From assembly GCA_023558315.1 (NCBI GenBank), contig JAMJVX010000008.1:1-34197 (forward strand): a stretch of DNA of 34,197 nt, read 5' to 3'. This document shows, in pieces, positions 1 to 34,197 of this stretch (position 1 is the first letter of the stretch; the number at the start of each line of letters is the position of its first letter). The translations under genes and the position numbers were made by a program. This stretch comes from Flavobacteriaceae bacterium. GTDB lineage: Bacteria; Bacteroidota; Bacteroidia; Flavobacteriales; Flavobacteriaceae. Under the pieces are notes generated by a model. It was not told the origin of the DNA. It saw only the letters and a program-made list of their open reading frames with translations, and made no database searches.

Positions 1-1
1 A

Positions 2-3000
2 AGTGGCGCCACAGTATCTGGAACTTTAGTTGATGTAGGAACGAGTAGCGTTACTGCGCATGGGCATTTGTGGAGTACTACAAACAATCCAACCCTCACT
101 GGAAGCGGCGTAAGTAAAAATGACTTAGGAACGGCAACCACTAGTGGTGTAAGTTTTACAACAAACATCTCTGGACTTAGTGAAAATACTACCTATTATA
201 TCCGTTCCTTTGCAACAAATAGTGTAGGAACAGGGTATGGTGCTGTCAAAAACATTACAACCTTAGAAAATGCAACCTTAGGAGAAATCTCTGGTTCTTC
301 TCAAGTAAGGATTACAATCAGTGGAAGTGGTGCTAACACCTCTGTTACAGTCTCTTCAACTATCACAAAACTAGGTTCTAGTACAATCACACAACACGGA
401 CACGTATATAGCACTACTGCTCAGAATGATAATCTAGTTATAGGAGCGGATAATGTATCGCGTACAAAACTAGGAACGAAAAGTGAAGCAGGTAATTTTA
501 CTTCAACGCTTGAAAACTTAGGAGGTTTTTCTACCTATTATATACGTCCGTATATCGTTACAAATGGAACTATCATCTATGGAAAGCAAAGTAGTTTTAT
601 GACTCCTCCAGGAGTACCTACAGTTACGTTAGGAAATGCTATTCCAACATTAAATAGCATTACTATCTCGGGTGCTATCACAAATTTAGGAGGAGAAGGA
701 GCGAGTATTACAGAATATGGACATATTTGGAGTACAACAAGTGGCAATTTATTAACTTCAAGTACAAAATCAACATTTACAAATGCCACAGAAACAATAG
801 GCTTTGAAAGCGAAGCCAGTGGACTGACTAAAAACACTGAGTATTTCTTTGTTGCGTATGCCTCCAATGATACAGGTACTGGATATAGTCAAGTACAAAG
901 TTTCTATACGCTAAATGACCTAGCTAATATTGAAAGTTTAACTATCGCCGTTTCTGGAACTTCCTTTACACAAACAAGAAGTACCGCTGATAATACTATC
1001 TCTGGAACGACTATTGGTTTTACGGATTTACCTTATGGAGCAACACAAGCTGAAGTCACTGCTGTAACACTTTCTAACCAAGCCAGTGCTATGATCGGTG
1101 TCAATAACTTTACGCAAGGAAGTGTACTTTCAGTGGGTAGCAACAATGTCACAGTAACAGCAGGTAATGGTGGAACTCAGGACTATACCCTAACTTTAGC
1201 AACTCAAACTGCAGTAGCGCCTACGGTTACTACGCTAAGTGCGGAAACCATTACTATTAACTCAGCGACTCTAAAAGGGCAAATCACTGACTTAGGCGTA
1301 AGTCCGCTTAGTGGTTATGGATTTATCTATTCTGCGTTAACAGATACAGGAAATCCGATAAGACTTTATAGTAATAATTTAGATTCGGAGAACGTGTTTA
1401 GTTCAAGCATAACTGAACTTTCTTCGGGTACTACGTATATCGTATCAACTTTTGCGGAAAACGATGCTGGGGAAGTAGGAGGAAGTCAAGTAGAAATATT
1501 TAATACCTTAGCGTCTAGTGAAAAAGCGATTACGGCAATAGCATTTACGTTGACAGGGAATAATACATCCTACTCTGGAACGTTTTCTGGGAATAATATT
1601 ATCGTTAATGATATTTATTCTAGTGCTACGCAAGCAATGATTGCTTCAATAACCGTATCTGATTTTGCTACAGCAGACAAAACTGAGGGAGATATTATTG
1701 AATTAACTGGAGAAACTATTACCGTCACTGCACAAGATAATAGCACACAGTCGTATAGTGTGACTCTAAATACCACAATTCCTATACCCCCAACGGTAAG
1801 TACTTCAAATGCTACCAATGTATCCTATACTACAGTTACATTAAATGGGGAAGTGACCAACACTGGAAATAGTCCAATCAGTGGCTATGGATTTATTTAT
1901 AGTTCAACCTCTGGCGGAGCACTTACGTTAACAGGAAGCGGCACGCAAGTAGAAGTAGGAAGTGTTATAGACGCATCGAGCTTTACTAACAATTTAACTG
2001 GATTGTCTGATAATACTTTATACTATGCGGTGGCTTATGCCTCTAATGCTGGAGGAGCCGTTTATGGTTCTGTAGTAAGTTTCACAACTTTAACCTCTAC
2101 ACCACCGATGGTAAATACAACCAGTGCATATGTTCTTTCTGGTTCAGGAATTAATTTTATAGGGGATTTACTTAATTTTGGAGCAGGAATGACACAAGTA
2201 ATACAGCATGGATTTATCTATGCCGACTCAAGTATCTCTGGAAATGAATTGAGAATAGGAGAAAGTGGTGTAACAACTATCAATTTAGGTGTAAATACTA
2301 GTTTAGGAAGTTTTAAACACATTATTAGTATAGGTTCGTTAGCAGGAAATTTAAATGTAAGAGCATTTGCTACGACAAGTGCAGGGACCACTTACGGAAC
2401 TAATACTATAACTTTCAATGCATCTTCTACTCCTTCAACAGGTATCTCTACTGTAGCAGAATTGCAAGCAATCAATGATAATTTAGATGGTAATTATATA
2501 CTGTTGGCAGATATTGACCTTAGCAGTATTGCTAATTTTGATCCTATTGGAAGTAATTCCAATAATTTTACTGGCGATTTTAATGGAAATGGATATGTGA
2601 TTAAAAACCTTACTATCAATAAACCAACTTCAGATGCAATTGGATTATTTGGAGTTGCGCGAAATGCAACTTTTAACAATGTATGGTTGGAAAATATTAA
2701 CATAAATGGGTATAGTGATGTAGGCGGATTACTTGGAAAATCTTATTATAATGTTTCTATAAATAACTGTTCTGTAGTAGAGGGTAATGTCAATGGTGAT
2801 GGAAATTTAGGAGGATTAATTGGGGAGGTTTATAATAACGCACCTATTACAATAGATAATAGTTTTGTAATAGGTGTAGATGTAGTAGCACAAGATTCGG
2901 CTGCAGGAGGTCTGGTAGGTTATTTTCATCATGGTTCTAGTAATTCTAACCGTATTTCAAACTCTTATGTTGTGGGAGGGATTGTTTCTGCTAGTTTTAG

Positions 3001-3787
3001 ATATGGAGGATTAATAGGTTATGTAAGTAGGGGTACTATAGAAAACAGTTATAGCACCGCACTTATAGGAAGATCTAGACGATATTCCACTTCTTCAACA
3101 GCGGGCGTGTTTGGAAGTAGAGAATCCCCTATTGTTTCTTCAAATCTATATTGGAATACAGAAACCAGTACCATGAATGTGGGTATTGGCGGTTATGGAG
3201 GGGCAGATGGTCTTAATTCCCGAACAACTGCTCAAATGTTGGCAGGTAGTTCTAACTATAATGGTTTTAATGATACAAATTGGGATTTTGGAACGTCTTC
3301 GTATCCAACATTAAAAAACAATATAGTTCCAGCCAATACACAATCACTATACCAAGCTGGGGGTAATATTCAACTTACAATGGAATCTTCAACAGGAGCT
3401 AATTTTTATATTGGTAGGACTACTAATAGTCAAAGAGACACCTATGTAGATGCGAGTTCTTATAGCACTGAAGGAAGTGAGTTATACATTTTTGACGTCA
3501 ATGCCTTTGCCGAAAACGATACAAGCCGTGTAGATTTTTGGGATTGTACGGAAGGTTCAGGAGATACCATTCTTACAACGAGTGCTATTAATGGAACCAG
3601 TGTCACATTACAATATGGTTCAGGAACTACAGGCGATAAAACGGCTTGGGCAATGAGTGGGAATTGTACAATGGTACGTGCTGCTACGGGTAGTAATCCA
3701 GTTACTGGAAATGTATTAGATTTAGAAGCCGTACTATCTAAAGGAGGAGAAAGTTACACTAGGCGTTTTAAAATTACGTTTGAGTAG
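2..3787 (+). CDS. Large modular surface protein, 5'-truncated by the window edge
   Basis: The frame is open from base 2, so the true start lies upstream; the first ATG (68) falls inside a repeat and is not a real start. Seen in order: fibronectin-like modules centred on the motif GH-[LVI]-[WY]-S-T (about nt 59, 395 and 712), a cadherin-like beta sandwich (about 930-1205), a module with GYGFIYS (1312), a second cadherin-like sandwich (about 1520-1775), modules with GYGFIYS (1882) and QHGFIYA (2203), then a GLUG-type region (about 2442-3310) with repeated GGL[LIV]G, and an unassigned tail ending RRFKITFE. Modules usually end in YY-x-R/A-x-A-x-N and GTxYG. This composition fits a secreted adhesin-like protein; I see no type A or type B T9SS C-terminal domain. 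It is richer in G+C than most of the window (42% in the line starting 301). A strong terminator follows. It is paralogous to the gene at 33501. Function is inferred from architecture only. Confidence 0.85.
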   Translation, partial: SGATVSGTLVDVGTSSVTAHGHLWSTTNNPTLTGSGVSKNDLGTATTSGVSFTTNISGLSENTTYYIRSFATNSVGTGYGAVKNITTLENATLGEISGSSQVRITISGSGANTSVTVSSTITKLGSSTITQHGHVYSTTAQNDNLVIGADNVSRTKLGTKSEAGNFTSTLENLGGFSTYYIRPYIVTNGTIIYGKQSSFMTPPGVPTVTLGNAIPTLNSITISGAITNLGGEGASITEYGHIWSTTSGNLLTSSTKSTFTNATETIGFESEASGLTKNTEYFFVAYASNDTGTGYSQVQSFYTLNDLANIESLTIAVSGTSFTQTRSTADNTISGTTIGFTDLPYGATQAEVTAVTLSNQASAMIGVNNFTQGSVLSVGSNNVTVTAGNGGTQDYTLTLATQTAVAPTVTTLSAETITINSATLKGQITDLGVSPLSGYGFIYSALTDTGNPIRLYSNNLDSENVFSSSITELSSGTTYIVSTFAENDAGEVGGSQVEIFNTLASSEKAITAIAFTLTGNNTSYSGTFSGNNIIVNDIYSSATQAMIASITVSDFATADKTEGDIIELTGETITVTAQDNSTQSYSVTLNTTIPIPPTVSTSNATNVSYTTVTLNGEVTNTGNSPISGYGFIYSSTSGGALTLTGSGTQVEVGSVIDASSFTNNLTGLSDNTLYYAVAYASNAGGAVYGSVVSFTTLTSTPPMVNTTSAYVLSGSGINFIGDLLNFGAGMTQVIQHGFIYADSSISGNELRIGESGVTTINLGVNTSLGSFKHIISIGSLAGNLNVRAFATTSAGTTYGTNTITFNASSTPSTGISTVAELQAINDNLDGNYILLADIDLSSIANFDPIGSNSNNFTGDFNGNGYVIKNLTINKPTSDAIGLFGVARNATFNNVWLENININGYSDVGGLLGKSYYNVSINNCSVVEGNVNGDGNLGGLIGEVYNNAPITIDNSFVIGVDVVAQDSAAGGLVGYFHHGSSNSNRISNSYVVGGIVSASFRYGGLIGYVSRGTIENSYSTALIGRSRRYSTSSTAGVFGSRESPIVSSNLYWNTETSTMNVGIGGYGGADGLNSRTTAQMLAGSSNYNGFNDTNWDFGTSSYPTLKNNIVPANTQSLYQAGGNIQLTMESSTGANFYIGRTTNSQRDTYVDASSYSTEGSELYIFDVNAFAENDTSRVDFWDCTEGSGDTILTTSAINGTSVTLQYGSGTTGDKTAWAMSGNCTMVRAATGSNPVTGNVLDLEAVLSKGGESYTRRFKITFE
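2442..3310 (+). repeat. GLUG-type repeat region inside the surface protein
   Basis: The encoded segment begins STVAELQAIND...GNYILLADIDL, the usual entry into a GLUG-containing solenoid. It then repeats units of roughly 30-45 residues of the form VGGLLGK, LGGLIGE, AGGLVGY, YGGLIGY separated by N-x-S-[VY] strands. It ends near YWNTETS and WDFG-x-SSYPTLKNN. In known proteins such regions form beta-helices on exported proteins. The repeats are protein-level; I see no long identical DNA repeats. Confidence 0.7.
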
Positions 3788-3813
3788 ATAAGTAAAGTTG
3801 TTTTTATAATAGA

Positions 3814-3848
3814 AAAACCCTCGCCAAAAAGGTGGGGGTTTTCTTTTT
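3814..3848 (+). terminator. Rho-independent terminator of the surface protein gene
   Basis: Bases 3814-3825 (AAAACCCTCGCC) pair with 3831-3842 (GGTGGGGGTTTT) across an AAAAA loop. This is a 12-pair stem with two G-U wobbles, followed by CTTTTT. It begins 26 bases after the stop codon and isolates the surface gene from the next one. It is the clearest terminator in the window. Confidence 0.88.
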
Positions 3849-3954
3849 GTAGCTATTTGATATAAAACCACACTTGAAACTTGAAAAAATAGGAAGTGTA
3901 AAAAATAACTTCATTTTTGAAATAATTATTATAAAAGTCCTATAATTGCAAACT

Positions 3955-5232
3955 ATGAAATCAAAAATCTTACTTTACTTAGTTTCCTTAGTTATTTTCC
4001 TGTGTAGCGCTATTAATGTAAGTGCTCAAGACAAGGACGAAATTCTCTTAAATGCGTTTACGATTCAAAAAACAATAGTGCAAACCGCATTGGAACAGCA
4101 AATATTGCTTGATATGCTTGAAGCAAGAATGGAAAATGAATCCGAATTTAAGAATGTATTAGGGACCGTTCTTGATTTGGACTTACTGGAAGAACATTTC
4201 TATTTTACACCTAGCGAAGAAGGGTATGAAATGCTCGCTGATTTTTATTCTCGTCTATTACTTACAGCTGAAGGACATGCGATAGCCCATAAACAAAAAC
4301 TCATTCCTGGAATTTTAAAACACTTGTATTTGGAAGGAAGATCAATTGTAAGAAATTTTGGAATTACTATTGGCATTCTAATGTTAGCCACAGAAATTGC
4401 ACAAAATGTCGCGGGTATTTGGCTTACTAGTATTGGATATCCAGAATTTGGAACCGCAGCTCATATAATACCCTTTCCTACAATAGTAGCAGCTATGTAT
4501 TACTTTACTCAAAACATTATAGACAAAAGCAAGTATAAAAAAAGCTTTGAAGGTAAAGACTTTTTTATTCTATATAAACAATCTTTAAAAAAAGCAAAAA
4601 AAGAGTACCAATTAAAAAACAAGCATAAGTATGCCTCTTTCCTAAAAGAAGGGGATAAAGTCTATGCGTTGATGTTTAGAAAAGAACGTTTTTTTCAAAA
4701 AATTACTTCTCCGCTTCGTTCAAACCATAAATTAACTTTACTTAAATTTAAAAAATATTTAAAGCACTCTGCTATAGAGTTAGACGAAACACAACAAGCC
4801 ATTCTCTCAGAAAAGATCCCCTCAGAATTACGACTTTGGAAACTCATTTTTAGTTTATGGGAGGACGCTGAATTTAGAGAAAAATTTAAATTAGATTACA
4901 AACAAAACCTCGTGGAAGTAAAACATCCTAAACACATCTTTGAGTTTAGCACATGGGCTAGTACGGGCATCGTAATTGAATCATTAGAAGAATTATCAGA
5001 TTGGTTAGAGCATACGCCAGAGAACATGAACAAGGGAATGCTTCTTAATATTCTAAAAACCTCTTCATTTAAATTTTGGTCAGAACACATGGAGAATACT
5101 CCTCTTAAAATCTACAGAAAATTTATGAAGGAGATTCAGTACTTAAAAAATAATTTAGGACTGCGACGTTTAGAGCCCGCAAGTGAAAAATTTATACAAA
5201 AAGAACTTATTCCAGCCCTTATTTATCACTAA
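3955..5232 (+). CDS. Exported two-pass membrane protein of unknown function
   Basis: Encodes 425 residues. The N-terminus MKSKILLYLVSLVIFLCSA...VSAQ is a typical Sec signal peptide with cleavage near SAQ-D. Two hydrophobic segments, about residues 132-155 and 163-185, form a likely hairpin in the membrane. The rest is charged and mostly helical, with a Lys-rich stretch just after the second segment and LEELSDWLEH near residue 345. I recognise no family and assign no function. I chose ATG 3955 over an in-frame TTG at 3946 because it gives a clean signal peptide and because a near-match to the -7 element (TATAATTG, 3941-3948) overlaps the TTG. The gene stands alone between the terminator at 3814 and the secA promoter. 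Confidence 0.8.
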   Translation: MKSKILLYLVSLVIFLCSAINVSAQDKDEILLNAFTIQKTIVQTALEQQILLDMLEARMENESEFKNVLGTVLDLDLLEEHFYFTPSEEGYEMLADFYSRLLLTAEGHAIAHKQKLIPGILKHLYLEGRSIVRNFGITIGILMLATEIAQNVAGIWLTSIGYPEFGTAAHIIPFPTIVAAMYYFTQNIIDKSKYKKSFEGKDFFILYKQSLKKAKKEYQLKNKHKYASFLKEGDKVYALMFRKERFFQKITSPLRSNHKLTLLKFKKYLKHSAIELDETQQAILSEKIPSELRLWKLIFSLWEDAEFREKFKLDYKQNLVEVKHPKHIFEFSTWASTGIVIESLEELSDWLEHTPENMNKGMLLNILKTSSFKFWSEHMENTPLKIYRKFMKEIQYLKNNLGLRRLEPASEKFIQKELIPALIYH

Positions 5233-5276
5233 GCCGTTGCACTAACATTTCATCCCCATATTTTCATTTAATTTAG

Positions 5277-5284
5277 TACCTTTG
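5277..5284 (+). promoter_or_regulatory. Bacteroidota -7 promoter element for secA
   Basis: TACCTTTG matches TAnnTTTG exactly and lies 16 bases before the secA ATG. No clear TTTG -33 box is visible at the expected distance. Confidence 0.55.
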
Positions 5285-5300
5285 CGTTTTTAAAAAAACT

Positions 5301-8300
5301 ATGGGAGCAATAGATTCATTCATTAAATTATTTATTGGTGATAAGACAAAGAAAGACATTGGCGAAATGCACAAGGTCGTTGAAAAAATCTTAGATGAAG
5401 GCAAAAAACTCAAAGATATTTCAAATGATGAACTTCGGAATAAAACCACTTTGTTTCAGAAAAAAATTCAAGAAAACAGAGCTTCTATTGATGCTAAAAT
5501 AGCCACGCTAAATACACAATTAGAAACAGAAGAAAATATAGATACACGTGAGGATATCTATACCCAAATTGATACTTTGGAAGATGAAGGGTATAAAATT
5601 ACCCAAACGACCTTAGAATCTCTTTTGCCAGAAGCGTTTGCTGTAGTAAAAGAAACCGCAACCCGTTTTGCAAACAATAATAGTATAGAAGTGAGCGCGT
5701 CAGAATTTGATATTAAACAGTCGGCTTCCAAAGATTATATAAAAATAAAAAAAGATAAAGCCTTTTGGTCTAATTCATGGGATGCCGCTGGAAAGGAGAT
5801 TGTTTGGGACATGGTACATTATGACGTACAACTCATAGGAGGAATTGCCCTCCACAGAGGAAAAATTGCAGAAATGCAAACAGGGGAAGGGAAAACTTTA
5901 GTCGCTACACTCCCACTATATCTAAATGCACTTCCTGGAAAAGGAGTACATCTAGTGACTGTAAATGATTATTTAGCAAAAAGAGATAGCTCATGGATGG
6001 CTCCTATTTTTGAATTTCATGGACTGAGTGTAGATTGTATAGACAAACATGCCCCCAATAGTTTAGAGAGAAAAAAAGCGTATGAAGCTTCTATTACCTA
6101 TGGTACAAATAATGAATTCGGTTTTGACTACTTAAGAGATAATATGACGCATAATGTGGATGACTTAGTGCAGCGAAATCACTATTATTCCATTGTAGAT
6201 GAAGTAGATTCTGTTTTAATTGACGACGCAAGGACGCCTCTAATTATTTCAGGACCCGTAGCCCAAGAAGGCAAAGAAGAGTATCAAGTCTTAAAGCCAA
6301 AAATTACAGAATTATTTACAAAACAACGTTCTTATTTAAATGAAGTATTAGCGGATGCAAAAAAGAAAATAAAAGAAGGTGATACGGAAAATGGGGCTAT
6401 TTTACTCCTTAGAGTATTCAGAGGGCTTCCAAAAAACAAAGCATTAATTAAATTTTTAAGCGAAGAGGGGATTAAACAATTGTTACAAAAAACAGAAAAC
6501 TTTTATATGCAAGACAATAACAAAGAGATGCATAAAATAGATTCTGAGTTGTATTTTGTCATAGATGAAAAAAGTAATTCTGTAGAGCTTACTGAAAAAG
6601 GAATTGAAAGCCTTTCTAACGATAAAAACAATACCTCATTTTTTGTGCTACCAGACATTAGTACAGAAATAGCAAAAATTGAAGCAAAAAATCTGTCTCC
6701 TAAAGAAGAAGCCAAAGAGAAAAAAACCTTGTTTACTGATTTTAATATTAAAAGTGAACGTATACACGCAACAAATCAATTGCTAAAAGCCTATACTCTT
6801 TTTGAAAAAGATAAGGAATATGTAGTCATGAATGGAAAAGTAATGATTGTAGACGAACAAACAGGAAGAATCATGGATGGGCGAAGATATTCAGATGGGC
6901 TACATCAAGCCATAGAAGCTAAAGAAAATGTAACCATAGAAGCGGCTTCTCAAACATTTGCTACAATTACTTTGCAAAATTACTTCAGAATGTACAACAA
7001 ACTCTCTGGAATGACAGGAACAGCGATAACAGAATCCACAGAATTTTGGGAGATTTATAAATTAGATGCTGTAGAGATACCAACAAATAAACCCATTCAA
7101 AGAGATGACAGAAATGATTTGATATATAAAACTGCACGAGAAAAGTATAATGCTATAATTGAAGAAACTAATAAACTTTCTAATGAAGGGCGTCCTATAC
7201 TTATTGGTACGACTTCCGTTGAATCTTCAGAATTACTTAGTAAAATGTTAAATATTAGAAAGGTAAAACATAATGTATTGAATGCAAAACTTCACAAAAA
7301 AGAAGCAGATATTGTAGCTGAAGCAGGAAATCCAGGTATTGTAACTATTGCAACAAATATGGCAGGGCGTGGGACTGACATTAAAATTTCTAAGGAAGTC
7401 AAAGAAGCTGGAGGACTCGCAATTATTGGTTCGGAAAGACATGATTCAAGGAGAATAGATAGGCAATTGAGAGGACGTTCTGGACGGCAAGGAGACCCTG
7501 GAAGTTCACAGTTTTATGTGTCTTTAGAAGATAATCTCATGCGACTATTTGGTTCAGATAGAGTAGCAAAAATAATGGACAGAATGGGCTTACAAGAAGG
7601 TGAAGTAATTCAACATTCTATGATGACAAAGTCTATTGAAAGGGCACAAAAAAAAGTAGAAGAAAACAACTTTGGAATCAGAAAACGTCTGTTAGAATAC
7701 GACGACGTTATGAACGCACAACGAGAGGTAATCTATAAAAAAAGGAAACATGCTTTATATGGAACAAGGTTAAAAGTAGATATTGCCAATATGTTTTTTG
7801 ATTTATGTGAGGAAGTTACTTTAAAAACAAAGTCCAATAACGACTACAAGAGTTTTGAATTTGAAACTATACAACATTTTTCCATCACATCACCCATCAG
7901 CGAAGAAGATTTTAAATCCCTTTCTCCTGACGAAATTACAAAAACGCTTTTTACAGTTATCTATGATAACTATAAAGAAAAAATGGAATCTAGTGCTAAA
8001 TTAGCCTATGCTGTTATAAAAGATATTTATGAGCAAAAGAAAACTACTTTTAAAAGAATATCTGTTCCTTTTACTGATGAAGTAAAAACATTGCAAATTG
8101 TCACTGATATTGAGAAAGCTTATAATACCAAAGGAAAGCACTTAATGGATGATTTTGAAAAAAATTGTGTGTTAGTATTGATTGATGAAGCATGGAAAAA
8201 CCATTTGCGTAAAATGGACGACCTTAAAGAATCAGTACAATTAGCGGTTCATGAACAAAAAGACCCATTATTGATTTATAAATTTGAATCTTTTGAGTTA

Positions 8301-8660
8301 TTTAAAGCGATGAATACAACCCTAAATACGCAAGTAGTATCCTTTTTACTAAAAGCTGATTTGCCAAATAAACAGCAACAAATACAGGAGGCACAGCGAA
8401 GAAAAGAAGTAACTAATTATAACGAATCCAAAGATCAAGTATTAAATAGTGCTGAATTAGCAATGCAAAACCGACAAGCTGGGGCAAATGCGAGTTCAAA
8501 TGCTAACGCACCTACAGAAACTTTGGTTAGACAACAACCAAAAATAGGTAGAAATGATAGAGTAGTTATAAAAAACAATACTTCTGGAGAAGAGAAAGAG
8601 CTAAAATATAAGCAAGCAGAATCCCTATTAAGAGAAGGGACATGGACTATGTTACAATAG
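5301..8660 (+). CDS. secA: Preprotein translocase ATPase SecA
   Basis: The 1119-residue protein is the motor that drives unfolded preproteins through the SecYEG channel; it cycles between cytosol and inner membrane. Seen: Walker A MQTGEGKT (about residues 193-200), the second conserved stretch DEVDSVLIDDARTPLIISGP (about 299), the preprotein-binding region, GMTGTAITES, NMAGRGTDIKI, and SERHDSRRIDRQLRGRSGRQGDPG. It is longer than E. coli SecA (901) because of an extra charged insertion between about residues 340 and 480 and a longer N-terminal segment, which is common in Bacteroidota. The C-terminus lacks the usual CxCxSGxxxxxC zinc-binding tail and instead ends in a KIGRNDRVVIKNN...KYKQAESLL segment. 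The next gene starts 16 bases downstream. Confidence 0.97.
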   Translation: MGAIDSFIKLFIGDKTKKDIGEMHKVVEKILDEGKKLKDISNDELRNKTTLFQKKIQENRASIDAKIATLNTQLETEENIDTREDIYTQIDTLEDEGYKITQTTLESLLPEAFAVVKETATRFANNNSIEVSASEFDIKQSASKDYIKIKKDKAFWSNSWDAAGKEIVWDMVHYDVQLIGGIALHRGKIAEMQTGEGKTLVATLPLYLNALPGKGVHLVTVNDYLAKRDSSWMAPIFEFHGLSVDCIDKHAPNSLERKKAYEASITYGTNNEFGFDYLRDNMTHNVDDLVQRNHYYSIVDEVDSVLIDDARTPLIISGPVAQEGKEEYQVLKPKITELFTKQRSYLNEVLADAKKKIKEGDTENGAILLLRVFRGLPKNKALIKFLSEEGIKQLLQKTENFYMQDNNKEMHKIDSELYFVIDEKSNSVELTEKGIESLSNDKNNTSFFVLPDISTEIAKIEAKNLSPKEEAKEKKTLFTDFNIKSERIHATNQLLKAYTLFEKDKEYVVMNGKVMIVDEQTGRIMDGRRYSDGLHQAIEAKENVTIEAASQTFATITLQNYFRMYNKLSGMTGTAITESTEFWEIYKLDAVEIPTNKPIQRDDRNDLIYKTAREKYNAIIEETNKLSNEGRPILIGTTSVESSELLSKMLNIRKVKHNVLNAKLHKKEADIVAEAGNPGIVTIATNMAGRGTDIKISKEVKEAGGLAIIGSERHDSRRIDRQLRGRSGRQGDPGSSQFYVSLEDNLMRLFGSDRVAKIMDRMGLQEGEVIQHSMMTKSIERAQKKVEENNFGIRKRLLEYDDVMNAQREVIYKKRKHALYGTRLKVDIANMFFDLCEEVTLKTKSNNDYKSFEFETIQHFSITSPISEEDFKSLSPDEITKTLFTVIYDNYKEKMESSAKLAYAVIKDIYEQKKTTFKRISVPFTDEVKTLQIVTDIEKAYNTKGKHLMDDFEKNCVLVLIDEAWKNHLRKMDDLKESVQLAVHEQKDPLLIYKFESFELFKAMNTTLNTQVVSFLLKADLPNKQQQIQEAQRRKEVTNYNESKDQVLNSAELAMQNRQAGANASSNANAPTETLVRQQPKIGRNDRVVIKNNTSGEEKELKYKQAESLLREGTWTMLQ

Positions 8661-8676
8661 ATTCTTTTGTTGCCCC

Positions 8677-9804
8677 ATGCCAAAACCATTATTGATATTA
8701 CTAGGTCCAGCTCCTCCCTATAAAGGGGGAATTTCAGACACTAATTTTTCTCTGTATAAAGAATTAAACAATCAAAATTACAACACCCTACTTTGGACTT
8801 TTAAAGTTCAATATCCTAGTTTTTTATTTAGAAAATCACAATTTTCAAATGAAATAGATATATCTGTTGATTTTCCAAGAAAAATTCATTCATACAATGT
8901 AAAAAATTGGAAAAATATTGCAAAAGAAATAAATGCACTAAATCCTGAAAAAGTTGCCATTCGTTGTTGGACTCCTTTCCTGTACCCATGTTGGATAGGA
9001 ATTGTAAAAAGGTTAAACAAAAATATTGAAATCATCGCTATTGTAGATAATTGGAAGCCTCATGAAAGAATCCCTATATTTGATACCTTATTAATTAAAA
9101 AATTGGAAAAATATTGCCATCGATTTGTGACTTTTTCTCAAAACGTAGCAACCCAGATTCAAAGAGATAGTAAGAAGCCTGTTTTAACTGGATTTCACCC
9201 TATTAATACTACTTTAGTTAAGAAAATTCCGCAATCAGAAGCAAAAGAAAAACTACATTTAAAACAAAAAACAAATTATGTTTTATTTGCCGGGATTATC
9301 AGAAAATACAAAGGATTACAGAATTTGATTAAAGCCTTTAACGAGCCTTGCTTAAAAGATAAAAATATTGAATTACTAATTGCTGGTGAATTCTATGAGC
9401 CCTTAAAGAAATATAATCGTTTAATTAAGGACAATCATTTAGAAAATAAAATTACTCTTTTTCCCTATTATATCCCTTCAAAGGAATTAAGTTACTTCTT
9501 CTGTGCATCTGATGTAGTTGTTCTCCCCTATCTAAAAGCAACTCAAAGCGGAATTGTTTCACTTGCCTATTTTTATAATACGCCTTTGATTGTGTCTAAA
9601 ATTAAAGGGTTGCAAGAAATTATAACAAGTGACAAGACAGGAATCGCCATTGATTGTGAACCAAAAGAAATTGCAAAAAGTATCGTAAATTACTTTTCTG
9701 AAAATGCAAAGGAAAATTTTCAAAAAAATATCAGTAAAATAGTACAAAACTATTCATGGAAAAATTTTACTCTTAATTTTATTACATTCTTAAAAAAAAT
9801 ATAA
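8677..9804 (+). CDS. Glycosyltransferase, GT4-like (GT-B fold)
   Basis: The 375-residue protein probably transfers a sugar from a nucleotide donor to a growing envelope glycan in the cytosol. The N-terminus LLILLGPAPPYKGGISDTN carries the glycine-rich acceptor-side loop of GT-B enzymes. The C-terminal half has the donor domain: VLFAGIIRKYKGLQNLI (about 205), IELLIAGEF, and ASDVVVLPYLKATQSGIVSLAYFYNTPLIVS...GLQEII (about 275-312). The first acidic residue of the classical E-x7-E motif is replaced in this TQSG subtype; the terminal E is kept. It lies 16 bases after secA and just before a WecA-type transferase, so it may act in the same polysaccharide pathway. Sugar specificity cannot be read. 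Confidence 0.85.
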   Translation: MPKPLLILLGPAPPYKGGISDTNFSLYKELNNQNYNTLLWTFKVQYPSFLFRKSQFSNEIDISVDFPRKIHSYNVKNWKNIAKEINALNPEKVAIRCWTPFLYPCWIGIVKRLNKNIEIIAIVDNWKPHERIPIFDTLLIKKLEKYCHRFVTFSQNVATQIQRDSKKPVLTGFHPINTTLVKKIPQSEAKEKLHLKQKTNYVLFAGIIRKYKGLQNLIKAFNEPCLKDKNIELLIAGEFYEPLKKYNRLIKDNHLENKITLFPYYIPSKELSYFFCASDVVVLPYLKATQSGIVSLAYFYNTPLIVSKIKGLQEIITSDKTGIAIDCEPKEIAKSIVNYFSENAKENFQKNISKIVQNYSWKNFTLNFITFLKKI

Positions 9805-9809
9805 CTTTG
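9802..9809 (+). promoter_or_regulatory. -7 promoter element for the wecA-ugd pair
   Basis: TAACTTTG fits TAnnTTTG. It overlaps the stop codon of the upstream glycosyltransferase and lies 31 bases before the GTG start. This suggests the transferase/dehydrogenase pair can be expressed independently of secA. Confidence 0.5.
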
Positions 9810-9840
9810 CACCCATTACAAAATTCTTAATTATATATAA

Positions 9841-10947
9841 GTGAAAGAGTTAAACATTAGTATTCCAGCCTTCGCAATTTTGTTGTTTTTAGGATGTTTT
9901 GTTATATCTTATATAATTATTCCAAAAATAATTTCTGTAGTAAAGCAAATGAAAATTTTGGATACTCCAAATATAAGAAGTTCACATACCAATGATACTC
10001 CTACTCTTGGTGGTATTGCACTTTTTATAATTTGTATTTTAGGGATTTTTTTTATCTCATTCTCCGATACTGAAAATATGGCTTTAAATATTATTGTAGG
10101 GATTACAATTATATTTTTTGTAGGTCTTAAAGATGATATTTCAATCATAAATCCAATTACCAAATTACTTGCTCAACTAATCGCCTTTGGATTTATATTA
10201 TACAATTCTGATTTTATAATTTCAAACCTACAAGGTTTTTTAGGAATCGAAAGTTTATCAAAATTCATTTCTTACCCTCTAACGTTTTTTGTTGTTATTG
10301 TTATAATAAATGCGTATAACCTTATAGATGGTGTTGATGGATTGGCTATTATTATTGGCAGCGTAATTAGTTTCACTTTAGGAATTATCTTTAATTATTT
10401 AGAATTATATTTTTATGCCTATTTATGTGTAATAGTTTTAGGCTTTTCAATTTCCTTTCTCAGGTATAATTTATCTACTGGAAATAATAAAATATTTATG
10501 GGAGATACTGGCTCTTTAATCATTGGCTTTTTAATTTCTGTTTTAACTATTCGTTTTTTGTGTGTGGATGATATGGAATTACAAAAATTGCCTTTTAAAA
10601 TAAAATCTATTCCAATTACTGCAATGTCTATTCTAATTATTCCTCTCATAGATACTGCTAGAGTTTTCACAATAAGGGTTATCAATAAAAAAAGTCCTTT
10701 TGAACCCGATAAAAAACATATACACCATATCTTTTTAAGATTAGGATTAAATCATTTACAAACAAGTATATTTATAGGAATTATAAATATATTTTTCATC
10801 ATTTTCTTTTTATTTATAAATTATATCTACTCCTCAAAATTTATAATTTTAATATTTACACTTTTAATAATTATATTATTATTTGTTTTTTGGCAACTAG
10901 ATTTTAAATTTTCAATTTTTAAAAAGAAAAATAAAAAAATTAAATAA
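9841..10947 (+). CDS. wecA: Undecaprenyl-phosphate sugar-1-phosphate transferase, WecA/MraY family
   Basis: The 368-residue polytopic inner-membrane enzyme transfers a sugar-1-phosphate (GlcNAc-1-P in WecA) from a UDP-sugar to undecaprenyl phosphate, the first lipid-linked step of a surface polysaccharide. Family motifs seen: TPTLGGIAL (about 55), FVGLKDDIS (about 96), NAYNLIDGVDGLA (about 158), FMGDTGSLIIGF (about 218), and HIHHIFLRLGL (about 298), plus about ten hydrophobic segments. The start is GTG at 9841: an in-frame TAA lies directly before it, so no earlier start exists. Its stop is 6 bases from the dehydrogenase ATG, so the two are co-transcribed. The HIHH motif marks the WecA/TagO branch rather than MraY. 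The exact sugar is unknown. Confidence 0.88.
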   Translation: MKELNISIPAFAILLFLGCFVISYIIIPKIISVVKQMKILDTPNIRSSHTNDTPTLGGIALFIICILGIFFISFSDTENMALNIIVGITIIFFVGLKDDISIINPITKLLAQLIAFGFILYNSDFIISNLQGFLGIESLSKFISYPLTFFVVIVIINAYNLIDGVDGLAIIIGSVISFTLGIIFNYLELYFYAYLCVIVLGFSISFLRYNLSTGNNKIFMGDTGSLIIGFLISVLTIRFLCVDDMELQKLPFKIKSIPITAMSILIIPLIDTARVFTIRVINKKSPFEPDKKHIHHIFLRLGLNHLQTSIFIGIINIFFIIFFLFINYIYSSKFIILIFTLLIIILLFVFWQLDFKFSIFKKKNKKIK

Positions 10948-10953
10948 AATATT

Positions 10954-12279
10954 ATGAACGTTACAATTATAGGAACAGGATATGTAGGTTTAGTTACAGG
11001 AGCATGTTTTGCTGAAAAAGGAAATAAAGTACTTTGTGTAGATATTGATGAACAAAAAGTAAAAAAAATGGAACAAAAAATAGTTCCATTTTATGAGCCT
11101 GGATTAGAGGAGTTATTTATTGAAAATATTGATAAAAAAAGATTATTATTTACTACTTCCTTAGAAGAAGGAATCAAACACAGTAATATTATATTTTTAT
11201 GCCTCCCTACTCCAGAAAATGAAGATGGATCTGCTGACTTATCATACATAATTAATCTTGTAAAAAATCTCAGTAAAAAAATAACAGGTTATACAATTAT
11301 TATAAATAAAAGTACTGTTCCAGTAGGAACTGCTACAAAAGTGAAACAAATCCTACTTGATGAAAATATCAGTGAGGATAATTTTGATGTAGTTTCTAAT
11401 CCAGAATTTTTAAAACAAGGGCACGCTGTTGTTGATTTTTTAGAATCTGAGCGCGTTGTAATTGGCACTCAATCTTCTAAAGTTATAGAGTTATTAAAGG
11501 AACTTTATCTTCCATTTGTAAAGGATGAAAAAGATATTTTGATAATGGATGAGTTTTCTTCAGAATTAACGAAATATGCTGCAAATTCCTTTTTAGCTAC
11601 TAAAATTACATTCATGAATGAGATCTCAAATTATTGTGAAAAGATTGGAGCTAATATAGACCACATACGTGAAGGGATTGGAATGGATTCTCGTATTGGA
11701 AATAAATTTTTATATCCTGGAATTGGATATGGTGGCTCTTGTTTTCCTAAAGATGTTAAAGCGCTGATACGTTCAGGGGAAGAAGCGGGATTTAATTTTA
11801 ATATAATAAAAGCTGTAGATGATATAAATCAGAATCAAAAAACAGTTTTAGTTGATAAAGTATTGCAACATTTTAATGAGGATATTGCTGATAAGAAAAT
11901 TGCATTATGGGGACTGTCATTTAAGCCTGAAACCGATGATACTAGAGAAGCTCCCTCTCATTATATTATAGAAAAGTTAATATCCTTAGGGGTAAAAAAT
12001 ATTGTAGGATTTGACCCTCAAGCTATCCAAAAGACAAAAAGTAGATTTGGTGATAAAATAGTATATTCTTCCTCAAAATATGAGGCTCTGAATGATGCTG
12101 ATGCTTTATTAATCTGTACAGAATGGACTGATTTTAAAGATATAAACTTAAATGAAATCAAGAAGAGAATGAAGCAAGCAATTCTTTTTGATGGAAGAAA
12201 TCTTTATGATATAAATAAAATTAAATCAGAAGGAGATATTACATATTATCCGATGGGAAAAAACCCTATAAACAGGTAA
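10954..12279 (+). CDS. ugd: UDP-glucose 6-dehydrogenase
   Basis: The 441-residue cytosolic enzyme oxidises UDP-glucose to UDP-glucuronate with two NAD+, supplying an acidic sugar for surface polysaccharides. Seen: N-terminal Rossmann motif IIGTGYVGLVTG (residues 5-16), STVPVGT (about 122), NPEFLKQGHAVVDFLESERVVIG (about 149), the active-site segment YGGSCFPKD with the nucleophile Cys near residue 263, and WGLSFKPETDDTREAP (about 328) in the C-terminal domain. Length is normal. It is 6 bases downstream of the WecA-type transferase. A UDP-N-acetyl-mannosamine dehydrogenase-like specificity is possible but the motifs fit the UDP-glucose branch best. Confidence 0.93.
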   Translation: MNVTIIGTGYVGLVTGACFAEKGNKVLCVDIDEQKVKKMEQKIVPFYEPGLEELFIENIDKKRLLFTTSLEEGIKHSNIIFLCLPTPENEDGSADLSYIINLVKNLSKKITGYTIIINKSTVPVGTATKVKQILLDENISEDNFDVVSNPEFLKQGHAVVDFLESERVVIGTQSSKVIELLKELYLPFVKDEKDILIMDEFSSELTKYAANSFLATKITFMNEISNYCEKIGANIDHIREGIGMDSRIGNKFLYPGIGYGGSCFPKDVKALIRSGEEAGFNFNIIKAVDDINQNQKTVLVDKVLQHFNEDIADKKIALWGLSFKPETDDTREAPSHYIIEKLISLGVKNIVGFDPQAIQKTKSRFGDKIVYSSSKYEALNDADALLICTEWTDFKDINLNEIKKRMKQAILFDGRNLYDINKIKSEGDITYYPMGKNPINR

Positions 12280-12284
12280 TATAT

Positions 12285-12512
12285 TTAATTTAAAAAAGAA
12301 TGAGATGAACTTGTTTTGTCTTCTTCTTTTTCATATTTAATAAGCTGTTTAATCCAATAGATAATCGCGACAAATCCGATAAGGATAAAAAAACAACTGA
12401 CTACATTTCCTCCCCACCAAGTATCTAAAGACAAAGTTCTTAAAAAATTATAAGGGATAAATAAAATGTTTTCAAATAAATACGCTATAGATTCAAAAAT
12501 TGATTTCATCAT
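12285..12512 (-). CDS. Small membrane protein, DUF6341-like
   Basis: Encodes 75 residues: an amphipathic N-terminus (SIFESIAYLFENILFIPYNFLR), a WWGGN motif near residue 32, one strong transmembrane helix (about 37-56) and a short charged tail. From memory it resembles the flavobacterial DUF6341 family, which is often beside a DUF6427 membrane protein; the divergent neighbour fits that pairing. Function is unknown. The gene starts with two tandem ATGs (12512 and 12509). Its stop lies 5 bases from the stop of the convergent ugd gene, with no obvious terminator between them. Confidence 0.75.
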   Translation of the reverse strand: MMKSIFESIAYLFENILFIPYNFLRTLSLDTWWGGNVVSCFFILIGFVAIIYWIKQLIKYEKEEDKTSSSHSFLN

Positions 12513-12523
12513 AATAAAATTAA

Positions 12524-12542
12524 TATATTTGCCGCAAATATA
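12524..12542. promoter_or_regulatory. Opposed -7 elements forming a 19-base palindrome
   Basis: TATATTTGC-C-GCAAATATA is a perfect inverted repeat. The left arm contains TATATTTG (12524-12531), a -7 element for the plus-strand gene at 12558. The right arm read on the minus strand contains the same TATATTTG (12542-12535), a -7 element for the minus-strand gene starting at 12512. The two promoters therefore overlap and point across each other, so polymerase could probably occupy only one at a time. Confidence 0.6.
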
Positions 12543-12557
12543 AACTAAAATTAGTTA

Positions 12558-13529
12558 ATGAAAATACAATTTTTCTACTGGTTAAAATTTACTCAATTCC
12601 TCATTTTAACTTTTTTTCTAACTCTTGTTTTTTTTGTAAGACATATAGAAATTTACAATGGGTTTGGAACTGTTGAAGAACAGAATAAATCTATACTTAT
12701 TTGTTGTCTGCTATTGTTACAACTGCTGATAATTTTAAAACAAATAAAAACACAGTATTTAGCAAAGAATTCTAATGTGTTTTTAGTATTTTTTATACTT
12801 CTTTTTTTTATTATACCTCTCCAAACCTTTCAAGTAAATATATTTATAATTGCTATTCTATTGTCTCTTTTCATAAGCGAAATCCTAAAAATTCCAAATG
12901 ACAATAAACATAGTATTAAGGTAATATTCAATGCAGGACTTATACTCAGTATCCTTTTTTTCTTTTTTACTGAATGGGCTTTTTTTTATTTTTTAGTAAT
13001 TTGGATTGTTTTTATTTTTCTGAAAATTTTAAGTATCCAAAACATTCTTGTTAGTTGTATTCCTATTGGAATAGTTTTTATAATACATACTGCATTCTTG
13101 CCCTTTCTAAATAATTATTTAGATATTCCCGCACTATCTTTCAGTGTTCAGAATATTGCCCATTGGAATAATACAAATGACTTTTTAACGATAGGAGCAT
13201 TAATAGTAATCCCCCTTATTACTATATTTTCATTTTATATTATTTCTATTATTTCTGCAAAAGGTTCTAAAGAAATAATGATTTTAACAATTTTTATATT
13301 CTTTATAATTACGTTTATTTTTACTTTTTTTGTAGGGGCAAAAACAGGAAATGAATCTATTTTATTATTATTTCCTATTTGTTTGTTCTTATGTAATTTT
13401 ATAGAGGTTATTCCTACTAAGTTTAAACCAAATACTATTATTATACTATTTGTGATTATTACTTTATTTATAAGAATTAAATACCTAGATTATACCCATT
13501 TTTTTCCTACTATTTTTTCTTTCCTATAA
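12558..13529 (+). CDS. Polytopic membrane protein, DUF6427-like
   Basis: Encodes 323 residues with about nine hydrophobic segments and very little soluble sequence. It has an early charged loop (RHIEIYNGFGTVEEQ, about 27-41), a central FTEWAFFYFLVIWIVFIFL stretch, and an FFVGAKTGNESILLLFP segment near residue 255. The distribution of segments recalls the flavobacterial DUF6427 family, but I rely on memory and on the divergent DUF6341-like neighbour. No transporter or enzyme signature is visible. Base composition is extremely AT-rich. Its stop is 4 bases from the stop of the convergent 40-residue gene at 13534. Confidence 0.75.
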   Translation: MKIQFFYWLKFTQFLILTFFLTLVFFVRHIEIYNGFGTVEEQNKSILICCLLLLQLLIILKQIKTQYLAKNSNVFLVFFILLFFIIPLQTFQVNIFIIAILLSLFISEILKIPNDNKHSIKVIFNAGLILSILFFFFTEWAFFYFLVIWIVFIFLKILSIQNILVSCIPIGIVFIIHTAFLPFLNNYLDIPALSFSVQNIAHWNNTNDFLTIGALIVIPLITIFSFYIISIISAKGSKEIMILTIFIFFIITFIFTFFVGAKTGNESILLLFPICLFLCNFIEVIPTKFKPNTIIILFVIITLFIRIKYLDYTHFFPTIFSFL

Positions 13530-13533
13530 AACT

Positions 13534-13656
13534 TTAGCAGTCACATCCTTTATTGCAACTAGAGTTTTTTTGTTTATTAAAGAAAAACTTTTTTAACAAA
13601 TAAAAAACAGAAAGTAGTATTAATAGAAATACGATTATTTGCTGAATTATAGCCAT
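13534..13656 (-). CDS. FeoB-associated Cys-rich membrane protein
   Basis: This 40-residue gene sits directly after feoB. It reads MAIIQQIIVFLLILLSVFYL, then LKKFFFNKQKNSS and a cysteine tail CNKGCDC. One membrane helix followed by a short basic linker and a Cys cluster is the layout of the FeoB-associated Cys-rich membrane protein family. The ATG (13656-13654) shares one base with the feoB stop (TAATG), so translation is probably coupled. The tail cysteines could bind ferrous iron or sense it at the cytosolic face of FeoB; that role is inference. Confidence 0.88.
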   Translation of the reverse strand: MAIIQQIIVFLLILLSVFYLLKKFFFNKQKNSSCNKGCDC

Positions 13657-15761
13657 TATTTAAGAATTTGATACGTGACAAATGCAGCTAAATAAGCAAA
13701 GCTAGTCATTGAAACAAGTTGAATTATAGGCCATTTCCAGCTATTCGTTTCTTTTTTGACAATTGCCAAGGTGCTAATACATTGCATAGCAAAAGCATAA
13801 AAAATTAGTAAAGATATACCTGTAGCAAAATTATAAATATACTCTCCTTGCTTATTTTTTTCTGATAGCATCCTCTTTTTAATAGTACTTTGATTATCAT
13901 CTCCAACATTATAAATTGTCGCTAAGGTTCCTACAAAAACTTCTCTTGCTGCAACAGAAGTAATTATTGCAATTCCAATTTTCCAATCATATCCCAAAGG
14001 TTTAATTACTGGCTCAATACTTTTTCCTAAAATACCTATAAATGAATGTTCTAGTTTATAAGATGTTACTTGCTGCGCAATCTCTTCTTCTGTCATAGAA
14101 TCGTCAGAGTAATGTTCTTTTACTCTTTTCTCCGCTTCTTGTAAATCATTTCCAGGTCCAAAGGAAGCTAAACCCCAAAGAATAATAGACAACGCAATTA
14201 TTATTTTTCCTGCTTCCAAAACAAATGATTTTATTTTTCCAAATATGTATATCAGTATATCTTTTATGGAAGGAAATTTGTAATTAGGAATTTCTATCAC
14301 AAAATAGGATTTAAAATTATATTTAATTAGCTTATTTAATATCATTGCTGATAATAAAGACATAAAAAAACCTAATAAATATAAAAACATCAATGTTAAG
14401 CCTTGATAATTTATCCCTAAAATATTTTTATCTGGTATTACTAAGGATATGATTATTAAATAAATTGGCAATCTAGCTGAACAAGTTGTAAAGGGTATGA
14501 CTAATATAGAAATAAATCTTTCTTTCCAATTTTCAATATTTCTTGCAGACATTATAGCAGGAATAGCACAAGCCGTTCCTGACATTAGAGGAATTACACT
14601 TTTTCCACTTAACCCATAAGGTTTTAAAATTTTATCCATTAAAAATACAACTCTGCTCATATATCCAGTCTCCTCTAAAATTGATATGAATAAAAATAAA
14701 AATGCAATTTGTGGAATAAAGATACAAACACCTGCTATTCCTGGAATTATTCCTTCGGATAGTAAATCGGTAAACATCCCAGAAGGAAAGTACGATTTAA
14801 CCAATCCGCTTAATTCAACAAAGCTACTATCAATAAAATCCATTGGTACACTTGACCAACTATATACTATTTGAAAAATAGTCACTAACAATAAAAAGAA
14901 AATTGCATAACCCCAAAAAGGATGTAATAATACATCATCTATCTTCTTTTGAAAACTTGATGCATTTTTTGAATCAACCTTATAACTTTCTTTTAGACAT
15001 TCATTGATGAATTGATACCTTTTTATCGTTTCTTTATGTAATAGTTTTTTTAAATAATCATTGGATTTGATAGGAATAATATCTTTAGAAATTACTTTTT
15101 TTCTTTTAAGATTCACAAAACTAGCATCTTGAATTATTAAAATCCATAACTTATAAATAGATTCGTTACTGAACGTTTTTTGTAAAGACGAAAAATATTC
15201 AAAGTCTATTTCTAATAAAGGATTTATACATTGTTTTGTATTGATTTGTTCATAATTTAAAATCTCTTTTTTTATGTCATCTATCCCCTTTCTATTTTTA
15301 CAATTTGTTAAAATAATTTTAGTCTTTAAAGCCTTTTCAAGCTTTGGAATATCAATTGTAATTCCTTTTTTGGAAAGTCTATCTTCCATGTTAATTACTA
15401 GAATAGTAGGAATCTCTAAATCTTTAATTTGAGTAAAAAGAAGTAAATTACGTTTTAAATGCTCTACATCTGCTACAAAGACAATCACATCTGGATAACT
15501 AGGATGTTTTTTATTCATCAATAGTTCAATAACCAAATTTTCGTCCATAGATGAAGCGTTAAGACTATACGTTCCCGGCAAGTCTGTTATTTCTGCTTTT
15601 CTATTTGTGTTTAAATGGCAAAATCCTACTTTTTGTTCTACGGTGATACCTGGATAATTTCCTACTTTTTGATGAAGTCCAGTAAGCGTATTGAATATAC
15701 TACTTTTTCCTGTGTTTGGATTTCCAATTAATGCAACTTTAATAGGATTTTTAGGATTCAT
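13656..15761 (-). CDS. feoB: Ferrous iron transporter FeoB
   Basis: The 701-residue protein imports Fe2+ across the inner membrane. The N-terminal GTPase domain shows G1 GNPNTGKS (13-20), the switch region NYPGITVE, G3 DLPG and G4 NMED. After a helical spacer the membrane domain begins near residue 285. It contains two Gate-like segments: the first around EETGYMSRVVFLMDK followed by GTACAIPAIMSAR, the second around AAREVFVGTLATIYNVG. Length is within the usual range. It is the middle gene of a tight operon: its ATG shares one base with the feoA stop, and its stop shares one base with the next ATG. Iron-dependent repression is likely by analogy with other feo operons. Confidence 0.97.
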   Translation of the reverse strand: MNPKNPIKVALIGNPNTGKSSIFNTLTGLHQKVGNYPGITVEQKVGFCHLNTNRKAEITDLPGTYSLNASSMDENLVIELLMNKKHPSYPDVIVFVADVEHLKRNLLLFTQIKDLEIPTILVINMEDRLSKKGITIDIPKLEKALKTKIILTNCKNRKGIDDIKKEILNYEQINTKQCINPLLEIDFEYFSSLQKTFSNESIYKLWILIIQDASFVNLKRKKVISKDIIPIKSNDYLKKLLHKETIKRYQFINECLKESYKVDSKNASSFQKKIDDVLLHPFWGYAIFFLLLVTIFQIVYSWSSVPMDFIDSSFVELSGLVKSYFPSGMFTDLLSEGIIPGIAGVCIFIPQIAFLFLFISILEETGYMSRVVFLMDKILKPYGLSGKSVIPLMSGTACAIPAIMSARNIENWKERFISILVIPFTTCSARLPIYLIIISLVIPDKNILGINYQGLTLMFLYLLGFFMSLLSAMILNKLIKYNFKSYFVIEIPNYKFPSIKDILIYIFGKIKSFVLEAGKIIIALSIILWGLASFGPGNDLQEAEKRVKEHYSDDSMTEEEIAQQVTSYKLEHSFIGILGKSIEPVIKPLGYDWKIGIAIITSVAAREVFVGTLATIYNVGDDNQSTIKKRMLSEKNKQGEYIYNFATGISLLIFYAFAMQCISTLAIVKKETNSWKWPIIQLVSMTSFAYLAAFVTYQILK

Positions 15762-15988
15762 TAATCTATTATTTTAACCTGTATTTTTTTAGCAATATCT
15801 CTACGAATAGCTACATGATTTTCATCTATAATAAAGTATAATGGGTCTTTTAGGGGGGCTTTGTATAGTAAACAAGCTTTATTTCCAGGAAGGCAACCTA
15901 ACTCAACCAACCTAAATGGAACAAAACTCATATCAACATATTCAATTTCAACCCAAATATTTCTATCTATTACATCTAATGATGGCAT
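15761..15988 (-). CDS. feoA: FeoA, SH3-like partner of FeoB
   Basis: The 75-residue cytosolic protein has the FeoA core: FRLVELGCLPGNKACLLYKAP (about 25-45), then DPLYFIIDENHVAIRRDIAKKIQVKI. FeoA is needed for ferrous iron uptake by FeoB. Here it is a separate gene, whereas some Bacteroidota encode a FeoA-FeoB fusion. Its stop overlaps the feoB start in TAATG. It is the first gene of the operon, with a -7 element 19 bases before the ATG. Confidence 0.92.
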   Translation of the reverse strand: MPSLDVIDRNIWVEIEYVDMSFVPFRLVELGCLPGNKACLLYKAPLKDPLYFIIDENHVAIRRDIAKKIQVKIID

Positions 15989-16006
15989 TTGATTAAATAA
16001 TTATTG

Positions 16007-16014
16007 CAAAGATA
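16007..16014 (-). promoter_or_regulatory. -7 promoter element for feoAB
   Basis: The minus strand reads TATCTTTG, an exact TAnnTTTG match, 19 bases upstream of the feoA ATG. It would drive the three-gene feo operon. Confidence 0.55.
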
Positions 16015-16023
16015 CTTTTTTTA

Positions 16024-16038
16024 TTAGATTAATTCTAA
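16024..16038. promoter_or_regulatory. Candidate operator dyad upstream of feoA
   Basis: TTAGA-TTAAT-TCTAA is a perfect 5-base inverted repeat with a 5-base centre. It lies 10-24 bases upstream of the feoA -7 element, over the expected -33 region, where a repressor would block initiation. The arms resemble half sites of DtxR-type metalloregulators (TTAGG...CCTAA), which are plausible for iron control. In such AT-rich DNA a dyad this short can arise by chance. Confidence 0.3.
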
Positions 16039-16076
16039 ATAAAGTTTTGTTCAATATTAATTTCTTATAATGTTAT

Positions 16077-16084
16077 TATATTTG
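16077..16084 (+). promoter_or_regulatory. -7 promoter element for the arsM-like gene
   Basis: TATATTTG matches TAnnTTTG and lies 32 bases before the ATG at 16117. It is divergent from the feo promoter about 60 bases away. Confidence 0.5.
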
Positions 16085-16116
16085 CCTTTCAAACCTATAT
16101 ATAAAATTAGACAATT

Positions 16117-17085
16117 ATGAGTTATTTAGAAACGACAAAGGATGTATATCGCGATGCTGCTCTCACACCTGATGTTGGGCTATGTTGCACTACAAATCCT
16201 ATTTGGCAATTTCCTGGACTGGAGATTCCCTCTATTATGAAGGAAATGAATTATGGATGTGGAAGCACAGTGCATCCCTCCGACTTAACTAATAATCCCA
16301 AAATTTTATATGTCGGAGTGGGTGGTGGAATGGAGTTATTACAATTTGCTTATTTTTCAAGAGAAAAGGAAAACGTGATTGGTGTTGATGTTGTAGAAGA
16401 AATGTTAGACGCGTCTAGAAAGAATTTTCAAGAAGCAGAAAAATTAAATTCTTGGTTCAAGGCAGAGTATGTAGAATTAAAAAAAGGAGACGCCCTCCAT
16501 CTACCTGTAGAGGATGGTTGCATCGATGTCGCTGCTCAAAATTGCCTTTTCAATATTTTTAAAAAAGATGATTTAAAACGTGCGCTTGAAGAGATGTATA
16601 GGGTTTTAAAACCTCATGGCAGATTGGTGATGAGCGACCCCATATGTGAGCAAAAAATGAATGATACCCTTAGGAATGACGAGAGATTAAGAGCATTGTG
16701 TTTATCTGGATCAATCCCAATGAAAGAATATATTAAGATGTTGACTGATGTGGGATTTGGAACCATTGAAATCAGAGCAAAACACCCTTATCGGGTACTA
16801 GATACTAATCATTACGAAACGGAAGAAAACATTTTTATTGAAAGCATTGAAGTATGCGCAATTAAAGACCCCATGCCTAAGGATGGACCTTGTGTTTTTA
16901 CTGGAAAGTCTGCAATTTACTTTGGAAGTGAGGAGTACTTTGATGATAAAAAAGGGCATGTTTTAATGAATAATCAGCCTTTGAGTATTTGCGATAAAAC
17001 TGCCATGGCAATAGCATCATTAGGGCAAAAAGATATATATATTTCAGAATCTACCTTTCATTATAATGGGGGAGGATGTTGTTAA
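16117..17085 (+). CDS. arsM: ArsM-like arsenite S-adenosylmethionine methyltransferase
   Basis: The 322-residue cytosolic class I methyltransferase has a SAM-binding motif LYVGVGGGMELLQF (about 64-77), then VIGVDVVEEML. The ArsM-type stretch QNCLFNIFKKDDLKRALEEMYRVLKPHGRLVMSDP and the later ALCLSGSIPMKEYIKMLTDVGF are also present. Cysteines at about 23, 24 and 48, the one in QNCLFN, and the one in LCLSG are placed like the arsenic-binding cysteines of ArsM. The C-terminal half is longer than in classic ArsM and ends HYNGGGCC, a tail I associate with the ArsM form used in arsenosugar synthesis. No arsenosugar radical-SAM partner, arsR or arsenite pump is in the window. Another methyltransferase role cannot be excluded. 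Confidence 0.8.
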   Translation: MSYLETTKDVYRDAALTPDVGLCCTTNPIWQFPGLEIPSIMKEMNYGCGSTVHPSDLTNNPKILYVGVGGGMELLQFAYFSREKENVIGVDVVEEMLDASRKNFQEAEKLNSWFKAEYVELKKGDALHLPVEDGCIDVAAQNCLFNIFKKDDLKRALEEMYRVLKPHGRLVMSDPICEQKMNDTLRNDERLRALCLSGSIPMKEYIKMLTDVGFGTIEIRAKHPYRVLDTNHYETEENIFIESIEVCAIKDPMPKDGPCVFTGKSAIYFGSEEYFDDKKGHVLMNNQPLSICDKTAMAIASLGQKDIYISESTFHYNGGGCC

Positions 17086-17180
17086 TTTTAAGAAAGTGAT
17101 TACCAATCTATGTGAAACTGAATCTAACGATTTACTATTAGATTAGGGTTTATCTTCAATTATAACTACTTATTTGAGTA

Positions 17181-17846
17181 TTATTCCTCTTTTTTTAAAA
17201 GTTGAATATCGTCTAGCAATTGGTCGATGTCATTTCTATCTGTCCCATCGTAAAAACCTCTAATCCTTCTTTCTTTATCAACAAGTACAAAATTTTCAGT
17301 GTGAATCATATCATAATGTTGAGAGGGATTTTTTTTAGCTACCAAATAGGATTTTCTTGCGAGGTTATAAATTTGTTTTTTATCCCCAGTTACTAAATTC
17401 CATTTACTATCTATTACTTTATTTTTAATGGCATATTTTTTTAATTGCGCAATGGTATCTATTTCTGGGGTAACTGTATGAGATAATAACATCACTTGGG
17501 AATCATTTTTAATTCTCTCTTGCATGTAACTCATATTTGAAGTCATTTTTAAACATATATCTTGGCAAGTAGTAAAAAAGAAATCAGCCACATAAATTTT
17601 ATTTTTATAAAATTCTTGAGTAATTGTATCTCCATTTTGATTTATTAAGGAAAAATCTGCGATACGATGATATTTTTTAACGTAACGAATAGATGGCTCT
17701 ACTAATAATGTATCTACCATTGCTGGTTGATAATAAGGTAATCTTTTTTCTACCTTTAAATTTTTATAAAAAACAGCAATGATTATTCCTGAAATAATAG
17801 GTAATATAATGAAAAAAGGTTTGTATGATTTAAAAAACTTAAGCAT
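17181..17846 (-). CDS. SCO1/SenC family copper chaperone-like protein
   Basis: Encodes 221 residues. One N-terminal anchor (about 10-27) places a thioredoxin-like domain outside the inner membrane. The domain carries the SCO metal-binding set: Cys94 and Cys98 in FTTCQDIC and His182 in MIHTENF, followed by FVLVDKERRIRGFYDGT. SCO proteins deliver copper to the CuA site of cytochrome c oxidase or act as thiol reductases there. The ATG overlaps the end of folD by 8 bases (ATGCTTAA), so it is translated from the folD transcript. No oxidase genes are in the window. Confidence 0.9.
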   Translation of the reverse strand: MLKFFKSYKPFFIILPIISGIIIAVFYKNLKVEKRLPYYQPAMVDTLLVEPSIRYVKKYHRIADFSLINQNGDTITQEFYKNKIYVADFFFTTCQDICLKMTSNMSYMQERIKNDSQVMLLSHTVTPEIDTIAQLKKYAIKNKVIDSKWNLVTGDKKQIYNLARKSYLVAKKNPSQHYDMIHTENFVLVDKERRIRGFYDGTDRNDIDQLLDDIQLLKKEE

Positions 17847-18720
17847 TACTTTTTTGATTTAACTCCCAAGCTCTAATTGTATTATATAATAACATAACAA
17901 TAGTCATCGGTCCTACTCCACCTGGAACAGGGGTAATATAACTCGCTTTTTTAGAGACTGCTTCAAAATCGACATCCCCTTTTAGCGAATACCCTTTAAG
18001 TTTTGTTTTATCCGTCACACGAGTAATTCCAACATCTATAACTACAACTCCTTCTTTTACCATATCATCTTTAATAAACTCGGGTATCCCTAATGCGGAT
18101 ATGATAATATCTGCTTGCTTAGTTAACTCTTGTAAATTAGTAGTTTTACTATGTGCAACTGTCACTGTGGAATTTTTTCCTTTTTGACTCATTAAAATAC
18201 TGATTGGACGTCCTACAATATGACTTCGTCCAAGGACTACACATTGTTTTGAGCTAGTATCTATTTTATATCTATCTAATAATTCAATAATTCCTAATGG
18301 AGTGGCAGGTATAAAAGTTGGCATCCCCAAAGCCATTTTTCCAAAATTTGAAGGGTGAAATCCATCTACATCTTTCTGTGGAGATATTTCATTTATTACC
18401 TTTTGTTCATCTATGTGTTTAGGTAAGGGAAGTTGCACTATATACCCATCAATATCATTATCTTCATTGATTTTTTTTATCTCTTCTAGTAATGAATTTT
18501 CCGTAATATCTGATTCAAACTGCGTAAGAGTAGAACGAATACCTACCTTTTTACATGCAGTGATTTTATTATTTACATACGTTAAACTTGCTCCATTATT
18601 TCCTACCAATACTGCCTTTAGGTGTGGCGTTCTATGGGAAGTGTTTTTAATTTTATCTACCTTTAATTTTAATTCTTCTTTAATAGTCTCTGCTACTTTT
18701 TTCCCTTCTAATAAATTCAT
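17839..18720 (-). CDS. folD: Methylenetetrahydrofolate dehydrogenase/cyclohydrolase FolD
   Basis: The 293-residue bifunctional cytosolic enzyme converts 5,10-methylene-THF to 10-formyl-THF for purine and formyl-Met synthesis. Seen: the catalytic Tyr/Lys pair in LTYVNNKITACKKVGI, DGYIVQLPLPKHID, PQKDVDGFHPSN, the NADP loop VVLGRSHIVGRP, and the C-terminal signature TPVPGGVGPMTI. I start at ATG 18720 (MNLLEGKKVAE); a TTG nine bases upstream would add only three residues and lies in the leader. The gene diverges from uvrA and overlaps the SCO gene by 8 bases at its end. Confidence 0.96.
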   Translation of the reverse strand: MNLLEGKKVAETIKEELKLKVDKIKNTSHRTPHLKAVLVGNNGASLTYVNNKITACKKVGIRSTLTQFESDITENSLLEEIKKINEDNDIDGYIVQLPLPKHIDEQKVINEISPQKDVDGFHPSNFGKMALGMPTFIPATPLGIIELLDRYKIDTSSKQCVVLGRSHIVGRPISILMSQKGKNSTVTVAHSKTTNLQELTKQADIIISALGIPEFIKDDMVKEGVVVIDVGITRVTDKTKLKGYSLKGDVDFEAVSKKASYITPVPGGVGPMTIVMLLYNTIRAWELNQKSNA

Positions 18721-18739
18721 TGAATGCAAATATGTTCTG

Positions 18740-18758
18740 CAAAGATATAATATCTTTG
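18740..18758. promoter_or_regulatory. Back-to-back -7 elements of folD and uvrA in a 19-base palindrome
   Basis: CAAAGATAT-A-ATATCTTTG is a perfect inverted repeat. TATCTTTG on the plus strand (18751-18758) is 11 bases before the uvrA ATG; the same element on the minus strand (18747-18740) is 19 bases before the folD ATG. Each -33 region would fall near or inside the other gene's start region, so the two promoters share almost all their DNA. Confidence 0.6.
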
Positions 18759-18769
18759 TTTTTTTTTAA

Positions 18770-21547
18770 ATGAAAAATATCCATTCATTAGATTCTAAGA
18801 AATATATCATAATAAAAGGGGCAAAACTTCATAATCTTAAAAATGTAGATGTCGCAATTCCTCGTAATAAGTTCATTGTATTTACTGGAGTTTCTGGGTC
18901 TGGCAAATCTTCTTTAGTTTTTGATACTTTATACGCCGAAGGGCAACGAAGATATGTAGAAAGTTTATCTTCTTACGCTAGACAATTTTTAGGACGATTG
19001 AAAAAGCCTAAAGTAGATCAAATCAAAGGAATTGCCCCTGCTATTGCGATTGAACAAAAAACCGTTAACAATAATCCACGGTCTACTGTTGGTACTAAAA
19101 CAGAAATCTATGATTATTTGAAATTATTATTTGCAAGAATTGGAACTGTATATAGTCCCAGCGGAGAAGTAGTTAGAAAGGATACTGTTTCTGATGTTAT
19201 TAATCAAATTAAAAAATATCCTAAAGGAGAAAAAATCCTATTACTATTTCCTGTTAACTCTAAAGGTAATTCTGATATACTTAAAATCATTCAAACAAAA
19301 GGATTTGCTCGTATATTTCATAATGGTGAAGTTATAAATATTAATGATGCTCTTCAAAAAAAGGAACTTTCAAATTTTCAAGTTGTTTTAGATAGATTTA
19401 TAGTCTCTCATGAGGAAGATTTCTATACTCAAATAGCCTCTAATATAGAACTTGCTTTTTTTGAGGGAAATAAAAAATGTTCGCTTTATGAAGTAAATAC
19501 CAAAAAAGAAATTTCATTTTCTAATACCTTAGAAATGGAGGGTATTACTTTTCTAGAGCCAAATGTTCACCTTTTTAACGCCAACAATCCTATTGGTGCA
19601 TGTCAAAAATGCGAAGGTTACGGAAAAATAATTGGTATCGATCCTGCATTAGTAATTCCAAACTCATCTCAATCAGTATATGAGGGAGCAATAGCTCCAT
19701 GGAAAGGAGAAAGTAGAAGTAAGCACCTTGCTAAACTAGTTGATAATGCGTTTCATTTTAATTTTCCTATTCATCGACCTTATTTTGAACTTACTAAAAA
19801 AGAAAAAGACCTTTTGTGGAATGGAAATAAATATTTTACTGGAATTAATGATTTTTTTAAAAAAATAGAATCTAAAAAGTATAAGATACAAAATAGAGTT
19901 TTATTAGCAAGATATAGAGGGAAAACAACATGCGATAATTGTTGCGGGAGCGGCCTTAAAACAGAAGCATTGTATGTTAAAATAGCCGGTAAAACTATTT
20001 GGGAATTAGTTTCTATGCCATTAGATGAACTTGGAGAGTTTTTTAATACAATTTCACTTTCAAAACATGATAATACAATTGCTGAAAGACTTCTAAAAGA
20101 AATAAAATACAGAATAGATGTGTTATTAAATTTAGGACTAGATTACCTCCAATTAAGTAGAAAATCTTCAACACTCTCTGGTGGAGAGTCACAAAGAATT
20201 AATTTGGCGACTTCTCTAGGAAGTGGGCTTGTAGGAGCTATCTATATTCTAGATGAACCTAGTATAGGATTACATCCTAAAGATACCAAAAAACTCCTTG
20301 GTGTTTTAAAGAAATTACAAGAAGTTGGAAATACAGTCATTGTTGTTGAACATGAGGAAGAAATTATTAAAGCGGCGGATCAAATAATTGATATGGGACC
20401 TAAAGCAGGAAGTCTAGGGGGTGAGGTTGTAGGTTATGGAACTATAAAAGATCTTCAAAATAATGATAGTCTTACTGGTAAATATTTAAGTGGAACTCTA
20501 GAAATAGAAACTCCAAAACAAGCACGTATTTCAAAAAATTATATTGAACTAGTTGGAGCCAAAGCAAATAATCTTAAAAATATTAATGTTAAAATTCCGC
20601 TTAATACTATTACAGTTATTACAGGAGTATCGGGAAGCGGAAAAACTACATTAGTTAAAAAAATTCTTTACCCTGCTCTTTTACAAAAACTAGGAGTTTA
20701 TAAATATAAACCTGAGGATTTTTCTGAATTAAAAGGAGATTTTTCGGAGATAAAAAATATTGAATTTATAGATCAAAACCCCATAGGGAAATCATCAAGG
20801 TCTAATCCAGTGACATATATTAAAGTCTTTGACGCTATAAGAAATCTCTATGCTGAACAACCGCTCTCAAAATTGAGAAACTACAAACCAAAACATTTTT
20901 CTTTTAATATTGAGGGAGGGAGATGCGATACTTGTAACGGAGAAGGCGTATTAAATATAGAAATGCAATTTATGGCAGATGTGACATTGCCATGTGAAGT
21001 ATGTAATGGAAAAAAATTCAAAAAGGAAATATTAGAAATAAAATTCAATGACTTATCTATTTATGATATTTTAAATTTAACGGTAGATGATGCTATTCTT
21101 TTCTTTAAAAAAAACACGCAAAATAAAATTGCAGAAAAATTACTTCCGCTTCAAAAAGTAGGGCTAGGTTATGTAAAACTTGGACAATCTTCTACAACGT
21201 TTTCTGGGGGAGAAGCACAACGAATAAAACTTGCTTATTTTATAGGTTTAGGAAATACTAATTCTAATACATTATTCATTTTTGATGAGCCCACTACAGG
21301 GTTACATTTTCATGATATTAAAAAATTAATCTCTTCGTTTAATATATTAATAGAAAATAACCACTCTATTCTAATTATTGAACACAATATTGAAATTATA
21401 AAAATTGCAGATTACATAATTGACCTAGGTCCAGGGGGAGGAAAACACGGGGGTAATATTGTAGCTGAAGGGATTCCAAATGAAATTATAACTAATGAAA
21501 ATTCTATTACAGGAACTTATTTAAAAAGTAAAATAATTAATACATAA
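18770..21547 (+). CDS. uvrA: Excinuclease ABC subunit A
   Basis: The 925-residue ATPase detects helix-distorting DNA damage and loads UvrB in nucleotide excision repair. Seen: first Walker A GVSGSGKSS (about 42) with YAEGQRRYVESLSSYARQFL; first ABC signature TLSGGESQRINLATSLGSG and ILDEPSIGLHPKD (about 470-505); second Walker A GVSGSGKTT (about 622); zinc module CDTCNGEG...CEVCNGKKF (about 721-749); second signature TFSGGEAQRIKLA and FDEPTTGLHFHD (about 813-850). CQKCEGYGK and CDNCCGSG are present in the first half, but the first CxxC of the classical N-terminal zinc finger appears reduced to one Cys (GNKKCSLYE). The leader from the -7 element is very short. Confidence 0.96.
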   Translation: MKNIHSLDSKKYIIIKGAKLHNLKNVDVAIPRNKFIVFTGVSGSGKSSLVFDTLYAEGQRRYVESLSSYARQFLGRLKKPKVDQIKGIAPAIAIEQKTVNNNPRSTVGTKTEIYDYLKLLFARIGTVYSPSGEVVRKDTVSDVINQIKKYPKGEKILLLFPVNSKGNSDILKIIQTKGFARIFHNGEVININDALQKKELSNFQVVLDRFIVSHEEDFYTQIASNIELAFFEGNKKCSLYEVNTKKEISFSNTLEMEGITFLEPNVHLFNANNPIGACQKCEGYGKIIGIDPALVIPNSSQSVYEGAIAPWKGESRSKHLAKLVDNAFHFNFPIHRPYFELTKKEKDLLWNGNKYFTGINDFFKKIESKKYKIQNRVLLARYRGKTTCDNCCGSGLKTEALYVKIAGKTIWELVSMPLDELGEFFNTISLSKHDNTIAERLLKEIKYRIDVLLNLGLDYLQLSRKSSTLSGGESQRINLATSLGSGLVGAIYILDEPSIGLHPKDTKKLLGVLKKLQEVGNTVIVVEHEEEIIKAADQIIDMGPKAGSLGGEVVGYGTIKDLQNNDSLTGKYLSGTLEIETPKQARISKNYIELVGAKANNLKNINVKIPLNTITVITGVSGSGKTTLVKKILYPALLQKLGVYKYKPEDFSELKGDFSEIKNIEFIDQNPIGKSSRSNPVTYIKVFDAIRNLYAEQPLSKLRNYKPKHFSFNIEGGRCDTCNGEGVLNIEMQFMADVTLPCEVCNGKKFKKEILEIKFNDLSIYDILNLTVDDAILFFKKNTQNKIAEKLLPLQKVGLGYVKLGQSSTTFSGGEAQRIKLAYFIGLGNTNSNTLFIFDEPTTGLHFHDIKKLISSFNILIENNHSILIIEHNIEIIKIADYIIDLGPGGGKHGGNIVAEGIPNEIITNENSITGTYLKSKIINT

Positions 21548-21555
21548 AAACGTTA

Positions 21556-21582
21556 TATTTTTGTTATCTTATTTTACTTTTG
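21556..21582 (+). promoter_or_regulatory. Two tandem -7 elements before the T9SS cargo gene
   Basis: TATTTTTG (21556-21563) and TACTTTTG (21575-21582) both match TAnnTTTG. They lie 27 and 8 bases before the ATG at 21591. Either could start the cargo/SprF-like transcript; the nearer one would give an almost leaderless mRNA. Confidence 0.45.
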
Positions 21583-21590
21583 TAGTTTTT

Positions 21591-22592
21591 ATGTTAATTT
21601 CTAAAAAAGATTTCTTTATTATTTCTATCGCCTTATGTTGTTGTATTATAACTAATGCACAACAAGTAAGTGTAGCAAGTAATTTATTTATAAAAAGCGG
21701 CACAAATGTATTCGTTAATGGGAATATTAATCTCCTTAATGAGGGAGCAGATAATATTATAGGAGGACGGGACGATAATGGAGGTTCTGCAGTATTAAAT
21801 TTACTTGATGGAACTATTACTTCAACCAATGGTTCTTTTACATCTGCAAAAGTAAAAACAAAAAAGAAAGAATTTCTTTTTCCTATAGGACATAAAAATG
21901 TGATACATGAAATGAAAATTGAAAAAGAAAATGATGATAGTTCATCTTTAGATGTAATATATTGGCGAAATACTCCAGCCAATAATCAAAATATTTCTGA
22001 CGAACTTTCTTCAATAATAGATAGTTATTATTGGAAAATAAGTGGAACAGGAAATGCGAAAATTTCTTTTTCATGGAATAGTTTTTCCAATCTTTCTGAT
22101 TTATTAGGAAACGCATCAAATCTGACGAATCTAAAAATAGCAGCATACAATTCTTCTACCCAACTGTGGGAATTAATTCCTTCTACAATTCTAGCAGAAG
22201 ATTTTCAAGGAAATGCTCAAAACGGTCTTGTATCTGGTGTATTGACTACTGATAATAATATTTCCCTTTCTAGCTATACAGATTTTACCCTAGGTATTGC
22301 TACTGACGATTCTATAGATTTAATAGTGACCACTACTTTTACCCCTAATGGAGATGGAGTGAATGATTTATGGGTTATCAAATTTATAGAGGAATACCCA
22401 AACAGTAAAATATCAGTTTATGATAAGTGGGGGAAATTAGTTTATTTCAAAGAAAATAATTATACAAATAATTGGGATGGTTCACATATAAATACAAACC
22501 AACTTTTACCAGCCGCTCCATATTATTATCTTATTGATATCAATAATAATGGTACAGTTGATAAACAAGGATGGGTCTATATTACCTATTAG
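21591..22592 (+). CDS. T9SS cargo protein with type B (gliding-type) C-terminal sorting domain
   Basis: Encodes 333 residues. The N-terminus MLISKKDFFIISIALCCCIITNAQQ is a signal peptide. The middle is a beta-rich region with FLFPIGHKNVIHEMKIE and YYWKISGTGNAKISFSWN. The last 85 residues are the CHU_C/gliding-motility-associated domain: TTFTPNGDGVNDLWVIKFIEEYP, ISVYDKWGKLVYF, NNWDGSH, LPAAPYYYLIDINNNG, QGWVYI. This domain routes proteins to the type IX secretion channel in the outer membrane. An upstream in-frame TTG (21561) would spoil the signal peptide, so I use ATG 21591. The next gene, 5 bases downstream, is a PorP/SprF-like protein, which in SprB-type systems is needed for export or surface attachment of exactly such cargo. 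Confidence 0.88.
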   Translation: MLISKKDFFIISIALCCCIITNAQQVSVASNLFIKSGTNVFVNGNINLLNEGADNIIGGRDDNGGSAVLNLLDGTITSTNGSFTSAKVKTKKKEFLFPIGHKNVIHEMKIEKENDDSSSLDVIYWRNTPANNQNISDELSSIIDSYYWKISGTGNAKISFSWNSFSNLSDLLGNASNLTNLKIAAYNSSTQLWELIPSTILAEDFQGNAQNGLVSGVLTTDNNISLSSYTDFTLGIATDDSIDLIVTTTFTPNGDGVNDLWVIKFIEEYPNSKISVYDKWGKLVYFKENNYTNNWDGSHINTNQLLPAAPYYYLIDINNNGTVDKQGWVYITY

Positions 22593-22597
22593 AAAAA

Positions 22598-23662
22598 ATG
22601 AAAAAGCATAGTTATTTACTTATTATTTTATTTTTCTTTTGTCTTTCAAAAATCAATGGGCAACAAGATTTCTATTTTAATATGTTTAACTACCACCTAA
22701 ATCTAATTAACCCTGCTGCTGCAGGTAAAACATTTGGTGATGAACTCATTTTGTCATACAAATATCAATGGATAGGTATAGAAGAGTCACCTCAAAGTTC
22801 TGCCATTTCTTTTAACTCTGCTATAAGTAATAAGTTTAATCTTGGGGCTGTTGTTTTAAATGATAGGACATTTATTGAAACCCAAACACAACTATTCGGG
22901 CAAGCTTCTTATTTAGTCCCATTATCAAATAGTGTAGAATTATTTTTAGGCTTACAATTAGGAGGAAATAATTTTAGTGTAAATTTTAATAATCCTACTA
23001 CTCCAGGGGTTCAAACAGGAATAGAGGATACAAGTATAGTAAATTATAGTAATTTTCTTCCAAATGTAGGAGCTGGAGTATTTTTAAACATCAGTAATAA
23101 CTATTATATAACTTTATCAGCACCCAAAATTCTTGAATCAAAAAGGTTTAAAGAAAATGAAGGGTTTGTTGCTAATGCAACAGATAAAATGCATCTCTAT
23201 TTTGGAGGAGGAGCTACAAATATTTATTTAACCCCAACTTTAGGTTTTAATTTTTCTATGATTGGAAGGTATGTAAATGGTGTCACTCCTTCTGTATTAG
23301 TTAATGCTGGAATTTCTATACAAAATAGAGTTAATTTTGACATTGGATATTTTGACGGAAATGCTGTAAATTTAAACGTTCTGACAAATATTAATAATTA
23401 TTTTTCTACAGGTATTTCTTACCAAAATAATTTGTTTTCTGATATTTCTCTTGTAACTGGGGGAACAGCTGAGATTATAGTAAAATACAACTTAACAGGA
23501 AATAATAATGAAAGAACATATTATAACGATAATTTCATTAGACAACCCGTAAAAGAGAACAATAAGTCAAAAACTAATAAAAAACCCTTTAATAGAAGAA
23601 ATAATCGTAATAAAGGCGCAATACCAACTAGTAGATCGCAAAAACGTACAAAACAAGGGTAA
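22598..23662 (+). CDS. PorP/SprF family outer-membrane protein of type IX secretion
   Basis: Encodes 354 residues. The signal peptide MKKHSYLLIILFFFCLSKINGQQ is followed by the family's entry motif DFYFNMFNYHLNLINPAAAG. Beta-barrel-like strands rich in alternating hydrophobic residues follow, with YKYQWIGIEESPQSSAISFN, NKFNLGAVVLND, and FNFSMIGRYVNG...PSVLVNAGI. I start at ATG 22598 rather than at 22571, whose frame would overlap the upstream gene and add nine residues before the signal peptide. The C-terminal 40 residues form an unusual Lys/Arg/Asn-rich tail (NKKPFNRRNNRNKG and onward), which may reach into the periplasm or bind peptidoglycan; that is speculation. It is co-transcribed with the upstream type B cargo and probably serves it. 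Confidence 0.88.
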   Translation: MKKHSYLLIILFFFCLSKINGQQDFYFNMFNYHLNLINPAAAGKTFGDELILSYKYQWIGIEESPQSSAISFNSAISNKFNLGAVVLNDRTFIETQTQLFGQASYLVPLSNSVELFLGLQLGGNNFSVNFNNPTTPGVQTGIEDTSIVNYSNFLPNVGAGVFLNISNNYYITLSAPKILESKRFKENEGFVANATDKMHLYFGGGATNIYLTPTLGFNFSMIGRYVNGVTPSVLVNAGISIQNRVNFDIGYFDGNAVNLNVLTNINNYFSTGISYQNNLFSDISLVTGGTAEIIVKYNLTGNNNERTYYNDNFIRQPVKENNKSKTNKKPFNRRNNRNKGAIPTSRSQKRTKQG

Positions 23663-23667
23663 CCCTT
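23655..23667. terminator. Weak hairpin between convergent genes
   Basis: AAGGGT-A-ACCCTT covers the stop codon of the PorP/SprF-like gene and is followed by TTTA. As RNA it would make at best a 5-pair stem with a TAA loop. It could help termination from either side, but it lacks a U-tract. Confidence 0.25.
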
Positions 23668-23685
23668 TTAAAGTACATAGAAAAA

Positions 23686-24336
23686 TTACTTTACTTTCAA
23701 TTCTTCATTAATTCCAAGTACATTTTCTTGAATATACTTATTTAGAAATGCCTCTGAAAAAAAATCTTTTCCTTGAATTTGTAATACATCTTTAATTTGA
23801 TAAATTGGAATTTTTAAAAAAGTAGATAAATACGAAACTGATAATGGAGCATATGTATAATGCCATGGTTCATAATTAAATCCGTTCCTATTTGAATCTT
23901 TGGTGTACACTAATTTAAATCCATATAAGTGTGCATTCTTATTTAGCCATTGATGTAATCTGAAAAATATTTGATTTTCTTCAAAAAAGATAGGCTGTAA
24001 TTCATATTCCTCTAAGTTATTTTCCTCTATAATATCAATATCAGTCCCCCAATGATGTCTGGATGTTCCTGGTAATGCAGAATATTCTTTTACTTTATTG
24101 ATTGCTGATTTAGGAGAATAACCCTTTTTTATATAGTTATCATATTTTCTATTCCAAATCCTCTTTTGAAAATCAAAACTTCTATATCCTGATTTTAATT
24201 TAATAAAAATACCTTCTTTTTTCGCATTCAAAACCATTTCTTGAAATGCTGTATTCACTTCTGGCAAAAGAGTATTTATTAGTTTTGGAATTGACATTCC
24301 CATCAAAAATTCATAATTATCTTTATTAAAAATCAT
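23686..24336 (-). CDS. M15/VanY-type D,D-carboxypeptidase-like protein
   Basis: Encodes 216 residues. Zinc peptidase motifs of the VanY/M15 family are all visible: KSGYRSFDFQ (about 48), SRHHWGTDIDI with the zinc His and Asp (about 95-105), and EPWHYTY with the catalytic Glu and a zinc His (about 166-172). The family trims terminal D-Ala from peptidoglycan peptides. No signal peptide is evident (MIFNKDNYEFLMGMSIPKL), so either export is unconventional or the substrate is cytosolic. It is the last gene of the minus-strand dnaX-GNAT operon, 10 bases after the GNAT stop, and converges with the PorP/SprF-like gene. Confidence 0.88.
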   Translation of the reverse strand: MIFNKDNYEFLMGMSIPKLINTLLPEVNTAFQEMVLNAKKEGIFIKLKSGYRSFDFQKRIWNRKYDNYIKKGYSPKSAINKVKEYSALPGTSRHHWGTDIDIIEENNLEEYELQPIFFEENQIFFRLHQWLNKNAHLYGFKLVYTKDSNRNGFNYEPWHYTYAPLSVSYLSTFLKIPIYQIKDVLQIQGKDFFSEAFLNKYIQENVLGINEELKVK

Positions 24337-24346
24337 TTTTAATTAT

Positions 24347-24790
24347 TTATAATGCTTTAACACAATTATAGTGTAACCCTATTTTTGGCAAATTAAATGG
24401 CTCTCCTATTATTACATAAGAATTTTTTACATAAAAACTTAATGCGTTTTCTCGAGCTTTTAACCATGACCATTTAATATTATTTAATTTCAATTTACCC
24501 TCTATTTTTTCTAATAAATAACTTCCTAAACCACTATCTCTATATTGTGCTAAAATAGCCATTCCTCTTATCCTACTTGAGGAAGCTAAATTATGGAAGC
24601 GTTCACTCATACTTGAAACAATGCCAATGATTATCTCTCCATGGTATAACCCTAAATGAATAGACGTATCTAATGTGTCTCCTTCCATTTTACAAGATTC
24701 AAAAGATTGACCCTGTCTTAATATTTTATGTCTTAATGAATATGTTTCATTATGAGAAATAGGTCTATATGTGATATTATCAAGATTCAA
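24347..24790 (-). CDS. GNAT family N-acetyltransferase
   Basis: The 147-residue cytosolic protein shows the acetyl-CoA loop of the family in RGMAILAQYRDSGLGSYLLEKIE (about 74-96; motif Q-x-x-x-x-G-L-G). An ARENALSFYVKNSYVIIGEPF segment typical of strand 6 follows. The natural substrate cannot be read. The start appears to be TTG at 24790: an in-frame stop lies two codons upstream and the next ATG (in KMEGD) would remove the N-terminal strand. It overlaps the end of the dnaX second frame by 11 bases, suggesting coupled translation. Confidence 0.82.
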   Translation of the reverse strand: MNLDNITYRPISHNETYSLRHKILRQGQSFESCKMEGDTLDTSIHLGLYHGEIIIGIVSSMSERFHNLASSSRIRGMAILAQYRDSGLGSYLLEKIEGKLKLNNIKWSWLKARENALSFYVKNSYVIIGEPFNLPKIGLHYNCVKAL

Positions 24791-26464
24791 ATTCTAGTTC
24801 AAATTCCTTAGTAAGAGATGATAGTTTAGGATTTGTTTTTATAAACTCTTTTAATTTATCATCATCTGTAAAAATATACTTTTTTTTATTTTCTATTTGT
24901 GTCCCCCTAAAAATCTCTATTTTAATCTTATAATTATTTAGTTTTTCTTTAAGAAAAGATAATAAGTTAGGTAAATCTATTTGTAATTCTTCTTTATTTA
25001 TTTCATTAGGTACTGTAAAGCTTATTAGATAATCCTCACTCAATTTAGGGGTATTGCTTTTTAATATAGCTGCTAAATTTATTTCCCCATTCTTTTCTTT
25101 TAATCCAATATATTCATCCCATTTAATTATAAGATTTTCAATTGAAAAGGGTGTGGCTATGTCTTTTTCTACTATTCTAGAATTAATTGATTGTTGCTGT
25201 TTTTCTAATGCTTTTATAGAATACTTAGAAGTTGTTTTAGTTGAAATATTTGTTTTTGAAACTACTTTACTAGTTTCAGAATGCAGCAACGGTTCTCTTA
25301 TTTGTGCTACTTTTTCATTATTTAAAGCAGGAATTTTATTTGAAGTGAGGTTATTCTTTAGTTCCGAATTTTTACGAGGAGGTGCAATTACTATTTTTTT
25401 TTTTCTTCATTAAAATGAAGTGAAGCTAATTGCATTAAACATAATTCTATTTGGAGATGCCCATTAATACTATTTTTATAACTGAGTTCATATTTGTTTA
25501 TAATATCTAACCCTTTTAAGAAATAATCTATAGTCTCTCTTTCAGATTGGCTTATATATTTATTTTTTATACTTTCATTAATTTCAAGCAACGGATTTGT
25601 GCTTTTATTCTTACAAAGTATTAAATCTCTATAATGAATGGCTAATCCTGAAATAAAATGATATGCATCAAATCCTTTTTCAATAATTTCATTAAATGTT
25701 AAAAGTACTTCTGGAATATTATCGTTTAATAATAGTTCTGTGATTTTTAGATAGGTTGTGGAATCTAAAATGTTTAAATTTTTAGATACTTCTGCCGTTG
25801 TTAGTTTTTTATTTGTAAAACTACTCATCCTGTCATAAATAGAAAGCGCATCACGCATTGCACCGTCTGCCTTTTGAGCAATAAGTTGTAGCGCCTCTTC
25901 TTCTGCTTTGACATCCTCTTTTTTAGCAATTTTAGCTAAATAATCTCTAGCATCTTTTATCGTAATTCTCTTAAAATCAAATATTTGACATCTTGATAAA
26001 ATTGTAGGGATAATTTTATGTTTTTCAGTTGTTGCTAAAATAAATATTACATGTTTGGGGGGTTCTTCTAGCGTTTTTAAAAAAGCATTAAAAGCTGCTG
26101 TAGACAGCATATGAACCTCGTCTATTATATAAGCTTTATATTTTCCTACTTGTGGAGGAATTCGAACCTGTTCATTCAATTTACGAATATCATCCACTGA
26201 ATTATTTGAAGCCGCATCTAATTCAAATATATTGAATGAAAAGTCTTCTTTAGATTCTTTAGATACAGATTTATTAATTTCTTTCGCTAAAATCCTAGCA
26301 CAAGTAGTCTTTCCTACTCCCCGAGGACCACAAAAAAGAATTGCTTGTGGAATTTTATTTTGCTGAATGGCATTTTCAAGAGTCTGAGTAATCGCTCTTT
26401 GACCTACGACGTCTTCAAAGGTTTGTGGGCGATATTTTAACGCTGATACTTGATATTGACTCAT
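24780..26464 (-). CDS. dnaX: DNA polymerase III gamma/tau subunit, split by a -1 frame change
   Basis: DnaX is the clamp-loader ATPase of the replicase. Frame 1 (26464 to 25391, 357 residues) has Walker A FCGPRGVGKTT (about 44), IDEVHMLSTAAFNAFLKTLEEPP (about 114) and the SRC sensor motif LSRCQIFDFKR, then ends FNEEKKK-stop. Frame 2 (25394 to 24780) has no ATG near its beginning. It continues exactly where a flavobacterial DnaX should: IVIAPPRKNS, a Ser/Thr/Lys linker, then the conserved C-terminal domain ENLIIKWDEYIGLKEKNGEINLAAILKSNTPK. Joining them by -1 at the A11 run gives about 561 residues, the normal length. So the gene may make a short gamma-like form (stop TAG) and a long tau-like form by slippage, or the run may be a mutation or sequencing error. 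It is first in an operon with the GNAT and M15 genes. Confidence 0.9.
25394..25404 (-). other. A11 slippery run in dnaX
   Basis: On the coding strand GAAG is followed by eleven A and then TAG, read GAA-GAA-AAA-AAA-AAA-TAG. It contains the A-AAA-AAA slippery heptamer several times and ends at the stop codon of frame 1. A -1 shift here enters the frame that encodes the rest of DnaX. Both ribosomal slippage (as in E. coli dnaX) and RNA polymerase slippage on an A run (as in Thermus dnaX) are established mechanisms at comparable sites. Confidence 0.75.
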
Positions 26465-26515
26465 TAAATTATAGAATTAATACTACGCTATTTTTTAATA
26501 CTAAAAAAATAGTGT

Positions 26516-26531
26516 TATTTTTGCAAATCTA
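26516..26531. promoter_or_regulatory. Abutting opposed -7 elements between dnaX and the membrane gene
   Basis: TATTTTTG (26516-26523, plus strand) is immediately followed by CAAATCTA, which on the minus strand reads TAGATTTG (26531-26524). Both match TAnnTTTG. The first lies 28 bases before the ATG at 26552; the second lies about 60 bases before the dnaX ATG. Confidence 0.45.
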
Positions 26532-26551
26532 TATAAATTTCTTAAAAATAT

Positions 26552-28609
26552 ATGTTAATATTTACATCTTTTATATTCTTAATTAGCTTTTTAGGTTTAA
26601 ATTTTCTCTTACATAAAAAAACAAATCTTTCATTTGCGTTAACTCCTTTTATTGCAATTGTTTCGATTATTTCTACCCTTTATATTTTCGGAATCTTTGA
26701 ATTACTACTAGTTGGTGCTTGGGGGGTATATATAATTGGATTTGGGAGTTTTTTCTACTATGTATACATCAAATTCAAAGAGAAAAAGATTACAATAAAC
26801 TATTTTTTTAATTCCTCTTTTTATCCACTTTATTTTTTCGTATTCCTATTTTTTATAAATCTATTTCTCTACAAAGATTTTCAAATTACCGGATTTGACT
26901 CCAAGGCTCATTGGGGCGTTTTTACTAAAATAATTACCACATATCACAGCCTTATTGATGAGTATACAATGATAAACAAAGCAGATTATCCTAGAATCTC
27001 ATCCCTCTTGCATTATTATATTGTTTTATTCTTAAACAAAGGAGTTTTTAAAGAGGGTATTGTTATTTTTTCGCATACGCTTTTCTTTATCTCAGCGCTT
27101 TGTTTCTTTATTTTTCATAAAAAACAAAAAATCATAATCTCTATATTAATTTTTATCGCTTTTTATATACTATTCGGAATTGTTGAGTTTTTATCTATTA
27201 GCCATATATATAATGATGCTACCTTGGCTTTGTTCTGGGGATTGTCAATTATTCTATACCTTTCAAATAGGAAAAAAAATCTCTGGGTAGTTGGAGCAAT
27301 CATGTTTTGCTTACCCCAAATTAAAGAAATAGGACTTCTTTATTGTTGTTTTACACTTTTTATAATTGCTATCAATGAATTGTTTTATAAAAAAGAATTG
27401 TTTAAACCCAGACTGAAAAAATTAGGCATTTTAATTGGAGTTGTAATTATATCAAAATTATCTTGGTTTCTATATCTACAGCATAAGGGAGTAGACGTAA
27501 ATTCTTTTGAATTAGGAAAAAAAATAGAATATGCCCAAAAACATAAAGACTATGCTTTAAAAAGTTATTTTAAATCAATCGTATTTTTTGGGAATTTTTA
27601 TTCTAAAAGTAATAATAATGAAAAATACATTATTAAAAAACTTGTTAATCCTAGTCCATATTCTGATAGAGTTGCAGGAATCATAAAAAAAATAAGTGGG
27701 AAAGAGTCTGCCTTTTACCATTTTTTAAAGACTAAAACAAATTACATTATTATTGGTCCTATATATTTTATTTTAATGATTATTAGTTATCTCTTTTTAC
27801 TGAATTTTCAAAAATATTCTTACATATACAAAACTATATCTATTCATAAAAACAAACAATTTATATATTTCTGTATAGGACTTTCTTTAATATTGATAAG
27901 TTATATTTTTATTCAATTGTTCTTATATCTTAATACGAGTTTTGTAACTCTAGAAATTTTAAAACTTGTATCCTTTGATCGTTATCTTGGGACAATAATT
28001 ATTGGAGGGATTTTAATAATTCTTTATTTACTATCTATAGTAAGTAAAAAAAAATTGATTTTAATTCTAATCCTTATTTTATTCCCATTTTTTAGGATTA
28101 AAAAAGAATTTTTAGCAAAAAAAACATTTGAAAATACACTTCCTAACTCAACCATTACTGGCAATTATAGCTCAAGTTATATTGATTGTTCAACAAATAA
28201 TTATCCTATAGATTCAAATATAGATATAATTTATCAAGAATGTATTGAAGATTCAAGTATAGCTATTTCAAAAATGATGGATGAGATTAAAAAAATAGAT
28301 AAAAAAGCTGTTGTATTTATTTATGTAGGTGCTGGAAATGGATATATTAAAAAGGAATATCTTTATAATGGTTTTCCATTAAGAATTATAGCTGCTCCTT
28401 ATTTTGTAACTATTCAAGATACAGAACACAGGAGAAAGTATCACGACCCATGGAGAGTAGCCATTACAACTCCTAATGAATTTAAACAAATGCTTGAAAA
28501 ATGCGATTATCTACTAGTAAGAAATGATGGCTATCATTTTTGGAAAAATTATGGGCAAGCAGTTAAAGAAGCAGAGTTAAAAGGTGTTCTTATCTCTAAT
28601 ACTAATTAA
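26552..28609 (+). CDS. Polytopic GT-C-like membrane protein of unknown substrate
   Basis: Encodes 685 residues: about twelve hydrophobic segments up to residue 525, then a soluble C-terminal domain of about 160 residues. The first long outer loop has FDSKAHWGVFTKIITTYHSLIDEY (about 115-138) and KADYPRISSLLHYYIVLFL (about 144-162). Acidic residues near the start of the first big loop, then a D-Y-P-x-x-x-S/T-x-L-x-x-Y motif, are the layout of GT-C membrane glycosyltransferases that use lipid-linked sugars. The C-terminal part (VVFIYVGAGNGYIKKEYLYNGFPLRII...KCDYLLVRNDG) looks like an exposed alpha/beta domain. I do not recognise the exact family. It is followed after 18 bases by tgt. Confidence 0.7.
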   Translation: MLIFTSFIFLISFLGLNFLLHKKTNLSFALTPFIAIVSIISTLYIFGIFELLLVGAWGVYIIGFGSFFYYVYIKFKEKKITINYFFNSSFYPLYFFVFLFFINLFLYKDFQITGFDSKAHWGVFTKIITTYHSLIDEYTMINKADYPRISSLLHYYIVLFLNKGVFKEGIVIFSHTLFFISALCFFIFHKKQKIIISILIFIAFYILFGIVEFLSISHIYNDATLALFWGLSIILYLSNRKKNLWVVGAIMFCLPQIKEIGLLYCCFTLFIIAINELFYKKELFKPRLKKLGILIGVVIISKLSWFLYLQHKGVDVNSFELGKKIEYAQKHKDYALKSYFKSIVFFGNFYSKSNNNEKYIIKKLVNPSPYSDRVAGIIKKISGKESAFYHFLKTKTNYIIIGPIYFILMIISYLFLLNFQKYSYIYKTISIHKNKQFIYFCIGLSLILISYIFIQLFLYLNTSFVTLEILKLVSFDRYLGTIIIGGILIILYLLSIVSKKKLILILILILFPFFRIKKEFLAKKTFENTLPNSTITGNYSSSYIDCSTNNYPIDSNIDIIYQECIEDSSIAISKMMDEIKKIDKKAVVFIYVGAGNGYIKKEYLYNGFPLRIIAAPYFVTIQDTEHRRKYHDPWRVAITTPNEFKQMLEKCDYLLVRNDGYHFWKNYGQAVKEAELKGVLISNTN

Positions 28610-28627
28610 TATAAATTCCCTACATTG

Positions 28628-29758
28628 TTGACATTTAATATTCTCCATAAAGATACCAATAGCAAAGCAAGAACAGGAATTATAAATACTGCACATGGAG
28701 AAATTAAAACTCCCATTTTTATGCCTGTAGGAACTCTTGCTACTGTTAAAGGGATTCATCAACATGAACTTAAAAACAGTATTGATGCTGATATTATATT
28801 GGCAAATACCTATCATTTATATTTACGACCCACTACTGACGTATTAGAAAAAGCAAAAGGAATTCATTCTTTTATGAATTGGGAAAGGCCTATTTTGACA
28901 GATTCTGGAGGTTATCAAGTATATTCCCTTTCTGGAAGGAGGAAAATAAATGAAGAAGGAGTAATTTTCCAATCTCATATTGATGGTTCATATCATAATT
29001 TTACTCCTGAGAATGTAATTGAAATACAACAAAAAATAGGTGCTGATATTATAATGGCTTTTGATGAATGCCCTCCCTATCCTTGCGATTATTCCTATGC
29101 AAAAAATTCAATGGAACTCACTCACCGCTGGTTAACACGTTGTTTTACTAAATTTAAAAATTCAGAACCTCTTTATGGATATTCCCAAACTCTTTTCCCT
29201 ATTGTACAAGGTAGTGTTTACAAAGATTTACGAAAGAAATCTGCTGAATTTATAGCTTCTCAAAACGCGGAAGGAAATGCAATTGGGGGACTGTCTGTTG
29301 GCGAACCTGCTGATGAAATGTATGCAATGACAGAAGAAGTTTGTAATATTCTCCCTGTAGATAAACCAAGGTATTTAATGGGGGTAGGTACTCCACAAAA
29401 TTTACTAGAAAATATTGCTTTAGGTGTAGATATGTTCGATTGTGTTATGCCTACTCGAAATGGAAGGAATGGAATGCTATTCACTGAAAATGGAACAATA
29501 AATATAAAAAACAAAAAATGGGCAGATGATTTTTCCCCATTAGATGAAACTAATGATGTATTTCCGAAGGAAGAATATTCTAAAGCATATGTAAGACATC
29601 TTTTTACAGTAAATGAAATGTTAGGAAAACAAATATTAAGTTTATATAATGTTAATTTTTACCTAACTTTGATGAAAAAAGCGAGAATGCATCTAGAAAA
29701 AGGAGATTTCTATACTTGGAAAGAAATGATGGTGCGTAAAATGAATAAACGATTATAA
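28628..29758 (+). CDS. tgt: tRNA-guanine transglycosylase (queuine tRNA-ribosyltransferase)
   Basis: The enzyme of about 376 residues exchanges guanine-34 of tRNAs with GUN anticodons for the queuosine precursor preQ1. Seen: ILTDSGGYQVYSL with the general-acid Asp (about 93), MAFDECPPYP (about 145), VQGS, GNAIGGLSVGEP, RYLMGVGTP, and the nucleophile region GVDMFDCVMPTRNGRNG (about 268-284). The usual CxCxxC zinc site is absent: the equivalent stretch reads DDFSPLDETNDVFPKEEYSKAYVRHLF. No ATG is available; an in-frame stop (28607) is followed only by TTG at 28625 and 28628, and the second aligns with the M-x-F start I recall in relatives. The stop overlaps the next ATG as TAATG. Confidence 0.95.
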   Translation: MTFNILHKDTNSKARTGIINTAHGEIKTPIFMPVGTLATVKGIHQHELKNSIDADIILANTYHLYLRPTTDVLEKAKGIHSFMNWERPILTDSGGYQVYSLSGRRKINEEGVIFQSHIDGSYHNFTPENVIEIQQKIGADIIMAFDECPPYPCDYSYAKNSMELTHRWLTRCFTKFKNSEPLYGYSQTLFPIVQGSVYKDLRKKSAEFIASQNAEGNAIGGLSVGEPADEMYAMTEEVCNILPVDKPRYLMGVGTPQNLLENIALGVDMFDCVMPTRNGRNGMLFTENGTINIKNKKWADDFSPLDETNDVFPKEEYSKAYVRHLFTVNEMLGKQILSLYNVNFYLTLMKKARMHLEKGDFYTWKEMMVRKMNKRL

Positions 29759-30834
29759 TGAAAATATTAGACTGGTATATTTTAAAAAGATATTTTATAA
29801 GCTTTTTTATGATAATTTTTCTCTTTATTCCTATTGGGATAATGATTGATTTAGCTGAAAAAATTGATAGAATGAAAGAAAATGAAGTTCCAACTTCACT
29901 AATCGTAAATTACTATATAGACTTTATGTGGTATTTTGGATATTTATTATTTCCTATTTTTTTATTTCTATCAACCATATGGTTTACATCCAAACTTGCT
30001 AATAATACAGAAGTAATTGCGATGCTAAGTTCTGGGATTTCCTTCAATCGATTTCTTCGCCCTTATTTAATAGGAGCCTTAGTGATTTGCCTAGGTTCTT
30101 TTTTAGCAGGGATGTTTATTATCCCAAAATCTAACGAAGGGTACCAAGATTTTGAATCCACCTATTTATCTATGAGTAAACGAATTTTGAAAGGATATGA
30201 ATTCCATAAACGAATTAATGAAAATGAATATGTGTATGTCAGTTATTACGACCCAAACAATAAAGTTGGAAAAGACTTTACCCTTGAGCATTTTGAGGGT
30301 ATCGATTTGAAATTTAAAATAATGGCTAATAACATGCAATGGATTGAAAAAGATAGTATTTTTAGATTGACAGGATATAGAAAAAGAATTTTTGATAAAG
30401 AAAATGAAATATATCAAACTGCAAATAGATTAGACACCTTATTTAGCTTTGACATTAATGAGTTTTTACCTGTAAAATATAAAGCAGAAACACTAAAGTT
30501 TAAAGAACTCAACGATTTTATAAAAACAGAAAAAAGAAATGGCTCAAATTTTATAAACAACTACTTACTTGTTAGACATAAAAGATATAGTTTGCCTTTA
30601 TCTGTCTTTGTTCTAACAATTATTTCTGTAGCTGTAGCAGCTTTTAAACGAAGAGGAGGAATGGGGATAAATCTAACTTTTGGAATAATTGCGGGCTTCT
30701 TATTTATTTTTTTTGATAAAATATTTGGCGTAATGGTTTTGAAGTCAAATTTCTCACCCCTAATAGGAGCATGGGGACCTATTTTTATTTTTGTCCTAAT
30801 TGCAATAGGGTTATTATATTATGCTAAAAAATAA
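29758..30834 (+). CDS. lptG: LptF/LptG (YjgP/YjgQ) family lipopolysaccharide-export permease
   Basis: The 358-residue inner-membrane subunit of the Lpt ABC transporter extracts lipopolysaccharide from the membrane. Seen: N-terminal [78 protein letters not shown] (about 45-102; the [13 protein letters not shown] coupling segment is diagnostic), a periplasmic beta-rich domain (about 125-275), and three C-terminal helices with [29 protein letters not shown]. Bacteroidota often carry two related genes, so LptG versus LptF is not certain. Its start shares one base with the tgt stop, implying coupled translation. Confidence 0.9.
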
Positions 30835-30854
30835 GTTTATTAAATAAAAATATA

Positions 30855-30862
30855 TACTTTTG
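30855..30862 (+). promoter_or_regulatory. -7 promoter element for accA
   Basis: TACTTTTG matches TAnnTTTG and lies 25 bases before the accA ATG, after the permease stop codon. Confidence 0.5.
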
Positions 30863-30887
30863 TGCCTTTCTTGAAAAATTAAATTCT

Positions 30888-31838
30888 ATGGAATATTTAG
30901 ATTTTGAATTACCGATAAAAACCATTATTGAAGAATTAGATAAATGCAAAAAACTAGGTGAAGACAACAATATTGATGTATCCACTAGTTTAAATCAAAT
31001 AGAAGAGAAGTTAAAAACTGAAAAAGAAAAAATTTATGCTAATCTGAATATTTGGCAAAAAATACAGCTTTCTCGTCACCCCTCTCGCCCCTATACACTT
31101 GATTATATAAACGCTTTATGTGGCGATACTTTTTTAGAACTACATGGAGACAGAGGGTCTGGTGATAATAAGGCAATGGTTGGTGGACTTGGAAAAATTG
31201 ATGGACAATCCTATATGATTATTGGAACTCAAAAAGGGTATAACACCAAAATGAGACAGTATAGAAACTTTGGAATGGCTAGTCCAGAAGGATATCGTAA
31301 AGCATTAAGATTGATGAAATCCGCAGAAAAATTTAACATTCCAATCATCACTTTTATTGATACCCCGGGAGCGTATCCTGGACTAGAAGCGGAAGAAAAA
31401 GGGCAAGGGGAATCTATTGCACGAAATATATTTGAAATGTTTTCCATCAAAACACCTATAATTGTCTATATAATTGGAGAAGGAGCTTCAGGTGGGGCAT
31501 TAGGAATAGGAATTGGAGATAGAACTTTTATGTTAGAAAACACTTGGTACTCTGTAATTTCACCAGAATCATGCTCCTCAATTTTATGGGGAGAATGGAA
31601 TTACAAAGAACAAGCTGCGGAATCTTTAAAACCTACTGCAAAAGATATAAACAAAATGGGAATAATAGATAATATTATCAAAGAACCTTTTGGAGGCGCT
31701 CATTATGACAGAGAAGAGATGTATAAAATCATCAAAAATGATATCACTTCTGTGTATAAAACACTCAAAAATATTCCTATCAGTACGCTCATTGAAGAAC
31801 GCAGAAAACGCTTTATATCAATTGGTTTTGATAAATAA
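30888..31838 (+). CDS. accA: Acetyl-CoA carboxylase carboxyltransferase subunit alpha
   Basis: With AccD, this 316-residue cytosolic subunit transfers CO2 from biotin to acetyl-CoA to make malonyl-CoA for fatty acid synthesis. Seen: an N-terminal coiled coil with [40 protein letters not shown] (about 42-80), [53 protein letters not shown] (about 115-144), [25 protein letters not shown] (about 160-184), and [15 protein letters not shown] (about 196). Length is normal. It lies between the permease and dnaB, the usual flavobacterial order as I remember it. accD is not in the window. Confidence 0.97.
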
Positions 31839-31883
31839 ATGTTTCTATTAACAATTTAGCAAACTTTATTCACATAATACGTT

Positions 31884-31911
31884 AATATTATATTTAGTAC
31901 TTTATAATATT
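31884..31911. promoter_or_regulatory. Inverted repeat upstream of dnaB
   Basis: AATATTATA (31884-31892) and TATAATATT (31903-31911) form a perfect 9-base dyad around a 10-base centre that itself contains the palindrome AGTACT. It ends 7 bases before the dnaB -7 element and spans the expected -33 region. It could bind a regulator or be a weak AT hairpin closing accA. The all-AT arms make chance occurrence likely enough to keep confidence low. Confidence 0.3.
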
Positions 31912-31917
31912 CTAATT

Positions 31918-31925
31918 TATTTTTG
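31918..31925 (+). promoter_or_regulatory. -7 promoter element for dnaB
   Basis: TATTTTTG matches TAnnTTTG and ends 6 bases before the dnaB ATG. The predicted transcription start would fall on or next to the start codon, giving a leaderless or nearly leaderless mRNA. Confidence 0.5.
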
Positions 31926-31931
31926 CCGACT

Positions 31932-33446
31932 ATGAACGAAACAAACCCAAATTTTATTCGTCAAAACGCTGATAATTCTAATATTATTTCTTTAAATAAG
32001 GGAAAAGTACCGCCTCAGGTTATAGACCTAGAAATTGACGTTTTAGGTGCCATGCTTATTGACAAAAAAGGAGTGGATGAAGTTATTGACATTCTTCACC
32101 CAGAAGCCTTTTATTTACCTGCACATCAAAATATTTTTAAAGCAATTAGAACACTTTTTGAAGAGGGACAAGCCATTGATTTACATACCGTTTCTAATCA
32201 ATTAAAAAAAATGTCAAAATTAGATATAATTGGTGGAGACCACTATCTTATAGAGCTCACACAAAAAGTAGTTTCTTCCGCACATATTACTCCCCATGCT
32301 TTTATCATATTACAAAAACATATTCAAAGACGCTTAATCACAATATCTGGAGAAATCAATCAACTAGCTTATGATGATTCAAAAGATGTATTTAATATAT
32401 TGGATGAAGTGGAATCTAAACTATATGACATTACCCAAAAAAATACAAAAGAAGCGGCAAAAGAAGCGAAGGGATTAGTCATAGAAGCCAAAAAGAAAAT
32501 AGAAGAAACGGCAACTAAAGAAGGATTGAGCGGTGTGCCAAGTGGTTTTGAAATGATCGATAAAATCACTACGGGATGGCAAAATAGCGATCTTATCGTG
32601 ATTGCGGCTCGTCCTGGGATGGGGAAAACAGCTTTTGTCCTTTCCATGGCGAAAAATATTGCCGTAGATAACAAAACGCCTGTTGCCTTTTTTTCATTAG
32701 AAATGCCCGCAATACAACTGATGATGCGATTAATCTCTTCAGAGACCAAAATACATTCTGAAAAACTAAGAACAGGTAAGTTAGAAAAACACGAGTGGGC
32801 ACATTTAAATGACGGAGTTACGAGTTTAGAGTCAGCGCCACTATTTATAGATGACACCCCCTCACTTTCTATCTTTGATTTAAGAGCAAAAGCACGTAGA
32901 TTAGTTTCTCAACACGGAATTAAAATAATAATTATTGATTATCTGCAATTAATGACTGTCAGCATAAAAAATGGGAATAGAGAGCAAGAAATTGCAACTA
33001 TTTCTAGAAACTTAAAGTCTTTAGCAAAAGAATTAGACATTCCAATTATTGCCTTAGCGCAGCTATCAAGAGCCGTAGAAGTAAGAGGAGGAACAAAACG
33101 TCCTTTACTATCTGACCTTAGAGAATCTGGAGCCATTGAACAAGATGCAGACATCGTTTCTTTTATTTTTAGACCCGAATATTATAAGATGGAACAATGG
33201 GATGATGAAGATGCGAGCCCTACAAAAGGTGAAGCCGAATTCATTATTTCAAAACATAGAAATGGAGGTTTAGGAAATATTAGGCTTCGTTTTCTCCAAA
33301 ATTTAGGAAAATTTGAAAACAAAGAAAGTTTTGATTCGGGTATCTACAATTCTAAAATGAACAATGTAAAATTAGATGCGAAATATAACTCCTCTCCAAA
33401 CGAAGCCTTTGACGATAACTTTGACAATAACGGAGTGCCTTTTTAA
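31932..33446 (+). CDS. dnaB: Replicative DNA helicase DnaB
   Basis: The 504-residue hexameric helicase unwinds the chromosome at replication forks. Seen: the N-terminal primase-interaction domain (PPQVIDLEIDVLGAMLIDKKGVDEVID...FYLPAHQNIFKAIRTLF, about 27-75), a linker helix region, Walker A IAARPGMGKTAF (about 227-238), FSLEMPAIQLMMRL, Walker B IIIIDYLQLM (about 331-340), REQEIATISRNLKSLAKELDIPIIALAQLSR, and SDLRESGAIEQDADIVSFI. No intein interrupts it. I start at ATG 31932; the TTG nine bases upstream lies inside the -7 element. A long acidic Asn-rich tail ends NNGVPF, resembling the acidic tails of single-strand binding protein partners. Confidence 0.97.
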   Translation: MNETNPNFIRQNADNSNIISLNKGKVPPQVIDLEIDVLGAMLIDKKGVDEVIDILHPEAFYLPAHQNIFKAIRTLFEEGQAIDLHTVSNQLKKMSKLDIIGGDHYLIELTQKVVSSAHITPHAFIILQKHIQRRLITISGEINQLAYDDSKDVFNILDEVESKLYDITQKNTKEAAKEAKGLVIEAKKKIEETATKEGLSGVPSGFEMIDKITTGWQNSDLIVIAARPGMGKTAFVLSMAKNIAVDNKTPVAFFSLEMPAIQLMMRLISSETKIHSEKLRTGKLEKHEWAHLNDGVTSLESAPLFIDDTPSLSIFDLRAKARRLVSQHGIKIIIIDYLQLMTVSIKNGNREQEIATISRNLKSLAKELDIPIIALAQLSRAVEVRGGTKRPLLSDLRESGAIEQDADIVSFIFRPEYYKMEQWDDEDASPTKGEAEFIISKHRNGGLGNIRLRFLQNLGKFENKESFDSGIYNSKMNNVKLDAKYNSSPNEAFDDNFDNNGVPF

Positions 33447-33500
33447 AAATTTTTTATATTTTCAACTTGTTTAATTCTTACTCTTATTTTTAATTTAATT

Positions 33501-34197
33501 ATGAAAACGCATGTAAAATTCCTATTTTTTTCAACTTTAATTGTTTTGGCTACAGCCTTGACTATCTATCAATGTGAAAAACCAAAGTCTGGCGAAAACG
33601 CCTTGACCAAATTAGTCGTTACTGCCGACAAAGACTATACCGCAACCATTGCAGGGACCAACGTCACTTTTGCCGAGAGCTTTCCCTACAACACCACGCA
33701 AGTGACTATAAAAACCCTAGAAGTTTCTCCAAATGCCTCTGACGATAGAGGGGTTGGTGGTGTCCTACAATCAGGGGGGGGACGACATCGTCGTGACTGC
33801 CGAAAATGGAGATATGAAAATATACAAAGTGGCTTTTACCTTAAAAGCATTGGCTGGATTTATAGCCGTCACTGGAACAGACCAAGTGAGTATCGCCACT
33901 AGCGAAAGTGGGTCAGCCCTTGTGGTAAAAGCGACCTCCTCCGTTGCTAGCGTTGGCTCTGGGAGCATTACCCAACACGGACACGTCTATAGCATTTCCG
34001 TACAAAACGACGCCTTAGTCTTAGGCGCAGACAATGTCTCTGCATCTCAATTGGGAACATTAGCCAGTGCCGCTGCGTTTACCAGTACTTTGACTGGACT
34101 AAGTGCCTTTACTACTTACTACATCCGTCCGTATGTGACTAACGAAGCAGGTACGGCTTACGGTACGCAACACACCTTTAAAACTCCAGTGGGCAAA
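33501..34197 (+). CDS. Modular surface protein, frame broken at a G8 run, 3' end beyond the window
   Basis: The first frame (33501-33902) begins MKTHVKFLFFSTLIVLATALTIYQCEK, a signal sequence with a Cys that might be lipidated, although Q before the Cys is atypical. A cadherin-like sandwich (LTKLVVTADKDYTATIAGTNVTFAE) follows, then the frame turns to nonsense after LQSGG at eight G (33774-33781). In the frame beginning 33781 the same sandwich resumes as DDIVVTAENGDMKIYKVAFTL and stays open to the window edge. It adds a module ITQHGHVYS...TYYIRPYV that matches residues encoded at 386-607 in 44 of 74 ungapped positions by hand count. Seven or ten G would join the frames. No -7 element is evident upstream. 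The gene is strongly GC-richer than its neighbours. It could be phase-variable, a fresh pseudogene, or a sequencing error. Confidence 0.8.
33774..33781 (+). repeat. G8 homopolymer at the frame break
   Basis: Eight consecutive G follow CAATCA and precede ACGACATCG. In frame 1 this reads Ser-Gly-Gly-Gly-Arg-His and soon stops; with one G fewer it reads Ser-Gly-Gly-Asp-Asp-Ile-Val-Val, restoring the domain. It is the longest G run I saw in this AT-rich window. Confidence 0.85.

Follow-up and report, generated by a model that had tools for sequence, protein, structure and literature searches.

A run of eight consecutive G (33774-33781, plus strand) breaks the reading frame inside the coding sequence of a lipoprotein gene. 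Its likeliest explanation, to which we give a probability of about 45%, is one recent +1 slippage at a G run that stands by chance in a Gly-Gly-Asp motif. Taken alone, the tract is probably nothing unusual. The window comprises contig C8 in full (34,197 bases), which belongs to a flavobacterial MAG of 1.56 Mb in 83 contigs with a completeness of 91.8%. The source is an uncultured flavobacterium, and a scan with dnaB gave other genera of Flavobacteriaceae as nearest relatives, at 66-72% protein identity over dnaB.

The frame break and its surroundings

The features of the window to which we refer in the following are:

2..3787 (+): second member of the lipoprotein family, 5'-truncated by the opposite contig end; it begins at C83:8213 and continues from C83:8213-8751
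31923..33446 (+): dnaB, replicative helicase, intact upstream neighbour, 54 bases before the lipoprotein ATG
33501..33902 (+): 5' part of the lipoprotein gene as read, with lipoprotein signal, an A domain cut about two thirds through and an off-frame tail
33736..33773 (+): stretch strongly diverged from the closest paralog, directly before the tract, in surrounding DNA that is about 97% identical
33774..33781 (+): G8 run, where the frame breaks; as the paralog reads it, the run encodes Gly-Gly and the start (one or more bases) of Asp
33781..34197 (+): downstream part, open in a different frame and free of stop codons; it holds the last part of the A domain and a single FN3-like B domain

The open reading frame that starts with the ATG at 33501 comprises 133 residues, the last 39 of which form the off-frame tail, and ends with a stop codon at 33900-33902. 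Past the tract, the other frame has 139 codons without a stop, which start at 33781 and reach the last base of the contig (34197), 416 bases from the tract; the 3' rest of the gene is located beyond the contig. No second lesion was seen in the 417 bases downstream of the tract. The eight G and the frame break, both claimed in the original prediction, were confirmed as genuine in this sequence, and the downstream frame is open over the 139 codons proposed, as far as the contig goes. It had also been proposed that either eight or nine G would switch the protein off after about 133 residues. This is correct for eight G, whereas the nine-G version would reach a stop after about 98 residues (ACG ACA TCG TCG TGA follows the tract).

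Near the gene start, the search for inverted repeats, as for an invertible promoter, yielded just two short chance-like pairs, and the only tandem repeats near the lipoprotein gene are short and imperfect. Among the other gene pairs tested in the window, no split genes were detected. At the opposite end, positions 1-99 are identical to the end of contig C83 (L073:8653-8751). Contig ends that overlap by exactly 99 bases suggest an assembly of the short-read de Bruijn type. Indels in homopolymers are rarer in short-read data than in long-read or 454 data.

A lineage-specific family of modular lipoproteins

The gene belongs to a family of modular outer-surface lipoproteins that is specific to the lineage and has roughly 50 members. 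Iterative profile searching of the genome stretches recovered 50 ORF pieces, which contain 121 A domains of about 82 positions and 129 B domains of about 93 positions; in total, the family accounts for 117.5 kb, or 7.5% of the genome. The C-terminal parts often contain leucine-rich repeats or an M26_N-like region. At the N-terminus of the window gene there is a lipoprotein signal (…TIYQC, with the Cys at residue 25; …LATALTIYQCEKPKSGENALTKLVV…), and the lipobox cysteine by which bacterial lipoproteins are recognised is present (MKTHVKFLFFSTLIVLATALTIYQC). By a simple pattern match alone, a charged-hydrophobic-Cys start, mostly …QC[EK]KP, was found in 38 of the 39 members with a 5' end. The lipobox-type N-terminus supports the surface protein that had been predicted from the window. 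The more specific designation as a secreted adhesin is unproven: the N-terminal signal is that of a lipoprotein, and the adhesive part is a guess from the FN3-like domains.

In a model of the A-B pair the A domain is poor (mean pLDDT 53.7), whereas the B domain was modelled, at a low depth of two sequences, as a beta sandwich with a mean pLDDT of about 75. The top Foldseek matches of this B-domain model are FN3 domains of titin and other proteins (best E 3.7e-4, TM at most 0.69 by target length). By this model, the B domain may resemble fibronectin type III domains; its sequence is lineage-specific, and its Pfam matches (fn3 and Pur_ac_phosph_N) are weak, with scores below gathering.

The assembly breaks at the family repeats, and 21 contig ends, among them the two of the window, are located in family genes. 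The comparison with 40 relatives by DNA, which included no genome of the same genus, and with 397 Flavobacteriaceae genomes by protein revealed weak domain matches and no ortholog, and a contig scan with the downstream peptide likewise found no ortholog in other genomes. One further member, at C45:82676-83017 (-), is a pseudogene: an internal deletion has fused its A domain to the C-terminal tail in the wrong frame, which shows that single copies of the family do get lost.

Comparison with the closest paralog

The closest paralog is located at C67:91-786 (-) and shares 91% nucleotide identity with the window copy over 628 bases, which bears out the paralog match of the original prediction. It carries seven G at the homologous place, in frame, and reads straight through. 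The flanks of the two copies are unlike, since the C8 copy lies beside dnaB and the C67 copy beside a dehydrogenase-like gene (named by its sequence), and therefore they represent two loci and not versions of one. As in a contingency locus, the window gene has a repeat in the reading frame whose length sets the frame, with G8 here and G7 in the in-frame paralog.

Identity between both copies is a mosaic: the signal peptide reaches about 60% and the early mature protein 97%, and a diverged stretch of about 38 bases is followed by 88-97%. The diverged bases at 33736-33773 form a pattern that gene conversion by a different copy would leave. The protein part encoded beyond 33781 is in places unlike C67, for example around FIAVTGTD.

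Between the C8 and C67 copies, dN/dS amounts to 0.18 in the part upstream of the tract and to 0.19 in the downstream part, as against 1.1-1.4 in the two wrong frames, and 16 of the 28 downstream differences fall on third codon positions. As dN/dS is low in the right frame and the differences are mostly in third positions, constraint acted on the downstream part during most of the period after the two copies diverged, and the intact downstream coding signal noted in the original prediction is found again here. Purifying selection appears similar on either side of the tract, so that the break would be either recent or not real. The open downstream frame as such is weak evidence: in a simulation, 7 to 14 random substitutions left this frame stopless in 62-79% of runs, and the absence of stop codons therefore adds little.

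G runs in the family and in the genome

Among about 122 A domains, runs of at least six G at the homologous site occur in the C8 and C67 copies only. The copy next closest to them (C10) reads GGGGGTGAC at this site, and the longest G run is two in 78 of 125 aligned pieces. A G-run site conserved across the family was rejected, because only these two copies carry it. The tract is no more than a Gly-Gly-Asp that happens to read GGG GGG GAC.

Enrichment in the family was assessed by shuffling synonymous codons within genes (100 shuffles), with the window gene left out. Five runs of at least seven G were observed where 2.7 are expected (shuffle maximum 7), and two runs of at least eight G where 0.8 are expected (shuffle maximum 3). 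Compared with the codon-shuffled genes, the family has no clear surplus of G runs, such as contingency loci would call for.

Genome-wide, 24 runs of at least seven G are present (18 G7, five G8 and one G9), with no run above nine G and no second mode of long runs. With this number in 1.56 Mb, a run of seven or more G is nothing remarkable by itself. Two of the other G8 runs lie at C11:40650 and C61:6280. All 24 were inspected, and 23 turned out to be coding and one intergenic. The window tract is the sole frame-breaking run among the 23, while the other 22 are in open frames. Thioredoxin-reductase-like and Ppx/GppA-like genes (named from motifs) are among the hosts of these open-frame runs. 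Because the window run alone is out of frame, the genome has no set of off-phase G loci, and the picture is unlike that of a genome with many contingency loci. A systematic miscalling of G runs was rejected as well, since all 22 other coding runs are open, and these include five with a length of G8 or G9.

The longest run, a G9 at L042:2638-2646 (contig C13), lies in frame in a minus-strand gene (2380-2784) for a 135-residue family lipoprotein with a single A domain. If any tract in this genome is a switch, this one would be the better candidate, in its 'on' state.

Comparison with known G tracts

G8 is a borderline length for switching, because the 'mutable' class (6G-8G, arising from genome composition) and the 'hypermutable' class (more than seven G) of PMC4235727 overlap there, G8 tracts occur among the phase-variable loci of C. 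jejuni (PMC4965091) and the cut-off for the Neisseria phasome is nine G (PMC7371114). Like the loci in C. jejuni and Neisseria, the window gene contains a G run in the frame of a surface protein, where +1 or -1 switches the frame. Unlike in those loci, the run has only eight G and is unconserved at its site, and the genome around it is devoid of a set of long or off-frame G runs. Mismatch repair is present, with MutS (869 aa) and MutL (602 aa) encoded in the genome, whereas C. jejuni is without it (PMC4235727). In the open-access literature searched, no description of G-tract switching in Flavobacteriaceae was found.

A different comparison is offered by singleton frame breaks in otherwise conserved genes, which are expected to be sequencing errors or indel mutations (PMC3711429). 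With these the window gene shares that one member is broken and an intact relative reads through. It differs in belonging to a multi-copy surface family, so that a functional loss may be tolerated.

Origin of the extra base

According to the likeliest reading, the Gly-Gly-Asp of the A domain happens to be encoded as a slippable run that is common to the window copy and its closest paralog, and ordinary replication slippage would have added one G to the window copy. This would end translation at residue 133, partway through the A domain, so that the allele would be off. The loss would be recent, and tolerated as dozens of paralogs remain. Being slippable, the run could revert at low frequency, but nothing points to its selection as a switch. 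We infer that a biological mutation added the base, that it happened recently and that it was tolerated owing to redundancy. That constraint acted until recently is suggested by the dN/dS values on both sides of the tract and by the share of third-position differences. The open frames at the 22 other coding runs argue that the assembly is generally right on such runs, so that an error at this tract is less probable, though it keeps some weight. Against slippage stands the location of the tract near a contig end, in a family with 21 such ends, where collapsed or mixed reads are likeliest.

This location leads to the serious rival that we rank second, namely a consensus or assembly error in an intact gene with a true G7. 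We hold it to be less likely than slippage, yet a MAG in 83 contigs invites it: the sequence around the tract matches a second contig end at 91% identity, family genes interrupt the assembly repeatedly, the frame is constrained on either side of the tract, and an error is one of the two causes expected for singleton breaks (PMC3711429). The caution about indel errors at G runs in the original prediction is supported. The other G runs of this length were nevertheless assembled in open frames, G8 and G9 included, the 99-base overlaps give the assembly a short-read look, and the window is without other split genes among the pairs tested. A fixed pseudogene with more damage past the contig end would have a precedent in the deletion pseudogene on C45, and the 3' part of the gene is absent from the assembly. 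However, the downstream bases are free of a second lesion and dN/dS there is low, which a very young pseudogene would match too, and we regard this explanation as improbable.

The phase-variation device of the original prediction, in which slipped-strand mispairing would turn the gene on with seven or ten G and off with other lengths, reversibly and under selection, comes third and is unlikely. It would fit a surface lipoprotein with G8 within its reading frame and an intact frame downstream, and the length lies in the mutable-to-hypermutable range (PMC4235727) and among those used by C. jejuni (PMC4965091). Reversible switching at the candidate tract is possible, because G8 is a slippable length. 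The findings on the genome nevertheless speak against a device: the run is unconserved at its site, G runs are in no clear excess, none exceeds nine G, one of 23 coding runs is off-frame, and MutS and MutL are present, as distinct from C. jejuni (PMC4235727). The tract also falls short of the Neisseria cut-off (PMC7371114), and the family Flavobacteriaceae has no such switching on record in the open-access literature searched. Ranked last, and hardly credible, is recoding, where ribosomal or transcriptional slippage on G8 would yield some full-length protein. A homopolymer is a slippery sequence and both sides are constrained, but the closest copy needs no recoding, the site is unconserved and no stimulating element is evident.

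Significance

There is a small chance that the G8 acts as a slipped-strand switch of a surface lipoprotein in a Flavobacteriaceae lineage, free or host-associated, and contributes to antigen or phage-receptor variation within a family of 50 copies. If shown, such a switch, or recombination among the copies, would mean surface variation in a group for which the literature searched has no G-tract switching. More interesting than the tract itself is that a small genome devotes about 7.5% of its DNA to about 50 modular lipoproteins.
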